64,000 nucleotides of DNA, from the NCBI GenBank assembly GCA_949295115.1, contig CASFJU010000001.1:62001-126000 (forward strand), in the 5' to 3' direction. Below are positions 1-64,000 of the stretch, piece by piece; the stretch's first letter is position 1; each line of letters opens with the position of its first letter. The notes beneath the pieces were generated by a model. It did no database searches, was not told the origin of the DNA, and was given only the letters and a program-made list of their open reading frames with translations. The stretch is from an uncultured Phascolarctobacterium sp. (GTDB lineage: Bacteria; Bacillota; Negativicutes; Acidaminococcales; Acidaminococcaceae). Made by a program: the position numbers and the translations under genes.

Positions 1-396
1 GCGCTTTTGCCGGAACGCGGCGCAAAACAATGCTTTGCCGTAACACAGGGCAGCGTCTGGCAGATGGAGTTTAAACATTCCTACGAGCTTACGCTGTGGC
101 GTGATTATTTTACGGTTAACGGCGCGGACGATATGGTTTTAACGCATACAATTTACCAGTCGCAGGGATGCGGGTTTCCGTTTTCTGCGGGGGAGGGCAA
201 GTTTGAAGCACTGCCTGACGGGCATTTTAAATTAACCTTGAACCGGCCTTATAAAATTATAAATATGCGGCCCGCAGAGCAGGCAAGCCCCAAAATACTG
301 TACGAAGAAACTGTATATGATTTGTGCAAGCTGTTCGGGCACGGAACGCTTTTAACCATTAAGGCGGAACCGCGCTGGAAGTATTGGCTGGAATAA
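1..396 (+). CDS. DUF1850 domain-containing protein, 5' partial
   Basis: The reading frame is open to the left edge of the window, so the true start lies upstream and only about 131 C-terminal residues are visible. The text matches the DUF1850 family: a GSVWQMEFKHSYELT stretch, then an aromatic-rich region and a conserved proline-rich middle. Members are small and usually begin with one membrane segment, which would be in the missing part. No catalytic function is known. In TAXI-type TRAP transporter operons a DUF1850 gene often sits between the solute-binding protein and the fused permease; here the permease follows 29 bp downstream, which fits that arrangement and predicts a TAXI binding protein just outside the window. 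Confidence 0.8.
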   Translation, partial: ALLPERGAKQCFAVTQGSVWQMEFKHSYELTLWRDYFTVNGADDMVLTHTIYQSQGCGFPFSAGEGKFEALPDGHFKLTLNRPYKIINMRPAEQASPKILYEETVYDLCKLFGHGTLLTIKAEPRWKYWLE

Positions 397-425
397 TTTA
401 ATTTTTATTTTGCGAGGTGGAACGT

Positions 426-2363
426 ATGGACTTAAAACACGAAATTATGGAAGAAGTTGAAAAAGCCCAGCTGTCGGCAGAAGAAATACTCAGAAAGTAC
501 GATAAAGAATCCGACAAAAGGGAATTGACCGGTGTATGGAACACGATTATCAACGTGATTTGTATTGTGTTCTGTATTTTCCAGGTTTATACGGCGGCTT
601 TCGGCGTGCTTGACGCCCAGCTGCAAAGGGCAGTGCATCTGGCCTTTGGTTTTGCGCTTGTATTTTTGCTGTACCCGATGCGCGCTTCCTGGTCGCGTAA
701 TGAAATGAACATTATCGACGTTCTTTTTGCCATTGTTGGCGTCGGCACGGCGATGTATATTGTTGTGTTCTACCATGACCTGGTTCTGCGTGCGGGCATG
801 AACAGCGAAACGGACTTTATAATCGGCCTTATAGGCACGGCGCTGGTTATTGAAGGCGCACGCCGCGTTGTAGGCTGGCCGATGATTACGATTGCGATGC
901 TGTTCCTTGTGTATGCGCTGTTCGGCAACTATGTGCCCGGTATTCTGGCGCACCGCGGACTTGGCTTCCACGAAATCATCAACTACCTGTTCTACACCAC
1001 TGAAGGTATTTTCGGTACCCCGATGGGCGTATCTTCAACCTTCATTTACCTGTTCATTCTGTTCGGCGCTTATCTGGAAGCGACCGGACTTGGCAAATTC
1101 TTTATTGATATTTCCAATGCTATTGCCGGTTGGGCATCCGGCGGCCCGGCAAAAGTTGCCGTTATCTCCAGTGCGCTGGAAGGCACCGTATCCGGCAGCT
1201 CCGTTGCCAACACCGTAGGCAGCGGCTCCTTCACCATTCCGATGATGAAAAAATTAGGCTACGGCAAGGACTTTGCCGGTGCTGTTGAAGCTGCGGCTTC
1301 TACCGGCGGTCAGTTGATGCCTCCTGTAATGGGTGCGGCAGCATTCCTGATGGCTGAATTTGTTGGCGTTCCTTACATGGAAGTTGTTAAAGCCGGCGTT
1401 ATCCCGGCACTGTTGTACTTCACCGGCATCTGGCTGGGCGTACATTTTGAAGCTAAAAAGCTTGGCCTTAAAGGCATGAGCCGCGACGAAATGCCGAGCT
1501 ACAAATCTATTTTCCTCGAAAGAGGCCATCTGGTAATTCCGCTTATCGCGATTATCCACTTCCTCAGCAGCGGTTATACCCCGATGCGTGCGGCACTTGT
1601 TGGTATCGGCCTTGCGATTGTCAGCTCCTGCCTGCGTAAATCCACCCGCATTACTTTTAAGGATTTCGTTAACGGCATGATTAACGGTTCCAAAGGTATC
1701 CTCGGCGTATTGATTGCCTGCGCAACTGCAGGTATCATTATCGGCGTTGTTACCAAAACCGGCGTCGGCCTGAAAATGGCAACCGCATTGCTCGACATGG
1801 CAGGCGGCCACTTAATCCCGGCGATGGTATTTACCATGTTCACCTCGCTTATCCTCGGCATGGGCGTACCGACCACTGCTAACTACGTAATTACCTCCAC
1901 CATTGCTGCACCGGCACTGGTACAAATGGACGTGCCTGTTCTGGCAGCGCATATGTTCGTATTCTACTTCGGTATCGTAGCCGATATCACTCCTCCGGTT
2001 GCGCTGGCAGCTTATGCAGGCGCAGGTATTTCCGGCGGCGACCCGCTGCGCACCGGTATCAACGCTTCCAAACTGGCGATTGCAGCTTTCATCATCCCGT
2101 ACATCTTTGTACTGGCTCCTGAAATTCTGATGATTAACGCTACTCCGTTCGGCGTAGTATTCTCCTGCTGCACTGCTATTCTCGGCATGGTCGGCGTTGC
2201 TTCCGCAATGGCAGGCTTCTTTACCCGCCGTTTAAACGGCATTCAGCGCCTGCTGTTCTTCTTCGGCGGTCTCGGCCTTATCGACCCGGGCCTGACGACC
2301 GATATCGTCGGCGTTGTAATGATGGCTGTTGCTTATCTTTGGAGCCGTAAGAACCCCAAATAA
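426..2363 (+). CDS. TRAP transporter fused permease subunit (DctQ-DctM fusion, TAXI type)
   Basis: Inner-membrane permease of 645 residues that would import organic acids or amino acids using an ion gradient together with a periplasmic TAXI-family receptor. A charged cytoplasmic N-terminus of about 35 residues is followed by a four-helix DctQ-like part (about residues 40-170), then the long DctM-like part rich in glycine and hydrophobic helices, with GSGSFTIPMM and GMGVPTTANY typical of fused TRAP permeases. The ATG at 426 is chosen over the upstream GTG at 417 because GAGGTGG at 414-420 is the ribosome site and overlaps that GTG. The substrate cannot be read from the sequence. A hairpin terminator follows directly. 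Confidence 0.9.
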   Translation: MDLKHEIMEEVEKAQLSAEEILRKYDKESDKRELTGVWNTIINVICIVFCIFQVYTAAFGVLDAQLQRAVHLAFGFALVFLLYPMRASWSRNEMNIIDVLFAIVGVGTAMYIVVFYHDLVLRAGMNSETDFIIGLIGTALVIEGARRVVGWPMITIAMLFLVYALFGNYVPGILAHRGLGFHEIINYLFYTTEGIFGTPMGVSSTFIYLFILFGAYLEATGLGKFFIDISNAIAGWASGGPAKVAVISSALEGTVSGSSVANTVGSGSFTIPMMKKLGYGKDFAGAVEAAASTGGQLMPPVMGAAAFLMAEFVGVPYMEVVKAGVIPALLYFTGIWLGVHFEAKKLGLKGMSRDEMPSYKSIFLERGHLVIPLIAIIHFLSSGYTPMRAALVGIGLAIVSSCLRKSTRITFKDFVNGMINGSKGILGVLIACATAGIIIGVVTKTGVGLKMATALLDMAGGHLIPAMVFTMFTSLILGMGVPTTANYVITSTIAAPALVQMDVPVLAAHMFVFYFGIVADITPPVALAAYAGAGISGGDPLRTGINASKLAIAAFIIPYIFVLAPEILMINATPFGVVFSCCTAILGMVGVASAMAGFFTRRLNGIQRLLFFFGGLGLIDPGLTTDIVGVVMMAVAYLWSRKNPK

Positions 2364-2381
2364 TTAAATAGTGCTTAAAAT

Positions 2382-2412
2382 AAAGCCCGTCAGATTTTTT
2401 GGCGGGCTTTTG
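2382..2412 (+). terminator. Rho-independent terminator after TRAP permease
   Basis: Arms AAAGCCCGTC (2382-2391) and GGCGGGCTTT (2401-2410) pair with one G-U; a short T run continues. It ends the TRAP operon. Confidence 0.85.
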
Positions 2413-2442
2413 TAAAATATTTTACGCATTTATTAAAACCAC

Positions 2443-2471
2443 TTGAATATCACATATAAATGTGATATAGT
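2443..2471 (+). promoter_or_regulatory. Promoter of ppsA
   Basis: TTGAAT (2443-2448), 17-bp spacer, TATAGT (2466-2471), giving a leader of about 50 nt before the ppsA start. A second candidate, TTGAAG (2482-2487) with 17 bp to TATAAT (2505-2510), would start transcription inside the ribosome site and so is less likely to make useful message. Confidence 0.6.
2447..2468. promoter_or_regulatory. Palindromic operator candidate in the ppsA promoter
   Basis: Perfect 9-bp inverted repeat ATATCACAT / ATGTGATAT separated by ATAA, placed exactly between the -35 and -10 boxes. A second small palindrome, ATAGT-ATAC-ACTAT, follows at 2467-2480. The position suggests a repressor site; the regulator is unknown. 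Confidence 0.55.
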
Positions 2472-2528
2472 ATACACTATATTGAAGGTGTAAAACCTTT
2501 AGAGTATAATACAAAAGGAGTAACGGAC

Positions 2529-4910
2529 ATGAATAAGGAAAAAGAATTTCTTCTCTGGTTCGAGCAAATGGAAAGAGGCGACGTTGCCATTGTTGGCGGC
2601 AAATCCTCCTCGCTTGGTGAAATGACATCCAAAACTGATGTACCTGTACCGTATGGCTTTGCAACTACTGCCTATGCTTATAGATACTTTATTGAAAAAA
2701 GCGGCCTGAAAGAAAAAATGCAGGCTATCCTGGCAGACCTTACCGACGTTGAAAACAGCGCCCAGCTGCGCGACGTAAGCGCACGCCTGCGTGAAGCCAT
2801 TATGGCAGAAGAAATGCCGGAAGATTTAAGCGCATCCATTGCCGCAGCTTATGAAGAACTTGGCAAAAAAGTGGGCGAAGCAGAACCTTATGTTGCAGTA
2901 CGCAGCAGCGCTACCGCAGAAGACCTGCCGGACGCCAGCTTTGCAGGCCAGCAGGATACTTACCTGAACGTAAAAGGCGCTGAAAACATTATCGCCAAAG
3001 TTAAGGAATGCTATGCTTCCTGCTTTACCGACCGTGCCGTTTACTACCGTGAAAAACAGGGCTTTGACCATATCGAAGTAGCGCTCAGCGCTGTTATCCA
3101 GATGATGGTATTCAGTAAAGCCGCAGGCGTTATGTTTACCGTTAACGTTGCTACCGGCGACGACAGCAACATCCTCATCGAAGGCGCTTTCGGCCTTGGC
3201 GAATATGTTGTACAAGGCACCGTTACGCCGGATAACTACACGGTATCCAAAGCCGAAAATAAAATTATTGACCGCTGCGTAAACGAACAGGACGTTATGC
3301 TTGTCCGTAAAGAAGGCGGCGACTGCGAAGAACAGCCGGTGCCGGAAGATCTGCGCAACGTACAGACCCTTACCGACGAGCAGATTCTTGAACTTGCCGG
3401 TTACGCCAAAAAAATTGAAGCACACTACGGCTGCTACATGGATATGGAATGGGGCATCGACGCACGCAATAACAAAATCTGGATTTTGCAGGCTCGCCCG
3501 GAAACCGTATGGAGCCGCCGCAACAAAGATAAAAAACCTGCGCAGGCAGAAGTTAAAGCTGCCGCTACCGACCGCAAGGTTATCGTTAAAGGTTTGCCTG
3601 CCAGCCCGGGCCTTGTATCCGGTCGCACGCACGTTATTCTTGACCCGTCCCACATCGACGAGTTCAAGGAAGGCGAAATCCTTGTAACCGAAATGACCGC
3701 GCCTGACTGGGTACCGGCCATGAAGAAAGCAAAAGCCATCGTTACCGACAGCGGCGGCATGACCTGCCACGCTTCCATCGTAAGCCGCGAACTCGGCATT
3801 CCGTGTATCGTAGGTACCAAGAGCCGCGGTGAAGCTGCTACCACTACCGTTCCCAACGGCATCGACGTAACGGTTGACGCAACCCACGGCGTTGTATACG
3901 AAGGCATCCTTGAAGAAAAGAAACCGGAAGCACAGGCTCAGGCAGTTGCACCGGTTGCCGAATACTTCCCGCCGACCGGCACCAAGATTTACATGAACCT
4001 CGGCGACCCTGACCTTGCCGAAAAATATTCCGCACTTCCGTGCGACGGCATCGGCCTGATGCGTGAAGAATTCATCTGGACCACTTATATCCACGAACAT
4101 CCGCTGTATCTCATCAAAACCGGCCATCCGGAAAAAGTTGTTGACCAGCTTGCAGAAGGTATCTGCCAGGTATGCCAGGCAATGGCACCGCGCCCGGTAA
4201 CCCTGCGCTTCAGCGACTTTAAATCCAGCGAATACCGCGACCTTAAAGGTGGCGACGAATTCGAGCCGTATGAACCTTCCGCACTGCTCGGCTGGCGCGG
4301 CGCTTCCCGCTACTACGACCCGAAATATGTAGAAGCGTTCAAGCTGGAATGCCAGGCTGTACGCAAAGTACGCGAAGAATTTGGTTTGAAAAACCTTAAC
4401 GTAATGATTCCGTTCTGCCGCAACGTGGAAGAAGCTGAAAAAGTAACCGCCATTATGGCTGGTGAAGGCCTTGTACGCGGCAAAGACTTTAAAGTTTGGC
4501 TGATGGCTGAAATTCCGTCCAACATCATTCTGGCAGACCAGTTCAACAAATTTGTTGACGGCTATTCTATCGGCTCCAACGACCTGACAATGCTGATTCT
4601 GGGCTGCGATCGTGATAACGACACCGTATCCCATATTTATGACGAACGCAATCTGGCAGTACGCCGCGCAATCCGCCACCTTATCGAAGTTGCGCACAAA
4701 GACGGCAAAACCGTTTCCATCTGCGGCCAGGCACCGAGCGTATATCCGGAATTCTGCGAATTCCTCATCAAGAGTGGCATCGACAGCATGTCCGTTAACC
4801 CGGATACCGTTAAATTTACCAAAAAACTGGCAGCGCAGATTGAACAGCGCATTATGCTGGACGCACTTACCGGCAGAGGCCGCGCCGAAAGCGAAAACCT
4901 TGACTGGTAA
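2529..4910 (+). CDS. ppsA: Phosphoenolpyruvate synthase
   Basis: Converts pyruvate, ATP and water to PEP, AMP and phosphate, the entry to gluconeogenesis for an organism living on organic acids. The 793 residues show an N-terminal ATP-grasp domain (about 20-335; VRSSATAEDLPDASFAGQQ), the swivelling phosphohistidine domain with GGMTCHAS (catalytic His414), and a C-terminal PEP-binding barrel ending in IGSNDLTMLILGCDRDN and the CGQAPS loop. Length and domain order match PpsA rather than pyruvate phosphate dikinase. Ribosome site AAAGGAG lies 8 bp before the ATG. It is monocistronic: own promoter with an operator-like palindrome, and a terminator after. Codon use is strongly biased to C-ending codons, as expected of a highly expressed gene. 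Confidence 0.95.
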   Translation: MNKEKEFLLWFEQMERGDVAIVGGKSSSLGEMTSKTDVPVPYGFATTAYAYRYFIEKSGLKEKMQAILADLTDVENSAQLRDVSARLREAIMAEEMPEDLSASIAAAYEELGKKVGEAEPYVAVRSSATAEDLPDASFAGQQDTYLNVKGAENIIAKVKECYASCFTDRAVYYREKQGFDHIEVALSAVIQMMVFSKAAGVMFTVNVATGDDSNILIEGAFGLGEYVVQGTVTPDNYTVSKAENKIIDRCVNEQDVMLVRKEGGDCEEQPVPEDLRNVQTLTDEQILELAGYAKKIEAHYGCYMDMEWGIDARNNKIWILQARPETVWSRRNKDKKPAQAEVKAAATDRKVIVKGLPASPGLVSGRTHVILDPSHIDEFKEGEILVTEMTAPDWVPAMKKAKAIVTDSGGMTCHASIVSRELGIPCIVGTKSRGEAATTTVPNGIDVTVDATHGVVYEGILEEKKPEAQAQAVAPVAEYFPPTGTKIYMNLGDPDLAEKYSALPCDGIGLMREEFIWTTYIHEHPLYLIKTGHPEKVVDQLAEGICQVCQAMAPRPVTLRFSDFKSSEYRDLKGGDEFEPYEPSALLGWRGASRYYDPKYVEAFKLECQAVRKVREEFGLKNLNVMIPFCRNVEEAEKVTAIMAGEGLVRGKDFKVWLMAEIPSNIILADQFNKFVDGYSIGSNDLTMLILGCDRDNDTVSHIYDERNLAVRRAIRHLIEVAHKDGKTVSICGQAPSVYPEFCEFLIKSGIDSMSVNPDTVKFTKKLAAQIEQRIMLDALTGRGRAESENLDW

Positions 4911-4942
4911 GATATGGTAAAAGTGAATAGATTATAACCTGC

Positions 4943-4978
4943 AAAAAACCGGAACTGCTTTAAGCGGTTCCGGTTTTT
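4943..4978 (+). terminator. Terminator after ppsA
   Basis: AAAAACCGGAAC (4944-4955) pairs with GTTCCGGTTTTT (4967-4978), with extra pairing GCTT/AAGC inside; the 3' arm ends in the T tract. Confidence 0.9.
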
Positions 4979-5030
4979 GTAAATAATATAAAAATTTGCC
5001 GTAAACGTTAAAATAACCCCTTGTATACTT

Positions 5031-5057
5031 TTAGCGTGCGTTGACTTTGCACGCTAA
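5031..5057. promoter_or_regulatory. Perfect inverted repeat spanning the alaS -35 box
   Basis: TTAGCGTGC (5031-5039) and GCACGCTAA (5049-5057) are exact inverted copies flanking the nine bases that contain the TTGACT -35 box. A dimeric protein bound here would block RNA polymerase. Confidence 0.55.
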
Positions 5058-5069
5058 TTTTTATATAAT
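5041..5069 (+). promoter_or_regulatory. Promoter of alaS
   Basis: TTGACT (5041-5046), 17-bp spacer, TATAAT (5064-5069). The -35 box also contains a TTG that is in frame with alaS but is not its start. Confidence 0.8.
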
Positions 5070-5112
5070 TTTGTTATGCGTTGTACCTATTTTAAAGGAG
5101 CGATTGTTTAAG

Positions 5113-7737
5113 ATGAAGTATATGACTGGCAACGAAATCCGTGCAAAATTTTTAAAGTTTTTTGAAGACAGAGGTCATCTCATTCTGCCGAGCGCTTCGC
5201 TCATTCCGCAGGATGACCCGACCCTGCTCTTAATCGGCGCAGGCATGGCGCCTTTTAAACCGTTTTTTACCGGCAAGATGAAACCGCCTTCTCCGCGTAT
5301 CACCACCTGCCAAAAATGCGTGCGCACCGGCGATATTGAAAATGTAGGCCGCACTGCGCGCCACCATACTTATTTTGAAATGCTGGGCGATTTTTCCTTC
5401 GGCGATTATTTCAAAAAGGAAATCATCCCCTGGAGCTGGGAGTTTTTGACCAAAGAGCTGGAACTGCCTGCCGATAAACTTTGGGTAACCATTTACCCGG
5501 ACGACGACGAAGCTTATGAAATCTGGCGTAATGTTGTGGGCGTGCCCGATGAACACATTGTGCGCCTTGAAGAAAACTTCTGGGAAACCGGCAGCGGCCC
5601 GTGCGGACCGGACAGCGAAATCCACATCGATATGGGCGAAGAACGCGGCTGCGGCAAACCGGACTGCAAACCGGGCTGCGACTGCGACAGATTCCTTGAA
5701 ATCTGGAACCTGGTGTTTACCCAGTACGACCAGCATGACGACGGCACTTACACCCCGCTGGCCAATAAAAACATTGATACCGGCGCAGGTTTGGAACGTC
5801 TTGCTTCCGTTTTGCAGGGCAAACCTTCCAACTTTGAAACCGATTTGATTTTCCCGATTATCGAACATGCGGCAAAAGTTGCCGGTGTTGAATACGGCAA
5901 GGATAAAAAGACCGACGTATCCTTAAAGGTTATTGCGGACCATGTACGCAGCATTACCTTTATGATTGCCGACGGTGTTCTGCCTTCCAACGAAGGCCGC
6001 GGTTATGTACTGCGCCGCGTGCTGCGCCGTGCTATCCGCCATGCGCGTTTGATTGGCATTGAAGACAAGTTCCTGTGCGATGCGGTTGATGTTGTTATTG
6101 ATATGTTCAAAGAGCCGTATCCGTACCTTGTTGAAAAAACCAACTTCCTGCACAAGGTTGTCGATATGGAAGAAACCAGCTTCCTGCGCACCCTGCGTCA
6201 GGGAACTGACCTTTTGAACGAAGAAATTGCCAAATTAAAGGCAGAAAATAAAACCGTGCTGGACGGCGCAACCGCTTTCCGCTTAAGCGATACCTTCGGC
6301 TTCCCGCGTGAGCTGACTGCCGAAATCCTTGAAGAAGAAGGCATGACGCTGGACGAAAAAGGCTTTAACGAAGCACTGGAAGTACAGCGCAAAATGGCGC
6401 GCGATGCCCGCGACGATAAGACCGGACGCCCGGTTATTTACAATACCCGCAGCATTGACCTTGCTGCTTTGAAGGTTGACGAAGGAGCAGAGGGCGGCAA
6501 AATTGTTGCCATGTACCCGGCGCACGACGCACAGCCTGTTGACAGCATGGAGGACGGCAAAAAAGCAGCAGTTATCTGCGATGTTACCGCGTTCCACGCT
6601 GAAGGCGGCGGACAGCTTGGCGACACCGGCCGCATTATTGCACCGGCAGGCGTGCTGGAAGTTGAAACCACCAAAAAACTGCCGGACGGCGCTACCATTA
6701 TGATTGGCACCGTGCTGGAAGGCACCGTTGCCGTTGGCGACGAAGTTAAATTTGAAATTGAACGCGCGCGCAAAAACGACATTGCCCGCAACCATACTGC
6801 AACCCACCTGCTGCATGCAGCGCTGAAACTTGTTCTGGGCGACCATGTAAACCAGGCAGGCAGCTATGTCGGACCGGACCGCCTGCGTTTCGACTTCTCG
6901 CATTTCTCTCCGGTAACGGAAGAAGAACTGCGCAAGGTTGAAGAAATCGTTAACGAGCAGATTCTGGCTGCGAAAGACGTAACCATTGAAGAACTGCCGA
7001 TTGACGAAGCTAAAAAACGCGGCGCTGTTGCCCTGTTCGGCGAAAAATACGGCAGCATTGTACGTGTTGTAACCGTGCCGGGTTATTCCATGGAATTCTG
7101 CGGCGGCGTGCATGTTAGCAATACCGCGCAAATCGGCATGTTTAAAATTCTGTCCGAATCCAGCACTGGCGCAGGCGTACGCCGTATTGAGGCTGTAACC
7201 GGCCACGGCGCGCTGGCTTATGTGCGTGAGATGGAAGACATGGTTAAAACCGCAGCTGCAGGCCTTAAATGCCGCAGCAACGACCTTTGCGCACGTATCT
7301 GCGCATTGCAGTCCGATTACAAAGCTGCCGAGCAGAAAATCGGCGAGCTGGAAGGCCAGATTGCCAAAGCACAGGTCAGCGGCGCGGCAGACTGCGTTTG
7401 CGATATTAAAGGCGTACCCGCACTGGTACAGAAAGTCAGCGCAGGCGATGTTGAAGCATTGCGTAACCTGGGCGACCAGATGCGTGACAAAGTCGGCGGC
7501 GTAGTAGTGCTGGCTGACGTTGTCGGCGACAACAAAATCAACATTTTGGCTATGGCAACCAAAGACGCTGTTGCCAAAGGCATCCACGCCGGACAGATTG
7601 TTAAGGAAGTTGCCAAAATCTGCGGCGGCGGCGGTGGCGGACGCCAGGATATGGCTCAGGCCGGCGGCAAGGACGCAGCAAAACTTGACGAAGCTTTGCA
7701 GGCTGCGCTGAAGGTTATCGAAGCACAGATTAAATAA
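5113..7737 (+). CDS. alaS: Alanine--tRNA ligase
   Basis: Charges tRNA-Ala with alanine. The 874 residues match the usual length. They carry the class II catalytic domain (MTGNEIRAKFLKFFEDRGH at the start; GLERLASVLQG), the editing domain with HTATH (His561, His565) and CGGVH (Cys663, His667) that together bind zinc, a coiled-coil segment, and the C-Ala domain with the glycine-rich CGGGGGGRQDMAQAGG. The ATG at 5113 is chosen because AAAGGAG at 5094-5100 precedes it, while the farther in-frame TTG at 5041 is the promoter -35 box. No T-box leader is present; instead a perfect inverted repeat overlaps the promoter. Confidence 0.96.
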   Translation: MKYMTGNEIRAKFLKFFEDRGHLILPSASLIPQDDPTLLLIGAGMAPFKPFFTGKMKPPSPRITTCQKCVRTGDIENVGRTARHHTYFEMLGDFSFGDYFKKEIIPWSWEFLTKELELPADKLWVTIYPDDDEAYEIWRNVVGVPDEHIVRLEENFWETGSGPCGPDSEIHIDMGEERGCGKPDCKPGCDCDRFLEIWNLVFTQYDQHDDGTYTPLANKNIDTGAGLERLASVLQGKPSNFETDLIFPIIEHAAKVAGVEYGKDKKTDVSLKVIADHVRSITFMIADGVLPSNEGRGYVLRRVLRRAIRHARLIGIEDKFLCDAVDVVIDMFKEPYPYLVEKTNFLHKVVDMEETSFLRTLRQGTDLLNEEIAKLKAENKTVLDGATAFRLSDTFGFPRELTAEILEEEGMTLDEKGFNEALEVQRKMARDARDDKTGRPVIYNTRSIDLAALKVDEGAEGGKIVAMYPAHDAQPVDSMEDGKKAAVICDVTAFHAEGGGQLGDTGRIIAPAGVLEVETTKKLPDGATIMIGTVLEGTVAVGDEVKFEIERARKNDIARNHTATHLLHAALKLVLGDHVNQAGSYVGPDRLRFDFSHFSPVTEEELRKVEEIVNEQILAAKDVTIEELPIDEAKKRGAVALFGEKYGSIVRVVTVPGYSMEFCGGVHVSNTAQIGMFKILSESSTGAGVRRIEAVTGHGALAYVREMEDMVKTAAAGLKCRSNDLCARICALQSDYKAAEQKIGELEGQIAKAQVSGAADCVCDIKGVPALVQKVSAGDVEALRNLGDQMRDKVGGVVVLADVVGDNKINILAMATKDAVAKGIHAGQIVKEVAKICGGGGGGRQDMAQAGGKDAAKLDEALQAALKVIEAQIK

Positions 7738-7750
7738 TTCACAAAATAGT

Positions 7751-7784
7751 AACGGCTGGGTGGCAAAGCCCGGCCGTTTCTTTC
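7751..7784 (+). terminator. Terminator after alaS
   Basis: AACGGCTGGG (7751-7760) and CCCGGCCGTT (7769-7778) form a stem with one G-U pair, followed by TTCTTTCT. Confidence 0.75.
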
Positions 7785-7843
7785 TATTATTTTACGTTAA
7801 GGTGTGTTAAAATAAGATAAAAGATGTTTGAGGAGGAAAGATT

Positions 7844-8104
7844 ATGGGAATCTCAAGCGAAACCATGATGTTTAAACGTAGTGAAGATAAAAAGAATGCG
7901 GCGCAGACTATCCGCGAGGTATACGCTGCGCTGGAAGAAAAGGGCTACAACCCGGTTGACCAGCTGGTTGGCTATCTGTTAAGCGGCGACCCGACTTATA
8001 TTACCAGCCACAAGGATTCGCGCACCAAGCTGCGCCGTTTTGAACGTTATGAACTTTTGGAAGAACTGGTAAAAAGCTATCTTGCCTCGGCGGCGAAAAA
8101 ATAA
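7844..8104 (+). CDS. ireB: IreB family regulatory phosphoprotein (UPF0297)
   Basis: An 86-residue cytoplasmic protein of the IreB/YrzL family, recognised by [12 protein letters not shown] at the N-terminus and [20 protein letters not shown] in the middle, followed by a basic RTKLRRFER helix. In Enterococcus IreB is phosphorylated by the PASTA kinase IreK and affects cephalosporin resistance; a PASTA kinase is encoded at 61548 in this window. Ribosome site GAGGAGG precedes the ATG. It heads the conserved ireB-ruvX pair; the gap to ruvX is 9 bp. A weak promoter, TTTACG (7791-7796) with 16 bp to TAAGAT (7813-7818), may drive it. Confidence 0.92.
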
Positions 8105-8113
8105 GGTGGACGC

Positions 8114-8527
8114 ATGAGGACAATGGCACTTGACGTTGGCACACGCACGATTGGCGTGGCGACGAGCGATTTGCTGGGCATGATTGCCGGCGGTGTGGAA
8201 ACAATCCACCGTACCAGCGAAGAAAAAGATTTTGCCCGTATCGGCGAGCTTATTAAGGAACACGAGGTAGACACCATCGTAGTGGGCTACCCCAAAAACA
8301 TGAACGGCACTATCGGCGAGCGCGCGCAGATTAGCGAAGCTTTTGCCAATGAGCTGCGCCACCGTTTTGAAGGCATTAAGGTAGTGTTGTGGGACGAGCG
8401 CCTTTCGACCGTTGCGGCGCAGAATGTATTGATTGACGCCGATATGAGCCGCAAAAAACGCAAAAAAATTATTGATATGATGGCGGCTGTGGTAATTTTG
8501 CAGAACTATCTGGACAGCCGCCGTTAA
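8114..8527 (+). CDS. ruvX: Putative pre-16S rRNA nuclease / Holliday junction resolvase YqgF
   Basis: RNase H-fold nuclease of 137 residues, full length for the family. [13 protein letters not shown] at the start carries the first acidic metal ligand (Asp7); [10 protein letters not shown] and LWDERLST carry the other conserved positions. In E. coli the family member trims the 5' end of 16S rRNA; a role on Holliday junctions was proposed earlier from structure. Follows ireB closely, and the AsmA-like gene starts 17 bp after, so the three are probably co-transcribed. Confidence 0.92.
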
Positions 8528-8544
8528 GACGGCAGCGGGGTGAT

Positions 8545-10179
8545 ATGATGTTGCAGAGAAAACATAAAATAGCCGGCGGCGTCGTTGCCGTGCTGGTAAT
8601 TTTGGGTACGCTGGCCGTGCATGTGGCAGGCAACAAGGCGGCAGGCTTTGTAAACGAAATGGCTGACCGCCAGACTGTTTTGCAGGGCAAGCTGCAAATC
8701 GGGCATTTTAACGCCAGTGTATCGGGCAACGTAGTTTTTCAGGATGTGGTGTGGACTGCGCCTGACGGCAAAACGCTGGCCGAAGTGCCGGAGATGAATA
8801 TATCGGCCAATCTGTTTGACATTGTCAAAGGTTCGTTCGGTATCAATTCTATCAACAGCATTACCATTGAAAAGCCTAAATTTGCGGTGGCTTACACCGA
8901 TAAAGACGGGCTTGATATTATTAACTACATCAATTTTTCCAAAGAAGAAGACGACAAGCCGACCGAGTTCCGCGGCATGGTAGAGATTGAAGAAGGTGCG
9001 CTGGCGCTGGATATGAACGGGCAGAAGCTTGATTTTGACAGCGTGCAGATGCAGGCTAATTTGAAGGAATTCCCGTCTATTAACTTTACCTTGCAGGGCA
9101 AAAACGGCGACGCTGATTTAATCGGCAGCATTGATAAAAAGTATGACGATGTGAATATCGGCGCGGAAGTTAAAAATTTGCAGATAACCGAGCTGATGAA
9201 GGTTCTGCCGGCCTTTGGCGATTTGAAGATTACCGGCGGCGTTATTAACGGCGCTAAACTGACAAGCAGTCTGCACGATGCCAAATGGAAGCTGAACCTT
9301 GACGGCAGCCTCGCAGGCGTAGCGGCGCAGGTGCTTGGCTATAATATCAGCGACGGCGGCGGCAATTTTGCCATTGACAACGACGCAGCTACCTTTACCG
9401 GCGTAAGCGGCAAGGTGGAAGGGCAGGACGTAAACATGGACGGCAAAATAATCTTTCAGGATTTGGGCATGCCTACCTATGATTTGAACGTGGCAGCGCC
9501 TGCCTTCCGTGTGGACGCGGTAAGCCCCGGCCTTGGCATTACGGACAGCGTAAATATTAACGGCAAGGTAACAGGCCCGATTGACGAGCCTGTAATTAAC
9601 GGCAGCTTTACCATGGATAAGCTGGAGGTTGCGCCGCTGGTTGCAACCGGCATTAACGGCAATTACAATTACACTGACGGCCTTGTAACCTTAACCAACA
9701 CCTATGCCAATGTTTACAGCGGCACGCTGGGCGTAAGCGGCACGGTGGAAGCGGCAACCAAAAACTTTGCGCTGCACCTTTCCGGCAGCGGTATGGACAG
9801 CACCGCCGTAACGGAAACGCAAATCAGCGGCCCGTTATCCTTTGAAGCCGACGCAAACGGCACCGGCAGTGCGGACAGCGCTGTGGCAAGCGGTACGTTT
9901 ACCATCGCGCCCGGCAATTTTGCAGGCGTTCCGTTTAATTCGCTGGCAGGTAATTTCAGCCGCGCAAACGGTGTGATGACGTTCTCCAATATCAGCATCG
10001 GCACGCCGCTTGGCAGCTTTACCAGCAACGCTGTGATGAACAGTAACGGCAAAATTACTTTTGATAAGATGAGCGAAGTCAGCCTGAACCTTCCGACGAA
10101 GGAAGAAGTGCGCGAAAACGTGCGCCAGCAGGTCGGCGGCGCCGTTAAGCAGGGGCTTGGCAAACTGTTTGGCAGATAA
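8545..10179 (+). CDS. AsmA-like / TamB-like envelope protein
   Basis: A 544-residue protein with an N-terminal signal anchor (HKIAGGVVAVLVILGTLAVHVA) followed by a long extracytoplasmic region of short repeating beta strands rich in D, N, G and hydrophobic residues, the pattern of AsmA/YhdP/TamB proteins that form lipid-conducting beta-taco bridges between the two membranes. The C-terminus ends in an amphipathic helix (REEVRENVRQQVGGAVKQGLG). Such a protein only makes sense in a diderm cell. The specific family member cannot be named. Two adjacent ATGs (8545, 8548) are possible; GGGGTG lies just upstream. A terminator follows. Confidence 0.72.
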   Translation: MMLQRKHKIAGGVVAVLVILGTLAVHVAGNKAAGFVNEMADRQTVLQGKLQIGHFNASVSGNVVFQDVVWTAPDGKTLAEVPEMNISANLFDIVKGSFGINSINSITIEKPKFAVAYTDKDGLDIINYINFSKEEDDKPTEFRGMVEIEEGALALDMNGQKLDFDSVQMQANLKEFPSINFTLQGKNGDADLIGSIDKKYDDVNIGAEVKNLQITELMKVLPAFGDLKITGGVINGAKLTSSLHDAKWKLNLDGSLAGVAAQVLGYNISDGGGNFAIDNDAATFTGVSGKVEGQDVNMDGKIIFQDLGMPTYDLNVAAPAFRVDAVSPGLGITDSVNINGKVTGPIDEPVINGSFTMDKLEVAPLVATGINGNYNYTDGLVTLTNTYANVYSGTLGVSGTVEAATKNFALHLSGSGMDSTAVTETQISGPLSFEADANGTGSADSAVASGTFTIAPGNFAGVPFNSLAGNFSRANGVMTFSNISIGTPLGSFTSNAVMNSNGKITFDKMSEVSLNLPTKEEVRENVRQQVGGAVKQGLGKLFGR

Positions 10180-10189
10180 AACAAAAAAT

Positions 10190-10224
10190 AACGGCGTCCG
10201 GCGTTTGTGCCGGGCGCTGTTTTA
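10190..10224 (+). terminator. Terminator after the AsmA-like gene
   Basis: AACGGCGTCCGGC (10190-10202) pairs with GCCGGGCGCTGTT (10209-10221) through 13 pairs including two G-U, followed by TTTAAT. Confidence 0.8.
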
Positions 10225-10255
10225 ATATTAACGCCAAAATTAACAGTTTGTTTGG

Positions 10256-10285
10256 TTGACAGCTTGCTATATGATAAGATAAAAT
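10256..10285 (+). promoter_or_regulatory. Promoter of the DUF1292 gene
   Basis: TTGACA (10256-10261) with an 18-bp spacer to TAAAAT (10280-10285). Confidence 0.6.
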
Positions 10286-10325
10286 AAAGCTGATTAACCT
10301 TGAAATTTCAGAAAGAGGTGCACTA

Positions 10326-10676
10326 ATGGAAGACAACAAAGATTTTGAGCTTGAGCATGACCATATCGACGAAGAAGAAATCGTAGTATTTACCGACGAA
10401 GACGGCAACGAAATGTATTTCCGCGAGGAAATGGTAATCCCCGTGGGCGAAAAGAGCTTTGCCGTGCTTTGCGCGCTTGACGTTGACGACTGCGAATGCG
10501 GCGATGAAGAATGCCATTGCCACGATGAGGAGGACGATGACGACGATAACGTGGTTATTGCCCGCATCGACTTTGACGAAGACGGCAACGAAACTTATCT
10601 TGCCCCGACCGACGAGGAATTTGAAGAAGTTAAAGCAGCTTACGAAAAACTCGTTGAAGAATGGGACGAAGAATAA
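10326..10676 (+). CDS. DUF1292 (YrzB-like) acidic protein
   Basis: A 116-residue, extremely acidic protein. The DUF1292 core is visible as EEIVVFTDEDGNEMYF, then VGEKSFAVLCALD, then VVIARIDFDEDGNETYLAPTDEEFEEV. Members occur next to ireB and ruvX across Firmicutes; function is unknown. Odd here is an insert between the two halves of the domain with five cysteines and two histidines (CECGDEECHCH) followed by a run of Glu and Asp, which could bind a metal. It has its own promoter and terminator, so it is separated from ireB-ruvX by the AsmA-like gene. Confidence 0.85.
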   Translation: MEDNKDFELEHDHIDEEEIVVFTDEDGNEMYFREEMVIPVGEKSFAVLCALDVDDCECGDEECHCHDEEDDDDDNVVIARIDFDEDGNETYLAPTDEEFEEVKAAYEKLVEEWDEE

Positions 10677-10685
10677 TAACCAACC

Positions 10686-10712
10686 TGCCGGGCCTTGTGT
10701 CCGGCATTTTTT
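10686..10712 (+). terminator. Terminator after the DUF1292 gene
   Basis: TGCCGGGC (10686-10693) pairs with GTCCGGCA (10699-10706), followed by six T. Confidence 0.8.
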
Positions 10713-10740
10713 AAGTACAACAGTTTAGGGGCAGTAATAT

Positions 10741-11751
10741 ATGAGAAAACTATTGCCGTTTATTTTGAGCGCGGTGTTGGTGGTTTTTGTGGCGGCGTAT
10801 TGGGTGCTGAACTACACCGGCAACAATGCCGATTTAGCCGACGGCAGAACCTGTGTGATAACGGTCGAAAACGGCATGACGGCGGCGGATATCGCCAACA
10901 TGCTGCATAAGGAAAAACTGATTAAACGTCCGGAAAGCTTCCGCCTTGAGGCGCGTTTTATGGGGCTGGAGGGTAAACTTCAGGCCGGTAAGTACGAAAT
11001 TGAAGCCGGTAAATCCAACAGTGAAATTATTGATATCCTTGCGCGCGGGCAGGTTAAAACCATAAGCTTTACCGTGCCGGAAGGCTACACTGTAAATAAA
11101 ATTGCTGCCAAGCTGGCGGCGGAAGGTCTTGGCGACGCCGAAAAATTTAAGGAAGCGGCGCGCAACTACACGCCTTACAAATATATGGAAACCAACAATC
11201 CGGACGTTATTTATAAGGCAGAAGGCTTTATTTACCCTTCAACGTACCTTTTTACCGACGGCATGACGGAAAAAGACATGCTGGCAACGATGGTTAAGGA
11301 GTTCAACACGCAAATTAACCATGAAAAAATCGGAGACGCGGCCGAAAAAGCCGATATGCAGCTGCGTGATATTGTTACCATTGCTTCGATGGTAGAACTG
11401 GAAGCCGTTTTTAAAGAGGAACAGCCGCGCATTGCCGGCGTATTTTTGCGCCGCCTGCAAATTTATATGCCGATACAGTCCGATACTACCATTCAGTACA
11501 TTTTGGGCGCGCAGAAGGAAGAAATTACCTTCGCCGATACGGAAATCCAGAACCCGTACAACACTTACGTCAACGCCGGTTTGCCGCCGGGACCGATTGG
11601 CAGTCCGAGTCTGGATGCCATTAAGGCTGTACTGAACCCGGAACAGACGGATTATTTGTATTTTGTGGCCGATAAGGACGGGCATCATCGCTTTACGCGT
11701 ACTTATGATGAACACTTGCAGGAGATTGAAAACATCCACGGCCCGCAGTAA
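10741..11751 (+). CDS. mltG: Endolytic transglycosylase MltG
   Basis: Membrane-anchored murein transglycosylase that cuts nascent glycan strands and sets their length. The 336 residues begin with one transmembrane anchor (about 5-24), then a LysM-like region (FTVPEGYTVNKIAAKL) and the YceG catalytic domain with ASMVELEA, whose first Glu (Glu219) corresponds to the catalytic glutamate, and RLQIYMPIQSDTTIQYILG. A typical C-terminal NPYNTYVNAGLPPGPI motif is present. The U32 gene follows 9 bp later; the O-methyltransferase gene (yrrM) that often lies between them in Bacillus is absent. Confidence 0.95.
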   Translation: MRKLLPFILSAVLVVFVAAYWVLNYTGNNADLADGRTCVITVENGMTAADIANMLHKEKLIKRPESFRLEARFMGLEGKLQAGKYEIEAGKSNSEIIDILARGQVKTISFTVPEGYTVNKIAAKLAAEGLGDAEKFKEAARNYTPYKYMETNNPDVIYKAEGFIYPSTYLFTDGMTEKDMLATMVKEFNTQINHEKIGDAAEKADMQLRDIVTIASMVELEAVFKEEQPRIAGVFLRRLQIYMPIQSDTTIQYILGAQKEEITFADTEIQNPYNTYVNAGLPPGPIGSPSLDAIKAVLNPEQTDYLYFVADKDGHHRFTRTYDEHLQEIENIHGPQ

Positions 11752-11760
11752 GGAAGGAAC

Positions 11761-12993
11761 ATGACGGAAAAACTAATTAAGCCGGAGCTTTTGGCGCCGG
11801 CAGGCAATATGGAAAAGTGCAAAATGGCGCTGCGTTATGGTGCTGACGCCGTCTACCTGGGCGGCAAAATGTTTGGCCTGCGCGCCTTTGCCAACAATTT
11901 TGAACTTGACGAAATTAAAGAGGCTTGTGATTTTGCGCACAGCCTCGGCAAAAAGGTTTATGTAACCGTAAATATTTTTGCGCATAACAGCGATATCGAG
12001 AAGCTGCCGGACTATTTGCTCGGTTTGCAAAAAGCCGGTGCGGACGCACTCTTAATCAGTGATTTGGGCGTATGGAGCGTTGCCAGCCGCGTAGTGCCCG
12101 ATATGCCGCTGCATGTCAGCACGCAGGCTAACACCACCAACTGGGCATCCGTGCAGGCATGGCAGGCTTTGGGCGCAGAACGCGTTGTACTGGCACGCGA
12201 GCTTTCGCTGAAAGAGATTGAAGAAATCGGCGCTAAAGCCGAAGTTGAACTGGAATCCTTTGTGCATGGCGCAATGTGCATATCGTACAGCGGGCGCTGT
12301 TTGTTAAGCAGCTATTTAACCGGGCGCGACGGCAACCGCGGCGCATGTGCGCAGGCCTGCCGCTGGGAATACACCCTGCACGAAAAGAACCGCCCCGGCG
12401 AAAGCTATGACCTTGAAGAAGACGAGCACGGCACTTACGTGATGAACAGCAAGGATTTGTGCCTGCTGGCGCGCATACCGCAGCTTGTTAAAGCAGGCGT
12501 TTGCAGTTTAAAAATCGAAGGCCGCATGAAAAGCGTGCATTACGTGGCAACTGTGGTCAGCGTGTACCGCAAGGCCATTGACGCCTTTATGGCAGACCCG
12601 GAAGGCTACAAGGTGCAGCCCGAATGGCTGGAGGAACTGAACAAAGTATCGCACCGCCCGTATACCGAAGGCTTTGCTTTTGGCACGCCAGGCGCGGACG
12701 CGCAGGTTTACACCACCAGCAGCTACGAGCAGACGCACGATTTTGTCGGCATTGTTTTAAGCTACGATAAACAAATGAAACAGGCACTTATTGAGCAGCG
12801 CAACAACGTAAAAAACGGCGAAGAACTGGAACTGCTGATGCCGGACGGCACTTTAATGCCGCTGGCGCTGACGGATATGCGTGACGGGGAAGGCACGCCG
12901 ATTGATTGTGCGCCGCACGCACGCCAGCATTTTTATATCAGCTGTGGAACGGAGCTTTTGCCCGATTCGCTGCTGCGGAGGAAAATTTTATGA
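11761..12993 (+). CDS. U32 family peptidase-like protein (probable tRNA hydroxylation protein TrhP)
   Basis: 410 residues, starting with the family hallmark ELLAPAGNMEKCKMALRYGADAVYLGG. The U32 signature ESFVHGAMCISYSGRCLLS is complete, followed by RGACAQACRWEY; the cysteines are those conserved in U32 proteins now known to act in prephenate-dependent hydroxylation of tRNA or rRNA. A C-terminal beta-barrel-like domain (about 320-410) is present. Gene order mltG-U32 resembles Bacillus yrrL-yrrO, so a TrhP-type role in forming 5-hydroxyuridine at tRNA position 34 is the most likely reading, but a 23S rRNA (RlhA) role cannot be excluded. Overlaps the next gene by 4 bp. Confidence 0.88.
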   Translation: MTEKLIKPELLAPAGNMEKCKMALRYGADAVYLGGKMFGLRAFANNFELDEIKEACDFAHSLGKKVYVTVNIFAHNSDIEKLPDYLLGLQKAGADALLISDLGVWSVASRVVPDMPLHVSTQANTTNWASVQAWQALGAERVVLARELSLKEIEEIGAKAEVELESFVHGAMCISYSGRCLLSSYLTGRDGNRGACAQACRWEYTLHEKNRPGESYDLEEDEHGTYVMNSKDLCLLARIPQLVKAGVCSLKIEGRMKSVHYVATVVSVYRKAIDAFMADPEGYKVQPEWLEELNKVSHRPYTEGFAFGTPGADAQVYTTSSYEQTHDFVGIVLSYDKQMKQALIEQRNNVKNGEELELLMPDGTLMPLALTDMRDGEGTPIDCAPHARQHFYISCGTELLPDSLLRRKIL

Positions 12994-13214
12994 GCGACGA
13001 CCGAAGTATAATATATGTGCGCGTTGCGCCGGAACGCATTGCCGATGTAAACTGGATTATGGAAGGTTACGAGCATCTGGCGCTTGTAACCACCGTAGAC
13101 CCGGCTGACGGCGTGGTAAAGCTTTTAGGCACGCCCGATACCTACAACGACGTAATGGAAATAATTGAAAATATGCCCTTCCAGACAGAAGTTTTGGAAG
13201 CAGAACCGGCATAA
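12990..13214 (+). CDS. DUF4911 domain-containing protein
   Basis: A 74-residue protein of the DUF4911 family: IIYVRVAPERIADVNWIMEGYEHLALVTTVD followed by a segment resembling small ferredoxin-like regulators. No function is known. The ATG at 12990 overlaps the U32 stop (ATGA) and has GGAGG at 12977-12981; longer in-frame starts would lie inside the U32 gene and lack a ribosome site. The tight translational coupling suggests it works with the U32 protein or on the same RNA target. A terminator closes the operon. Confidence 0.75.
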   Translation: MSDDRSIIYVRVAPERIADVNWIMEGYEHLALVTTVDPADGVVKLLGTPDTYNDVMEIIENMPFQTEVLEAEPA

Positions 13215-13218
13215 ACAT

Positions 13219-13245
13219 AACCCCGTGCTTTGGCGCGGGGTTTTT
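13219..13245 (+). terminator. Terminator after DUF4911 gene
   Basis: AACCCCG (13219-13225) pairs with CGGGGTT (13236-13242), followed by T residues. Confidence 0.8.
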
Positions 13246-13277
13246 GCTTGTGCGGATATACAGCCCAAGCGGCGTTG

Positions 13278-13286
13278 TGTTATAAT
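13278..13286 (+). promoter_or_regulatory. Extended -10 promoter of the autotransporter gene
   Basis: TGTTATAAT is a consensus extended -10 element; no good -35 box lies at the expected distance. Confidence 0.5.
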
Positions 13287-13332
13287 AAAAATGTAAAAAT
13301 TTTAATTTATTTAACCTATAGAGGTAAATATT

Positions 13333-16300
13333 ATGAAAACCAACAAAACGCTGATGCTGGCAGTAACCTTAAGCCTTTTGGCAATGCAGCCTTATGCTGT
13401 GTTTGCCGCTGGTGCGGATAGTTTCAGGACAAATGAATATAAAAATATAGGCGATAACGTACTGGATTTAATCAACGCCGCTGACGCTTACGCGCAGGGA
13501 TATACCGGCAAAGGCGTAACTGTTGGCGTTGCTGATATAGGCTTTGTTAACTTAGCACATCCGGAATTTGCAGGTAAAGGTAATAAAACTGCGCCCGCAG
13601 GATTTAATATCGAAAACAGTGATTTTACATGGGCTGATGTTTATCATCCAACCCATGTGGCAGGTATTATTGCCGCGAATAAAGACGGTAGTGGTATGCA
13701 CGGAGTTGCATTTGATTCATGTATCGTCAGCAGTTCAGCTGAATCAGGATATTCAGGTACTGATGAAGATTATAGCTCAAGTGGTTATTTTGATTATTAT
13801 GCTTATTATTTAACTGATCCCGATATTAAAATTATTAATAATTCATGGGGATACACTGGTGGTGCTTTTATATCCTTAATTCAGAATGAAGATGATTTTG
13901 AGGATACAAAAAATTATGCCTTATTTAATAATGATGCGGAAATTATCGCCAAGGCTGTAAAAAGAGATAAACTTTTAATATTTGCTTCAGGAAATTATGG
14001 TCATTTAAACAGTGACCTAATATCAGATTTTGATATTTTATATGGTGATAAAGCATATAACGATAATATTATTACTGTTACAGCGGTCAAGGCAAATAGT
14101 TTTACTAAAAACGATGATGGCAATCTTTCTGCTGGAAGCGATGCCATAGCTATCTTTTCTAATCTTGCAATGTATAACGAAGATACAGCTTTAACTGCGC
14201 CGGGCTGGATGATAAATTCTGTTTATGCTGATTTTACTGCAAGTGAAAGTAATTATAAGATGGATGCAGGAACTTCTATGTCAACTCCGATGGTGACCGG
14301 TGTTGGTGCTTTGGTGCAGCAGGCTTTTCCTTATTTGGGCGGCAAACAGATTGGCGATGTGCTTTTAAGTACGGCTAATAAAAATATTACAGCGGAAGAT
14401 GGTTATTTTATAACTAATACAATTGAATATGTAGATGAGAATAATTACAAAGATATTTATAATGTTTTAATACCGGAGGAAAATTCTAAACTGTTTGAGC
14501 AAGCTGAGTATATAGCGGGGTGGAGCGAGTTTTATGATTATTTAACTAAGAATAAGGAAACAGCAATAAAATGGCTTTTGGGTACTCAAGATAACTGGGA
14601 TAAACTTTTTGGTGAAAATGGTGAGATACAAAGTGCCCAAGCATTGTATAATAAATACAAAGATAGTAAAGTTATAAATGTTTATAAAAACGTTCCTTTA
14701 GATGTCATCTTCGGGCAGGGCGTTGTCGATGCGGGCAGTGCTGTAAAAGGCTTGGGCGCAATTAATGTGCGCCGTTTGGATAGCAGTGATATAAGCGATA
14801 AATATACCGTTGCAGATGAAGGCAAAACCGAGCAGGCATTATATAAAGTCGATACGCAGGGGTATAATTCTATTTGGAGCAACGATATATCCGAAATCCG
14901 CGCCGGAAAAATTGCTGATAAGCCGTTAGGAGATGGTCATACAGATTTTGACGGCGCAGACAGCGACATAAAAGATTTGCACGACCGCTGGGTGTTTTAT
15001 ACTACTAACAAATTTGATGAATCCGGCGAAAATTGGATGACGAATCATTATATGGAGCAGTACAACAAGTGGGTTGCACAATCCGGCCTTTTAGGTTTGC
15101 ACGCAGGTTTGTATAAAACCGGCGAAGGTGTTTTGGCTTTAACCGGCAACAATACCTACAAAGGAGCAAGCATTGCGGCGGGCGGTACTTTGCAGATTGA
15201 CGGCAGCGTGGCAGGCGATGCTTACAGCGAAGGTGCAGGTACAATCGCAGGCAGCGGCACAATAAACGGCAGTTTGTATAATAACGGTACTGTAGAAGCA
15301 GGAAGCTGGGGTGCAGTGACTGATGAAGAAGGTAAGGCGCTTAATTTAAAAGTAGGCGGCAACTTTGAAGGTAGCGGCGTTATTGCTGTTAATACCGATG
15401 GTAAAAATTATGCCGTTATAAACGTTGATAAAACTGCCGATGTAAGCGAAATGAGTCTTAAAGCAGGCACTTTTGCCGCGCCGGGTACAGAAGGAACATT
15501 TTTAAATGTTGGTGAAAACGGAAGTTTAACAGGCGCAGAAAAATTAAATACTGATTTCAGTGGTTTGCTGAATAGCGAAGTTGAAAATAATGGCAATGAG
15601 TTAAAAGTTACAACTTCAATCAACAATAACGCCGGTATCAGTGCGGCACGTTTTAATGCCATTAACAGCTTATACAGTTGTTTGAGCTTAGACGAACAGC
15701 AGGAAATGTACCGTCTGTATGCTTTGGATAATAATGAGCTGCGTGGGGCAATGCAAAATATCAACGCAAGTGAAGGCATGCACCTTGAACTTGCGCGCGA
15801 CGCTATGCAGAACCGCGACGTGCGGCAGGCAGTAAAGCGCCAGCAGCATTTGGAGCGTGACGAAGCGTTTTGGGCAATCAGCGGCAAAAGCTGGGGCGAT
15901 ACTGATTACGGCGCAAACCGCCACAGCTTTAACCTTACGCTTGGTCGCGATTTTTATAATGATGACAGTGCTTACGCAGGTGTGCTGTTTGCTTACAGCG
16001 ATAACAGTGTGTACGGCAACAATGCCGAAGGTGAATATGATAACTATACAGCAGCTTTGTACGGCGGCACTAAAAACAAACCCGGCACGGTAACGGGCTA
16101 TGTAAGCTACGGCGTGCAGGATAACGAAATGACAAGGCATCTTGGCGGCGCTTTCAGTCATAGCGGCTTAAGCCGTAAAGTTGAGTGTGATTACGACAGC
16201 AGCGTTATCGGCGTGGGCGCAAAATACGCTTACGATTTGCACTACGGCAAAGAAGGATGGCATTTAAGCCCGTTTGCCGCACTGGATTACGCGCATTACA

Positions 16301-16668
16301 AGCAGGACAGCTTTACGGAGCGCGGCAGTGTGTTTGGCGTGCATAGCGATGGTTTCAGCGATAACTATTTAACCGGCGAGCTTGGCCTTGCGCTGGACAG
16401 GCAGGACGATAACGGCAAATACGGTTTCAGCCTTGCCTATAAACGCATTCTGGACGGCGATGTGCAGAATGCTGACTTTGCTTTTGCCAAAGGCGGCACA
16501 GGCTTTGGCGTATCAAATATGGACGGCAGTAAAAACCATATCGTTGCGGCGGCATATATCGGCACAAAGCTCAGCGATAAATGGGAAATCGGCGGAAGCC
16601 TTGAGCATGACTGGAGCAGCGCAAGCCGTGATTTAAGCGCAGCCGTGCAGTTTAATTATTATTTTTAA
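13333..16668 (+). CDS. Autotransporter serine protease (subtilisin/S8 passenger, type Va)
   Basis: A 1111-residue secreted or surface-attached protease. A signal peptide of about 25 residues ends in VFAA. The S8 domain shows Asp68 in VGVADIG, His108 in HPTHVAGIIA, oxyanion Asn221 in FASGNYG and Ser315 in GTSMSTPMVTGVGALV. Around residue 596 an autotransporter-associated strand repeat begins (GEGVLALTGNNTYKGAS), leading to a linker and a C-terminal beta-barrel (about 840-1111) that ends in the aromatic FNYYF expected for BAM-dependent insertion. DNA of the passenger from about 13.75 to 14.7 kb is markedly AT-rich compared with the signal and barrel parts, suggesting exchange of the passenger. 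Monocistronic, with its own promoter. Confidence 0.92.
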   Translation: MKTNKTLMLAVTLSLLAMQPYAVFAAGADSFRTNEYKNIGDNVLDLINAADAYAQGYTGKGVTVGVADIGFVNLAHPEFAGKGNKTAPAGFNIENSDFTWADVYHPTHVAGIIAANKDGSGMHGVAFDSCIVSSSAESGYSGTDEDYSSSGYFDYYAYYLTDPDIKIINNSWGYTGGAFISLIQNEDDFEDTKNYALFNNDAEIIAKAVKRDKLLIFASGNYGHLNSDLISDFDILYGDKAYNDNIITVTAVKANSFTKNDDGNLSAGSDAIAIFSNLAMYNEDTALTAPGWMINSVYADFTASESNYKMDAGTSMSTPMVTGVGALVQQAFPYLGGKQIGDVLLSTANKNITAEDGYFITNTIEYVDENNYKDIYNVLIPEENSKLFEQAEYIAGWSEFYDYLTKNKETAIKWLLGTQDNWDKLFGENGEIQSAQALYNKYKDSKVINVYKNVPLDVIFGQGVVDAGSAVKGLGAINVRRLDSSDISDKYTVADEGKTEQALYKVDTQGYNSIWSNDISEIRAGKIADKPLGDGHTDFDGADSDIKDLHDRWVFYTTNKFDESGENWMTNHYMEQYNKWVAQSGLLGLHAGLYKTGEGVLALTGNNTYKGASIAAGGTLQIDGSVAGDAYSEGAGTIAGSGTINGSLYNNGTVEAGSWGAVTDEEGKALNLKVGGNFEGSGVIAVNTDGKNYAVINVDKTADVSEMSLKAGTFAAPGTEGTFLNVGENGSLTGAEKLNTDFSGLLNSEVENNGNELKVTTSINNNAGISAARFNAINSLYSCLSLDEQQEMYRLYALDNNELRGAMQNINASEGMHLELARDAMQNRDVRQAVKRQQHLERDEAFWAISGKSWGDTDYGANRHSFNLTLGRDFYNDDSAYAGVLFAYSDNSVYGNNAEGEYDNYTAALYGGTKNKPGTVTGYVSYGVQDNEMTRHLGGAFSHSGLSRKVECDYDSSVIGVGAKYAYDLHYGKEGWHLSPFAALDYAHYKQDSFTERGSVFGVHSDGFSDNYLTGELGLALDRQDDNGKYGFSLAYKRILDGDVQNADFAFAKGGTGFGVSNMDGSKNHIVAAAYIGTKLSDKWEIGGSLEHDWSSASRDLSAAVQFNYYF

Positions 16669-16690
16669 CTGGTAATTTTGCGTGCAAATA

Positions 16691-16719
16691 GTGACATCCT
16701 GCGCGGTTTATGTTAAAAT
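16691..16719 (+). promoter_or_regulatory. Promoter of the pepP-efp operon
   Basis: GTGACA (16691-16696), 17-bp spacer, TAAAAT (16714-16719). Confidence 0.5.
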
Positions 16720-16760
16720 ATAATGGTATTATTGTTTAATGAAGGAATGGTGGGATACAA

Positions 16761-17825
16761 ATGATGCAGCGTTTAGGCATGTTTTTAAGCCTGATGGCAA
16801 AAAACGGCATGGACTGCGTTATTGTGAAGGATATTCCCACAATCCGCTATTTGTCCGGCTTCCGCGGCGACAGCAGCTTGCTTTACGTTGACGCGAAAAG
16901 CACCGTTTTAATAACGGACGGGCGTTATACCACGCAGGCGAATGACGAAGTACAGAATTACTGCCGCGTGCTGACCTATACGGATAACATCTGGCAGGCA
17001 GCGGCGGAACTTGCATCGGCGCATACTAAAATCGGCTTTGACGGTGCGGCTTACAGCTACAACGATTACGAGAGCCTGAAAGAAGCGGTGCCCGGCAAGG
17101 AACTTTTAAACATTGATTTGAAGTACCTGCGCATGGTGAAGGACGAGCGCGAGCTGAACCTGATGTGGAAAGCTTTTAAAATTGCCGACCAGGCATTTTT
17201 GAAGCTGCTTCCGGAGATTAAGCCCGGCATGACGGAAAAATCGCTTGCCGCAAGGCTTGAATATTACATGAGCAGCATGGGCAGCGAAAAACCTTCGTTT
17301 GATACCATTATCGCCTCCGGCGCACGCAGCGCACTGCCGCATGGCATGGCCAGCGATAAGCAGATTGAAGTGGGCGATTTTATTACCTTTGATTTTGGTG
17401 CTGTGTATGACGGCTACCACTCCGATATGACGAGGACGGTAGTTTTGGGCATGGCAAATTCGTGGCACAAGGAAATTTACACCATTGTGGAAGAAGCGCA
17501 GTGGCGTGGCCTGAAAGCGGCAAAACCCGGCATGACGGGTGCAGAGCTGGACGCGATTGTAAGAGATTATATCACTTCGCGCGGCTACGGCGAAAATTAT
17601 GTGCATGGCCTTGGGCACGGCGTAGGGCTTGAGATTCACGAGATGCCCAATATTAACAAACGCGGTACTGACGTGGTGCTGGAAAGCGGCATGACGTTCA
17701 GCATAGAACCAGGTATTTACATTCCCGGCAAGGGCGGTGTACGTATCGAAGACACGGTTGTATTGACGGATGACGGCGCGAAAGTGCTGTGCGGCGTTAA
17801 AAAGCAACTGATGGAAATTGTTTAA
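16761..17825 (+). CDS. Xaa-Pro aminopeptidase/dipeptidase (M24B)
   Basis: Cytoplasmic metallopeptidase of 354 residues that removes residues preceding proline. The N-terminal creatinase-like domain (about 1-130) is followed by the pita-bread catalytic domain. The five metal ligands can be seen: two Asp eleven residues apart in FDFGAVYDGYHSDMTRT, His in HGLGHGVGLEIHE, Glu in FSIEPGIYIP and Glu in GVRIEDTV. Length fits the short Firmicute YqhT type. It lies 25 bp before efp, the usual Firmicute pairing; both may help with proline-rich proteins. Confidence 0.92.
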   Translation: MMQRLGMFLSLMAKNGMDCVIVKDIPTIRYLSGFRGDSSLLYVDAKSTVLITDGRYTTQANDEVQNYCRVLTYTDNIWQAAAELASAHTKIGFDGAAYSYNDYESLKEAVPGKELLNIDLKYLRMVKDERELNLMWKAFKIADQAFLKLLPEIKPGMTEKSLAARLEYYMSSMGSEKPSFDTIIASGARSALPHGMASDKQIEVGDFITFDFGAVYDGYHSDMTRTVVLGMANSWHKEIYTIVEEAQWRGLKAAKPGMTGAELDAIVRDYITSRGYGENYVHGLGHGVGLEIHEMPNINKRGTDVVLESGMTFSIEPGIYIPGKGGVRIEDTVVLTDDGAKVLCGVKKQLMEIV

Positions 17826-17850
17826 TTTTAAATAAACAGGAGGAGCATTT

Positions 17851-18408
17851 ATGATTTCAACCAACGAATTTAAAACCAACGTAACTGTTACCATCGATGG
17901 CGACGCATGGCAGGTTGTAGAGTTCCAGCATGTAAAACCGGGTAAAGGCGCAGCTTTTGTCCGTGCTAAAATGCGCAACCTTTGCACCGGCGCTGTTGTA
18001 GAGCGTACTTTCAATGCCGGCGAACGTATGCCGAAAGCACACATCGACCGCCGCGCAATGCAGTACCTGTATGAATCCGACGGCATGTATGTATTCATGG
18101 ACAACGAAACCTATGAACAGTCCGAACTGACCAAAGAACAGCTCGGCAATGCCATCAACTTCCTGAAAGAAAACATGGAAGCTAAAATCATGATTTACAG
18201 CGGCCGCGTAATCGGCGTTGACCTGCCGAACACCGTTGAGCTGACTGTTGTTAAAACCGACCCTGGCATCCGCGGCGATACGGCTACCGGCGGCAGCAAA
18301 CCCGCAACCATGGACACCGGCTATGTTGTTAAAGTGCCTCTGTTCATCAACGAAGGCGACGTACTCAACATTGATACCCGCACCGGCGAATACATTTCCC
18401 GTGCTTAA
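17851..18408 (+). CDS. efp: Elongation factor P
   Basis: Binds stalled ribosomes at polyproline stretches and stimulates peptide bond formation. The 185 residues contain the three expected beta-barrel domains. The tip of domain I reads [12 protein letters not shown], so the modifiable residue is Lys32, and [19 protein letters not shown] marks domain III. Whether Lys32 is modified, and how, cannot be read here; no epmA or epmB is in the window. AGGAGG precedes the ATG. A strong terminator follows. Confidence 0.97.
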
Positions 18409-18442
18409 TTTAACTGAGTCGCTAATAATAAGTTAAAAACAC

Positions 18443-18473
18443 AAAGGGCTGAACGTAATGTTCAGCCCTTTTA
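18443..18473 (+). terminator. Terminator after efp
   Basis: Perfect 12-bp stem AAAGGGCTGAAC (18443-18454) / GTTCAGCCCTTT (18460-18471) and T tail. Confidence 0.92.
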
Positions 18474-18531
18474 ATTTTCTCCGACACCGCTAAACTTTTT
18501 TCAAGCCGCTGCGCGTAAAGCGTTTTGCAAT

Positions 18532-18558
18532 TTGACATAATTAAATGTATAATATAAA
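18532..18558 (+). promoter_or_regulatory. Promoter of DUF512-cobO-der-plsY group
   Basis: TTGACA (18532-18537) with a 15-bp spacer to TATAAA (18553-18558); the short spacer lowers confidence. Confidence 0.45.
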
Positions 18559-18590
18559 CTATCAAAGTGTTTGTAAATAAAGGAGTATAT

Positions 18591-19871
18591 ATGCAGGGTT
18601 TAATCAGCAGCGTTAAGCACGGCAGCCTTGCCGAAGCTGCAGGCATTAAAGCGGGCGAAAGCCTGCTTACGGTAAACGGCAGCAGCTTGCGCGATATTAT
18701 AGATTTAAGTTTTTTGCTGGCAGACGAGCAGGTGGTGCTTAAACTTGCCGGTGCTGACGGCACGGAACGCGAAATTACGATTGATAAAAGAATAGACGAA
18801 GATTTGGGGCTGGAGTTTGAAAGCGCTGTTTTTGACAAAGTAACGACCTGTTACAACAAATGCGTTTTCTGCTTTGTGGACCAGATGATACCGGGCATGC
18901 GCAAGGGGCTTTATGTGCGCGACGACGATTACCGCTTGTCGTTTTTGTACGGCAACTTCATCACCCTTACCAACATGAAGGACGAGGATTTTGACCGCAT
19001 AATCCAAACGCACATGTCGCCGCTGTATGTTTCGGTGCATGCCACCGACCCGGAAGTGCGCTGCAAAATGATGAATAACCGTTTTGCGGGTGAACTGATG
19101 GACAAGCTGAAACGCCTGTTTGATGCCGGTATTACAGTTCATACGCAGATTGTATGCTGCCCCGGCTACAACGACGGCGATGTTTTAAAACGCACTTACG
19201 CCGATTTGCGTGCGCTGGCGCCGATGGTGGAAACCATGGCGGTTGTGCCCGTCGGTTTAACCAAAAACCGCGCGCATTTAACGCCGCTGCGTTTGTTTAC
19301 GTCGGAAGAAGCGCGCGAAATTGTCACAACGGTAACCGAATGGCAGCAGGAATGCCGCCAAAGCCTTGGCAAATCATTTGTATACCTTGGCGACGAGTTT
19401 TACATTTTAGCCGGTATGCCGCTGCCGCAGGCAGAATGGTACGACGCTTTTCCGCAGCTGGAAAACGGCATCGGCCTGAGCCGCAACTTTTTGGAGGAGT
19501 GGCAGGAAGCCAATAAAATTGTCCCGGTTAAGGGCGAAGTAAACAGCGTTATCCCCGTGGGGACGAGCGCTTATAAGGTTTTGCAGCCGCTGATTGAAGA
19601 TTTTAACGTCAGAACAGGCATGCAGCACAGGCTGATTGGCGTGGAGAATGAATTTTTCGGCAGCACCGTTAATGTAACGGGCCTTTTGTGCGGCAGCGAT
19701 ATTTTAAACGCCGTTAAGGGCGCGCAGAGTATTATTCTGCCGGAGGTCGTGCTGAACAGCGACGATTTGTTCCTTGACGATATGAGCTATGCAGAGTTTT
19801 GCAAAGCTGCCGGTGCGCCGGTACACCGTGCCGCCACGGCAGGCGATTTGTACAAGCTGCTGCAAAGATAG
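18591..19871 (+). CDS. DUF512 domain-containing protein (PDZ plus radical SAM-like)
   Basis: 426 residues. A PDZ-like domain (SVKHGSLAEAAGIKAGESLLTVNG, residues 7-30) is followed by CYNKCVFC (Cys87, Cys91, Cys94), a CxxxCxxC set like that binding a 4Fe-4S cluster in radical SAM enzymes, and by the DUF512 core (FVDQMIPGMRKGLYVRDDD, SVHATDPEVR). The family is widespread in Firmicutes, often next to der, and its substrate is unknown. The ATG at 18591 has AAAGGAG five bases upstream; the in-frame GTG at 18567 precedes that ribosome site and is not used. cobO starts 9 bp later. Confidence 0.85.
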   Translation: MQGLISSVKHGSLAEAAGIKAGESLLTVNGSSLRDIIDLSFLLADEQVVLKLAGADGTEREITIDKRIDEDLGLEFESAVFDKVTTCYNKCVFCFVDQMIPGMRKGLYVRDDDYRLSFLYGNFITLTNMKDEDFDRIIQTHMSPLYVSVHATDPEVRCKMMNNRFAGELMDKLKRLFDAGITVHTQIVCCPGYNDGDVLKRTYADLRALAPMVETMAVVPVGLTKNRAHLTPLRLFTSEEAREIVTTVTEWQQECRQSLGKSFVYLGDEFYILAGMPLPQAEWYDAFPQLENGIGLSRNFLEEWQEANKIVPVKGEVNSVIPVGTSAYKVLQPLIEDFNVRTGMQHRLIGVENEFFGSTVNVTGLLCGSDILNAVKGAQSIILPEVVLNSDDLFLDDMSYAEFCKAAGAPVHRAATAGDLYKLLQR

Positions 19872-19880
19872 GTGAAATTT

Positions 19881-20405
19881 ATGCAGGGTTATGGTAAAAT
19901 TCAGGTTTATACGGGCGACGGCAAGGGCAAAACCAGCGCCGCTTTGGGTGTTGCTTTCCGTGCATGCGCACGCGGGGCAAAGGTTTTAATGCTGGCCTTT
20001 TTAAAGGACGACCCTGAATACAGTGAAGCCATCGGCGCACATCTTTTGCCGGGTTTTACGCTGAAGCAGGTCGGCCGCGATGCTTTTGTAAACTTCAAAA
20101 ACCCCGATAAAATAGATCTGGATATGGCGCGCGCAGGCTGGGAGCAGGCTAAAGAAGCTATCGCCAATCAGCAGGCGGACGTTATTATCCTTGACGAAAT
20201 TAACATTGTATTACAGACAGGCATGCTGCCGGTGGATGAAGTGGTTGGTTTCTTATCCGCGCACAAGGGCGGGGCAGAGATTATCTGCACCGGGCGCGGC
20301 GCACTGCAGGAGCTTTGCGCCATAGCCGACCTTGTAACGGATATGCGGGAAGTTAAGCACTATTTCCATTTGGGGGTTGCATCCAGAGCAGGTATAGATT
20401 TTTAG
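19881..20405 (+). CDS. cobO: Corrinoid adenosyltransferase (CobO/BtuR type)
   Basis: Transfers the adenosyl group of ATP to Co(I) corrinoids to make adenosylcobalamin or its precursor, the ligand of the riboswitches near 31.3 and 33.1 kb. The 174 residues carry the modified P-loop GDGKGKTSAALG at residues 12-23, DVIILDEINIVL and TGRGAL, all typical of the CobA/CobO class. The ATG at 19881 is preferred over a GTG at 19872 because GGTG there acts as the ribosome site. It is 16 bp from der, and no other cobalamin synthesis gene is adjacent. Confidence 0.93.
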   Translation: MQGYGKIQVYTGDGKGKTSAALGVAFRACARGAKVLMLAFLKDDPEYSEAIGAHLLPGFTLKQVGRDAFVNFKNPDKIDLDMARAGWEQAKEAIANQQADVIILDEINIVLQTGMLPVDEVVGFLSAHKGGAEIICTGRGALQELCAIADLVTDMREVKHYFHLGVASRAGIDF

Positions 20406-20421
20406 AGAGCGAGGTTAAGAT

Positions 20422-21750
20422 ATGAGTAAACCGATAGTTGCCATTGTTGGCAGGCCTAATGTGGGCAAATCGACCTTATTTAATATTTTTGCAAACAGCC
20501 GCATCTCCATTGTTGAGGACACGCCAGGCGTTACGCGCGACCGCCTTTATGCCGAGGGCGACTGGCTGGACAATCAGTTCATGATGGTTGATACCGGCGG
20601 TATCGAGATTATGAACAGCGACGCGATTGCCGTTTCTATCCGCCAGCAGGCGGAAATTGCCATTAAAGAGGCGGACGTTATTTTGTTTGTATGCGACGCA
20701 CGCAGCGGCATTGTGCAGGAGGACAGCGACGTTGCCAAAATTCTGCGCAAAAGCGGCAAGCCGATAGTGCTGGCAGTAAACAAGGCTGATTCGCCGAAGC
20801 AGGAATTAAACGTATATGAATTTTATAACTTGGGTTTGGGCGAGCCGTTCCCGATTTCCGCAGCTAACCATTTGGGTATCGGCGACCTTTTGGACGCCGT
20901 TGTGGCGAAGTTCCCAAAAAATAAGGCTGGTATGTTTGACAACGACGAGGACCAGATTAAAGTTGCGCTTATCGGCCGCCCGAATGTAGGCAAGTCCTCC
21001 ATTTTTAACACGCTGGTAGGGCAGGAGCGCAGCATTGTCAGCGACGTTGCAGGTACTACGCGCGACGCTATCGACACGCCGGTTGTGCGCAACGGGCAGA
21101 AGTACCTTTTTATAGACACCGCAGGCATGCGCCGCAAGGGCAAAATTGACGAGCCGATTGAAAAATACAGCATTATCCGCAGCCTGCGCGCCGTGGACCG
21201 CAGCGACGTGGTGCTGATGGTTATCGACGCTGTGGACGGCGTTACCGAGCAGGACAAAAAAATTGCCGGTTACGCGCATGAAGCAGGCAAAGGCATTGTT
21301 ATCGTCGTAAATAAATGGGATATTTACGAAAAGGACGAGAACAGCACCCTGCGCTATACCGAAAACCTGCGCAAAGAGCTGATTTTTATGCAGTATGCAC
21401 CCGTTGTGTTTGTATCGGCGCTTACCAAGCAGCGTATCTACCGCCTGCCGGAGGTTATCAACTACGTTGCCGAGCAGAACGCGATGCGCGTGGCAACCAG
21501 CGTTTTGAACCAGGTTATTGCCGATGCTGTTGCTGTTAACCCGCCGCCGACGGATAAAGGCCAGCGCCTGAAAATTTTGTACGCAACGCAGGTTAAAATT
21601 AAACCGCCGACGTTTGTTATTTTTGTTAACGAACCGGAAATCATGCATTTTTCCTATCAGCGTTATCTGGAAAACAAATTGCGTGAAGCGTTCGGCTTTG
21701 AAGGCACGCCGCTGACGATGATAATCCGCGGCAAAAAAGAGGACGAATAG
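20422..21750 (+). CDS. der: Ribosome assembly GTPase Der (EngA)
   Basis: 442-residue double GTPase needed for 50S subunit maturation. Two tandem G domains are present, each with GRPNVGKS (the first at residue 10, the second near 185), DTPG/DTAG and NKAD/NKWD, followed by a C-terminal KH-like domain (about 355-442) ending in the basic IIRGKKEDE. Follows cobO and precedes plsY by 11 bp, a neighbourhood also seen in other Firmicutes. Confidence 0.97.
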   Translation: MSKPIVAIVGRPNVGKSTLFNIFANSRISIVEDTPGVTRDRLYAEGDWLDNQFMMVDTGGIEIMNSDAIAVSIRQQAEIAIKEADVILFVCDARSGIVQEDSDVAKILRKSGKPIVLAVNKADSPKQELNVYEFYNLGLGEPFPISAANHLGIGDLLDAVVAKFPKNKAGMFDNDEDQIKVALIGRPNVGKSSIFNTLVGQERSIVSDVAGTTRDAIDTPVVRNGQKYLFIDTAGMRRKGKIDEPIEKYSIIRSLRAVDRSDVVLMVIDAVDGVTEQDKKIAGYAHEAGKGIVIVVNKWDIYEKDENSTLRYTENLRKELIFMQYAPVVFVSALTKQRIYRLPEVINYVAEQNAMRVATSVLNQVIADAVAVNPPPTDKGQRLKILYATQVKIKPPTFVIFVNEPEIMHFSYQRYLENKLREAFGFEGTPLTMIIRGKKEDE

Positions 21751-21761
21751 AGGCTGGATAG

Positions 21762-22382
21762 ATGGATATGATGAATTTTGTTTTATGGTTTGCAGTCGGC
21801 TTCGTGTTCGGCTCCATACCTTCGGGGCTGTGGCTGGTTAAGGCCATCCACGGGATTGATATCCGCGAGTACGGCAGCAAAAATATCGGCAGTACCAATG
21901 TTTTCCGCACGGTTGGCGGCAAAACGGCGGCGCTGGTGCTGATTTGCGACGCTGCCAAGGGCATTCTGGCAGTAATGCTGGCAGACATGATGAGCGGCGG
22001 CGATTTGTATGTGATGCTGTTTGCCGCTATCGGCGCGCTTTTGGGGCACAACTATTCGCTGTTCCTTGGCTTTAAGGGCGGGCGCGGCGTTGCAACCGGT
22101 CTGGGCTTATTGATATTTTTCATGCCCAAGGTCAGCGGCATTTGCTTTCTGGTGTGGCTGGCAATCGTGCTGGCAACGCGCTATGTATCACTGGGTAGCT
22201 GCGTGGGCGCATTGTGCGCGCCGTGCCTTGCCGTGTACTTTGGCTATCCGCTGCCGGTGATAATGTTTGCGGCAGTGGCGGCGGCGTTTGTTATCATCCG
22301 CCACAAGGATAACATTAAACGCCTTTTGAACGGCACGGAAAGTAAAATCCGCCAGGGCAGCGCAAAAGACTTAAAGAAATAA
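21762..22382 (+). CDS. plsY: Acyl-phosphate:glycerol-3-phosphate acyltransferase
   Basis: Integral membrane enzyme making lysophosphatidic acid, the first step of phospholipid synthesis. The 206 residues contain five hydrophobic segments and the three conserved motifs: GSIPSGLWL, GSKNIGSTNVFRTVGGK and LGHNYSLFLGFKGGRGVATG. An ATG at 21768 or 21771 could also serve as start. A terminator follows, ending the operon. Confidence 0.95.
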   Translation: MDMMNFVLWFAVGFVFGSIPSGLWLVKAIHGIDIREYGSKNIGSTNVFRTVGGKTAALVLICDAAKGILAVMLADMMSGGDLYVMLFAAIGALLGHNYSLFLGFKGGRGVATGLGLLIFFMPKVSGICFLVWLAIVLATRYVSLGSCVGALCAPCLAVYFGYPLPVIMFAAVAAAFVIIRHKDNIKRLLNGTESKIRQGSAKDLKK

Positions 22383-22410
22383 CAGAAGGACTTAAACAAT
22401 AAACTATACG

Positions 22411-22446
22411 GCACATTCTGCCTTAACCGGCGGAATGTGTTTTATT
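22411..22446 (+). terminator. Terminator after plsY
   Basis: CACATTCTGCC (22412-22422) pairs with GGCGGAATGTG (22429-22439), then TTTTATTTTT. Confidence 0.8.
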
Positions 22447-22508
22447 TTTGAAATTTTAAGAAAATTTAAGCAAAATGACAAAAACATATGGCTTTTACCA
22501 CGAAACAA

Positions 22509-22517
22509 TGTTATAAT
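22509..22517 (+). promoter_or_regulatory. Extended -10 promoter of the pheB-hom-thrB operon
   Basis: TGTTATAAT, a consensus extended -10 element, 44 bp before the first gene. The -35 region is weak. Confidence 0.5.
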
Positions 22518-22561
22518 AAATCTATGAGTATTACGAAAAAATTTTTTAAGGAGATGATTTC

Positions 22562-23005
22562 ATGTCAGAAAAATCTACGTTCTATCTTGTAAGAGAAGAA
22601 ATTCTGCCTGAAGCAATTAAGAAAACCATTAAGGTAAAAGAGATTTTGAAACGCGGAGAAATCAGAACCATTAACGAAGCTGTAGAAAAAATGGGCCTGA
22701 GCCGCAGCGCTTATTATAAATATAAAGATTACGTTTTTCCGTTCTACGAAGCAAGCAAGGAAAAAATCATTACCCTTTCGCTGCTTCTGGAACATAAACC
22801 GGGCGTGCTCAGCCGCGTGCTGAACACCGTTGCCGGCGACAGCGGCAGCATTATGACCATCAATCAGGGCATTCCCTTGCAGGGCGTTGCCAACACCACC
22901 ATTTCCATCGAAACTAAAAACCTGACGGTTGACCTTGAAGCGCTGCTTGATAAACTGCGCATGATTGACGGCGTTAAACGCCTTGAGGTTCTGGGGCAGG
23001 TTTAA
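22562..23005 (+). CDS. ACT domain-containing protein (PheB / UPF0735)
   Basis: 147 residues: an N-terminal part with a helix-turn-helix-like stretch (EAVEKMGLSRSAYYKYKDYVFP) and a C-terminal ACT domain (SLLLEHKPGVLSRVLNTVA) that usually binds an amino acid. The family is called PheB in Bacillus but its biochemical role is unsettled. Placement directly before homoserine dehydrogenase and homoserine kinase suggests a regulatory role in threonine or aromatic amino acid metabolism. hom starts 33 bp later. Confidence 0.85.
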   Translation: MSEKSTFYLVREEILPEAIKKTIKVKEILKRGEIRTINEAVEKMGLSRSAYYKYKDYVFPFYEASKEKIITLSLLLEHKPGVLSRVLNTVAGDSGSIMTINQGIPLQGVANTTISIETKNLTVDLEALLDKLRMIDGVKRLEVLGQV

Positions 23006-23038
23006 TAAAAAGTTTTATTTAAGTTCGGGGGGAACATT

Positions 23039-24340
23039 TTGAAAGATTGCGTTAATATCGGACTCCTTGGCGTGGGCACCGTCGGCAGCGGCGTGCTGCA
23101 CGTGCTGGAGGGAAATGCAGCCGAAATTGCCAAAAAAGCGGGCTGCAAAATAGAAATAAAAAAGATTTTGGTACGTAACAAACAAAAAGCGGCGCAGCTT
23201 GGCAAAAAATACGCCGTTACGGATAATTTTGAAGATATCGTAAACGACCCGGATATCGATATTATTGTTGAGCTTATCGGGCGCGAACACCCAGCGAAGG
23301 AATATATCGCTTCCGCGCTGGAGCACGGCAAAAATGTGGTAACAGCCAACAAGGACGTGCTGGCAAAATACGGCAAGGAGCTGTTCCCGCTGGCGGAAAC
23401 GCACAACGTGGACTTTATGTTTGAAGGTGCGGTAGGCGGCGGCATACCCATTATCCGACCGTTAAAATCGTGCCTGGCGGCTAACCGCATTACTTCCGTG
23501 ATGGGCATTGTCAACGGCACCACCAACTATATGCTGACCAAAATGCTGCATGACAGCATGGATTATGATGATGTTCTGCGTGAGGCGCAGGAAAAAGGCT
23601 ATGCCGAATCCGACCCGACGGCGGACGTCGGCGGGCTGGACGCTGCACGCAAGCTGGTTATTCTGGCTTCCATCGCGTTTAATACGCGCATCAGTCTGGA
23701 CGACGTAATGGTATCCGGCATCGAAACCTTAAAGCTGTGCGATATTGATTACGCCAAGGAACTGGGCTATACCATTAAACTTTTGGCAGTTGCCAAACAT
23801 GACGACGAAAAAGGCATTACCGTCTGCGTAAGGCCGACGATGCTGCCGACAAGCCATCCGCTGGCAGGCGTAAACGATGTTTACAACGCCGTGTTTGTGG
23901 AAGGCGACGCACTGGGGCAGGCTATGTTTATGGGCCGCGGCGCAGGCAGTTTGCCTACCGCAAGCGCCGTCTGCGGCGATATTATCGACGTGGCGCGCAA
24001 CATGGTGCATAAATCCACCGGTCGTATTAACTGCACCTGTTTTGACGAGAAAAAACTGTGCAGGCTGGAAGATATGCTTTCGCCGTTTTATATCCGCCTG
24101 CATGCGGAAGACAGGCCGGGCGTGCTGGCAGCCATTGCCGCAGCCTTTGCAGCGCAGAATGTGGGCATTAAAACGCTGATTCAGAAACAATCGGTGGGCG
24201 ACAAGGTGGCAGAACTTGTTTTGATTACCTACCATGTTTCGGAGCTTGCCATGCAGCTGGCGGTGCAGACTTTGAAAGGCCTGCCCGTTGTAAAAGATGT
24301 TTGCAGCGTCATCCATGTAGAAGACGACAGCGTGGAGTAA
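23039..24340 (+). CDS. hom: Homoserine dehydrogenase
   Basis: Reduces aspartate semialdehyde to homoserine with NAD(P)H, the branch to threonine and methionine. The 433 residues show the Rossmann motif GLLGVGTVGSGV, the catalytic core (VVTANKDVLAKYG, GIVNGTTNYMLTKM, ESDPTADVGGLDAARKL) and a C-terminal ACT domain (RLHAEDRPGVLAAIAAAFA) for feedback control. Translation starts at TTG 23039, supported by the GGGGGGA ribosome site just upstream; no ATG lies near. thrB follows after 4 bp. Confidence 0.95.
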   Translation: MKDCVNIGLLGVGTVGSGVLHVLEGNAAEIAKKAGCKIEIKKILVRNKQKAAQLGKKYAVTDNFEDIVNDPDIDIIVELIGREHPAKEYIASALEHGKNVVTANKDVLAKYGKELFPLAETHNVDFMFEGAVGGGIPIIRPLKSCLAANRITSVMGIVNGTTNYMLTKMLHDSMDYDDVLREAQEKGYAESDPTADVGGLDAARKLVILASIAFNTRISLDDVMVSGIETLKLCDIDYAKELGYTIKLLAVAKHDDEKGITVCVRPTMLPTSHPLAGVNDVYNAVFVEGDALGQAMFMGRGAGSLPTASAVCGDIIDVARNMVHKSTGRINCTCFDEKKLCRLEDMLSPFYIRLHAEDRPGVLAAIAAAFAAQNVGIKTLIQKQSVGDKVAELVLITYHVSELAMQLAVQTLKGLPVVKDVCSVIHVEDDSVE

Positions 24341-24344
24341 GGCC

Positions 24345-25262
24345 ATGAAAACCCGTGTAAAGGTTATCGTGCCTGCAACCTCGGCCAACTGCGGGCCGGG
24401 GTTTGACGTTTTAGGCGCGGCCTGCAATTTATACAACGAATTTACTTACGAGCTTACCGAACGCGGCTTTGAGCTGGAAGTTACCGGCGAGGGCAGCGAG
24501 CGTTTGTATGCCAGCGGCAAAAATCTGGCGTTTTCGTCGTTCTTCCGTTTGTGGAACGAAATGACCGACCGCCGCTATACCGGTTTAAAAGTAACCATGC
24601 ACAACCGCATACCGCTTTCACGCGGGCTGGGCAGCAGCAGCACCGCCATTGTGGCAGGGCTGATGGCGGCCAACTATTTAACCGGCAGCACGCTGACGAA
24701 AGAACAGCTTGTAAATTATGCCACGGAAATTGAAGGGCACCCGGATAATGTTGCGCCCGCACTTTTGGGCGGCTTTACCGTAAGCTATATGGCACATAAC
24801 AGAGCCAACAGCCTGCGCTTTATACCGGCGCACGAACTGCGCTTTATCGCCGCCGTGCCTTCAGAGCCGCTTTCAACGGCGCGTGCGCGTGAAGCAATAC
24901 CGGAAACCGTCAGCCATAAGGACGCGGTGTTTAACGCTGGGCGCAGCGCGCTTTTAGTCAGCGCCTTGCTGACGGGCGAATATAAATACCTGCCGGACGC
25001 ATTGGAGGACAGGCTGCACCAGCCGTACCGCATGCCACTAATTACCGGCACGCAGGCTGTGTTTAAGGCAGCTAAAAACGTCGGCGCTTACGGCGCGATA
25101 ATCAGCGGCGCAGGCTCAACCTTAATGGCTTATGCAAGCCCGCAGGCCGACTGCGAAAAAATCGGCGCGGCGATGAAGCTGGCGTTTGAAAAAGCCGGAC
25201 AGCAGGCGGTGTACCATGTGTTAAAACTTGATACCGAAGGCGCGCGTGTTGTTGATAATTAG
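24345..25262 (+). CDS. thrB: Homoserine kinase
   Basis: GHMP-family kinase, 305 residues, phosphorylating homoserine on the way to threonine. VPATSANCGPGFDVLGAA at the start, the ATP loop PLSRGLGSSSTAIVAGLMAAN and the C-terminal SGAGSTLMAY are all diagnostic. It closes the pheB-hom-thrB operon; threonine synthase is not in the window. The consensus promoter of the tRNA-Pro gene starts 4 bp after the stop codon. Confidence 0.94.
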   Translation: MKTRVKVIVPATSANCGPGFDVLGAACNLYNEFTYELTERGFELEVTGEGSERLYASGKNLAFSSFFRLWNEMTDRRYTGLKVTMHNRIPLSRGLGSSSTAIVAGLMAANYLTGSTLTKEQLVNYATEIEGHPDNVAPALLGGFTVSYMAHNRANSLRFIPAHELRFIAAVPSEPLSTARAREAIPETVSHKDAVFNAGRSALLVSALLTGEYKYLPDALEDRLHQPYRMPLITGTQAVFKAAKNVGAYGAIISGAGSTLMAYASPQADCEKIGAAMKLAFEKAGQQAVYHVLKLDTEGARVVDN

Positions 25263-25265
25263 TGC

Positions 25266-25294
25266 TTGACATTTGCGTGTTAGTTGTTTATAAT
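25266..25294 (+). promoter_or_regulatory. Consensus promoter of tRNA-Pro
   Basis: Perfect TTGACA (25266-25271), 17-bp spacer, perfect TATAAT (25289-25294). It is the only full match to the sigma70 consensus I noticed in the window. Confidence 0.9.
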
Positions 25295-25307
25295 ATTACT
25301 TGTGTTT

Positions 25308-25384
25308 CGGGGCGTGGCTCAGCTTGGTAGAGCGCTTCCTTGGGGTGGAAGAGGTCGTGGGTTCGAATCCCGCCGCTCCGACCA
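25308..25384 (+). tRNA. tRNA-Pro (GGG anticodon)
   Basis: 77-nt cloverleaf with encoded CCA. Acceptor CGGGGCG pairs with CGCTCCG; anticodon stem CTTCC/GGAAG encloses TTGGGGT, so the anticodon is GGG (25342-25344), reading CCC and CCU; T arm GTGGG-TTCGAAT-CCCGC. Confidence 0.96.
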
Positions 25385-25397
25385 TTTCCGAAACAGT

Positions 25398-25430
25398 AGC
25401 CTTTACGGGAAATCCCCGTGAAGGCTTTTT
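25398..25430 (+). terminator. Terminator after tRNA-Pro
   Basis: AGCCTTTACGGG (25398-25409) pairs with CCCGTGAAGGCT (25415-25426) with one G-U, then T6. Confidence 0.85.
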
Positions 25431-25452
25431 TATATCCTGAAGGAGTGTTATT

Positions 25453-26007
25453 ATGATTCGCAGCGTTAAACTCGTCTGTGCTGAATGCGGCGAAAATTTT
25501 GTGCCGCAGGACGGCGTTTTGTATTACAAGGATAATTACATCAACAACACGGTGAAAGAGGCCAAATTCATCTGCCCGGCATGCATAAAAAAATGGCACG
25601 ACAAATGGCAGATTAAAAGCGCCGAGTTCAGCGAGGTGGATTACGTTATGACCGTTACCATCGAGCTGGAGGACGGCACGGTTTACGAGGATTTGGACTG
25701 CACGCCGATGGACGGTTACGTTGTTGCCGGTGTGGATATCCCGCCTGAGGCGCAGAAAAAACTGTACGAGTTTTACCATGCGTGGGATATGGAGCGCAAA
25801 CGTGATGTGCTGAAATACTGCCACTTTAAGGATGAGTTTATGCGTACCAGCTTCAGCTGCGAAACCTACGGCGGCGAAAAGTACGAGGATGTGGCGTTCC
25901 GCGTGAACATTAAGGGCATTATGGAAACGGCTGTGCCGGTGCCCGATTACATTTTGAAACAGATAATTGATGCTTACAGCATTTACGAATTGCAGAACAG
26001 GGATTAA
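25453..26007 (+). CDS. Unknown protein with N-terminal zinc ribbon
   Basis: 184 residues that I do not recognise as a named family. The N-terminus has CAECG (Cys9 and Cys12) and, about 30 residues on, CPAC, which together form a likely four-cysteine zinc ribbon. The rest is acidic and mixed alpha/beta, with no signal peptide or membrane segment; a further Cys lies in SCETYGGEKYEDVAF. AAGGAG precedes the ATG. It sits between tRNA-Pro and prfC, 11 bp before prfC, so it is probably co-transcribed with release factor 3. A translation-linked role is only a guess from position. Confidence 0.6.
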   Translation: MIRSVKLVCAECGENFVPQDGVLYYKDNYINNTVKEAKFICPACIKKWHDKWQIKSAEFSEVDYVMTVTIELEDGTVYEDLDCTPMDGYVVAGVDIPPEAQKKLYEFYHAWDMERKRDVLKYCHFKDEFMRTSFSCETYGGEKYEDVAFRVNIKGIMETAVPVPDYILKQIIDAYSIYELQNRD

Positions 26008-26018
26008 CGGAGGAAACA

Positions 26019-27629
26019 ATGCAGGAATTACTTGAAAAGATTGAAAAAAGGCGCACTTTTGCTATTATTTCGCACCCTGACGCCGGTAAAACGACGCTGA
26101 CTGAAAAGCTTTTGCTGTACGGCGGCGCAATTCACCTGGCAGGCACGGTTAAGGCGCGTAAAAGCAACCGCCATGCCGTTTCGGACTGGATGGAGATTGA
26201 AAAGCAGCGCGGTATTTCCGTTACCAGCTCTGTTTTGCAGTTTGATTACGACGGCTACCGCGTAAACATTCTGGATACGCCAGGCCATCAGGACTTTTCT
26301 GAAGATACGTACCGCACTTTGATGGCGGCAGATAGCGCCGTAATGCTGATTGACTGCGCCAAGGGCGTGGAACCGCAGACGAAAAAGCTGTTTTGGGTTT
26401 GCCACCGCCGCCGTTTGCCGGTGTTTACATTTGTCAACAAGCTGGACCGCTACGGCCGCGACCCGTTTGATTTGATGGACGAAATCGAGCAGGTGCTGGG
26501 CATCCGCGCCTACCCGATTAACTGGCCTATCGGCATCGACGGCAACTATATCGGCGTGTACGACCGCGTTAAAAACCAGATTGAGCTGTTTGAAAACGAC
26601 AGCAGCCACGGTTCTAAAATTTTAAAATCCACCACGGGCAGCCTTGACGACCCGGAAATTGTTAACGCTATCGGCGTAGATTTGTACAAAAAACTTTGCG
26701 ACGATATCGAGCTTCTGGACCTTGCGGGCGACGAGTTTGACATGGAAAAGGTAAACAGCGGCGAGCTGACGCCTATGTTCTTTGGCAGTGCCATGACCAA
26801 CTTTGGCGTACGCAGCTTTCTGGAGAAGTTTTTGGAACTGTCGCCGCAGCCGCAGCCGCGCATTTTGCAGAATGGCGATTTGCTGAACCCGGAAAACGAA
26901 CTGTTCAGCGCGTTTGTGTTTAAAATTCAGGCCAACATGAACCCGGCGCACCGCGACCGCATTGCGTTTATGCGCATTTGCAGCGGCGTGTTCAAAAAGG
27001 GCATGCAGGTTTACCACATGCAGGGCGGCAAGCCGGTTAAACTGGCACAGCCGCAGCAATTCCTCGCGCAGGAGCGCACGATTGTTGAAGAAGCGTACCC
27101 GGGTGACATCATAGGTATTTTTGACCCCGGTATTTTTGGCATCGGTGATTCATTAAGCGATGAGAAACTGAAAATCCAGTTTGAAGATTTCCCGGTATTC
27201 CCGCCGGAAATTTTTGCCCGCGTGCAGCCGAAAGATTCCTTAAAACGCAAGCAGTTTGAAAAGGGCATTATCCAGCTGGCACAGGAAGGTGCAATTCAGG
27301 TATTCCGCCAGAAAGATTTGGGCATTGAAAGCTTTATCGTCGGCGTGGTAGGTTCTTTGCAGCTTGAGGTGCTGGAATACCGCCTGCTGAACGAATACAG
27401 CGCCCAGCTTTTGATGAACCAGCTTGGTTACAGCGTGGCGCGCTGGGTTTACGCCGAAAACGAAAAAGACATTGAAAACCTGAAGGGTCTTGACAACGGC
27501 ATGCTGGTTTACGATAAAAAAGACCGCCCGGTTATTTTGGTTAACAACGAATGGGCGCTGAACTGGATTTTGGACCGCAACCCGAATTTACAGTTCTTAA
27601 CCGTTCCTTCTGACGTAGCGAAGATTTAA
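26019..27629 (+). CDS. prfC: Peptide chain release factor 3
   Basis: GTPase that recycles RF1/RF2 from the ribosome after termination. The 536 residues show ISHPDAGKTTLTEKLL (P-loop), RGISVTSSVLQFDY (switch I), DTPGHQDFSEDTYRTL (switch II) and NKLDR, followed by domains II and III, as in E. coli RF3 (529 residues) and unlike EF-G or LepA, which are longer. The ATG has GGAGGA upstream. It is followed 11 bp later by the TagA-like gene. Confidence 0.95.
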   Translation: MQELLEKIEKRRTFAIISHPDAGKTTLTEKLLLYGGAIHLAGTVKARKSNRHAVSDWMEIEKQRGISVTSSVLQFDYDGYRVNILDTPGHQDFSEDTYRTLMAADSAVMLIDCAKGVEPQTKKLFWVCHRRRLPVFTFVNKLDRYGRDPFDLMDEIEQVLGIRAYPINWPIGIDGNYIGVYDRVKNQIELFENDSSHGSKILKSTTGSLDDPEIVNAIGVDLYKKLCDDIELLDLAGDEFDMEKVNSGELTPMFFGSAMTNFGVRSFLEKFLELSPQPQPRILQNGDLLNPENELFSAFVFKIQANMNPAHRDRIAFMRICSGVFKKGMQVYHMQGGKPVKLAQPQQFLAQERTIVEEAYPGDIIGIFDPGIFGIGDSLSDEKLKIQFEDFPVFPPEIFARVQPKDSLKRKQFEKGIIQLAQEGAIQVFRQKDLGIESFIVGVVGSLQLEVLEYRLLNEYSAQLLMNQLGYSVARWVYAENEKDIENLKGLDNGMLVYDKKDRPVILVNNEWALNWILDRNPNLQFLTVPSDVAKI

Positions 27630-27640
27630 AGGATAACGCC

Positions 27641-28372
27641 ATGGAAAAAATTAAACCGTTTTATGTGCTCGATGTGCCGGTATACCCCTATACCATGGAT
27701 GGAGCCGTTAACTTTTTAAATTCACAGGTAAAAAATAAAAAGCAAACCTTTGTCGTTACCGCCAACGCGGAGATTATTATGATGTGCCAGAAGGACGCAG
27801 AGTATAAAAAAATCGTCTGCGGCGACGCTGATTTGGTGCTGGCGGACGGCGCGGGCACGGTCTGGGCAGGGCGCAAGCTGGGGCACAATGTGCCGGAGCG
27901 CGTGGCAGGCTGCGATTTATTTGTGGAGCTGTGCAAGCTGGCTGCAAAAAAGGATTACAAGGTATTTTTCTTCGGAGCAGCGCCGGGCATCGCCGAAGCC
28001 GCACGCGACAAGCTGCTGGCTGTGGCGCCGGGCTTAAAGGTTGCAGGCTGCCGCAACGGTTATTTTAAGGATGAAGAAAACGAAGACATCGTTGCCGAAA
28101 TTAACGAAAGCGGTGCCGATATGCTTTTTATCGCGCTGGGCGCGCCGAAACAGGAAAACTGGCTGGCAAAATACCGTGAGCAGCTTAAACCCGCAGTTTT
28201 AATGGGGGTTGGCGGCAGCTTTGACGTTTTGGCAGGCAAAATGGATCGCGCACCTTTGTGGATGCAGAAGGCTTCGCTGGAATGGCTGTTCCGTTTGTAC
28301 AAGCAGCCGAGCCGTATCGGCAGGATGATGGTGCTGCCGCAGTTTGTGATTAAAGTGTTACAAAGTAAATAA
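27641..28372 (+). CDS. WecG/TagA/CpsF family glycosyltransferase
   Basis: 243-residue cytoplasmic glycosyltransferase (GT26). In Gram-positives TagA adds N-acetylmannosamine to undecaprenyl-PP-GlcNAc; WecG adds ManNAcA in enterobacterial common antigen. Diagnostic segments are TANAEIIMMCQKD, DLVLADGAGTVWAGRKLG (with the catalytic Asp region), VFFFGAAPGIAEAA and ALGAPKQENWLAK. No teichoic acid or capsule genes lie next to it, so the acceptor glycan is unknown; GT2 at 29799 may belong to the same envelope pathway. A hairpin downstream ends the transcript. Confidence 0.88.
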   Translation: MEKIKPFYVLDVPVYPYTMDGAVNFLNSQVKNKKQTFVVTANAEIIMMCQKDAEYKKIVCGDADLVLADGAGTVWAGRKLGHNVPERVAGCDLFVELCKLAAKKDYKVFFFGAAPGIAEAARDKLLAVAPGLKVAGCRNGYFKDEENEDIVAEINESGADMLFIALGAPKQENWLAKYREQLKPAVLMGVGGSFDVLAGKMDRAPLWMQKASLEWLFRLYKQPSRIGRMMVLPQFVIKVLQSK

Positions 28373-28377
28373 TTAAG

Positions 28378-28406
28378 TGGACAAAAAGGTCTGCCTATAC
28401 TATAAT
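28378..28406 (+). promoter_or_regulatory. Promoter of psd-pssA-GT2
   Basis: TGGACA (28378-28383), 17-bp spacer, TATAAT (28401-28406), starting 6 bp after the TagA-like stop codon. Confidence 0.75.
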
Positions 28407-28445
28407 AATATGATGAATAAATAAGGTTCATCATATTATTTTTTT
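28404..28445 (+). terminator. Hairpin terminator overlapping the psd promoter
   Basis: Perfect 14-bp inverted repeat AATAATATGATGAA (28404-28417) / TTCATCATATTATT (28427-28440) followed by T5. Its 5' arm overlaps the -10 box, so it can only fold fully in RNA coming from the upstream gene, not in RNA started at the psd promoter (start about 28413). Confidence 0.65.
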
Positions 28446-28469
28446 GCAGATGTACAGAAAGGAGCAGCA

Positions 28470-29099
28470 ATGACGATTGTAAAAGATGGTTACCCGTTCA
28501 TACTGGGAGCTTTGGCTGTGGCTTTGGCTGTCTGGTTTTGGGCCGGTATCGTTTGGTGTATTCCGTTCCTTGTTCTTTCGGCGTATTTTGCGTACTTTTT
28601 CCGCAACCCCAACCGCCCGACCGAGCAGGATAATTCCATAATTTATTCTCCGGCTGACGGCACTGTTATGGCGGTGGAGGATTTTTACGACGAGGAATAC
28701 CTTAACGAAGACGCCGTTAAGGTTACCATTTTCCTTTCTGTTTTTAATGTGCATGTCAACCGCAGCCCTGTGGCAGGCGAGATTAAATATCAGCGTTACA
28801 CCTGCGGCCAGTTTGTGCCTGCGTATGAAAAAAACGCTTCGTTTGAAAACGAGCGCCATGCCATCGGCGTGCAGAACGATAAAATGAAGGTGCTTGTCAT
28901 TCAGGTGGCAGGCCTCCTGGCGCGCCGCATCGTATCGTGGGTTACGCTGGGGCATAACCTCAGCCAGGGCGAATGCTACGGCATGATTAAATTCGGGTCC
29001 AGCACTGAGCTGGTGCTTCCTAAAAATGTTGAAATTCTTGTTAAAAAAGGAGATGCCGTCACCGGCGGTAAATCCATTATCGGGAGGGTTTTGGACTAA
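28470..29099 (+). CDS. psd: Phosphatidylserine decarboxylase, short (type II-like) form
   Basis: Makes phosphatidylethanolamine from phosphatidylserine. The 209-residue proenzyme has two N-terminal membrane helices (about 10-45) and the conserved YSPADGTVMAVED, NVHVNRSPVAGEI and, near the C-terminus, MIKFGSSTELVLP, whose GSS is the self-cleavage site producing the pyruvoyl-bearing alpha chain (cleavage before the first Ser). The length fits the archaetidylserine-type short family. It overlaps pssA by one base (TAATG), so the two are translationally coupled. Confidence 0.94.
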   Translation: MTIVKDGYPFILGALAVALAVWFWAGIVWCIPFLVLSAYFAYFFRNPNRPTEQDNSIIYSPADGTVMAVEDFYDEEYLNEDAVKVTIFLSVFNVHVNRSPVAGEIKYQRYTCGQFVPAYEKNASFENERHAIGVQNDKMKVLVIQVAGLLARRIVSWVTLGHNLSQGECYGMIKFGSSTELVLPKNVEILVKKGDAVTGGKSIIGRVLD

Positions 29100-29779
29100 T
29101 GGACTACCGTCGTATAATTCCTAACAGTATCAGCGGCACAAACCTTATTTTAGGCGTGCTTTCCATTTTTGAATCGGTTGCCGGTAATTTTGATCTGGCT
29201 GCAATTTATATTATTGTTTCCGTTGCCGTTGATGCCTGCGACGGACGTGCGGCAAGGGCTTTGGGCGTTGCCGGCAAGTTCGGTGTTGAGCTTGATTCAC
29301 TGTGCGATGTTTGTTCCTTCGGCGTTGCGCCTGCGGTAATGATGTATTATTACGGACTTACGGATTTCGGCATTTGGGGCCAGCTGATTGCTGCGCTGTT
29401 CCCGGTATGGGGCGCTATGCGCCTGGCGCGCTTTAACATCAACGCCGATGTTATCCACGGTTATTTTCAGGGTATGCCTATCCCGGGCGGTGCCTGCGTG
29501 TTATGTGCCTTTGTTTTGGCAGGCTACGACGTGCCGCAAACCTACATTGCAGTGCTGACCTTTGCTGTTGGCTGCCTGCTGTACAGTACTATCCGTTACC
29601 CGGATTTTAAAGGCAAGGGCAACCCGCTGTTTAAAGTTCCTGTTATTATCGGTTTCGCCATCGGCGCTTACATTTTGTACCTGCGCCCCGAAGGCTGGCC
29701 GTTTGTAATTATGTTTACCTACACAATTATCGGTATTATCAATGCGGTTTATGTAAAATTGTTTAACAAGCAGTATTAA
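29099..29779 (+). CDS. pssA: CDP-diacylglycerol--serine O-phosphatidyltransferase
   Basis: Membrane enzyme that makes phosphatidylserine, the substrate of Psd encoded just upstream. The 226 residues contain the CDP-alcohol phosphatidyltransferase signature D-x2-D-G-x2-A-R-x8-G-x3-D-x3-D (DACDGRAARALG ... GVELDSLCD) and about eight hydrophobic segments. Start overlaps the psd stop codon by one base. GT2 follows 19 bp later. Confidence 0.94.
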   Translation: MDYRRIIPNSISGTNLILGVLSIFESVAGNFDLAAIYIIVSVAVDACDGRAARALGVAGKFGVELDSLCDVCSFGVAPAVMMYYYGLTDFGIWGQLIAALFPVWGAMRLARFNINADVIHGYFQGMPIPGGACVLCAFVLAGYDVPQTYIAVLTFAVGCLLYSTIRYPDFKGKGNPLFKVPVIIGFAIGAYILYLRPEGWPFVIMFTYTIIGIINAVYVKLFNKQY

Positions 29780-29798
29780 TGCAAAGCGAGGAGCTTAT

Positions 29799-31079
29799 AT
29801 GACAACGTATTTCGATATAATTATGATTCCTCTCCAGCTGTTAATCGTATTTTTTACCATTTATTATTTTACGCTTTCGTTTTTCGGGCTGGTTTACCGC
29901 AAAAAAGATAAAAAGGTTTACGAGGAAAAGCACACCTTTGCCATGGTAGTCTGCGCGCACAACGAGGAGCGCGTTATCGGTGCGCTGGTTGAAAACCTGC
30001 ACCTTTTGAACTATTCCGACAAGCTGTATGATATTTTCGTCGTTGCCGACAACTGCACGGATAAAACCGCGGAAGTGGCGCGTGCAGCCGGTGCGCAGGT
30101 GCATGAGCGCTTTAACGATACCGAAAAGGGTAAAGGCTATGCCATGGACTGGATGTTCAACCGCATTTTTAAAATGGAACGTCAGTATGACGCTGTGTGC
30201 GTGTTTGATGCCGATAACCTTGTTCATCCGGACTTTTTAAAAGAAATGAACAGCCGCCTTTGCAACGGCGAGCGTTTGATTCAAGGCTACCTTGATTCCA
30301 AGAACCCGAACGATACATGGATTTCCGGTACTTTCTCCATTGCTTTCTGGGTAATCAACCATGTTTACCATCTGGCAAAATATAATATCGGGCTGTCCAG
30401 TTGTCTTGGCGGCACGGGCATGTGCATTTCTACCGATATCCTGCGCCGCTATGGCTGGGGCGCAACCTGCCTGACAGAAGATATGGAATTTACTATGAAA
30501 GCTATCCTCGAAGGCATTCCCACAACGTGGGCGCATGACGCTATTGTTTACGATGAAAAACCGCTGACCTTCATGCAGTCGTGGAATCAGCGCAAGCGCT
30601 GGGCGCAGGGGCAGTTTGACGTCGGCAGCCGTTATATCGGCACGCTGTTAAAACGCGGCATTAAGGAACATAACCCCATTATGCTGGATGCTATTCTGCA
30701 TCTGTTCCAGCCGTACTTCTTGCTGCTTTCCACTTTCTACGTAATTTGCAGCTATATTTATATGTACTATCCGTTCTACACCAATGTGCTGTATTCCATT
30801 CTGCCGATTGAAGTGTGGACGCTTATTGGTATCGGGCAGTATGTGTTCCCGGTTATCGTGTTGTGGAAAATCCGCGCATCGCTCAAATCGTGGCTGTACC
30901 TTTTGTTGTACCCGCTGTTTATTTACAGCTGGATTCCCATTACCTTTCTGGGCTTCCTGCACAGGCACGACCACGAATGGAGCCATACCCTGCATACCCG
31001 CAGCATTAAATTTGACGAGGTAATGATACCTAAAAATGCGGAATTCGGACCAAAACAGGTGGTATTCCCAAAAAAGTAG
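29799..31079 (+). CDS. Membrane glycosyltransferase family 2
   Basis: 426-residue processive-type GT2. An N-terminal helix (about 8-32) precedes the GT-A domain with CAHNEERVI, VVADNCTDKT, the DxD-like VFDADNLVHPDF, the TEDMEF acceptor motif and QRKRWAQGQ (Q-x2-RW class), followed by two or three C-terminal membrane helices. This architecture is shared with cellulose, hyaluronan and poly-GlcNAc synthase-like enzymes and with glycolipid synthases. Being in the psd-pssA operon it may glycosylate a lipid or make a surface polysaccharide; the sequence does not decide. A strong terminator follows. Confidence 0.82.
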   Translation: MTTYFDIIMIPLQLLIVFFTIYYFTLSFFGLVYRKKDKKVYEEKHTFAMVVCAHNEERVIGALVENLHLLNYSDKLYDIFVVADNCTDKTAEVARAAGAQVHERFNDTEKGKGYAMDWMFNRIFKMERQYDAVCVFDADNLVHPDFLKEMNSRLCNGERLIQGYLDSKNPNDTWISGTFSIAFWVINHVYHLAKYNIGLSSCLGGTGMCISTDILRRYGWGATCLTEDMEFTMKAILEGIPTTWAHDAIVYDEKPLTFMQSWNQRKRWAQGQFDVGSRYIGTLLKRGIKEHNPIMLDAILHLFQPYFLLLSTFYVICSYIYMYYPFYTNVLYSILPIEVWTLIGIGQYVFPVIVLWKIRASLKSWLYLLLYPLFIYSWIPITFLGFLHRHDHEWSHTLHTRSIKFDEVMIPKNAEFGPKQVVFPKK

Positions 31080-31118
31080 TTACGCCGCCGGGCGGCGATG
31101 AAAAAGAGAAGAAGTAAT

Positions 31119-31152
31119 AAAAAGCCTGCATGTTTAACATGCAGGCTTTTGT
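31119..31152 (+). terminator. Terminator after GT2
   Basis: AAAAGCCTGCATG (31120-31132) pairs perfectly with CATGCAGGCTTTT (31138-31150). A further GC-rich hairpin sits at 31083-31097. Confidence 0.92.
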
Positions 31153-31194
31153 GTTTGGTAATGCAACTATAATCACAGGTAAATTCCGGTAGAA

Positions 31195-31227
31195 TTTTTA
31201 TACCTATACCGGTATATAGTATAAAAA
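31195..31227. promoter_or_regulatory. Palindromic operator candidate upstream of B12 riboswitch 1
   Basis: Core palindrome TATACCGGTATA (31205-31216) inside longer arms TTTTTATAC (31195-31203) and GTATAAAAA (31219-31227). Bases 31200-31225 match 32996-33021, upstream of riboswitch 2, at 22 of 26 positions, and both copies start 80 bp before their -10 box. Confidence 0.6.
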
Positions 31228-31256
31228 TTTAAATAAGAATTAAAAATAAATAATTA

Positions 31257-31285
31257 TTGACACTAATAATAAATAGTGCTAATAT
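31257..31285 (+). promoter_or_regulatory. Promoter of riboswitch 1 / SLH porin
   Basis: TTGACA (31257-31262), 17-bp spacer, TAATAT (31280-31285) with an extended TGC just before it. A CACTA/TAGTG inverted repeat (31261-31278) lies in the spacer. Confidence 0.7.
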
Positions 31286-31308
31286 AATGGCATAACTTAA
31301 TACAGCAT

Positions 31309-31475
31309 GTACAGTAATGTTAACCGGTGCAAGTCCGGTGCGGTCCCGCCGCTGTAAGGGCGCTTAACTTATTCTTTGCAAGCCTTTTACCCCTGTAAAG
31401 CCCAAAGCCAGCAAGTTGCTGTACATAAGCATTGCAGCTTAACCTGCGGGAGACGGGTAATTAACATTCCGGCAT
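31309..31475 (+). ncRNA. Cobalamin riboswitch 1
   Basis: The core reads GTTAACCGGTGCAAGTCCGG then TGCGGTCCCGCCGCTGTAA, the hallmark B12-box region, with AAGCCAGCAAG farther on. The closing stem GTACAGTAA (31309-31317) pairs with TTGCTGTAC (31416-31424); CTGCGGGAGACGGG after it probably holds the kissing loop. The 3' limit is approximate. The terminator at 31499-31530 is the expression platform; B12 binding would stop transcription before the SLH porin. Confidence 0.9.
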
Positions 31476-31498
31476 AAGGCCGGATATACATGTTTTTT

Positions 31499-31530
31499 AC
31501 CGTTTCGGAGTATAACCGAAGCGGTTTTTT
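31499..31530 (+). terminator. Expression-platform terminator of riboswitch 1
   Basis: ACCGTTTCGG (31499-31508) pairs with CCGAAGCGGT (31516-31525), followed by TTTTT, 135 bp before the porin start. The 31531-31649 stretch shows no further feature. Confidence 0.85.
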
Positions 31531-31664
31531 ATTAGGTTTGTTCATTTTGCCGGTGCCCGCAGTTTGCAGTGTGGGCTGTTTAATTGCGGCAGGTTTAAGC
31601 CGCCTGCCGCGGATTTTACTTTTAAATGGCACAGCCGTTTATTTGTGACAGGAGGCATGGTAAA

Positions 31665-32900
31665 ATGAAAAAATCTTTGGTGCTTGCGGCGGCGATGGCT
31701 CTGGGCGTGACGGCGTCGGCGTATGCAGCCAATCCGTTCAGCGATGTGCCGCAAGGACACTGGGCGTATGACGCTGTAAACAAGCTTGCGGCAGAGGGCG
31801 TGGTGGACGGTTACCCTGACGGCACTTACGGCGGCGACAGGTTGATGACCCGCTACGAAATGGCGCAGATTGTTGCCAAAGCAATGGCGAAGGGCGCAAA
31901 TGTTGACAAGCTGGCAGCAGAATTTGCCGCTGAACTGGACAGCCTTGGCGTGCGTGTGGCGAACCTCGAAAACAAAACCGATAACGTAAAAATTACCGGT
32001 CAGGTACGTTACGAATACGGTGACCGCAGCGGCGATTTTGATAAAAAAGGCAAAGTTGCCAAACACCGCTTGCGTACCCGTTTGTTCGTTAACGGGCAGA
32101 TTAACGAGGATTGGAGCTACACCGGGCGTTTGCAGAACGACCAGAACCTTGCCGATGCCAAAGGCAACGACGATTTGAAACTGAATCAGGCTTATGTATC
32201 CGGTAAGCTGGGCGGCTTAAAGGTTATCGCCGGTAAGGGCGGCCATTACCTTGCCAACGGTTATCTGTATGATGACACCGCGGAGTTTATCCGCGCAAGC
32301 TATGGCAAGGATGTAAAAGTAAGCGCTTATTACGGCAAGCCGACCGATTACGGTTACGATAAAATGTGGGGCGCGGAAGTCAGCGGCAGGCTTGGCGATT
32401 TAAGCCTTTCCGCAGGTTATGATGAATTTAAAGACGCCGCTGGCGCCAACGCCATGACGTTAACCGGCTTTGTACCGACGGCGGAAGGCGGCGATAATTC
32501 CGTATGGAACGTAAGCGCCAAATATAATTTTGGCGATGTTCAGCTGGCGGCAACTTATTTAAATTCCGACAACGATAAAGCTACGGATATTGCGCCCGGT
32601 GCGGATGATGACGGTTACGTTATCGGCCTTAACTACAAGGGCGCCGATAAAAACAAGCCCGGAAGCTATGGTCTGTTTGCCAATTATTACAATCAGGGCG
32701 TGGGCACAACGGTTGCGCACACCATGTTTACCGGCGACTGGGATTTATTTGCCAAGGAAGGCTTTAAAGGTTACATGGTTGGCGGTGGTGTAACCGTTGC
32801 CAAAAACATGGTTTACCAGCTGCACTACTACGACCTTGAAGGCAAGGAAAGCGGCCTTGATGACAGAGTTATCTGGAGCCGTTTACAGTTTATGTTCTAA
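31665..32900 (+). CDS. SLH-domain outer-membrane porin (OmpM-like)
   Basis: Outer-membrane channel of 411 residues. A signal peptide ends at ASAYAA (about residue 22). One S-layer homology domain follows (NPFSDVPQGHWAYDAVNKLA, GVVDGYPDGTYGGDRLMTRYE), which in Negativicutes binds the cell wall; then a short coiled coil (KLAAEFAAELDSLGVRVANLE) and a beta-barrel from about residue 100 with alternating aromatic strands, ending in WSRLQFMF. The ATG at 31665 has AGGAGG upstream; an earlier in-frame start would lack a ribosome site and put residues before the signal peptide. Unusually for such a porin, it is under a cobalamin riboswitch, so it may admit cobalt, nickel or corrinoids. Confidence 0.9.
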   Translation: MKKSLVLAAAMALGVTASAYAANPFSDVPQGHWAYDAVNKLAAEGVVDGYPDGTYGGDRLMTRYEMAQIVAKAMAKGANVDKLAAEFAAELDSLGVRVANLENKTDNVKITGQVRYEYGDRSGDFDKKGKVAKHRLRTRLFVNGQINEDWSYTGRLQNDQNLADAKGNDDLKLNQAYVSGKLGGLKVIAGKGGHYLANGYLYDDTAEFIRASYGKDVKVSAYYGKPTDYGYDKMWGAEVSGRLGDLSLSAGYDEFKDAAGANAMTLTGFVPTAEGGDNSVWNVSAKYNFGDVQLAATYLNSDNDKATDIAPGADDDGYVIGLNYKGADKNKPGSYGLFANYYNQGVGTTVAHTMFTGDWDLFAKEGFKGYMVGGGVTVAKNMVYQLHYYDLEGKESGLDDRVIWSRLQFMF

Positions 32901-32950
32901 AATTTAATGTTTGATTTTGATTACTGCTTAATTTCTTACTACTGTTGCAG

Positions 32951-32979
32951 AAAGCCCCGCATGCCCGCGGCGGCTTTTT
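32951..32979 (+). terminator. Terminator after the SLH porin
   Basis: AAAGCC-CCGC (32951-32960) pairs with GCGG-C-GGCTTT (32967-32977), with one bulge, then T residues. Confidence 0.7.
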
Positions 32980-32992
32980 GCATTTTACGGCA

Positions 32993-33021
32993 GGTATACC
33001 CATACGGGTATACCGTATAAA
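32993..33021. promoter_or_regulatory. Palindromic operator candidate upstream of B12 riboswitch 2
   Basis: Perfect 9-bp inverted repeat GGTATACCC (32993-33001) / GGGTATACC (33006-33014), followed by GTATAAA. Second copy of the 26-bp element described at 31195. The TACC..GGTA half-sites around a G/C centre resemble operators of the CsoR/RcnR metal-sensor family, which is an inference only. Confidence 0.6.
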
Positions 33022-33052
33022 TTACTAATTGAAACATTTTACAAGAAAATTA

Positions 33053-33081
33053 TTTACTTTAATAGGAATTAGTGCTACAAT
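33053..33081 (+). promoter_or_regulatory. Promoter of riboswitch 2 / Nik-type ABC operon
   Basis: TTTACT (33053-33058), 17-bp spacer, TACAAT (33076-33081) preceded by TGC. It aligns with the promoter at 31257: both share TTAATA/CTAATA and TAGTGCTA. Confidence 0.7.
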
Positions 33082-33106
33082 AAGTCTATGATAACTGAAG
33101 AACGTT

Positions 33107-33245
33107 GTTAAAGGTGCCCGCGAGGGGTAAATCAGGGAAGCCGGTGCAAATCCGGCACGGTCACGCCACTGTAAGCACGCAGGTGTAAGTCAGAGCGCAG
33201 CCTTTAACGCTTTCCGGTGCTGCGGGTGACGGCGAGGTGGCGAGA
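33107..33245 (+). ncRNA. Cobalamin riboswitch 2
   Basis: Classical B12 element: GAAGCCGGTGCAAATCCGGC, then ACGGTCACGCCACTGTAA, then AAGTCAGAG. The closing stem GTTAAAGG (33107-33114) pairs with CCTTTAAC (33201-33208); the GC-rich segment to about 33245 probably carries the kissing loop. It is closer to consensus than riboswitch 1. It controls the five-gene importer operon. Confidence 0.94.
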
Positions 33246-33272
33246 GCAGAAGATGCTTTAATTTGCTTTTAC

Positions 33273-33304
33273 TCTCCGCTGCCAGAACCGCGGCGGAGAT
33301 TTTG
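33273..33304 (+). terminator. Expression-platform terminator of riboswitch 2
   Basis: TCTCCGCTGC (33273-33282) pairs with GCGGCGGAGA (33290-33299) with one G-U, followed by TTTTGT. Confidence 0.85.
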
Positions 33305-33340
33305 TGTTTACGGACTTGTTTGTGATGGAGATGTTTGGTT

Positions 33341-34285
33341 GTGACTAATAAGCAATTATTAAGCCGCATAGCGCAGATAGTGGTTGTCCTTCTGGGCATC
33401 AGTTTTATAACTTTTGCGCTGGTTATGCTGTCACCGGGCGACCCGGTGCGCCAGATGATTGCCGGCAACGAAGATATTATCGTCAGCCAGCAGGAAATTG
33501 ACGCACTGCGCCATGAGCTGGGGCTGGATAAACCGTTTATTTTCCAGTATCTGGACTGGCTGGGTCGCGCTGTACAGGGCGACTTTGGCTTCTCTTACAT
33601 GGTTAAAAAGCCGGTAGTGGAGCAGCTTATGGAAAGCCTGCCCGCAACGGTAATACTGGCACTGGCTTCAACGGCGTTCATGCTGGCGGTTTCCATACCG
33701 GCAGGCATTTACAGCGCCGTTAAGCATGGTAGCGTGTTTGATTACGTTGTGCGCGGGTTAACCTTCGTCGGCGTTTCCGTCCCTAACTTTTGGATGGGCT
33801 TAATGCTTTTATGGATTTTCGGTTTAAAACTGCGGCTTCTGCCGATTGTCGGCGGTCGCGTAAGCCTTGAAACTTTAATTTTACCGGCGCTGACGCTGGG
33901 TATTGTTATGGCGTCCAAATTTACGCGGCAGGTGCGTACTGCCGTACTGGAGGAACTGAATCAGGATTACGTTGTGGGTGCGCGTGCCCGCGGCATGAGC
34001 GAAAGCCATATTTTATGGAAGGAAGTTCTGCCCAACGCTATGCTGCCGCTGATTACGCTGCTCGGCCTTTCCTTCGGCAACCTGCTGGGCGGTGCGGCCG
34101 TTGTGGAAATTGTATTTTCGTGGCCGGGGCTGGGTTACCTTGCGGTGCAAAGCATCATCTACCGCGATTTTCAGCTGGTGCAGGGCATTGTGCTGTGGAT
34201 TGCGCTGATGTACATGGTGATTAACCTTATCATCGACGCTTCCTACAACCATCTTGACCCGCGCTTAAGAAAGGCAGGCAGGTAA
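33341..34285 (+). CDS. ABC transporter permease, NikB/DppB type
   Basis: First permease of a nickel/peptide-type importer, 314 residues with six predicted membrane helices. The N-terminal helix RIAQIVVVLLGISFITFALVM and LSPGDPVRQM are typical of the DppB/NikB family, and the EAA loop for the ATPases reads VGARARGMSESHILWKEVLPNAMLP. Start is ambiguous: GTG 33341 is 10 bp after GGAG (33327-33330); TTG 33335 is the alternative. It is the first gene behind cobalamin riboswitch 2. Confidence 0.88.
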   Translation: MTNKQLLSRIAQIVVVLLGISFITFALVMLSPGDPVRQMIAGNEDIIVSQQEIDALRHELGLDKPFIFQYLDWLGRAVQGDFGFSYMVKKPVVEQLMESLPATVILALASTAFMLAVSIPAGIYSAVKHGSVFDYVVRGLTFVGVSVPNFWMGLMLLWIFGLKLRLLPIVGGRVSLETLILPALTLGIVMASKFTRQVRTAVLEELNQDYVVGARARGMSESHILWKEVLPNAMLPLITLLGLSFGNLLGGAAVVEIVFSWPGLGYLAVQSIIYRDFQLVQGIVLWIALMYMVINLIIDASYNHLDPRLRKAGR

Positions 34286-34286
34286 T

Positions 34287-35117
34287 ATGCAGACACTTAT
34301 CAATGGGCTTAAAACCAACCGTGCCTTTGCCGTAACCAGCTTTTTTGTGCTGCTTTTAATTGCCGTCGCGCTGGCAGCGCCGTTAATTGCGCCTTACGAC
34401 CCGCTGGAGGCAACGATGCAGAACGCTTACCTTGCGCCCAATGCCGACCATTGGTTTGGCACGGATAAGCTGGGGCGCGATAATTTCAGCCGCGTTTTGT
34501 ACGGTGCGGCGTATTCTTTAAGCAGCGTGCTGCTGCTGGTAACTGTAATTTTTATTATCGGCACTACGCTGGGCGTTTTGGCAGGTTATTTTGGCGGTAA
34601 GGTGGACGTTGTTATCATGCGCGTGGCGGATATGATGATTTCCTTCCCGGGCATGATTTTGGCGATTGCCATTGCGGGCATTCTGGGCGGCAGCCTGATT
34701 AACGCGATTATTGCGCTGACGGTTGTAACGTGGACAAAGTACGCGCGCCTGGCACGCAGCATGGTTTTAAAAGTAAAAAAACGTGATTTTGTCGAAGCAG
34801 CCATCGTCAACGGCGGCACTTCAACACATATATTATGGAAACATATTTTGCCGAACATTTTGCCGCTGATGGTTATTACGGCGGCGTCCGATATCGGCGC
34901 GATGATGATGGAACTGGCAGGGCTTTCGTTTCTGGGCTTCGGCTCGCAGCCGCCTGCGCCTGAATGGGGCTTAATGCTTAACGAGGGCAGGCAGCAGCTG
35001 CAAACAGCGCCGTGGCTGATGATTTTCCCGGGGCTTGCCATTTTTATAACGGTTGTAATTTTTAACCTGTGGGGCGACGCACTGCGTGATGTGCTGGACC
35101 CGCGGCAGGAAGAATAG
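34287..35117 (+). CDS. ABC transporter permease, NikC/DppC type
   Basis: Second permease, 276 residues. It has the N-terminal helix and APYDPLE loop of the DppC/NikC family, HWFGTDKLGRDNFSRVLYGA, and the EAA loop VEAAIVNGGTSTHILWKHILPN. It starts 1 bp after the stop of the first permease, so the two are coupled and form a heterodimer in the inner membrane. The substrate is not fixed by sequence. Confidence 0.9.
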   Translation: MQTLINGLKTNRAFAVTSFFVLLLIAVALAAPLIAPYDPLEATMQNAYLAPNADHWFGTDKLGRDNFSRVLYGAAYSLSSVLLLVTVIFIIGTTLGVLAGYFGGKVDVVIMRVADMMISFPGMILAIAIAGILGGSLINAIIALTVVTWTKYARLARSMVLKVKKRDFVEAAIVNGGTSTHILWKHILPNILPLMVITAASDIGAMMMELAGLSFLGFGSQPPAPEWGLMLNEGRQQLQTAPWLMIFPGLAIFITVVIFNLWGDALRDVLDPRQEE

Positions 35118-35141
35118 GGTTTTAGAGAGGAAGATGGATTT

Positions 35142-36722
35142 ATGAATAAAGCGGCTAAACTTACGGCGGCACTTGCAATGATGGGGCTTTTGGCGTTTGC
35201 GGCGGCTGGCTGCGGCGGCGACGATAAAAGCGCGGCGGCAACCGGCGACACCTTAAAATTTGGCGTTACCAATTTTGCCGACAGCCTTGAACCGACCGAT
35301 AATTATTTTGGCTGGGTGGTAATGCGTTACGGCCTTGGCGAATGTCTTGTAAAATTTGACGAGAAGATGAACGCCGTGCCCTGGCTGGCAGAAAGCTGGA
35401 GCGTCAGCGACGATAAGCTGACATGGACTTTTAAAATTAACGATAAAGCCGTGTTCAGCAACGGCAACAAAGTAACAGGTGAAGCCGTTAAAAAATCCAT
35501 TGAACGTACTTTTGAAAAAGCTGCGCGCGCGCATGCCATGTTTGAGCCTGCAAGCATCACGGCAGACGGACAGAACGTAATTATTAAAACCCAAACGCCG
35601 GTGGCAACTCTGCCGGGCATGCTGGGCGACCCGCTGTTCATAATTGTTGATACCAGCGTGACGGACCGCGATTATGCATCACAGGGACCCATCTGCACCG
35701 GCCCGTATGTTGTTAAGGAATACAGCAAGGCCAAAGCAGTTATGGACGCCAACCCCAATTACTGGGACGGCGAAGTGCCGTATAAACATGTCGAAATTCC
35801 GACTATTGACGACCCTAACACCCGTGCCATGGCTTTGCAGAGCGGCGAAATTGACATGGCTGTCAACATCGCCCCCGGCGATTTGCAGCTTTTTGAAGAT
35901 AAGGATAGATTCAACATCAGTACCATTGCGTCCCTGCGTGACGTTTTAGCACGCATTAACGTGGCAGACGGCAAGCCGATGGCTGATAAACGTCTGCGTG
36001 AAGCGCTTTTAAGCTCGCTGGACCGCGAAACCTACTGCAAGGTACTGCTTAAAGATACCTTTGTGCCGGGCGGTCCGTATCTGCCGCCTTCCGTCGATTA
36101 CGGCTTTGATGAAATTAAGGCGCTGGATAAAAACCAGTACAATGTAGAGCGCGCCAAACAGCTTCTGGCGGAAGCCGGCTGGAAGGATACCAACAACGAC
36201 GGCTATGTGGATAAGGATGGCAAGAACCTTGAGCTGGACTTTATCTTTTACAGCGGACGCGCCGAGCTGCCGCTGTTTGCCGAAGCAACACAGGCTGATG
36301 CCAAAAAGGCTGGCATTAAAATAAACCTTAAAAATGTGGATTACAACGTGCTGGACGGTATCGGCACGCGCGGCGAATATGACCTGTTGATTTCCAACAT
36401 TTTAACGCTTGCGGCGGGTGACCCGGAGGTATTTATCAACCAGTACCTTAAAACCAATGTTAACGGCAGCAACCCGCAGAACGGCAGTGGTTACAGCAAT
36501 CCTGCGTTTGACGCTTTAAGCGACAGGCTGGCAATGGAATTTGACCCTGCCAAACGCCGTGCGCTGATTATTGATATGCAGAAGATTATTATGGAAGACG
36601 CTGCTTCGCTGGTGTTCGGCTACCCGGAAACCAATATGATAAGCAGTAAGGCAGTGGCCAACGCCAAAATTATGCCGTGCGATTATTACTGGCTGACGAA
36701 GGACGTTAAACCTGCCAAATAA
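35142..36722 (+). CDS. ABC transporter substrate-binding lipoprotein, NikA/OppA type
   Basis: 526-residue family 5 binding protein. The signal sequence ends in a lipobox AAGC, making Cys24 the lipidated residue, so it is tethered to the outer face of the inner membrane. Family hallmarks are LAESWSVSDDKLTWTFKI, KAVFSNGNKVTGEAVKKSIERT and the conserved YGFDEIKALDKNQYNVERAK region. NikA and OppA members differ in pocket residues that cannot be judged by eye. Being behind a B12 riboswitch, likely ligands are a cobalt or nickel chelate or a corrinoid precursor rather than a nutrient peptide. Confidence 0.88.
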   Translation: MNKAAKLTAALAMMGLLAFAAAGCGGDDKSAAATGDTLKFGVTNFADSLEPTDNYFGWVVMRYGLGECLVKFDEKMNAVPWLAESWSVSDDKLTWTFKINDKAVFSNGNKVTGEAVKKSIERTFEKAARAHAMFEPASITADGQNVIIKTQTPVATLPGMLGDPLFIIVDTSVTDRDYASQGPICTGPYVVKEYSKAKAVMDANPNYWDGEVPYKHVEIPTIDDPNTRAMALQSGEIDMAVNIAPGDLQLFEDKDRFNISTIASLRDVLARINVADGKPMADKRLREALLSSLDRETYCKVLLKDTFVPGGPYLPPSVDYGFDEIKALDKNQYNVERAKQLLAEAGWKDTNNDGYVDKDGKNLELDFIFYSGRAELPLFAEATQADAKKAGIKINLKNVDYNVLDGIGTRGEYDLLISNILTLAAGDPEVFINQYLKTNVNGSNPQNGSGYSNPAFDALSDRLAMEFDPAKRRALIIDMQKIIMEDAASLVFGYPETNMISSKAVANAKIMPCDYYWLTKDVKPAK

Positions 36723-36732
36723 GGAGTAAGCA

Positions 36733-37524
36733 ATGCTTCTGGAAGTTAAGGATTTAAACATCAGCTACGGCGATAAACTGACCGTAAGCGGTGTTAATTT
36801 GGAACTGAATACCGGTGAAATCATGTCGATTGTAGGCGAATCCGGCAGCGGCAAAACCACGGTTATCCGTGCCATTATGGGCTGCCTGCCGGGACGCGGG
36901 CATGTCAGCGGCGGCAGCATAATTTTTGAAGGGCGTGATATGCTGAAAAATACGCCGAAAGAGTGGCGGCAGTTGTGCGGGCGAGAGATGTCGATGATTT
37001 TTCAGGACAGCGGCAACATGATTAACCCTATTCGCCGCATAGGCGAACAGTTTGTTGATTATATCCGCACGCATGCGCCGGAAAAAACAAAAGCCGAAGC
37101 TGCGGAAATGGCGAAAGACATGCTGAACAAAGTACGTCTGCCGAATCCGGAAAGCATTATGCAGAGTTATCCGTTTGAGCTTTCGGGCGGCATGCGCCAG
37201 CGCGTGGGCATTGCCATGGCTATGGTGTTCCGCCCCAAGCTGCTTCTGGCAGATGAACCGACAAGCGCGCTTGACGTAACAACGCAGGCACAGATTATCC
37301 GCCAGATTGTCGATATCCGCAATGAGTTTGGCGTGGCGGTAATTCTGGTTACACATAATTTGGGTGTGGCGTCGTATGTATCCAACAAACTGGTGGTTAT
37401 GAAAAACGGGCGCGTGGTGGAAAGCGGCAAACGCGAAGTTATCAGCAATCCGCAGGACGCTTACACCAAAGAGCTGCTGGCAGCCGTGCCGGTAGTGGGG
37501 GAGGTAAAATATTATGACCGCTAA
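36733..37524 (+). CDS. ABC transporter ATP-binding protein, NikD/DppD type
   Basis: 263-residue ATPase. Walker [11 protein letters not shown]-loop [10 protein letters not shown], signature [14 protein letters not shown] and Walker [13 protein letters not shown] are intact, with the switch His in VTHNLG. It is shorter than typical DppD because the C-terminal Cys-rich extension is almost absent, a feature shared with NikD. Its end overlaps the next gene by 11 bp. Confidence 0.9.
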
Positions 37525-38479
37525 TCAGCCCCCTGTTGTATTGGAAATTAAAAATTTAACCAAAAAGTTTGCGGTGGATGGCGGCAGGTTTTTGACCGCC
37601 TGCGACAACATCAGCCTGAAGGCTTATGCAGGGCAGACGCTGGGCATTATCGGCGAATCGGGCTGCGGCAAAAGCACGCTGGTGCGCACTGTTCTGCAAA
37701 TTCATCCCGCTACAAGCGGCGAGGTTATTTTTGAAGGGCAGGATATTTTAAAACTGCGCGGCGAGGCAGCACGCCAGAACCGCCGCAAAATACAGATGGT
37801 GTTTCAGGACCCGGCGGCAGCGTTTAACCCCAAAATGAAGGTTAAGGAGATTGTGACGGAGCCGCTGTTAAACTTTGGTTTGATTAAAAAGAGCGAAGTG
37901 GACGCCAGGGCGGCAGAGCTTTTGCAAATGGTGGAGCTGCCGGTGGAATTTATGGACCGTTCCCCGCATAACATGAGCGGTGGGCAGCGTCAGCGTCTGG
38001 GCATTGCGCGTGCGCTTTCGCTGGAGCCGAAGATTGTGGTGTGCGACGAGGCAACGAGCGCGCTGGATGTTTCCGTGCAGGAAAAAATCTGCGAGCTGTT
38101 GGTGCGTTTACAGAAGGAAAAGGGGATAACGTACCTTTTTATCTGCCACGACATCGGGCTTGTGGATTTGATGTGCCATCAGGTTGCCGTTATGTATCTG
38201 GGCAACGTGGTGGAATATATTGGCGGCGGGCGCAGAATAAGCACCGAAGGCATGCACCCGTACACCAAAGCGTTGCTGAAGGCAGTGTTTAAGGTTGATT
38301 TTAAACCGGGCGAGCGCATTGAGCCGCTGGAGAGTGAAGTGCCAAGCCCGCTGGATTTGCCGCAGGGCTGCCCGTTTGCCAGCCGTTGCGAATTTTGCAC
38401 AGAGCAGTGCCACTGCGAGAAACCTGCGCTTAAAGAAGTTGCACCTGGGCATTTTGTTGCGTGCCACCTTGTAAAATAA
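37514..38479 (+). CDS. ABC transporter ATP-binding protein, NikE/DppF type
   Basis: 321-residue second ATPase. Walker A GESGCGKST, signature MSGGQRQRLGIARAL, Walker B IVVCDEATSALD and switch His ICHDIG are present. The C-terminal oligopeptide/dipeptide domain is kept, with CPFASRCEFCTEQCHCEKP; in the peptide-type ATPases of this class such cysteines can bind an iron-sulfur cluster. It completes a five-gene permease-permease-binding protein-ATPase-ATPase operon, closed by a terminator. Confidence 0.9.
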   Translation: MTANQPPVVLEIKNLTKKFAVDGGRFLTACDNISLKAYAGQTLGIIGESGCGKSTLVRTVLQIHPATSGEVIFEGQDILKLRGEAARQNRRKIQMVFQDPAAAFNPKMKVKEIVTEPLLNFGLIKKSEVDARAAELLQMVELPVEFMDRSPHNMSGGQRQRLGIARALSLEPKIVVCDEATSALDVSVQEKICELLVRLQKEKGITYLFICHDIGLVDLMCHQVAVMYLGNVVEYIGGGRRISTEGMHPYTKALLKAVFKVDFKPGERIEPLESEVPSPLDLPQGCPFASRCEFCTEQCHCEKPALKEVAPGHFVACHLVK

Positions 38480-38492
38480 TAAATTGATGAGC

Positions 38493-38531
38493 TTACCCCA
38501 AAGGTGAAAAACTTTTGGGGTAAAATTTTTT
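38493..38531 (+). terminator. Terminator after the ABC operon
   Basis: TTACCCCAAAGG (38493-38504) pairs with CTTTTGGGGTAA (38512-38523), one G-U, then a T7 run from 38526. Confidence 0.88.
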
Positions 38532-38540
38532 TAAAAACTA

Positions 38541-38569
38541 TTGATGAATGATTGCTCATATGTTATACT
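38541..38569 (+). promoter_or_regulatory. Promoter of the P-type ATPase gene
   Basis: TTGATG (38541-38546), 17-bp spacer, TATACT (38564-38569) with extended TGT before it. The first operator copy fills the spacer. Confidence 0.75.
38544..38559. promoter_or_regulatory. ArsR/SmtB-like operator, copy 1
   Basis: ATGAATGATTGCTCAT, an imperfect ATGA...TCAT inverted repeat resembling sites of ArsR/SmtB metal sensors (CzrA, CadC), located between the -35 and -10 boxes. Confidence 0.65.
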
Positions 38570-38613
38570 AAAAATGTCAAAGGAAACTTTGGCAATATAT
38601 TTTTAAGTTATAT

Positions 38614-38629
38614 ATGAATGATTGCTCAT
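38614..38629. promoter_or_regulatory. ArsR/SmtB-like operator, copy 2
   Basis: Exact second copy of the 16-bp site, 70 bp downstream of the first and just before the ribosome site AAAGGAGG (38635-38642). Two bound dimers could form a loop or a road-block. Confidence 0.65.
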
Positions 38630-38649
38630 TTATAAAAGGAGGTTTAACG

Positions 38650-41436
38650 ATGACAGCAAAGGAAATGCTGCACGAACATAAACATGAAGGGTGCTGCTGC
38701 GGACATGAACATAACCATAGTCATGAACACGCACACAGCCACGGCGATGGCTGTGATTGCGGACATGAACACCATCATGACCATGGAGATAATTGCGGTT
38801 GCGGACATGAACACCATCATGACCATGGAGATAATTGCGGTTGCGGACATGACCACGGTCATCAGCATAATCACGACGACGCGTGCGGCTGTGGTGAAGA
38901 ACACCACCACGAACACGGAGAAGAATGTGGTTGTGGGCATGACCATCAGCACGGGCATGACCACCATGTGCCGGGGCATCCGGCAGACTGCCAGTGCGAA
39001 ATTTGCCATCCGCACGAAGAATACTGCGATGTGTGCGGTGAAAGTTTAGAGAACTGCACCTGCAAAATGCCTGATGCAGACTGCGTAAAAAAGGTATATA
39101 TTTTAAAAAATCTGGGTTGTGCCAACTGCGCCGCCAAAATGGAACACCTCATCAAAGAACTGCCGGGCGTGCAGTACGCCAGCATAAGCTACGTTACCAA
39201 ACAGCTGCGCCTTTCGGCGAAGGACCATGCCGCAGTACTGCCTGCTATCCGCGAAATCTGCGCAAGCATTGAAAGTGATGTGGAGGTAGTGCCGCGTGAG
39301 GGCGAAGGGCCGTTTAAATTTGCAACCAAAGTTTATGTTTTGCAAAACCTTGGCTGCGCCAACTGTGCGGCTAAAATGGAGCGCGCCATTAACAACCTGC
39401 CGGAGGTTACGGAAGCGACGATTACTTTTGCGACCAAACAGCTTAAAGTAACGGCGAAAGCAGAAAGCGACCTGCTGCCGGAATTGCAGAAAATCTGCGC
39501 CGGTATTGAAAGCGAAGTTGTTGTTAAAGAGCGTGACGGCGGGCCGGTGCTGGCAGCGCATGTGGAGGAGCGCAAACGCAGCGGCGGTTTGAGCGTGTCT
39601 TCGGAAACGCTGTCGCTTGCTGAAATCATCATCGGCGGCGTGCTGTTTATAGCTGCCGAATGGCTGGGCGTTGTGCCGGAAGCATACCACATTTACGTTT
39701 TGGGCGTGGCTTATGTGCTGCTGGGCGGGCGCATTGTGCTGACAGCGCTTAAAAACATGCTGCGCGGCAATGTGTTTGACGAAAACTTTTTGATGACGAT
39801 TGCTACCGTAGGCGCGTTTGTCATTGCCGCTTACGAAGAAGCTGTCGGCGTTATGTTCTTTTACCGCGTGGGCGAATATTTTGAACACCGCGCGGTGGAA
39901 AAAAGCCGCAGCCAGATTATGGACGCCGTGGATATGCGCCCTGAAACAGTCAACCTTTTGGTGGGCGACGATGTTAAAGTCATCCCCGCGGGTGATGTGC
40001 ATGTGGGCGATATCCTGCTGGTGCGTGCGGGCGATAGAATTCCGCTGGACGGCGTGGTTATTGACGGCGACAGCCTTGTTGATACATCCCCGGTGACGGG
40101 TGAGCCGGTGCCGGTGCGCAAGCATTACGGCGACGAAATTACCAGCGGCTGCATTAACACCAGCGGCATGCTTAAAATCCGCGTGGAAAAGGTGCTGGCG
40201 GAATCCATGGTTACGCGCATTTTAGACAGCGTGGAAAACGCCGCTGCCAACAAGCCTCAGATTGACCGCTTTATTACCCGCTTTGCGCGCGTGTACACGC
40301 CGTTTGTTGTTGTGGTGGCGCTGCTGACTGCGCTGGTGCCGGGCTACATTACCGGCGATTGGCAGCACTGGGTTTATACGGCGCTGACCTTCCTTGTTAT
40401 CAGCTGCCCGTGCGCTTTGGTACTCAGCGTGCCGCTGGCGTTCTTCTCAGGCATCGGCGCGGGCTCACGCGACGGTATTTTGTTTAAGGGCGGCAGTGCC
40501 ATGGAGGCGCTGAAAAATGTGCATGCCGTGGTTATGGATAAGACCGGCACGGTAACGCAGGGCAATTTTGTTGTGCAGAAAATCCTGCCGTCGCAGGGCG
40601 TGGCTGAAAACGATGTGCTTTTGGCTGCTGCCGGTGCGGAACTTGTCAGCGCGCACCCGATTGCCGTAAGCATTGTTAACGCCGCCAAAGAACGTGGGTT
40701 GGAGCCTGAGCGTCCGCAGAGCTTTGAAGAAACGGCAGGTGAGGGCATTGCAGCCCAAACGGAAGCAGGCACTGTACTGTGCGGCAGCCGCAAACTTTTA
40801 AAACGCTGCGGCGTGAAGTTTAACGAAGCAGAAACCGCAGATTACGGTACGGAAGTGCTGGTTGCCCAAAACGGAAAATACCTGGGCCAGCTGATTATTG
40901 CCGATACCATTAAGGCTGACGCTGTGGAAGCAGTTAAACGCATTAAAGCCATGGGGCTGACTACCGCCATGCTGACGGGTGACGCCGAAGCAAGCGCCAA
41001 TGCAGTTGCTGCGGCTGCGGGCATCGACGACGTGCGTGCCAAACTGCTTCCGCAGGATAAGCTGAACGAACTGGGACGCCTGCGCAGTAAGTACGGCAGC
41101 GTAATGTTTGTCGGTGACGGCATTAACGACGCACCGGTGCTGGCGGGCGCAGATGTCGGCGCGGCTATGGGCAGCGGTGCGGACGCAGCGCTGGAAGCAG
41201 CGGACGTGGTATTTATGAAGTCGGAAATGAACGCCATTCCGCAGGCATTGGGCATTGCACGCCGTACAAATAAAATTGCCTGGCAGAACGTAATCTTTGC
41301 GCTGGGCGTTAAAGCCGTAATTATGGTGGCAGGCCTTATGGGCTATGCCAGCATGTGGGCGGCAGTGTTTGCCGATACCGGCGTCGCCATGCTGTGCGTC
41401 TTAAACTCCATTCGTATTTTGTATGAGAAGAAGTGA
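38650..41436 (+). CDS. Heavy-metal translocating P1B-type ATPase (Zn/Cd/Co/Pb export, CadA/ZntA type)
   Basis: Inner-membrane metal exporter of 928 residues, larger than usual (about 700-750) because of its N-terminus. Residues 1-130 are rich in His, Cys and Asp with repeated CGCGHEHHHDHGDN-like units, followed by CEICHPHEEYCDVCGES. Two HMA domains follow, each with GCANCAAKME (157 and 235). Then come the membrane core with CPC at 586-588, the phosphorylation motif DKTGT (Asp630), SAHPIA, MLTGDAEASA and GDGINDAPVLAGADVG. The ATG at 38650 is set by AAAGGAGG; an earlier ATG at 38614 lies inside the second operator. CPC plus the His-rich tail favour Zn, Cd or Co over Cu. No regulator gene is adjacent. 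Confidence 0.93.
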   Translation: MTAKEMLHEHKHEGCCCGHEHNHSHEHAHSHGDGCDCGHEHHHDHGDNCGCGHEHHHDHGDNCGCGHDHGHQHNHDDACGCGEEHHHEHGEECGCGHDHQHGHDHHVPGHPADCQCEICHPHEEYCDVCGESLENCTCKMPDADCVKKVYILKNLGCANCAAKMEHLIKELPGVQYASISYVTKQLRLSAKDHAAVLPAIREICASIESDVEVVPREGEGPFKFATKVYVLQNLGCANCAAKMERAINNLPEVTEATITFATKQLKVTAKAESDLLPELQKICAGIESEVVVKERDGGPVLAAHVEERKRSGGLSVSSETLSLAEIIIGGVLFIAAEWLGVVPEAYHIYVLGVAYVLLGGRIVLTALKNMLRGNVFDENFLMTIATVGAFVIAAYEEAVGVMFFYRVGEYFEHRAVEKSRSQIMDAVDMRPETVNLLVGDDVKVIPAGDVHVGDILLVRAGDRIPLDGVVIDGDSLVDTSPVTGEPVPVRKHYGDEITSGCINTSGMLKIRVEKVLAESMVTRILDSVENAAANKPQIDRFITRFARVYTPFVVVVALLTALVPGYITGDWQHWVYTALTFLVISCPCALVLSVPLAFFSGIGAGSRDGILFKGGSAMEALKNVHAVVMDKTGTVTQGNFVVQKILPSQGVAENDVLLAAAGAELVSAHPIAVSIVNAAKERGLEPERPQSFEETAGEGIAAQTEAGTVLCGSRKLLKRCGVKFNEAETADYGTEVLVAQNGKYLGQLIIADTIKADAVEAVKRIKAMGLTTAMLTGDAEASANAVAAAAGIDDVRAKLLPQDKLNELGRLRSKYGSVMFVGDGINDAPVLAGADVGAAMGSGADAALEAADVVFMKSEMNAIPQALGIARRTNKIAWQNVIFALGVKAVIMVAGLMGYASMWAAVFADTGVAMLCVLNSIRILYEKK
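38761..38844 (+). repeat. Perfect 42-bp tandem duplication in the His-rich region
   Basis: Bases 38761-38802 and 38803-38844 are identical 42-mers (14 codons, frame kept), and a third, partial copy begins at 38845. The repeat lengthens the metal-binding tail by whole units. Confidence 0.95.
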
Positions 41437-41455
41437 AAACGTAAATTATAAAAAA

Positions 41456-41492
41456 TTAAGGCTGTACCTCAAAACTAGGTACAGCCTTTTAA
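41456..41492. terminator. Bidirectional terminator between the ATPase and glycosylase genes
   Basis: Perfect stem AAGGCTGTACCT (41458-41469) / AGGTACAGCCTT (41477-41488), with T runs on both strands, serving the convergent genes. Confidence 0.9.
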
Positions 41493-41500
41493 CTATGTTC

Positions 41501-42109
41501 TTATTTTTCCTGCCATAAATACCATACAGCCAGCGAACGCCACGGACGCCAGTGTTCCGTCAGCTCTAAAATCTGTTTGCGCTTCGGCATGGCGCTTAAA
41601 TTAAAAATCTCTTTCACACGCTTCTGAAAGATAAAATCCGCTGTCGGCGCAATATCCGTACGGCACAAAGCCAAAAGCAAAAACATTTCCGCCGTCCATT
41701 GGCCCAGCCCTTTAATCTGCGTAAGCTGCTTGGTAATTTCGGCGTCGGTCATGCTGTCAAACTTGTCCATGGTAACTTTGCCGGTTAAAACAGCGTCGGC
41801 AAAGCCTTTTAAGTAAATTACCTTTTGCTGCATAATTCCACACGCGCACAGGGCTTCGTCGCTGGCAGCGGCAACCGCTTCAGGCGTGATGGGCGTGCCA
41901 ACGGTTTCTTCCAACTTTTTTACCATTGCCAGACTGACTTCCGGCGGAAGCTGCTGAGAAATGATGCCGGTTAAAAGCGTGCCGAAATATTTTTGCGGCG
42001 CTTCGGGCTGCAAAGTGCAGACGCCGTACTTGTCGATAAAGGGAATAAGTTCGGGCGCGTTTTCGCGCAGGTATTGGCTGCCAAGAACCCAATCCGGGGC
42101 TGTAAGCAT
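41501..42109 (-). CDS. DNA-3-methyladenine glycosylase (HhH-GPD, AlkA-like)
   Basis: Base-excision repair enzyme of 202 residues that removes alkylated purines. The HhH-GPD fold is recognised by FGTLLTGIISQQLPPEVS, the helix-hairpin-helix IKGLGQWTAEMFLLLAL and the following PTADF, whose Asp is the expected catalytic residue. It lacks the N-terminal TBP-like domain of E. coli AlkA, fitting the short Firmicute form. AGGAGG lies 9 bp upstream of its ATG on the minus strand. It is convergent with the metal ATPase and stands alone. Confidence 0.88.
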   Translation of the reverse strand: MLTAPDWVLGSQYLRENAPELIPFIDKYGVCTLQPEAPQKYFGTLLTGIISQQLPPEVSLAMVKKLEETVGTPITPEAVAAASDEALCACGIMQQKVIYLKGFADAVLTGKVTMDKFDSMTDAEITKQLTQIKGLGQWTAEMFLLLALCRTDIAPTADFIFQKRVKEIFNLSAMPKRKQILELTEHWRPWRSLAVWYLWQEK

Positions 42110-42248
42110 AGGGGAAACCTCCTGTATGATAAATGCTGTTAATTATAAAACCTTAAAAAATATTATACCATAAAAACGCCGAAAATTAATGCGTTTGGCA
42201 AGTTTTTAAAATAAAGCGCGCCAATTTAACAAAATTTTATAAAAAGGC

Positions 42249-42277
42249 TTGCGCTAATGTGATTTTTATGGTAATAT
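42249..42277 (+). promoter_or_regulatory. Promoter of the tRNA cluster
   Basis: TTGCGC (42249-42254), 17-bp spacer, TAATAT (42272-42277), about 27 bp before tRNA-Asp. Confidence 0.6.
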
Positions 42278-42303
42278 TTATATCTGTCAGGACACTGACA
42301 TGA

Positions 42304-42380
42304 GGCCCGGTGGTTCAGTTGGTTAGAATGCCGCCCTGTCACGGCGGAGGTCGTGGGTTCGAGTCCCATCCGGGTCGCCA
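42304..42380 (+). tRNA. tRNA-Asp (GTC)
   Basis: 77 nt with CCA. Acceptor GGCCCGG/CCGGGTC; anticodon stem CCGCC/GGCGG around CTGTCAC, anticodon GTC at 42338-42340; T loop TTCGAGT. Confidence 0.97.
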
Positions 42381-42382
42381 AT

Positions 42383-42457
<75 letters not shown>

Positions 42458-42464
42458 TTTTTTT

Positions 42465-42540
42465 AGGGGTATAGCTCAACTGGTAGAGTAGCGGTCTCCA
42501 AAACCGTTGGTTGTGGGTTCGATTCCTACTGCCCCTGCCA
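42465..42540 (+). tRNA. tRNA-Trp (CCA)
   Basis: 76 nt with encoded CCA. Acceptor AGGGGTA/TGCCCCT; anticodon stem GCGGT/ACCGT around CTCCAAA, anticodon CCA at 42498-42500. Confidence 0.96.
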
Positions 42541-42550
42541 CGCAAATACG

Positions 42551-42577
42551 GCGCAGATTTTAATCTGCGCTTTTTTT
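42551..42577 (+). terminator. Terminator of the tRNA cluster
   Basis: GCGCAGATT / AATCTGCGC (42551-42570) followed by T7. Confidence 0.9.
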
Positions 42578-42583
42578 GTTAAA

Positions 42584-43254
42584 GAAAGCCACACGCTATG
42601 CATATGGCTCATAGCTATGACGAAACCTCCTTTGATACAATAGATACAGCTTTCCAGGTGCATAAAGATCAAAGGAGGTTTTATCATGTCTGATATTAAT
42701 ACATTATTAAATACAATATGAAAATGCAATTTTCATATTGTATTTGTACCTAAATTTAGAACGATGGTTATTTAAGGTAAGATAAAAGAAGATATAAAAA
42801 TAATTTTAAGAAAATATGTGATAGAAAAGGTGTAACGATAATGGAAGCAAGTGCCTGTCCTGATTATATTTATATGTTAGTAAGCATACCACCTAAATAC
42901 TCTGTATTAGATTTTGTAAAATATTTAAAAGCGTAAAGTTTACTGATGATATTCGATAGGCATGCAAATCTTAAATACAAATATAGAAATAGAATAATTA
43001 GGTGTAATGGTTAATACGTAGATACGGTAGGAAGGAACGAGAAAGCAATAAAAAGAAGTATATAGTGAAATAATTGCTGGAAGATAGATTTAACGATCAA
43101 TTAGTATTAAAAATAATTGGTATATCCGTTTGAAAAACAAGTAAAAAAATAAAGAGTCTCTGAAAAGGGGCTGGTGGTAAATAATGTGCATTTAGGGAAC
43201 TTTTTTTGCGGTGATGCTTTAGTATTAGCTGGTAAAAGGCTTCTAGCCGAAGAT
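42584..43254 (+). mobile_element. Decayed IS200/IS605-family insertion sequence
   Basis: An AT-rich island of about 670 bp carrying a broken IS200-type tnpA. At the left, AGCCA(...)TGGCT (42585-42607) and a CATAGCTATG palindrome look like the subterminal hairpin; at the right, GGCTTCTAGCC (43238-43248) is a small hairpin. AAACCTCCTTTGAT (42623-42636) is an exact inverted repeat of ATCAAAGGAGGTTT (42668-42681), so the tnpA ribosome site is sequestered in a 14-bp stem, a known IS200 feature. Exact ends are uncertain. Outside the pseudogene nothing else is seen in this stretch. Confidence 0.75.
42686..43152 (+). pseudogene. tnpA: IS200-type transposase TnpA, inactivated
   Basis: Translation gives recognisable fragments of the Y1 transposase in order: MSDINTLLNTI, HIVFVPKF, GKIKEDIKIILRK, EASACPDYIYMLVSIPPKYS, LLMIFDRHANLKYKYRNR, YVDTVGRNEKAIK, LLEDRFNDQLVLK and YPFEKQVKK. 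They are separated by in-frame stops (first TGA at 42719-42721) and at least two frameshifts (near 42820 and 43075). The catalytic HUH triad, normally H-hydrophobic-H in HIHMLVSIP, reads Y-I-Y here (42865-42873), and the segment carrying the catalytic tyrosine is broken by stops. The product cannot be active. Confidence 0.9.
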
Positions 43255-43256
43255 CA

Positions 43257-43279
43257 AAACACCCGCATAGCGGGTGTTT
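43257..43279 (-). terminator. Terminator after the secretin gene
   Basis: Perfect 10-bp stem AAACACCCGC (43257-43266) / GCGGGTGTTT (43270-43279); on the minus strand the 3' arm ends in TTTT. It lies 16 bp beyond the secretin stop codon. Confidence 0.8.
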
Positions 43280-43294
43280 CTGATTTTTAACTAT

Positions 43295-44527
43295 TTACTT
43301 TTCTAATACACTTTCATCAAGCAGATTGGTGTTATAAATTGCCGGGGATTCGCCTGCGTCGGTGAGGTGTGGGGTTAGAATCATCAGCACTTCGGTTTTG
43401 GTTTTGCTGGTGGTGCGGTTTTTAAACAGCTCGCCCAAAAGCGGGATGTTGGATAAAAACGGCACTTTTTGCAGGCGTTTTTGTTCTTCTTCGTTAATCA
43501 GCCCGCCGATGACGAGGGTTTCGCCGTTGCGCATGCGCACCGTTGTATCCGCCGTGCGGCTGGTGATTTTATAGTTTTTAAGCTCGCCAATCAGCGTGGG
43601 GGTGCTGACTTCCGTATGGACGACCGATGTTATCATGCCGTCGTTGCTGACAATGGGGGTGTACTGCAATTTAATGCCTGCGTCAACATAATCGGTGGAG
43701 CTTGTGGTCACGGCGTTGGATATCTTTTCCGTCACGACAGGAATGTGGTCGCCTATGAAAATACTGGCTTCTTTGCCGGGAATCGTGATAATGCGCGGCG
43801 TTGCCAGAATTTTGGCTTTGCCGTTAGCAATCAGTGCGTTTAGCGTGGCGTTGAAACGGAATTCATAATTAACGCCGAAGTGCACCACGCCGCCGAAGTT
43901 TTCGTCGTCCGTGTCGCTGTCGTAATCGTCGTCGCCGTAATAATCGCTGTTCTGCGGTATTTTGTCCCAGTTCCAGTTAATGCCAAGGTTTTTACTGTCC
44001 TCGCGGCTGACGGCGATAATTTTTGCTTCCAGCGTTACCTGCTGCGTCGCTATGTCCAGCGCGGCAATAGCACTGCGCAAGCGGGCTTCGTCGGTGGGGG
44101 TGCCGGTAAAAATAATGCTGTTGGTTACGCAGTCGGTGCTTATTTTGCTGCCTGTGCCGATAAGTGATGCAAGTGCGGGTTTGATTTCTTCGGCTTTGGC
44201 GTAATTAAGTTTAATAACGCTGGCCGTGTCGTTAAATTTTTCCAGCCCGGCGGCGCTGCCGACCAGTACCACGCCATCCGTAAGGCGGTAGCTTAAGCCT
44301 TTGGCTGATGTAATAATGCGTATGGCGGTATCGAATGGCACGTCCTTTAAATCAAGCGTGATGGTGCCCTGCACGCTGCTGTCGTCGATGATGCTTTTGC
44401 CGGACAGCGCGGCGATTGAACCGAGTACGTCGCGAACCTGACCATCGCGCACGTTAAGCGTGATGTTATTGGCAAACGCATTTAGCGGCAGGCATAAACA
44501 AATGAGCAGGGTGCAGAACTTAATCAT
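43295..44527 (-). CDS. Secretin (PilQ/GspD family), short form
   Basis: Outer-membrane ring protein of a type IV pilus or type II secretion system. The 410 residues have a signal peptide (to NAFA), a secretin N-terminal STN domain (GQVRDVLGSIAALSGKSIIDD), one N1-like domain (SVIKLNYAKAEEIKPALAS) and the secretin core with VTLEAKIIAVSRE, KILATPRI, TTVRMRNGETLVIGGLI and VPFLSNIPLLGELFKNR. It is much shorter than PilQ or GspD (600-700), lacking extra N domains. An acidic insert (YYGDDDYDSDTDDENFGG) is unusual. The ATG at 44527 overlaps the preceding gene by 8 bp; GGAGGTG is the ribosome site, so a GTG at 44536 is not the start. Confidence 0.9.
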   Translation of the reverse strand: MIKFCTLLICLCLPLNAFANNITLNVRDGQVRDVLGSIAALSGKSIIDDSSVQGTITLDLKDVPFDTAIRIITSAKGLSYRLTDGVVLVGSAAGLEKFNDTASVIKLNYAKAEEIKPALASLIGTGSKISTDCVTNSIIFTGTPTDEARLRSAIAALDIATQQVTLEAKIIAVSREDSKNLGINWNWDKIPQNSDYYGDDDYDSDTDDENFGGVVHFGVNYEFRFNATLNALIANGKAKILATPRIITIPGKEASIFIGDHIPVVTEKISNAVTTSSTDYVDAGIKLQYTPIVSNDGMITSVVHTEVSTPTLIGELKNYKITSRTADTTVRMRNGETLVIGGLINEEEQKRLQKVPFLSNIPLLGELFKNRTTSKTKTEVLMILTPHLTDAGESPAIYNTNLLDESVLEK

Positions 44528-44948
44528 GGTTAGCACCTCCGTTTTGCAGTGTCAGCGTTTGTTTGCCGTCCGTAAGCTGTACACCGCTGCCGTCAATCGC
44601 GCTTACGGTGTAGCTGCCGATTTTGGCGCCGCTTTCATAATAGCCGCTTTGCCCGGCGTATTCGATAATCGCCATGCGCACGCTGCCGTTTTGCACAATG
44701 CCTTTTAAAACAGGCGTTGGCGTTTGCACAGCGTAATGCCGTTTTGGCGTTTGCGGCGGCAGAAAGGGGTTGCGTTTGGGTTTATCCGCGTGAGCGGCGG
44801 GCTTTGGCAATATGATGGGGGTAAAAACTGCCTGCTGCCCGGCGGCTGTGGCGTGCGTGCTGCCGGTAAGCGCCAACTGTGCCGCGCTTAATATAACTGC
44901 CGTGCCTGCCAGCGCAAGCAGCGGCTGCCGTAATTTGTAGTTTTGCAG
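44520..44948 (-). CDS. PilP/GspC-like pilus assembly protein (possible CTG start)
   Basis: About 142 residues if read from a CTG at 44948, which lies 7 nt after GGAGGA. This start gives a membrane anchor (LLALAGTAVILSAAQLAL), then a proline-rich linker (KPKRNPFLPPQTPKR) and a small beta domain (VLKGIVQNGSVRMAIIEYAG, YTVSAIDGSGVQLTDGKQTLTL) like the HR domain of PilP and GspC that contacts the secretin. The nearest conventional start, TTG 44876, has no ribosome site and would cut the anchor. No ATG exists upstream in frame. Encoded directly before, and overlapping, the secretin gene. Confidence 0.6.
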   Translation of the reverse strand: MQNYKLRQPLLALAGTAVILSAAQLALTGSTHATAAGQQAVFTPIILPKPAAHADKPKRNPFLPPQTPKRHYAVQTPTPVLKGIVQNGSVRMAIIEYAGQSGYYESGAKIGSYTVSAIDGSGVQLTDGKQTLTLQNGGANHD

Positions 44949-44992
44949 AAGCTATTCCTCCAAGGCTTCCGTATCCGCAATTTCAGTTTTTA

Positions 44993-45001
44993 ATTATAGC
45001 A
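44993..45001 (-). promoter_or_regulatory. Extended -10 promoter of the PilP-secretin operon
   Basis: On the minus strand the sequence reads TGCTATAAT, an extended -10 element about 45 bp before the proposed start. Its -35 region overlaps the divergent promoter at 45012. Confidence 0.55.
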
Positions 45002-45011
45002 TAAATTTAAC

Positions 45012-45040
45012 TTGCAGGAAAGTCCGTTGGCGTTTATAAT
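45012..45040 (+). promoter_or_regulatory. Promoter of the PilB/GspE-PilT operon
   Basis: TTGCAG (45012-45017), 17-bp spacer, TATAAT (45035-45040), divergent from and interleaved with the PilP-secretin promoter. Confidence 0.75.
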
Positions 45041-45077
45041 AAAAAGGCTGCACATTTTTTAAAATGGAGAGAAGAAT

Positions 45078-46178
45078 TTGATTATACAGACGAAGCAGCC
45101 CCTTTTTGCCGGGGCAGATGAAAAGGCGGCCGTGAAGACGGCGGACGGCATTATTGCGCAGGCGGTTAAGTGCGGCGCAAGCGATATCCATATTGAGCCG
45201 GAGGAGGACGGGGCGCGAGTGCGTTTGCGTACCGACGGCGTGTTGTACGAGGCGGCGCAGCTGACGAAGCCGGTTATGCAGGCGGTGGTGTCGCGCATTA
45301 AGGTGCTGGCGGGCATGGACATTGCTGAAAAGCGTTTGCCGCAGGACGGCAGCATTAAGCTGGAGCTTGACGGGCGCAGCGAACTGGATTTTACGCCGCA
45401 GAATTTGGAGTTGTACCGCAGTTTGTACAGCAGCGGGAACGGTATTGTGCTGTTAACCGGACCGACGGGCAGCGGTAAAACGACGACGCTTTATGCCACG
45501 CTGACGGAGCTGAACAGTGACGAGCGCAACATTGTAACGGTGGAAGACCCGGTGGAGTACCGCATTGGCGGAATTAACCAGGTAGCGGTGAACGAAAAGG
45601 CGGGGCTGACTTTTGCGAGCGGCTTGCGCAGCATTTTAAGGCAGGACCCTGACATTATGATGATTGGCGAAATCCGCGACCTTGATACGGCGCAGACTGC
45701 CATCCATGCGGCGCTGACCGGGCATTTGGTGTTAAGCACGCTGCATACCAATAGCGCCGCCGGTGCTGTAGTGCGCCTGATTGACATGGGCATTGAGCCG
45801 TTTCTGGTGGCATCCGCTTTGCGCGGAGTGGTGGCACAGCGTTTGGTGCGGCGCATTTGTCCGCACTGCAAAACGGCATATGCGGCAAGCATTGAAGAAA
45901 AGGCGTATTTGAATGTTGATGCAGGTGTGGAACTAACGCTACACAAAGGCGCGGGCTGCGAGCATTGCCGTGACACCGGTTACTTAGGGCGCATGGCGTT
46001 GCAGGAGGTTATGCCGGTGCTGCCGGAGCTGAAAAAGTTTATTTTGAAGGAAACGCAGGAGAGCGTACTGTTTGACGAAGCGCGCAAATTCGGCGCGGCA
46101 AGCATGCGTGAGGACGGCGTGCGCAAAGTGCTTGACGGTTTAACGACGGTGAGCGAACTGCTGCGCGCCGTGCATTGA
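45078..46178 (+). CDS. PilB/GspE-family assembly ATPase, shortened
   Basis: Hexameric motor ATPase for pilus or pseudopilus extension. Visible are ASDIHIEPEEDGARVRLRTDGVL, RIKVLAGMDIAEKRLPQDG, Walker A LLTGPTGSGKTTTLYATL, Asp box TVEDPVEYRIGGINQ, Walker B PDIMMIGEIRDLDTA, the His box TGHLVLSTLHTN and a zinc-type CPHC...CEHC pair. Two things are missing: the N-terminal T2SSE_N domain, and about 35 residues between DGSIKLELDGR and ELDFTPQNLELY where families carry the DLRVSTLP / GEKVVLRLL arginines. At 366 residues it is far below the usual 550. Start is TTG 45078, with GGAG 8 nt upstream. Confidence 0.85.
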   Translation: MIIQTKQPLFAGADEKAAVKTADGIIAQAVKCGASDIHIEPEEDGARVRLRTDGVLYEAAQLTKPVMQAVVSRIKVLAGMDIAEKRLPQDGSIKLELDGRSELDFTPQNLELYRSLYSSGNGIVLLTGPTGSGKTTTLYATLTELNSDERNIVTVEDPVEYRIGGINQVAVNEKAGLTFASGLRSILRQDPDIMMIGEIRDLDTAQTAIHAALTGHLVLSTLHTNSAAGAVVRLIDMGIEPFLVASALRGVVAQRLVRRICPHCKTAYAASIEEKAYLNVDAGVELTLHKGAGCEHCRDTGYLGRMALQEVMPVLPELKKFILKETQESVLFDEARKFGAASMREDGVRKVLDGLTTVSELLRAVH

Positions 46179-46186
46179 GGTGGAAG

Positions 46187-47227
46187 ATGATAAACGAAAT
46201 TATTAAACAGGCGGTGGCACAGAACGCTTCGGACATACATTTAACGGCAGGCAGTGTGCCTGTGTACCGCATTAACGGCGCATTGCAAAAGCAGAAACTG
46301 CCGCCGGTGACGGAAGCTGCGTTGTGGCAGTTTGCCAAAGAACAGGCTGGTACTGATTTAAAAGAAAATACAGGCGAGCTTGACTTTGCCTGCGATTTTA
46401 AAATTTGCCGCCTGCGCGTAAATATTTACCGCTACAGCGGCAAAACAGCGGCGGCCATCAGGCTGATTAAAAGCGAAGTGCCTGCGTTAAAGAGTTTGAA
46501 CGTGCCGCCTGCGGTGGAAGATTTTGCCGGTTTGCGCAGTGGGCTGGTGCTGGTAACAGGTCCGACCGGCAGCGGCAAAAGCACAACTTTGGCGGCACTG
46601 GTTGAGCAGATAAATCAAACCCGTGCCGTGCATATCATCACGCTGGAAGACCCTGTGGAATATAAATTTACGGAGGCGCAGGCGTTAATCCATCAGCGTG
46701 AAATTGGTGGTGACACCAACAGTTTTGCGGCAGGTTTGCGTGCCGCACTGCGCGAGGACCCGGACGTAATTATGGTGGGCGAACTGCGCGACGCGGAAAC
46801 AATCGCCATCGCCGTAACGGCGGCGGAAACAGGGCATTTGGTTCTGGCAACGCTGCACACGCGCGACGCTGTATCCGCACTGGCGCGCATGGTGGATGTG
46901 TTCCCGTCAGATAAGCAGCAGCAAATACGCATGCAGTTGGCCGATACTTTGCAGGGCGTAATTGCGCAGCAGCTTGTGCCTGATAACAATGGCGGGCGCA
47001 CGGCGGCGTTTGAAGTTTTAACGGTGCCGCCTGCGGTGCGCAGCCTGATACGCGACAATAAAGCCTATCAGCTGGCAAGTTATTTGCAGGGCGGCAGGCA
47101 GCAGGGTATGCAGTGCATGGATTACGCTTTGGCTGACTTGGCACGCCGCGGCGTGATAACGCGCCAAACGGCGGAACAGTACGCCTTTGACATTGAACTT
47201 TTAAATAAATATTTAGCGGCAAAATAA
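46187..47227 (+). CDS. pilT: Type IV pilus retraction ATPase PilT
   Basis: 346-residue ATPase that drives pilus retraction. It has the PilT start NEIIKQAVAQNASDIHLTAGS, Walker A VTGPTGSGKSTTLAALV, ITLEDPVEYKF, Walker B PDVIMVGELRDAETI, TGHLVLATLHTRDA and the C-terminal AVRSLIRDNKAYQL, the position of the AIRNLIRE motif needed for retraction. The ATG at 46187 has GAGGTGG upstream; a TTG at 46175 would overlap the previous gene's end and is rejected. No pilC, pilM, pilN, pilO or prepilin gene follows in the window. Confidence 0.93.
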   Translation: MINEIIKQAVAQNASDIHLTAGSVPVYRINGALQKQKLPPVTEAALWQFAKEQAGTDLKENTGELDFACDFKICRLRVNIYRYSGKTAAAIRLIKSEVPALKSLNVPPAVEDFAGLRSGLVLVTGPTGSGKSTTLAALVEQINQTRAVHIITLEDPVEYKFTEAQALIHQREIGGDTNSFAAGLRAALREDPDVIMVGELRDAETIAIAVTAAETGHLVLATLHTRDAVSALARMVDVFPSDKQQQIRMQLADTLQGVIAQQLVPDNNGGRTAAFEVLTVPPAVRSLIRDNKAYQLASYLQGGRQQGMQCMDYALADLARRGVITRQTAEQYAFDIELLNKYLAAK

Positions 47228-47268
47228 AAACTGCACCTTTAAGGCAAGTGCTTTAATGGTGCAGTTCT
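47228..47268. terminator. Terminator between convergent pilT and rqcH
   Basis: AACTGCACC (47229-47237) pairs with GGTGCAGTT (47258-47266), with partial inner pairing; it can serve both strands. Confidence 0.75.
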
Positions 47269-47270
47269 TT

Positions 47271-49007
47271 TCATTTCAGCAGTTTTTGGATTTGTTCTTC
47301 GTCCGGCGTTACATAATAAGTCGTCTGGTTGGTGTAAATTACAAAACCGGGCTTGGCACCGCTGGGCTTTTTAACAAATTTACGCAGCGTGCTGTCCACC
47401 GGCACTTTGCTGCCGCCGCGCGCTTTGCTGAAATACGCGGCAAGGTTGGCGGCGGTTTGGATATCTTTGTCCTCCGGCGTGGGCAGGGTTGTTTTTAAAA
47501 TAACGTGAGAACCGGGAATATTTTTGGTGTGGAACCACAAATCGTTGCCGCTGCCGACGGAGAAGGTAACATAATCGTTCTGTTTGTTGTTTTTGCCGAT
47601 GTACAGCGTGGTGTCGGCAGAAAGTTTAATAACAGTAGGCGTGGATTTGGCCTGCGGCATTTTGTTTTTGGTATTTTTTACAGTGATAAAGCCTGCCGCT
47701 GCCAGTTCCGTTTTAATTTCCGCAACTTCGGCGCGTGTCTGCACAAGTTTCAGCGCTACGTCGATGCTGCCAAGGTACTCAATGGCTTCTTCCGTCAGCT
47801 TCAGTTGTTCCTTAATTTCCGTCTGCGCGCGTTTCAGCTTGTTATAGCGTTTGTAGTATTTCTGAGCGTTTTCGTTGGCGGTTAAATCCGGCGCAAGCGC
47901 AACCGTCAGCGGCGTGCCGTCGTAAATGTTTTCTACGGTAACTTCACTGCTGCCCTTCCGGATGCGGTACAGGTTTGCCATTAAGGTATCGGCAATAATG
48001 CGCTGCTGTTCGGCGTCTTCTGCCGCTGCCAGTTCTTCGCGCAGCACGGCGGCTTTTTTGATAATTTTTTCCGTTTCGGCAGCTACCGTTTTTGTTAAAA
48101 CTTCCTGCTCCGGCAGCTGCACGGGGGTAAGGCTCTGGGCAAAATCAACGGCGCTGTTTAAGTTAGCAAATTCTTTTACGGTTTCACCGTCTGCAAGCTG
48201 CACCGGTTTAAACGGCAGCACGGTTTTAACATTATTGGTACGCGTAACAATGGCATACACCGGCGCGCTGCCAGCTTTAACTTCGCTTACATTTTGCTGC
48301 AGGGCAGCGATGGCGTTGGCAAGCTGTGCGGCGTTGCCGTCATCAATCTCGCCGTTGGTATCAATGCCGGCTGCTTTTAAAAGCTGGGCCGCTGTGTACT
48401 GGCCGATACCCGTCGTTGCGGCAATCAGCGCTTTGGCAGGAGCTAAAGGCAGATTCTGCGCCGCGCTTACAATATCCGCAGTGGCGGCGGTTAAAATGTT
48501 TAAGCCGTTTTGCGGCGGCGGGGTAAGGTAGGGCAGACCCGGTAAAATCTGGCGGTAGCTGCTTTGCACTTTGTTTACGTGCTTTAAGCTGTCCAAAATA
48601 ACGCCTTCCGCCGTAAAAATTATGTTGGCGTTTTTGCCGGTCAGCTCAAAAATAAGCTGTTTGGCAATAATCTGCCGCGCGCTGCCGATGCTGGAAATTT
48701 CCATTGTAATCACTCGGTCCAGCCCGCTCTGTTCAATTTTGGTAATGCGCCCTTCTTCAAGGTGCTTGCGTAATAACATGCAAAATGCGGGCGGGGTGTC
48801 GGGGCGTTCCGGCGTTTTCTCCGGCAGGTACAAATAGGGCGAGCCGTCGCTGAAATCCGCCGCGAGCGAAAGCGTGGCGCTTTCTGTTTTAATTAAAAGC
48901 AGCAGGCAGTTTTTGTTCGGCATAAAAATTTTATAAATTTTGCCGCCGAGCAGGCGCTTCTGCAATTCCGCCGTCAGCACGTTTATGGTAATTCCTTCCA
49001 AATTCAT
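47271..49007 (-). CDS. rqcH: Rqc2/RqcH homologue (NFACT family)
   Basis: 578 residues. It recognises the stalled 50S-peptidyl-tRNA complex and adds C-terminal alanine tails for proteolysis. NFACT-N starts at MNLEGITINVLTAELQKRL and holds MLLRKHLEEGRI and ELTGKNANIIF; a helix-hairpin-helix-like middle and two coiled coils (about 290-420) follow; NFACT-R carries YIGKNNKQNDYVTF, DLWFHTKNIPGSHVIL and AAYFSKARGGSKVPVD. Domain order and length are complete. GGAG precedes its ATG. In older annotation such proteins are called fibronectin-binding. Confidence 0.94.
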   Translation of the reverse strand: MNLEGITINVLTAELQKRLLGGKIYKIFMPNKNCLLLLIKTESATLSLAADFSDGSPYLYLPEKTPERPDTPPAFCMLLRKHLEEGRITKIEQSGLDRVITMEISSIGSARQIIAKQLIFELTGKNANIIFTAEGVILDSLKHVNKVQSSYRQILPGLPYLTPPPQNGLNILTAATADIVSAAQNLPLAPAKALIAATTGIGQYTAAQLLKAAGIDTNGEIDDGNAAQLANAIAALQQNVSEVKAGSAPVYAIVTRTNNVKTVLPFKPVQLADGETVKEFANLNSAVDFAQSLTPVQLPEQEVLTKTVAAETEKIIKKAAVLREELAAAEDAEQQRIIADTLMANLYRIRKGSSEVTVENIYDGTPLTVALAPDLTANENAQKYYKRYNKLKRAQTEIKEQLKLTEEAIEYLGSIDVALKLVQTRAEVAEIKTELAAAGFITVKNTKNKMPQAKSTPTVIKLSADTTLYIGKNNKQNDYVTFSVGSGNDLWFHTKNIPGSHVILKTTLPTPEDKDIQTAANLAAYFSKARGGSKVPVDSTLRKFVKKPSGAKPGFVIYTNQTTYYVTPDEEQIQKLLK

Positions 49008-49047
49008 GGAAAATCTCCTTTTTGCTTCAAAAATTTACGTTTTTCGT

Positions 49048-49076
49048 TTGCGCTTGCACGCATAATAAGGTATAAT
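49048..49076 (+). promoter_or_regulatory. Promoter of the yicC-remA-gmk-rpoZ-coaBC operon
   Basis: TTGCGC (49048-49053), 17-bp spacer, TATAAT (49071-49076). Confidence 0.7.
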
Positions 49077-49100
49077 ATATTTTCAAGAATAAGTATACAA
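49072..49100 (-). promoter_or_regulatory. Promoter of rqcH, sharing its -10 with the yicC promoter
   Basis: Read on the minus strand: TTGTAT (49100-49095), 17-bp spacer, TATTAT (49077-49072). Its -10 occupies the same bases as the plus-strand TATAAT. Confidence 0.55.
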
Positions 49101-49139
49101 CATATTTATCATTTTAGAAATGCGGCAGGAGGTTTTATT

Positions 49140-50036
49140 TTGTTAAAAAGTATGACTGGTTTCGGCCGCGGCGAATATGAGGACGAAAAGTTTTCGGCGA
49201 CGATAGAGATGAAAACGGTCAACCACCGTTACAACGAAGTTGCTATCCGCTTGCCGCGCTTTTTAAACCCCCTGGAGGACAGGATACGCAAAACCATTTT
49301 GCGCAGTATTAACCGTGGACGCATAGATGTTTTTATTACCGCCGATTACACCAACGACGAGCTTTGCACCATTAAGGTGGATAAGGCTCTGGCGGCGGCT
49401 TACCACAACGCATTGCAGGAGGTGGCTGACGCTGCCGGGCTGGAATGCAAAATGGCGGAGCAGGCAGAAGTGCTGTACCTTGCGCGCTGCCCGGAAGTCA
49501 TCAACGTAAAGGAAGGCCTGTTTGACGTTGAAACTATCTGGCCGAAGCTGGAAGCAGCCTTGCAGCAGGCAATCGGCAACCTGGTTGCGATGCGCGAAAC
49601 AGAAGGCGGCAATATTTACGGCGACTTTATCAAACGCGCCGATTTGATTGAAGAAAAACTTTTGCAGGTTGAAGCGCGTTCTCCGCAGGTTGTTGAAGAA
49701 TACCAGGAGCGTTTGAGCGAGCGCATTAACGATTTGCTGGAAAAATACAACCAGACGATTGAACCGGAAAGGCTTTTGCAGGAGGTTGCCATTTTTGCCG
49801 ACCGCACCAGCATTACCGAAGAAATTGTGCGCTTAAAGAGCCATATCAAACAGTTCAGGGAAATCATCAACATGAACCAGCCGGTAGGGCGCAAGCTTGA
49901 CTTTCTGGTGCAGGAGTTCAACCGCGAAGCGAACACCATCGCCAGCAAGGCCAATGATTACACCATTGCGCAGCTGGTGGTTGATATTAAAGCTGAAATT
50001 GAAAAAATCAGGGAACAGATACAGAACATTGAGTAA
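49140..50036 (+). CDS. yicC: YicC family endoribonuclease-like protein
   Basis: 298 residues with the family start [30 protein letters not shown] and the C-terminal DUF1732 block ([40 protein letters not shown]). YicC in E. coli is linked to RNA decay, and the family is reported to have endoribonuclease activity. Translation begins at TTG 49140, with AGGAGG eight bases upstream and no ATG nearby. First gene of the yicC-remA-gmk-rpoZ-coaBC operon, a common Firmicute order. Confidence 0.93.
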
Positions 50037-50050
50037 AAGGAGGCTGTTAT

Positions 50051-50311
50051 ATGGACATTAAGCTTATCAACATAGGCTTTGGCAACATCGTCGCTGCCAA
50101 CAGGATTATCTCTATTATCAGCCCGGAATCCGCGCCGATTAAAAGAATTATCCAGGAAGCGCGCGACAACGGCACGCTGATTGACGCAACCTACGGACGC
50201 AGAACGCGTGCGGTAATCGTTACCGACAGCGGCCACATCATTTTATCGGCCGTGCAGCCGGAAACCGTTGCCAACAGGCTTGTCCAGACTGATGACGAAG
50301 ATGAGGAATAA
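50051..50311 (+). CDS. remA: RemA family DNA-binding protein (DUF370)
   Basis: 86 residues, [23 protein letters not shown] with [30 protein letters not shown] split over the family core. In Bacillus RemA oligomers bind DNA and activate matrix genes. Here, as in many Clostridia-like genomes, it sits between yicC and gmk, so a broader housekeeping role is likely. Acidic C-terminal tail (TDDEDEE). AGGAGG-like site 7 bp upstream. Confidence 0.93.
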
Positions 50312-50335
50312 CGGCGTAAAAGAGGAGGGCTTATT

Positions 50336-50956
50336 TTGAAACCAAAAGGATTACTGCTGGTTTTGTCCGGGCCGTCCGGAGCCGGTAAGGGAACAATCTG
50401 CCAGATGCTGCGCGACAGGCTGCCGGATATAGGCTATTCGGTTTCTGTTACCACCCGCGCACCGCGCGAGGGCGAAGTTGACGGCGTTAATTATTTTTTT
50501 AAAACTGTCGAAGAAGTAAAAATGATGATTGAGGCTGGCGGGCTTCTGGAATACGCCGAAGTTTACGGCAACTATTACGGCACGCCGCGCGATTATGTAA
50601 TGGAACTTCTGGAACAGGGCAAGGACGTAATTCTGGAAATTGATATTCAGGGCGCATTGCAGATTAAAAAGCGCTTTCCGGACGGCGTGTTCGTGTTCAT
50701 CGTACCGCCTTCTCTGGACGAGCTTTCATCTCGCATTTACAAACGCGGCACCGACAGCGAGGAGGTTATCAAAAAACGTCTTGCATCTGCCACAGGCGAG
50801 CTTGCTTACGCCAGTGAATATGATTATATTATAGTTAACGACATTGCCGAAAGGGCGACGCAGAAGGTGCTGACGGTTATGGAGGCCGAACGCTACCGTG
50901 CTGCGCGCACCTATTTTATTATTGATGAAATTTGCCATTGCAAAAAGGAGAAGTGA
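50336..50956 (+). CDS. gmk: Guanylate kinase
   Basis: Phosphorylates GMP to GDP. 206 residues with the P-loop LSGPSGAGKGTICQML, the GMP-binding SVSVTTRAPREGEVDGVNYFF, EYAEVYGNYYGTP, and DVILEIDIQGALQIKK. It starts at TTG 50336 with GAGGAGGGC upstream. The rpoZ gene follows 6 bp later, the classic gmk-rpoZ pair. Confidence 0.96.
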   Translation: MKPKGLLLVLSGPSGAGKGTICQMLRDRLPDIGYSVSVTTRAPREGEVDGVNYFFKTVEEVKMMIEAGGLLEYAEVYGNYYGTPRDYVMELLEQGKDVILEIDIQGALQIKKRFPDGVFVFIVPPSLDELSSRIYKRGTDSEEVIKKRLASATGELAYASEYDYIIVNDIAERATQKVLTVMEAERYRAARTYFIIDEICHCKKEK

Positions 50957-50962
50957 TTTTCG

Positions 50963-51157
50963 ATGACTATGGTAGACCCTTCCATTGACTATTTAACCGA
51001 AAAAGTTGACAGCAAATATACTTTGGCTATGCTGGCCGCCAAACGCGCGCGCGAACTGACCGTACCGGGACAGAACCTGCCCGAGAAGGAAGTAAGCATG
51101 GCTTTGAAGGAAATTGCCAACGATACCATTACTTATGAGCGCAATAAAACCAGATAA
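50963..51157 (+). CDS. rpoZ: RNA polymerase omega subunit
   Basis: 64-residue omega subunit that supports assembly of RNA polymerase around beta-prime. The motif SKYTLAMLAAKRAREL and the later KEVSMALKEIANDTITYE are diagnostic. It is located between gmk and coaBC as in many Firmicutes. Confidence 0.93.
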   Translation: MTMVDPSIDYLTEKVDSKYTLAMLAAKRARELTVPGQNLPEKEVSMALKEIANDTITYERNKTR

Positions 51158-51171
51158 GGGAGGCGCCGGCC

Positions 51172-52371
51172 TTGTTAAAGGGTAAAAAGATTGTTTTGGG
51201 AGTTACCGGCGGCATCGCCGTTTATAAAGCGGTTGATTTTGTAAGCAAACTGCGCAAGCAGGGTGCGCAGGTGCGCGTTGTTATGACGGAGCACGCCCAG
51301 CAGTTTGTAACGCCGCTTACCTTTAAGGAAATCAGCGGCAATCAGGTAGCTGTTTCCATGTGGAACGCCAATCAGGAATTTAATGTTGAACACATCGCCC
51401 TTGCCGATTGGGCCGACCTGTTTATGGTTGCGCCGGCAACGGCCAACATCATTGCCAAAATGGCTTACGGCATTGCCGATGACCTGCTTTCGACGACGCT
51501 TTTAGCGGCGCACAGCCCGATTATTGTGTGCCCGGCGATGAACACGCATATGTATGAGAACCCTGCCACGCAGGAGAACCTTGCCAGGCTGCAAAGCCGC
51601 GGCGTTGTTGTAATGCCGCCTGCAAGCGGCGTGCTGGCGTGTGGCGCTGTCGGTGCGGGCAGATTGCCTGAACCGGCCGATATCGTCAACTTTGTTGGCG
51701 CGTATTTTGCCAAGGCAGAAGGCGACATGCGCGGGCTGAAAGTTCTGGTAACGGCTGCCGGTACGCGCGAGCCGATTGACCCGGTGCGTTATGTGGGCAA
51801 CCGCAGCAGCGGCAAAATGGGCTATTCCATTGCGCAGGCAGCGGCAGAACGCGGTGCGGAAGTAACTTTGGTGAGCGGGCCGAGCGCTTTGACGCCGCCG
51901 CCCAACGTAAAAGTTGTTAACGTGGAAACCACCAAAGAAATGATGGACGCCTGCCTTGCCGTTTACGATGACTGCGATATCGTCATCAAAGCAGCGGCTG
52001 TGGCTGATTACCGTCCGCATGACGTGGCAACACAGAAAATCAAAAAGAAAACCGACGATGCTTTAACGGTCGTTATGGATAAGAACCCGGACATTTTAAA
52101 AACTCTGGGCGAGCGCAAAACCAAACAGTTTTTGGTTGGCTTTGCCGCCGAAACGCAGAACCTTATCGACAACGCGAAGGAAAAAGTAACGAAGAAAAAC
52201 CTTGACATGATTGTTGCCAACGACGTTACCATGCAGGGCGCAGGCTTCGGTGCGGAAACCAATATCGTTAAGCTTATTTTTGCCGACGGCACCATTAAAG
52301 AGCTGCCGCAGATGAGCAAATACGACGTTGCGGAAGAACTGCTGAATACGGTTTTGCGTTTAAAGAAATAA
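51172..52371 (+). CDS. coaBC: Bifunctional phosphopantothenoylcysteine decarboxylase / phosphopantothenate--cysteine ligase
   Basis: Two steps of coenzyme A synthesis in one 399-residue protein. The N-terminal flavin decarboxylase (CoaC, about 1-185) starts GKKIVLGVTGGIAVYKAVDF and has CPAMNTHMYENPATQ; the C-terminal ligase (CoaB) shows VTAAGTREPIDPVRYVGNRS, SGKMGYSIAQAAAERG and KAAAVADYRP. Translation begins at TTG 51172 after GGGAGG. It ends the operon; the metK promoter begins 4 bp after its stop. Confidence 0.95.
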   Translation: MLKGKKIVLGVTGGIAVYKAVDFVSKLRKQGAQVRVVMTEHAQQFVTPLTFKEISGNQVAVSMWNANQEFNVEHIALADWADLFMVAPATANIIAKMAYGIADDLLSTTLLAAHSPIIVCPAMNTHMYENPATQENLARLQSRGVVVMPPASGVLACGAVGAGRLPEPADIVNFVGAYFAKAEGDMRGLKVLVTAAGTREPIDPVRYVGNRSSGKMGYSIAQAAAERGAEVTLVSGPSALTPPPNVKVVNVETTKEMMDACLAVYDDCDIVIKAAAVADYRPHDVATQKIKKKTDDALTVVMDKNPDILKTLGERKTKQFLVGFAAETQNLIDNAKEKVTKKNLDMIVANDVTMQGAGFGAETNIVKLIFADGTIKELPQMSKYDVAEELLNTVLRLKK

Positions 52372-52374
52372 CTG

Positions 52375-52403
52375 TTGCTTTTTTTACATAAATTAGATAT
52401 AAT
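52375..52403 (+). promoter_or_regulatory. Promoter of the SAM riboswitch / metK
   Basis: TTGCTT (52375-52380), 17-bp spacer, TATAAT (52398-52403). Confidence 0.8.
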
Positions 52404-52425
52404 AGCATAGTAATTTAATATTTTA

Positions 52426-52524
52426 CTCATCAAGAGCTGGTGGAGGGATTGGCCCAATGAAACCGCAGCAACCATTGCCCTTGGGCAAACGGTGCTAAGT
52501 CCTGCGAGTTAATCGAGAGATGAG
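52426..52524 (+). ncRNA. SAM-I (S-box) riboswitch
   Basis: P1 strands CTCATC (52426-52431) and GATGAG (52519-52524) enclose the S-box core: AAGAGCTGGTGGAGGGATTG, GCAACC, then GGTGCTAAGTCCTGCG and the AATCGAGA loop. SAM binding would favour the terminator at 52545 and lower metK expression. Confidence 0.95.
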
Positions 52525-52544
52525 AATGCCAGTACCAATCAGCG

Positions 52545-52570
52545 GCGCTCTCATTGAGAGCGCTTTTTTA
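52545..52570 (+). terminator. Expression-platform terminator of the SAM riboswitch
   Basis: GCGCTCTC (52545-52552) pairs with GAGAGCGC (52556-52563), followed by T7, 20 bp before metK. Confidence 0.92.
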
Positions 52571-52590
52571 TTTACACAAGGAGGAACAGA

Positions 52591-53769
52591 ATGAGAAAAT
52601 TATTTACTTCCGAGTCTGTTACGGAAGGGCATCCCGATAAAATTGCCGACCAGATTTCCGATGCCGTGCTGGATGCCATTTTGGCAGAAGACCCGCATGG
52701 CCGCGTTGCCTGCGAAACCGTTGTGGCAACCGGGCAAATCCATGTAGTTGGTGAAATTTCCACGACCTGCTATGTCGATATCCCCAAAATCGCACGCGAA
52801 ACCGTTATCAACATCGGTTATGACCGCGCTAAATACGGATTTGACGGCAACACCTGCGGCGTTTTAATTTCCATCGACGAACAGTCCGCCGATATCGCCA
52901 TGGGCGTTGATAAGTCGCTGGAAGCCAAAGAAGGCAAGGCTGACGAGGACGAAGTAGGCGCAGGCGACCAGGGCATGATGTTTGGCTACGCTACCAATGA
53001 AACCCCGGAATACATGCCGCTGCCTGTATCCTTAGCGCATAAACTTTCCCGCCGCCTGGCGGAAGTGCGAAAAACCGGCGTATTGGCTTACCTGCGCCCG
53101 GACGGCAAAACCCAGGTTACCGTTGAATACGATGACGGCAAACCGGTGCGCATCGACACGATTGTAATTTCCACCCAGCATGCGCCGGAAATTACGCTTG
53201 AACAAATCCGCAAGGACATTATGGAACAGGTTATTAAACCGGTTGTTCCGGCTGAAATGCTGGACGGCGAAACCAAATACTACATTAACCCGACCGGACG
53301 TTTTGTTATCGGCGGCCCTCAGGGCGACAGCGGCCTGACCGGACGCAAAATTATCGTAGATACCTACGGCGGCATGGCCCGTCACGGCGGCGGCGCGTTC
53401 AGCGGCAAGGACCCCACGAAGGTTGACCGCAGTGCTGCTTATGCCGCACGCTACGTTGCCAAAAACGTAGTTGCCGCAGGCCTCGCAGATAAATGCGAAA
53501 TTCAGCTGGCTTACGCTATCGGCGTGGCACAGCCTGTTTCCATTCTGGTTGATACCTTTGGCACCGGCAAAATCGACGACGATAAAATTGCCGAACTGAT
53601 TAAAAAGAACTTCTCGCTCAGCCCGTCCGGCATCATCAAAACGCTGGATTTGCTGCGCCCGATTTACAAACAGACTGCTGCTTACGGGCACTTTGGCCGC
53701 ACTGATGTGGACCTGCCGTGGGAACACACCGATAAGGCACAGGCTCTGCGCGAGCAGGCAGGCCTGTAA
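52591..53769 (+). CDS. metK: S-adenosylmethionine synthetase
   Basis: Makes SAM from methionine and ATP. 392 residues with all signatures: [51 protein letters not shown], and the C-terminal DLPWE. AGGAGG lies 9 bp before the ATG. It stands behind an S-box riboswitch, so its product represses its own expression. A terminator follows. Confidence 0.97.
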
Positions 53770-53782
53770 AATTTAAAACGAT

Positions 53783-53820
53783 TGCACTGCTTTGCTTAAC
53801 GGTAAGGCAGTGCATTTTTT
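53783..53820 (+). terminator. Terminator after metK
   Basis: TGCACTGCTTTGC pairs with GTAAGGCAGTGCA (to 53814), then T6. Confidence 0.85.
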
Positions 53821-53881
53821 ATTTAAAATTTGCGCGGCGTTATGGTAAAATAAACAGGTAAAGTTAAATTTGAGGTTTGCT

Positions 53882-56137
53882 ATGAGATACATCAATGTTG
53901 CAATAAATTTACCGGTAAAAAATTTGTTCCGCCAGTTTACTTACGCGCTGCCGCCGCAGTTTGATTACATCGGTGCAGGGTGGCGCGTTATTGTGCCGTT
54001 TGCACGGAAGACTGCGGAAGGCTTTGTGGTGGGCGAGGCAGGCACAAATTTGCCGCAGCCGGAAAACTACAAAGAGGTGCAGGACGTTATCGGCGCCGAG
54101 CCGTGGTTTGATGAAGAAATGCTGGAAGCGGCGCGCTGGCTGGCAGGCTATTACATGTGCCCGCTGGCAGAGGCAATGCGCCTTTTTATACCGGGCAAAA
54201 GCAGCATTAAACGCCATGCCGTTTACGGCGATGACGGCAAACTTTTATATTATGAATTGGAAAACAGACTGAAAGAAAAAACACAAAGCTGTTACGCCAT
54301 TACCGAAAGCGGCAGGCAGGCGCTGGCGGCAGGCAACAACCGCGCCAAAGCGCAGATGGCGGCCTTGGAAATTTTAAACGGCGCTGCCCGCGAATTAACT
54401 GCAAAAGAGCTGGAAGCGGAAGGTATCAGTGCCGCTGTTTTGCGTACGTTGGTGCAAAAGGATTGGTGCAGCCGCAGCGAGCAGCGCGTACTGCGCGACA
54501 GCTATGCCGCCAAAAGCAGCGTTAAGCAGAGCTTTAACTTAACGGACGAGCAGCAGAATGCCGTCGATGCTGTCAGCAAGGCGATACGCGAAAAACGGCA
54601 GGAACCCTTTTTATTGCAGGGCGTAACCGGCAGCGGCAAAACGGAAGTATATTTAAACTTAACGGCAGCCGCACTGGCGGAAGGGCGTCAGGTGCTGGTA
54701 TTAGTGCCGGAAATTGCCTTAACGGCGCAGATAGTAAAGCGTTACCAGAGCTGGTTTAAAGGCAACATTGCCGTTGTACACAGTAAGTTATCGGCAAGCG
54801 AACGCGCCGACGTGTTTTATAAAATCCGCACGGGCGAAGCACAGATTTTGATTGGCGTGCGTTCAGCAGTTTTTGCGCCGTTCAGCAATCTGGGGCTGGT
54901 GATTATCGACGAGGAGCACGACCAGAGCTACAAGCAGGAGGAGCGCCCCTGTTACCACGCACGCGAGGTTGCTTTGCACCGTGCCGCTTATTTTGGCGTG
55001 CCCGTTGTTTTAGGCAGCGCTACGCCGTCAATAGAAAGTTATTATGACGCCATAATGAAGCGTTATACGCATTTGCGTTTAACGGGACGCCCCAACGGGC
55101 AGCCGCTGCCCAAGGTACAGATTGTCGATATGCGTAAGGAATTGCAGGAGAAAAACTTTTCCGTGCTTTCGCGCACTTTGCAGCAGGAGCTTGTGCGCAC
55201 GGCAGCGGCAGGGGAGCAGGCGATTGTGCTGCTGAACCGCCGCGGGTATTCCACCTTTGTAATGTGCCGCGACTGCGGTGAAACCATTACCTGCCCGCAT
55301 TGCGCCGTGGCTTTGGTATACCACGAAGCAGGCAAAGCCATGCGCTGCCATTACTGCGGCAACACCATGCCAATACCTGATGAATGCCCCAAATGCCACA
55401 GCAAACGCATTAAATTTTTCGGCACCGGCACGCAAAAAGCGCAAGAGCAGATTGCCGCCCTGCCGGAAGTGAAGGTGCTGCGCATGGACCAGGACAGCAC
55501 ATTGCGCAAATTCGCACATGAGGAAATTTTAAGCGAGTTCGGCAGCGGCAAATACAATGTGCTCATCGGCACGCAAATAGTTGCCAAAGGGCACGACATA
55601 CCCAACGTAACGCTGGTCGGTGTGCTTTCGGCCGATTCGGCGCTGAACATGCCGGACTTCCGCGCTTCGGAGCGTGCTTTTTCGCTGCTTACGCAGGCTG
55701 CGGGGCGTGCAGGGCGCGGTGATAAGCCGGGTCATGTAATTTTACAGGTGTACGACGCGGATAACCGCACCGTGCAGCTTGCCGCAGCGCAGGATTATGA
55801 CACTTTTGCGCAGGAGGAACTGGAACGCCGCCGCGAACTTAACTATCCGCCCTATGCGGCGTTTTTAAAAATAACCGTGTGGGATAAGGACGAAGCGCGA
55901 GCCAACGCGACAGCGCAGGAACTGGCAGACTTTTTGCAGAATGTAGCCAAAGACATGGACGGCGCGGAGGTTTACGGTCCGTTTGCGGGCATTATCGGCA
56001 AGGTGCGTGATTTATACCGCGTTAACGTGCTGGTAAAAAGCGCGGAGATTGGCGTTTTTAAACAGGCGCTGTGGGATTCGCCCTACCGCGATATGAAAAA
56101 TGTTTATTTTGATGTCGACCCGTTTAACGTGCTGTAA
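53882..56137 (+). CDS. priA: Primosomal replication helicase PriA
   Basis: Restarts stalled replication forks. 751 residues: N-terminal 3'-DNA-binding domain (YINVAINLPVKNLFRQFTYA), helicase Walker A GVTGSGKTEVYL, DEEH box (IIDEEHDQSYKQEE), and the zinc module with CRDCG, CPHC, CHYC and CPKC (eight cysteines) before the second RecA domain (GTQIVAKGHDIPNVTLVGVL, QAAGRAGRG). The ATG at 53882 is chosen because GAGG (53872-53875) precedes it; the upstream TTG at 53870 overlaps that site. Does not overlap def, which has its own promoter. Confidence 0.95.
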   Translation: MRYINVAINLPVKNLFRQFTYALPPQFDYIGAGWRVIVPFARKTAEGFVVGEAGTNLPQPENYKEVQDVIGAEPWFDEEMLEAARWLAGYYMCPLAEAMRLFIPGKSSIKRHAVYGDDGKLLYYELENRLKEKTQSCYAITESGRQALAAGNNRAKAQMAALEILNGAARELTAKELEAEGISAAVLRTLVQKDWCSRSEQRVLRDSYAAKSSVKQSFNLTDEQQNAVDAVSKAIREKRQEPFLLQGVTGSGKTEVYLNLTAAALAEGRQVLVLVPEIALTAQIVKRYQSWFKGNIAVVHSKLSASERADVFYKIRTGEAQILIGVRSAVFAPFSNLGLVIIDEEHDQSYKQEERPCYHAREVALHRAAYFGVPVVLGSATPSIESYYDAIMKRYTHLRLTGRPNGQPLPKVQIVDMRKELQEKNFSVLSRTLQQELVRTAAAGEQAIVLLNRRGYSTFVMCRDCGETITCPHCAVALVYHEAGKAMRCHYCGNTMPIPDECPKCHSKRIKFFGTGTQKAQEQIAALPEVKVLRMDQDSTLRKFAHEEILSEFGSGKYNVLIGTQIVAKGHDIPNVTLVGVLSADSALNMPDFRASERAFSLLTQAAGRAGRGDKPGHVILQVYDADNRTVQLAAAQDYDTFAQEELERRRELNYPPYAAFLKITVWDKDEARANATAQELADFLQNVAKDMDGAEVYGPFAGIIGKVRDLYRVNVLVKSAEIGVFKQALWDSPYRDMKNVYFDVDPFNVL

Positions 56138-56160
56138 AATTGCCGTTGCAGGCGCATTTG

Positions 56161-56169
56161 TGATATAAT
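56161..56169 (+). promoter_or_regulatory. Extended -10 promoter of def-fmt operon
   Basis: TGATATAAT, extended -10, 35 bp before def; -35 box is poor (TGCCGT at 56141-56146). Confidence 0.45.
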
Positions 56170-56203
56170 ATTTATTTGGAAAGAGATTTTACAGGAGGCT
56201 ACC

Positions 56204-56671
56204 GTGAGTAAATTAAAAATTTTGGTAGCGGGCGACCCGGTGCTGCGCCAGAAGGCGGCCGAGGTTGAACGCATGGATAAAAAAACTTTACGCTTGCTGG
56301 ACGACATGGCGGAAACCATGTATGCCGCTGACGGCGTCGGCCTTGCCGCACCGCAGATTGGCGTGTCCAAACGCATTGTCGTTATCGACGTGGGCGAAGG
56401 ATTACTGGAGCTTATCAATCCGGTTATCACTTACAGCGAAGGCGCGGCAGTCGGACCGGAAGGCTGTCTGTCCGTACCCGATTACGATGGCGAAGTTGAG
56501 CGTGCGGAAATTGTGCACTGCGAATATTATGACCGCAAGGGGCACAAAATGCTTATCAAGGCGGACGGGCTGCTGGCAGTCTGCATTCAGCACGAGCTGG
56601 ACCACTTGGACGGTGTGCTGTTTATTGACAAGGCCAAAGTGCTGACGCCGAAGAATTACGACAGGGAGTAA
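56204..56671 (+). CDS. def: Peptide deformylase
   Basis: Removes the formyl group from nascent proteins. 155 residues with the three metal-site motifs: GVGLAAPQIG, EGCLSVP (Cys ligand) and QHELDHLDG (two His ligands, catalytic Glu). It starts at GTG 56204 after AGGAGG. First gene of def-fmt-DUF116-rsmB-rlmN-phosphatase-kinase-rsgA, a conserved Firmicute operon. Confidence 0.96.
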   Translation: MSKLKILVAGDPVLRQKAAEVERMDKKTLRLLDDMAETMYAADGVGLAAPQIGVSKRIVVIDVGEGLLELINPVITYSEGAAVGPEGCLSVPDYDGEVERAEIVHCEYYDRKGHKMLIKADGLLAVCIQHELDHLDGVLFIDKAKVLTPKNYDRE

Positions 56672-56676
56672 CAGCG

Positions 56677-57615
56677 ATGCGCATTGTGTTTATGGGAACC
56701 CCTGATTTTGCCGTTGCAAGCTTAAAAGCGCTGGCAGAACGGGGCACAGATGAAATAGTTGCCGTATTTACCCAGCCGGACCGCCCGAAAGGACGCGGGC
56801 AGAAAATGCTGATGACGCCGGTGAAGGAATACGCTTTGGAACATGGCTTTGAAGTTTACCAGCCGCAGCGCGTAAAAGCGCCGGAAGTAATTGAACAGCT
56901 GCGCGCTCTTGCGCCGGATTTAATTGTTGTTGCAGCCTTCGGACAGTTTTTGCCGAAGGAAATTTTGGAAATGCCCAAATACGGCTGCATTAACGTGCAT
57001 GCTTCGCTGCTGCCCAAATACCGCGGCGCAGCGCCGATACATTACGCTATTTTGAACGGAGAAACAGATAGCGGCGTAACCATTATGCAGATGGATATCG
57101 GCATGGACACCGGCGATATGCTGGAAAAAGTAAGCGTTGCCATTACGCCGGAAATGACGCAGGGCGAGTTGCATGACGAACTGAAGGAAAAGGGCGGCAT
57201 GCTGCTGTTGGAAACGATTGAAAAAATCAAACGCGGCGAAACAGTGCCCGTTAAACAGAATAACGATGAAGCAACCTACGCGCATTTGCTGACGCGCGAG
57301 ATGGAAACTATTGACTGGTCTTTGCCGGCGGCAGAAATCCACAACAAAATCCGCGCCTTTAACCCTGCGCCGGGTACGGTTACAACCTTGCCTGACGACA
57401 AAAAGCTGAAAATCTGGCGGGCGCAGCTTGCTGATGGCAGCGGCACGCCGGGCAAAGTGCTGGAAATTACCAAGGCAGGCTTTAAAGTAGCCTGCGGCAG
57501 CGGCGCGCTTCTGGTAACGGAAGTGCAGCCGGAATCGAAAAAACGTATGCCTGCGGGCGTTTTCACTAATGGCCGCGGCATTAACGCGGGGGATATTTTA
57601 GGCGTTGAAGGGTAA
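56677..57615 (+). CDS. fmt: Methionyl-tRNA formyltransferase
   Basis: Formylates initiator Met-tRNA using 10-formyl-THF. 312 residues: RIVFMGTPDFAV at the start, the catalytic NVHASLLPKYRGAAPIHYAI with Asn and His, GVTIMQMDIGMDTGDM with the active Asp, and the C-terminal OB-like tRNA-binding domain. It is 5 bp after def. Confidence 0.96.
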   Translation: MRIVFMGTPDFAVASLKALAERGTDEIVAVFTQPDRPKGRGQKMLMTPVKEYALEHGFEVYQPQRVKAPEVIEQLRALAPDLIVVAAFGQFLPKEILEMPKYGCINVHASLLPKYRGAAPIHYAILNGETDSGVTIMQMDIGMDTGDMLEKVSVAITPEMTQGELHDELKEKGGMLLLETIEKIKRGETVPVKQNNDEATYAHLLTREMETIDWSLPAAEIHNKIRAFNPAPGTVTTLPDDKKLKIWRAQLADGSGTPGKVLEITKAGFKVACGSGALLVTEVQPESKKRMPAGVFTNGRGINAGDILGVEG

Positions 57616-57619
57616 AGCG

Positions 57620-58420
57620 ATGGAAAGTGTTTTAAAACCTAAAAAACGCATATTTGTTTCGTTAACATTGGCCAGTGCCTTTTTGGGCGCAGTGTTTATT
57701 TACCTGTGCTGGCGCGTTGCGCTGCCGGGCCTTGCGCAAATCAACAAAACGCTGCCCATGCTGTTCGGCAGCGTCGGCATTGTGGTGGCGCTGGGGCTTC
57801 TGGCAGCGGTCAGCGCCATTGTGCTGGCAATTTTAGGTTTTCCGATTATCAAAACCTTTTATTTTTGGGCGTGGAAGGCAGTAAATATGCTGTTTCCGTT
57901 CGCCGTAGGGCTGGGGCGCATGTTTAACATCCCGCGCCAGCGGATTGAACAGTCTTTTATTGAAGTAAGCAACCACCTTGTAAGGCAGCACAAAATTAAA
58001 GTACCCGCCTCGCGGATTATGATTTTAACTCCGCACTGCATTCAGCTTGATACCTGCGTGCACAAAATAACGCGCAATATCGAAAACTGCCGTCAGTGCG
58101 GCGGGTGCAGCGTCGGCGCGCTTTTGGGGCTGTCGCATAAATACGGCATCCACGTGGGCGTGGCAACCGGCGGTACGCTGGCAAGGCAGATGGTAAAGGA
58201 AATCCGCCCCAAGGCGATTATTGCCGTGGCGTGCGAGCGCGATTTAACCAGTGGCATACAGGACGTGTTCCCGCTGCCGGTGCTGGGCGTGCTGAACGAA
58301 AGGCCTTTTGGGCCGTGCTTTAACACGCGCGTTGATATTAAGAAAGTAGAAGCCGCAATTTTGGACTTTTTGGATACAGAGGAAGCAGATGACAAAACCA
58401 CAGGCAAACAGAAAAATTAA
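57620..58420 (+). CDS. DUF116 domain-containing membrane protein
   Basis: 266 residues: two N-terminal membrane helices (about 17-38 and 53-77), then the DUF116 domain with many cysteines (TPHCIQLDTC, CRQCGGCSVGALLGL, AVACERDL) and the closing VLNERPFGPCFNTRVD. The cysteine pattern suggests a metal or Fe-S site, but no activity is known. The ATG at 57620 follows GAAGGG; an earlier in-frame start would overlap fmt. Its 3' end overlaps rsmB by 32 bp. Confidence 0.85.
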   Translation: MESVLKPKKRIFVSLTLASAFLGAVFIYLCWRVALPGLAQINKTLPMLFGSVGIVVALGLLAAVSAIVLAILGFPIIKTFYFWAWKAVNMLFPFAVGLGRMFNIPRQRIEQSFIEVSNHLVRQHKIKVPASRIMILTPHCIQLDTCVHKITRNIENCRQCGGCSVGALLGLSHKYGIHVGVATGGTLARQMVKEIRPKAIIAVACERDLTSGIQDVFPLPVLGVLNERPFGPCFNTRVDIKKVEAAILDFLDTEEADDKTTGKQKN

Positions 58421-59765
58421 AAAAGATACTGCAAGGCAGCTTGCTTTGGATATAATCTGCGCTGTGCTGGACGGCGGCGCGTATGCCAACATTGCCTTAA
58501 ACAAGGCCCTGCGCGCTAAAAAAGTTGAAGACAGGGACCGCAGGTTCATTACGGAGCTGGTCTATGGTACCGTGAAGGCTAAAGGTACTCTGGACTGGCT
58601 TTTGTCGCAGTTATCGTCAAGGCCGGTCGGCAAAATTGATAAGGTTATTTTAAACATTTTGCGCATGGGGCTGTACCAGATTTTTTATCTGGACAAAGTG
58701 CCTGCTTCCGCAGCGTGCAACGAAAGCACGGAGCTTGCCAAGGCGTGCAGCCATCTGGGCACGGTTAAATTCGTCAACGGCATTTTGCGTTCTGCCGTGC
58801 GCAGTAAGGAAGCCGGTACGATTGTATTTCCGACTGAAAGCGACAATGCTGCATTAAGCATGGCGCTGACGGAGTTTCACCCGGAGTGGCTGGTGCAGCG
58901 CTGGCTGGAACAGTTTGGTGCGGAAGAAACGAAAGCCTTGTGCAAATACGATAATTTGCCGCCGCAGCTTACTTTGCGCGTAAACACTTTAAAAACTACG
59001 CGCGCGGAACTGCTGGCAGCATTGCGGGAGGCAGGCTTTGAAGCAGAGCCTTCCAAATGGTGCGATGAGGGTATTGTCTGCACCAAAACGGTGGGGCTGA
59101 ACGCTTTTATGGAGCAGCACCCCGACAGCTGCTATATGCAGGACGAAAGCAGTATGCTGGTAGCGCACGCGCTTAACCCGCAGCCGGGCATGACGGTGTA
59201 TGATTTATGCGCCGCACCGGGCGGAAAAACCACTCATTTGGCGCAGATGATGCAGAACAAGGGCAAAATTTTTGCCTGCGACATCCATGCGCACAAAATA
59301 AAATTGATTGAAGAAAACGCACACCGTTTGGGCGTGCAGATTATAGAACCTGTTTTGCGTGACGCCGCTGTTTATAAGCCGGACTGGGCAAACACGGCGG
59401 ATTGCGTGCTGGTGGACGCGCCGTGCAGCGGGCTTGGCGTTTTGCGCCGCCGCGCAGAAGCACGCTGGCGTAAAACAAAAAAAGATCTGGAAGTATTCCC
59501 GCCGTTGCAAAAAGCAATTTTAAATGCTGCGGCTCGCTATGTAAAACCGGGCGGACGCCTTGTTTACAGCACCTGCACTTTGGAAGCGGCAGAAAACCAC
59601 GAACTGACAGCTGCTTTTCTGGCGGCACATCCGGATTTTGAACCTGCCGTGTTCAGGCATCCGCTGACGGGCGAAGAAGTAAGCGAATTGCAGCTTCTGC
59701 CGCAGCGCGACAATGTGGACGGCTTTTATATCTGCGCCATGCAGCGCAAGGAGAACAAAGCATGA
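58389..59765 (+). CDS. rsmB: 16S rRNA (cytosine-967-C5)-methyltransferase
   Basis: 458 residues: an N-terminal NusB-like RNA-binding domain (about 12-145; RQLALDIICAVLDGGAYANIAL), then the SAM domain with YDLCAAPGGKTTHLAQMM, VDAPCSGLGVLRR (Cys of motif IV) and VYSTCTLEAAEN (catalytic Cys of motif VI). It starts inside the DUF116 gene and overlaps rlmN by 4 bp, so translation is coupled on both sides. Confidence 0.95.
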   Translation: MTKPQANRKIKKDTARQLALDIICAVLDGGAYANIALNKALRAKKVEDRDRRFITELVYGTVKAKGTLDWLLSQLSSRPVGKIDKVILNILRMGLYQIFYLDKVPASAACNESTELAKACSHLGTVKFVNGILRSAVRSKEAGTIVFPTESDNAALSMALTEFHPEWLVQRWLEQFGAEETKALCKYDNLPPQLTLRVNTLKTTRAELLAALREAGFEAEPSKWCDEGIVCTKTVGLNAFMEQHPDSCYMQDESSMLVAHALNPQPGMTVYDLCAAPGGKTTHLAQMMQNKGKIFACDIHAHKIKLIEENAHRLGVQIIEPVLRDAAVYKPDWANTADCVLVDAPCSGLGVLRRRAEARWRKTKKDLEVFPPLQKAILNAAARYVKPGGRLVYSTCTLEAAENHELTAAFLAAHPDFEPAVFRHPLTGEEVSELQLLPQRDNVDGFYICAMQRKENKA

Positions 59766-60808
59766 AGAAGGAAATTTTCGGGCTGACGCCGGAAGCCTTG
59801 CAGCAGGAGTTTGTCGCTGTTGGTTTAAAAAAGTTCCGTGCGGCGCAGGTTTACCAGTGGCTGTATAAAAAATCGGTGTTTAAATTTGCCGATATGCACA
59901 ACATCTCCAAAGCCGATATCGCCGTGCTGGAGGAAAACTTTACCGTGCTGCCCGCGCAGATTAAAATTTTAACGCGCTGGCAGTCCAGCGATAACCTGAC
60001 GGAAAAACTGCTGCTGGAACTGGCGGATGGTAATTCCGTGGAAACGGTTTTAATGCACCATGATTATGGTTACAGCGTCTGCGTATCCAGCCAGGTTGGC
60101 TGTGCCATGGGCTGTGCGTTCTGCGCCAGCGGTTTGAACGGCTGCGTGCGTAACCTGACGGCTGCCGAAATTATTATGCAGGTGTATCTGTTTAACGCGA
60201 TGATTGCACCGCAGCAGGTAAGCCGCGTGGTGGTAATGGGCAGCGGTGAGCCGATGCTGAACTACGACGAGGTGCTGGGCGCGTTGAAGTTCCTGCACCG
60301 CGAGGATACGCTGTTTATGAGCTACCGCAACATGACGGTATCCACCTGCGGCGTTATACCGGGCATTGAACGCCTGACGCAGGAGGCAGTGCCGATTAAC
60401 CTTGCCATCTCGCTGCACGCGGTTAAAAACGATGTGCGCACGGAGCTGATGCCGGTCAACAAAGGCTATCCGTTCCCGGATGTTATCGCCGCGGCGGAAA
60501 AATACGCGCAGGCGGGCGGCAGGCAGGTAACTTACGAATATATTTTGATTAAAGATAAAAACGATACGCCGGAGGACGCGCAGCTTTTAAGTAATTACTT
60601 AAAATTTAAGCACGCTTCGGTGAACTTAATACCAGCCAATCCGGTGCCGGAAAAAGGCTTTGAACGCCCTTCCGCCAAACGAATTGAAGGATTTTTAAGG
60701 ACTTTGCAGAAAAATAAAATTAACGCAACCATCCGCAAGGAGATGGGCAAAGATATCAATGCGGCCTGCGGGCAGCTGCGGGCCAAGTTTAACAGGCGTG
60801 ACGTGTAG
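59762..60808 (+). CDS. rlmN: Dual-specificity 23S rRNA / tRNA adenine-C2 methyltransferase RlmN
   Basis: Radical SAM methyltransferase acting on A2503 of 23S rRNA and A37 of tRNAs. 348 residues with the cluster motif CAMGCAFCASG, the GEPMLNYDEV loop, and a conserved Cys in the C-terminal INAACGQLR region that forms the methylene-cysteine. The final segment overlaps candidate upstream starts of the phosphatase gene. The ATG overlaps the rsmB stop (ATGA). Confidence 0.95.
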   Translation: MKKEIFGLTPEALQQEFVAVGLKKFRAAQVYQWLYKKSVFKFADMHNISKADIAVLEENFTVLPAQIKILTRWQSSDNLTEKLLLELADGNSVETVLMHHDYGYSVCVSSQVGCAMGCAFCASGLNGCVRNLTAAEIIMQVYLFNAMIAPQQVSRVVVMGSGEPMLNYDEVLGALKFLHREDTLFMSYRNMTVSTCGVIPGIERLTQEAVPINLAISLHAVKNDVRTELMPVNKGYPFPDVIAAAEKYAQAGGRQVTYEYILIKDKNDTPEDAQLLSNYLKFKHASVNLIPANPVPEKGFERPSAKRIEGFLRTLQKNKINATIRKEMGKDINAACGQLRAKFNRRDV

Positions 60809-60818
60809 GGGGCGCTGT

Positions 60819-61547
60819 ATGAAAGCGGTTAGCAAAACAAATACCGGGTTGGTGCGTCAGGGCAACGAGGATGCCGTACTGACGGACGCGCCCGATTTAT
60901 ATGCCATTGCCGACGGCATGGGCGGCTATGTCGGCGGCGAAATCGCCAGTGCGGAAACCATTAAGGTTTTACAGGAAGAAAAGAAAAATTTTGCCGGGCT
61001 GACCGGCGATGCGCTGTGCGAAGCGCTGAAAGACGCAGCTATTAAAGCCAACGGATATCTGCGGCAGCTGGTTTGCAAAATGCCGGATTACGAAGGCATG
61101 GGCACAACGCTGGTGGCGGTTTATCTGGCAGATGACGGCAAGGCTTATGCCTTAAACATCGGCGACAGCCGCTTATATTTGTGGCGCGGCGGCGCGCTTA
61201 CGCAGATAACCGAAGACCATTCCTACGTGGCGCAGCTTTTAAGCAACGGCGATATAACTTCGGAAGAAGCGCGCAGGCACCCGCAGCGCAACGTAATTTT
61301 AAGGGCGGTAGGCGCGGACGCGGACTTGAAAGCCGACGTGTTCAGCTTTGACGTGCAGGCAGGAGACAGGCTGCTTTTGTGCAGCGACGGGCTGAGCGAC
61401 ATGGCGACTGACGAAGAAATTGCCGCCGTGCTTGCGGAAAAAAACACGGAAAAAGCGGCGGATGCTTTGATAGAACTGGCGCTCAATAACGGCGGGCGCG
61501 ATAATGTTTCGGTAATTTTACTTGACTTTGAGGCGGAGGAAAGATAA
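60819..61547 (+). CDS. PP2C-family serine/threonine phosphatase (Stp/PrpC)
   Basis: 242-residue metal-dependent phosphatase that reverses phosphorylation by the kinase encoded next. Motifs in order: VRQGNEDAVL, ADGMGGYVGGEIAS (metal-binding Asp-Gly), GMGTTLVAVYL, NIGDSRLYLWR, LLCSDGLSDM and GGRDNVSVILL. The ATG at 60819 follows GGGGGC; a longer frame from 60759 would begin within rlmN. It directly precedes the kinase (adjacent stop and start). Confidence 0.94.
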   Translation: MKAVSKTNTGLVRQGNEDAVLTDAPDLYAIADGMGGYVGGEIASAETIKVLQEEKKNFAGLTGDALCEALKDAAIKANGYLRQLVCKMPDYEGMGTTLVAVYLADDGKAYALNIGDSRLYLWRGGALTQITEDHSYVAQLLSNGDITSEEARRHPQRNVILRAVGADADLKADVFSFDVQAGDRLLLCSDGLSDMATDEEIAAVLAEKNTEKAADALIELALNNGGRDNVSVILLDFEAEER

Positions 61548-63455
61548 ATGGAGAACGGTACAATTTTAAAAGAACGTTATAAAATCCTGCGCCATATCGG
61601 GTCGGGCGGAATGGCCGAGGTGTATTTGGCGGAAGATTTGCTTTTAAGCAGGCAGGTTGCCATTAAGGTTCTGCGCGCGCAGTTTAACGACGACAAAACG
61701 CTGCTGAACCAGTTTAAGCACGAGGCGCAGTCGGCGGCAAGGCTTTCCAGCCCTTCCATCATCAACATTTTTGACGTTTGTGAGGAAAACGGCAAATCTT
61801 TCATCGTTATGGAATATGTGGAAGGCAAAACGCTGAAGAACCTGCTGGAAGAAAAAGGCCGCCTTACGCCGTATCAGGCAGTAAAAATCGCCTGCGAGAT
61901 TGCGGCGGGCTTGAGCCACGCGCACAGGCGCAGCATTATCCACTGCGATATCAAACCGCACAACATTTTGATAACCGAAAACATGATGCCGAAGATTGCC
62001 GATTTCGGCATTGCCAGAATGATCAGCAGTATGACAATGGTGTACACCAATTCCGTCATCGGCTCTGTGCATTACCTTTCGCCGGAACAGGCGGGCGGCA
62101 AGCCGATAACGGCGCAGAGCGACATTTATTCGCTGGGCATTGTGCTGTTTGAAATGTTGACGGGGCATGTGCCCTTTGACGGTAATACGGCTGTTGCCGT
62201 GGCGATGATGCACGTTGAAAAAACGCCGCCGCCGCTGAGCAGCTTTGTGGAAGGGTTGCCTGATTGTTTGCAGCGCGTAATTGACAAGGCGCTGGCCAAG
62301 GATTTGACGAAGCGTTACGCAACGGCCTGCGAAATGTGGCAGGATTTGAACAACATCAAAAATAAAATGGAAAAAGACGGCGAGGAAGACGCTTATCCCG
62401 TTGCTGCGGCAGCGGATGAAATAATCGCCGACGAATATAACGAGCCGGAAGCTCCGGAAGAAACGATTGTGATGACAGTGCCGGCAGCGGCGCAAACACC
62501 GGCAAAAGTGCAGCAAAGCTGGCTGGAACGCTTAAAAAACACGCAGCTTACGCGCCATCAGCAGCTGATGCTGGCAGGCGTTGTAGTGGTGTTGTCGGCG
62601 GTGTTCCTGCTTATCGGCAACGTGTTCAGCCGCGATACCATTAAAGTGCCTGACGTAATGGGCAAAAGCGTGGTAGAGGCGAAGGAAATCTTGGAAAACG
62701 CAGGCTTTACCATTACCTTAAAAGAAGCCTATGACGATAAAGTAACGCCCGGCCTTGTGTTAAAGCAGGACCCGGCGGGCGATGAAATGCGCAAGGAAGG
62801 CAGCGCGGTTTACATTACGGTAAGCAAGGGCATTGAAATTGTTGAAGTGCCTAACGTAACCGGCAAAACGCTGGCTGATGCGCGCAAAATGATTGAACGC
62901 AAGGAACTTGTGCTTGGCAAGGTTGAAACCGTGTTCCGCGACGATAGCGACGGGCTTGTTATCGAACAGGAACCGGCAGCCAACGAAAAACTTGAACACG
63001 GCACTAAAGTGAATCTTGTAATTGCCGAAAAACCGAAAGAAGTAGCCATTCCCTCCGTTATGGGCAAAACCTCCGGCGAAGCTATTTCCGCGCTGGAAGG
63101 CATGGGCTTTAAAAATATCACGGCGCAGACCGTGGGCAGCAAAAAAGTTGCCGGCACCGTGCTTGGCATTGAACCTCAGGAAGGCAGCAAAGTGCTGAAC
63201 AGCACTGCCATTGTGCTGAAAGTTTCTGACGGCGTAGGTACGGCAAAGCAGAACAAATATGCTGAATTTGTTGTGCCGGAAGGCAATAAAAAACAAAAAG
63301 TGCGCATCGTTGTAACTGACGACGACGGCGAAAAAGAAGTTTACGAAGGTACCAAACGTGCGGGCGTGCGCATCCGCCAGAAGGTGGAAGTAAGCGGCCC
63401 TGCGGTTGCCAGATTCTATTGCGACAATAAACTGATTGAGGAGAAACAGCTGTGA
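61548..63455 (+). CDS. PASTA-domain Ser/Thr protein kinase (PrkC/Stk1/PknB type)
   Basis: Membrane kinase sensing muropeptides or cell-wall state. 635 residues: kinase domain (about 8-270) with GSGGMAEVYLAED, VAIKVL, HCDIKPHNILI, DFGIAR and SPEQAGG; an acidic linker; one membrane helix (MLAGVVVVLSAVFLLIGNVF, about 344-363); then three extracytoplasmic PASTA repeats (IKVPDVMGKS, VEVPNVTGKT, VAIPSVMGKT) and a C-terminal beta extension. The catalytic loop reads HCD instead of HRD, which makes it a non-RD kinase. Likely substrates include IreB (7844). The rsgA start overlaps its stop codon. Confidence 0.94.
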   Translation: MENGTILKERYKILRHIGSGGMAEVYLAEDLLLSRQVAIKVLRAQFNDDKTLLNQFKHEAQSAARLSSPSIINIFDVCEENGKSFIVMEYVEGKTLKNLLEEKGRLTPYQAVKIACEIAAGLSHAHRRSIIHCDIKPHNILITENMMPKIADFGIARMISSMTMVYTNSVIGSVHYLSPEQAGGKPITAQSDIYSLGIVLFEMLTGHVPFDGNTAVAVAMMHVEKTPPPLSSFVEGLPDCLQRVIDKALAKDLTKRYATACEMWQDLNNIKNKMEKDGEEDAYPVAAAADEIIADEYNEPEAPEETIVMTVPAAAQTPAKVQQSWLERLKNTQLTRHQQLMLAGVVVVLSAVFLLIGNVFSRDTIKVPDVMGKSVVEAKEILENAGFTITLKEAYDDKVTPGLVLKQDPAGDEMRKEGSAVYITVSKGIEIVEVPNVTGKTLADARKMIERKELVLGKVETVFRDDSDGLVIEQEPAANEKLEHGTKVNLVIAEKPKEVAIPSVMGKTSGEAISALEGMGFKNITAQTVGSKKVAGTVLGIEPQEGSKVLNSTAIVLKVSDGVGTAKQNKYAEFVVPEGNKKQKVRIVVTDDDGEKEVYEGTKRAGVRIRQKVEVSGPAVARFYCDNKLIEEKQL

Positions 63456-64000
63456 CGAGCGGCCGCATTATAAAAAATTTTAACGGCTATTATTATGTAG
63501 AAACCGATAACGGCATTGTAACCTGCAAAATCAAAGGCAAAATGAAGCAGGAGCGTTTTTCTGCCGTTACCGGCGATATGGTGGAGTTTCAGAAAAATCC
63601 CGACGGTGAAAGCATGATAACCAAAGTGCTGCCGCGACGCAATTTTATGGAGCGCCCCGCGATGGCTAACCTTGACTGCGTGGTTATTGCCTTTGCCTGC
63701 TGCGACCCGGATTTCAGCTATCTGCTGGCCGATAAAATGCTTGCTTTTGCCGAGCGCGCCGGTATTGAAGCGGTGCTGTGCCTGAACAAGACAGACCTTG
63801 TCAGCGAGGACGAGCTGAATAAAATAGCGGACGTTTACAAGCTGGCGGGGTACAGGGTATTTGCCGTTTCTACCTTTAACAATACCGGGCTTGATGAGCT
63901 GAAGGCGTATTTAAACGGAAAAATCAGCGCCTTTGCAGGCCCGTCCGGCGTGGGCAAATCGTCCATGCTTAACGCATTGCAGCCGGGTATTGCCCTGCAA
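63452..64000 (+). CDS. rsgA: Ribosome small-subunit GTPase RsgA, 3' partial
   Basis: A frame of 183 codons open to the right edge. It starts at GTG 63452 (overlapping the kinase stop, GAGGAG 9 nt upstream). Residues 1-65 form the OB domain (GRIIKNFNGYYYVETDNG), then FMERPAMANLDCVVIAFA, the circularly permuted G4 motif CLNKTDLV and the P-loop AGPSGVGKSSMLN; this permuted order identifies RsgA (YloQ). The rest, with the zinc motif, is outside the window. Confidence 0.93.
   Translation, partial: MTSGRIIKNFNGYYYVETDNGIVTCKIKGKMKQERFSAVTGDMVEFQKNPDGESMITKVLPRRNFMERPAMANLDCVVIAFACCDPDFSYLLADKMLAFAERAGIEAVLCLNKTDLVSEDELNKIADVYKLAGYRVFAVSTFNNTGLDELKAYLNGKISAFAGPSGVGKSSMLNALQPGIALQ

Follow-up and report, generated by a model that had tools for sequence, protein, structure and literature searches.

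What control site do two neighbouring B12-riboswitch promoters of a Phascolarctobacterium genome share, and which regulator reads it? The promoters lie in a 64-kb stretch of genome G000 (Negativicutes; genome size 1.7 Mb), referred to below as the window. An earlier note on this DNA had pointed out a 26-bp palindromic element in front of each promoter, considered either selection or recent duplication as its origin, and proposed a control site resembling CsoR/RcnR/InrS operators, through which a protein might bring a metal input to the RNA switch.

The boxes upstream of the ompM and nik riboswitches

Element 1 (31200–31225, ATACCTATACCGGTATATAGTATAAA) and element 2 (32996–33021, ATACCCATACGGGTATACCGTATAAA) differ at four of 26 positions on direct comparison; the identity of 22 of 26 noticed earlier is exact and far beyond chance. 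The degenerate 26-mer occurs at two places in the window, both of them the known elements, with an expectation of 0.00 from shuffling, and was never present in the shuffled windows. Both copies contain the inverted-repeat core TATACC-N6-GGTATA (31199–31216 and 32995–33012), followed 2–3 bp downstream by an extra GTAT half-site. The candidate CsoR-type operators, on the forward strand like all window features given coordinates in this section, read TATACC-TATACC-GGTATA (31199–31216) plus the half-site GTATAA (31219–31224) in copy 1 (31199–31225), and GGTATACCC-ATAC-GGGTATACC (32993–33014) plus GTATAA (33015–33020) in copy 2 (32993–33021), where the dyad is longer (GGTATACCC-N4-GGGTATACC). A promoter overlapping the box, with GTATAA as the -10 hexamer, was rejected by eye for want of a -35 at the proper distance; likewise rejected was the third half-site GTAT as a -10, which lies on the far side of the box at the deacylase promoter described below.

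Copy 1 precedes the ompM (SLH-porin) promoter (31257–31285; TTGACA at 31257, N17, TAATAT at 31280) and copy 2 the nik operon promoter (33053–33081; TTTACT at 33053, N17, TACAAT at 33076), both with a TG extended -10. From the first base of each element it is 57 bp to the -35 and 80 bp to the -10, exactly as reported earlier for both promoters; the ompM promoter is conserved in relatives at an unchanged distance from the box, and the core of the nik promoter is kept in other genera. The promoter core around ATTAGNATTAGTGCTA, together with the extended -10 (31257–31288 and 33053–33081; L122–L132), is common to the riboswitch-nik promoters of several genera, box-less ones included.

Both promoters do lead into B12 riboswitches, with Rfam RF00174 matches above the gathering score at 31295–31437 (32.3 bits, gathering score 31.5) and 33095–33219 (47.7 bits). 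The genes behind them encode an OmpM-type outer-membrane porin with SLH and porin domains (31662–32900; PF00395, PF13609) and a five-gene nik/opp-type ABC importer of the nickel/cobalt class (33335–38479), comprising two permeases, a binding protein and two ATPases. The permeases score above the cut-offs of Opp2B (378 bits) and Opp2C (333 bits), families named nickel permeases, and the binding protein best matches Opp5A_nikA. The organism seems to be a B12 producer, since other riboswitches of G000 precede cobU/cobT-like and cbiD-like genes (names given by eye from the sequence; at cbiD the riboswitch match does not reach the gathering score). The region just downstream of the nik operon (38614–41436) encodes a P1B ATPase with a His/Cys-rich N terminus and two HMA domains, different from the csoR-linked ATPase discussed below.

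A weight matrix was built only from csoR/ATPase operators of other organisms, sites independent of the window. It places copy 2 (26.5 bits) and copy 1 (21.3 bits) as the top two places in the window, the best score in 60 simulated 64-kb sequences being 15.5 bits, although the half-site part of these scores is partly built in because the matrix sites were gathered by the TACC-N6-GGTA pattern. The TAC/GTA dyad flanking G/C tracts that marks CsoR type 2 operators is present as TACCC-N4-GGGTA in copy 2 and most relatives and is weaker in copy 1 (TACCTATACCGGTA). The TAC-to-GTA spacing is 8 bp in the window elements and in nearly all boxes of the same CsoR group, not the 9 bp of type 2, which was seen only in the G026 and G011 boxes.

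Genome-wide pattern searches located the core ATACCNATACNGGTAT without mismatch three times in 1.7 Mb, at the two window sites and before a gene of the AstE/AspA deacylase family. The exact motif is present in six of six genomes of the genus, where the reversed control pattern has no matches, and boxes stand at nik, ompM and the deacylase gene across Phascolarctobacterium. A looser search detected the deacylase box in G014 and G017 also, as ATACCCCTATGGGTAT; in G017 boxes were found at nik and the deacylase only. The deacylase gene (L003, 1625–2590) is a conserved third target and has no B12 riboswitch. G015 and G018 have an additional riboswitch-porin locus with a box (L148 and L147), in G018 on a different contig from nik, and the ompM1 box of G018 is slightly degenerate (ATACCCATACCTGTAT).

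Two further sites with one mismatch, L004 and L005, score about 11.6–11.8 bits with the foreign-operator matrix. The weak box at L005 (1501–1516, ATACCCATACCCGTAT) immediately precedes the -35 of a MATE gene, in a -42.5-like position resembling that of the nik box in genus g9 described below; it is kept in three species (L005, and G015 and G018 at L236 and L237) and may be a weak fourth target. In G015 and G018 this box is divergent from a box-carrying promoter that is absent there in G000. Matches in G029, G030, G031, G038, G044 and G057 were rejected as operators because their context suggests coding sequence (a histidine-kinase G box or repeats), as were ATACC-N6-GGTAT matches within the coding sequences of ftsH and other genes.

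Recent duplication of a promoter between the neighbouring riboswitch operons would make the box a functionless leftover, and the similar cores of the nik and ompM promoters, together with the 41-bp spacers of ompM1 and ompM3 (31 of 41 positions alike), fit such an origin. The nik and ompM spacers, however, are only marginally alike (23 of 41, compared with 17 by shuffling). All six species retain boxes, some of them at loci that are not linked and at the deacylase promoter, which is unrelated, and the box core differs between species yet preserves the dyad. A functionless leftover is therefore most improbable, and of the two origins considered in the earlier note selection is preferred to a recent duplication in place.

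The candidate regulator and its own boxes

A search of the G000 genome for a CsoR/RcnR-family gene, as the earlier note had suggested, returned exactly one. It lies outside the window (G000:C2:59332–59568) and encodes a CsoR-family protein of 91 aa with a PF02583 domain (93.4 bits, cut-off 22.8). NikR was rejected as the regulator, the genome having no PF08753 match.

The Cys-His-Cys metal ligands C34, H59 and C63 are invariant in alignment A1 and align with those of the CsoR structures 4m1p and 4adz; by this match the protein would read as a copper sensor. In CsoR of the Cu(I) type, a second-shell tyrosine before the first cysteine ligand matters. This residue is Tyr in 4m1p, 4adz and 3aai and Pro in nickel-sensing InrS, and in the seven aligned proteins the position before C34 is occupied by Pro or Ala, not by the Tyr of the Cu(I) type. 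Cys4 is invariant in the ortholog group of the G000 CsoR. According to NCBIfam, an intact ATPase of the csoR module exceeds both the cadmium-family and the copper-family cut-offs, by more for the cadmium family. The candidate metals are Cu(I) and a divalent ion such as Ni, Co or Zn.

A scan with one genome per species recovered hundreds of CsoR relatives, the best 80 of which, from Clostridia, Desulfovibrionaceae, Eggerthella and other groups, share 82–100% identity; such high identity across these taxa implies gene transfer. CsoR conservation of 82–94% identity across several phyla of gut anaerobes (L153–L232) is unusual and points to wide transfer of the csoR-ATPase module. Among these best 80 of hundreds, TACC-N5..8-GGTA sites accompany csoR at 56 loci, the spacing being exactly 6 bp in nearly every case, and a P1B metal-exporting ATPase follows downstream at 46 (+5); many of the remaining loci end at a contig boundary. 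All 67 boxes with a scorable promoter are situated inside the core promoter of csoR or the ATPase, mostly at about -16.5 and +8.5. G014 has a box between csoR and the P1B ATPase, and G011 has one in the csoR-ATPase promoter. In genus g17 the csoR ortholog (82–85% identical) stands just 5' of a promoter, TTGACA-N17-TATAAT, whose spacer holds one box; another follows after 38 bp. Here a 27-codon ORF (MKMSFSKKYGFEYDNSFMFWGFLWLMK; L099, about 5508–5591) follows the dual-box CsoR promoter instead of the ATPase; its product is possibly a small membrane protein. The inspected matches away from csoR in 25 outside genomes with an ortholog CsoR are located at an ATPase promoter (L245) or at unrelated genes, and none of them has B12 genes behind it. 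The earlier note had taken a motif scattered widely with no link to metal or B12 genes as evidence against a control site; these matches supply no such refutation.

A nikB gene with a B12 riboswitch was found in genera g1, g3, g8, g9, g13, g14 and g18, g1 being the genus of six genomes that includes G000; the upstream region of g3 is lost at a contig end. Riboswitch-nik promoters carry the box in g1 and g9 but not in g8, g13, g14 and g18. CsoR of the G000 type is encoded by all six g1 genomes and by G026 of g9, and by none of the box-less genomes; G027 of g9, a genome 73% complete, has the box without a match to the G000-type CsoR group. Counted by genome, CsoR is present in 7/8 cases with the box and in 0/8 without it (Fisher p 0.0014), but by clade the comparison is two versus four, so the co-occurrence is supportive, not decisive. 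Relatives that keep the riboswitch without the motif, named earlier as counter-evidence, thus do exist in four genera, but these genera are also without the G000-type CsoR, which supports the link between box and regulator.

Some other regulator could bind the box, its association with CsoR being coincidental, and many CsoR sites do have a long G/C tract that the box lacks. This is very unlikely, given that in different phyla the promoters of csoR itself and of the neighbouring ATPase carry the same box, that box and G000-type CsoR co-occur within the family, and that the genome encodes a single CsoR but lacks NikR. On comparative-genomic grounds, the box is very probably the operator of the only CsoR-family protein of G000. 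The single CsoR gene, the shared box at the orthologs' own and ATPase promoters, and the co-occurrence lend support to the CsoR/RcnR/InrS-type control site proposed earlier, and this comparative evidence on regulator and operator also upholds, as a prediction, the second, protein-based metal input. Expression of ompM and nik probably responds to two sensors, a protein for metal and an RNA for B12.

Box position and the direction of control

The link between CsoR and the box is firm as a prediction; the regulatory sign is the most interesting question. Across all 12 riboswitch promoters measured (those of nik from six species, of ompM1 from three and of ompM3 from two, and a single ompM promoter of G014) the box centre lies 49.5 bp from the -35 and 72.5 bp from the -10, at about -84 from the predicted +1, the position of both window boxes. 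In six of six deacylase promoters the distances are 45.5–46.5 and 69.5–70.5 bp (about -82 from the predicted +1), and the box is reversed where asymmetric. Since the nik and ompM spacers are hardly alike and the nik leader of G016 is 19 bp shorter, the length between box and promoter is kept while the sequence drifts; common descent explains part of this fixed distance, as the promoters come from related species and are partly paralogous. The nik box of g9 (G027) is centred at -42.5, which is exactly 42 bp, or four helical turns, nearer than -84, and abuts the nik -35. Class I activator sites, as known for CRP, centre near -62, -72, -83 or -93, on the polymerase face, and activators of the CRP kind bind around -42 and -83. 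Relative to the predicted +1, the -84 position suggests an activator-like rather than a repressor-like site.

In the transferred module of csoR and a P1B metal-exporting ATPase, apo-CsoR bound to TATACC-N6-GGTATA boxes in core promoters would repress transcription until metal binding. In Phascolarctobacterium, the ATPase would have been lost or have decayed and CsoR been rewired to metal uptake (the OmpM porin and the nik Co/Ni importer) and to the AstE/AspA-like deacylase. Metal-free CsoR at -84, a class-I-like position, would touch RNA polymerase and aid transcription, metal binding would release CsoR and lower uptake, and B12 would then gate the ompM and nik transcripts via the riboswitch. 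With a sensor released by metal, a repressor-placed efflux box and an activator-placed uptake box, the same signal would turn efflux on and uptake off.

An ortholog of the csoR-linked ATPase was not found (E 1e-100) in five of the six genus genomes nor in G026. In G014 (Phascolarctobacterium sp. ET69; L091, 6831–8654) the P1B ATPase beside csoR lacks a stretch of about 35 residues that contains the actuator-domain TGES loop, and is therefore probably a decaying pump that does not work. The box and promoter before this shortened gene look intact. The simplest reading of these genomes is that the pump of the csoR-ATPase module was lost and the sensor took over uptake genes in the Phascolarctobacterium lineage.

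The same CsoR on the same operator might instead repress from -84, two tetramers or DNA wrapping hindering RNA polymerase, so that metal would induce the uptake genes. The characterised CsoR/RcnR-family members in the literature consulted are repressors (PMC3902906, PMC10318464), the box is repressor-placed in csoR-ATPase modules, and the g9 box abuts the nik -35. However, with its centre at -84 the box lies clear of the promoter and keeps a constant 49.5 bp to the -35, the nik -35 and -10 (TTTACT/TACAAT) are weaker than those of the near-consensus ATPase-module promoters, and metal uptake induced by metal would be odd. Repression from -84 thus seems rather unlikely, while activation, with geometry as its basis, has an even chance or slightly better. 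Taken as a whole, a CsoR operator rewired to uptake genes, with apo-CsoR activating and B12 gating the transcript, is the best explanation and a reasonably likely one. More tentatively, and with somewhat less than an even chance, the same apo-CsoR would repress from the core promoter and activate from 84 bp upstream, giving opposite outputs to one metal signal and forming a two-input gate with the cobalamin riboswitches in Phascolarctobacterium.

We know of no CsoR-family protein that acts as an activator. The open-access literature searched, subscription papers being outside its scope, contained neither a CsoR-family activator of uptake nor a combination of CsoR with cobalamin riboswitches. 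A protein metal sensor and a B12 riboswitch on the same transcripts would be a layout absent from that literature, here in the form of an efflux regulator that a common gut genus has rewired to genes for uptake. Should the -84 site act positively, the CsoR family would include an activator, and the pair of promoters would be a ready system for studying how operator position sets regulatory sign. A CsoR gene with Cys-His-Cys ligands could then not automatically be annotated as a copper-efflux repressor.

Comparison with known metal-responsive systems

The CsoR copper repressors with type 2 operators from S. lividans, B. subtilis and Listeria likewise have a PF02583 domain with C-H-C ligands and a palindrome of TACCC/GGGTA half-sites beside short G/C tracts, and their consensus ATATACCCCTNAGGGGTATAT is close to the TATACCC-N4-GGGTATA of the G000-type boxes (PMC3902906). 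Known copper sites are of the form TAC-X9-GTA, whereas the boxes described here are TAC-X8-GTA. Copper CsoR targets copZA efflux from boxes in the core promoter, in contrast to the uptake genes with B12 riboswitches and the boxes at -84 in the window; ahead of the first Cys ligand the G000-type protein has Pro or Ala where copper CsoR has Tyr, and it carries the invariant extra Cys4. The CsoR meta-regulon of gut Firmicutes (PMC4938975) likewise comprises promoters of csoR and of P-type ATPases, many of them with a pair of boxes spaced by about 26 bp (25 bp in the csoR-ATPase modules here). In the text consulted, it covers csoR, ATPases and a few other families, and includes no promoter of an uptake transporter, a porin or a riboswitch such as those found here.

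The Ni-Co sensors RcnR and InrS also belong to the CsoR family, and InrS shares the Pro before the Cys ligand in the alignment, but they repress efflux genes, unlike the uptake targets here. To our knowledge, they have no riboswitch partner. The RcnR site, TACT-G6-N-AGTA (PMC3902906), is unlike the box. Cobalt importers controlled by B12 riboswitches (PMC7689651) likewise place cobalt-uptake genes under cobalamin riboswitches; in the window a second, candidate protein-binding site is added ahead of the promoter. TTHA1953, a CsoR-like protein acting on the sox genes of Thermus (PMC10318464), likewise has non-efflux targets and TAC/GTA repeats without a long G/C tract; it differs in half-site spacing (TACNNTACNNNNGTANNGTA), in being a repressor, and in controlling sulfur genes.
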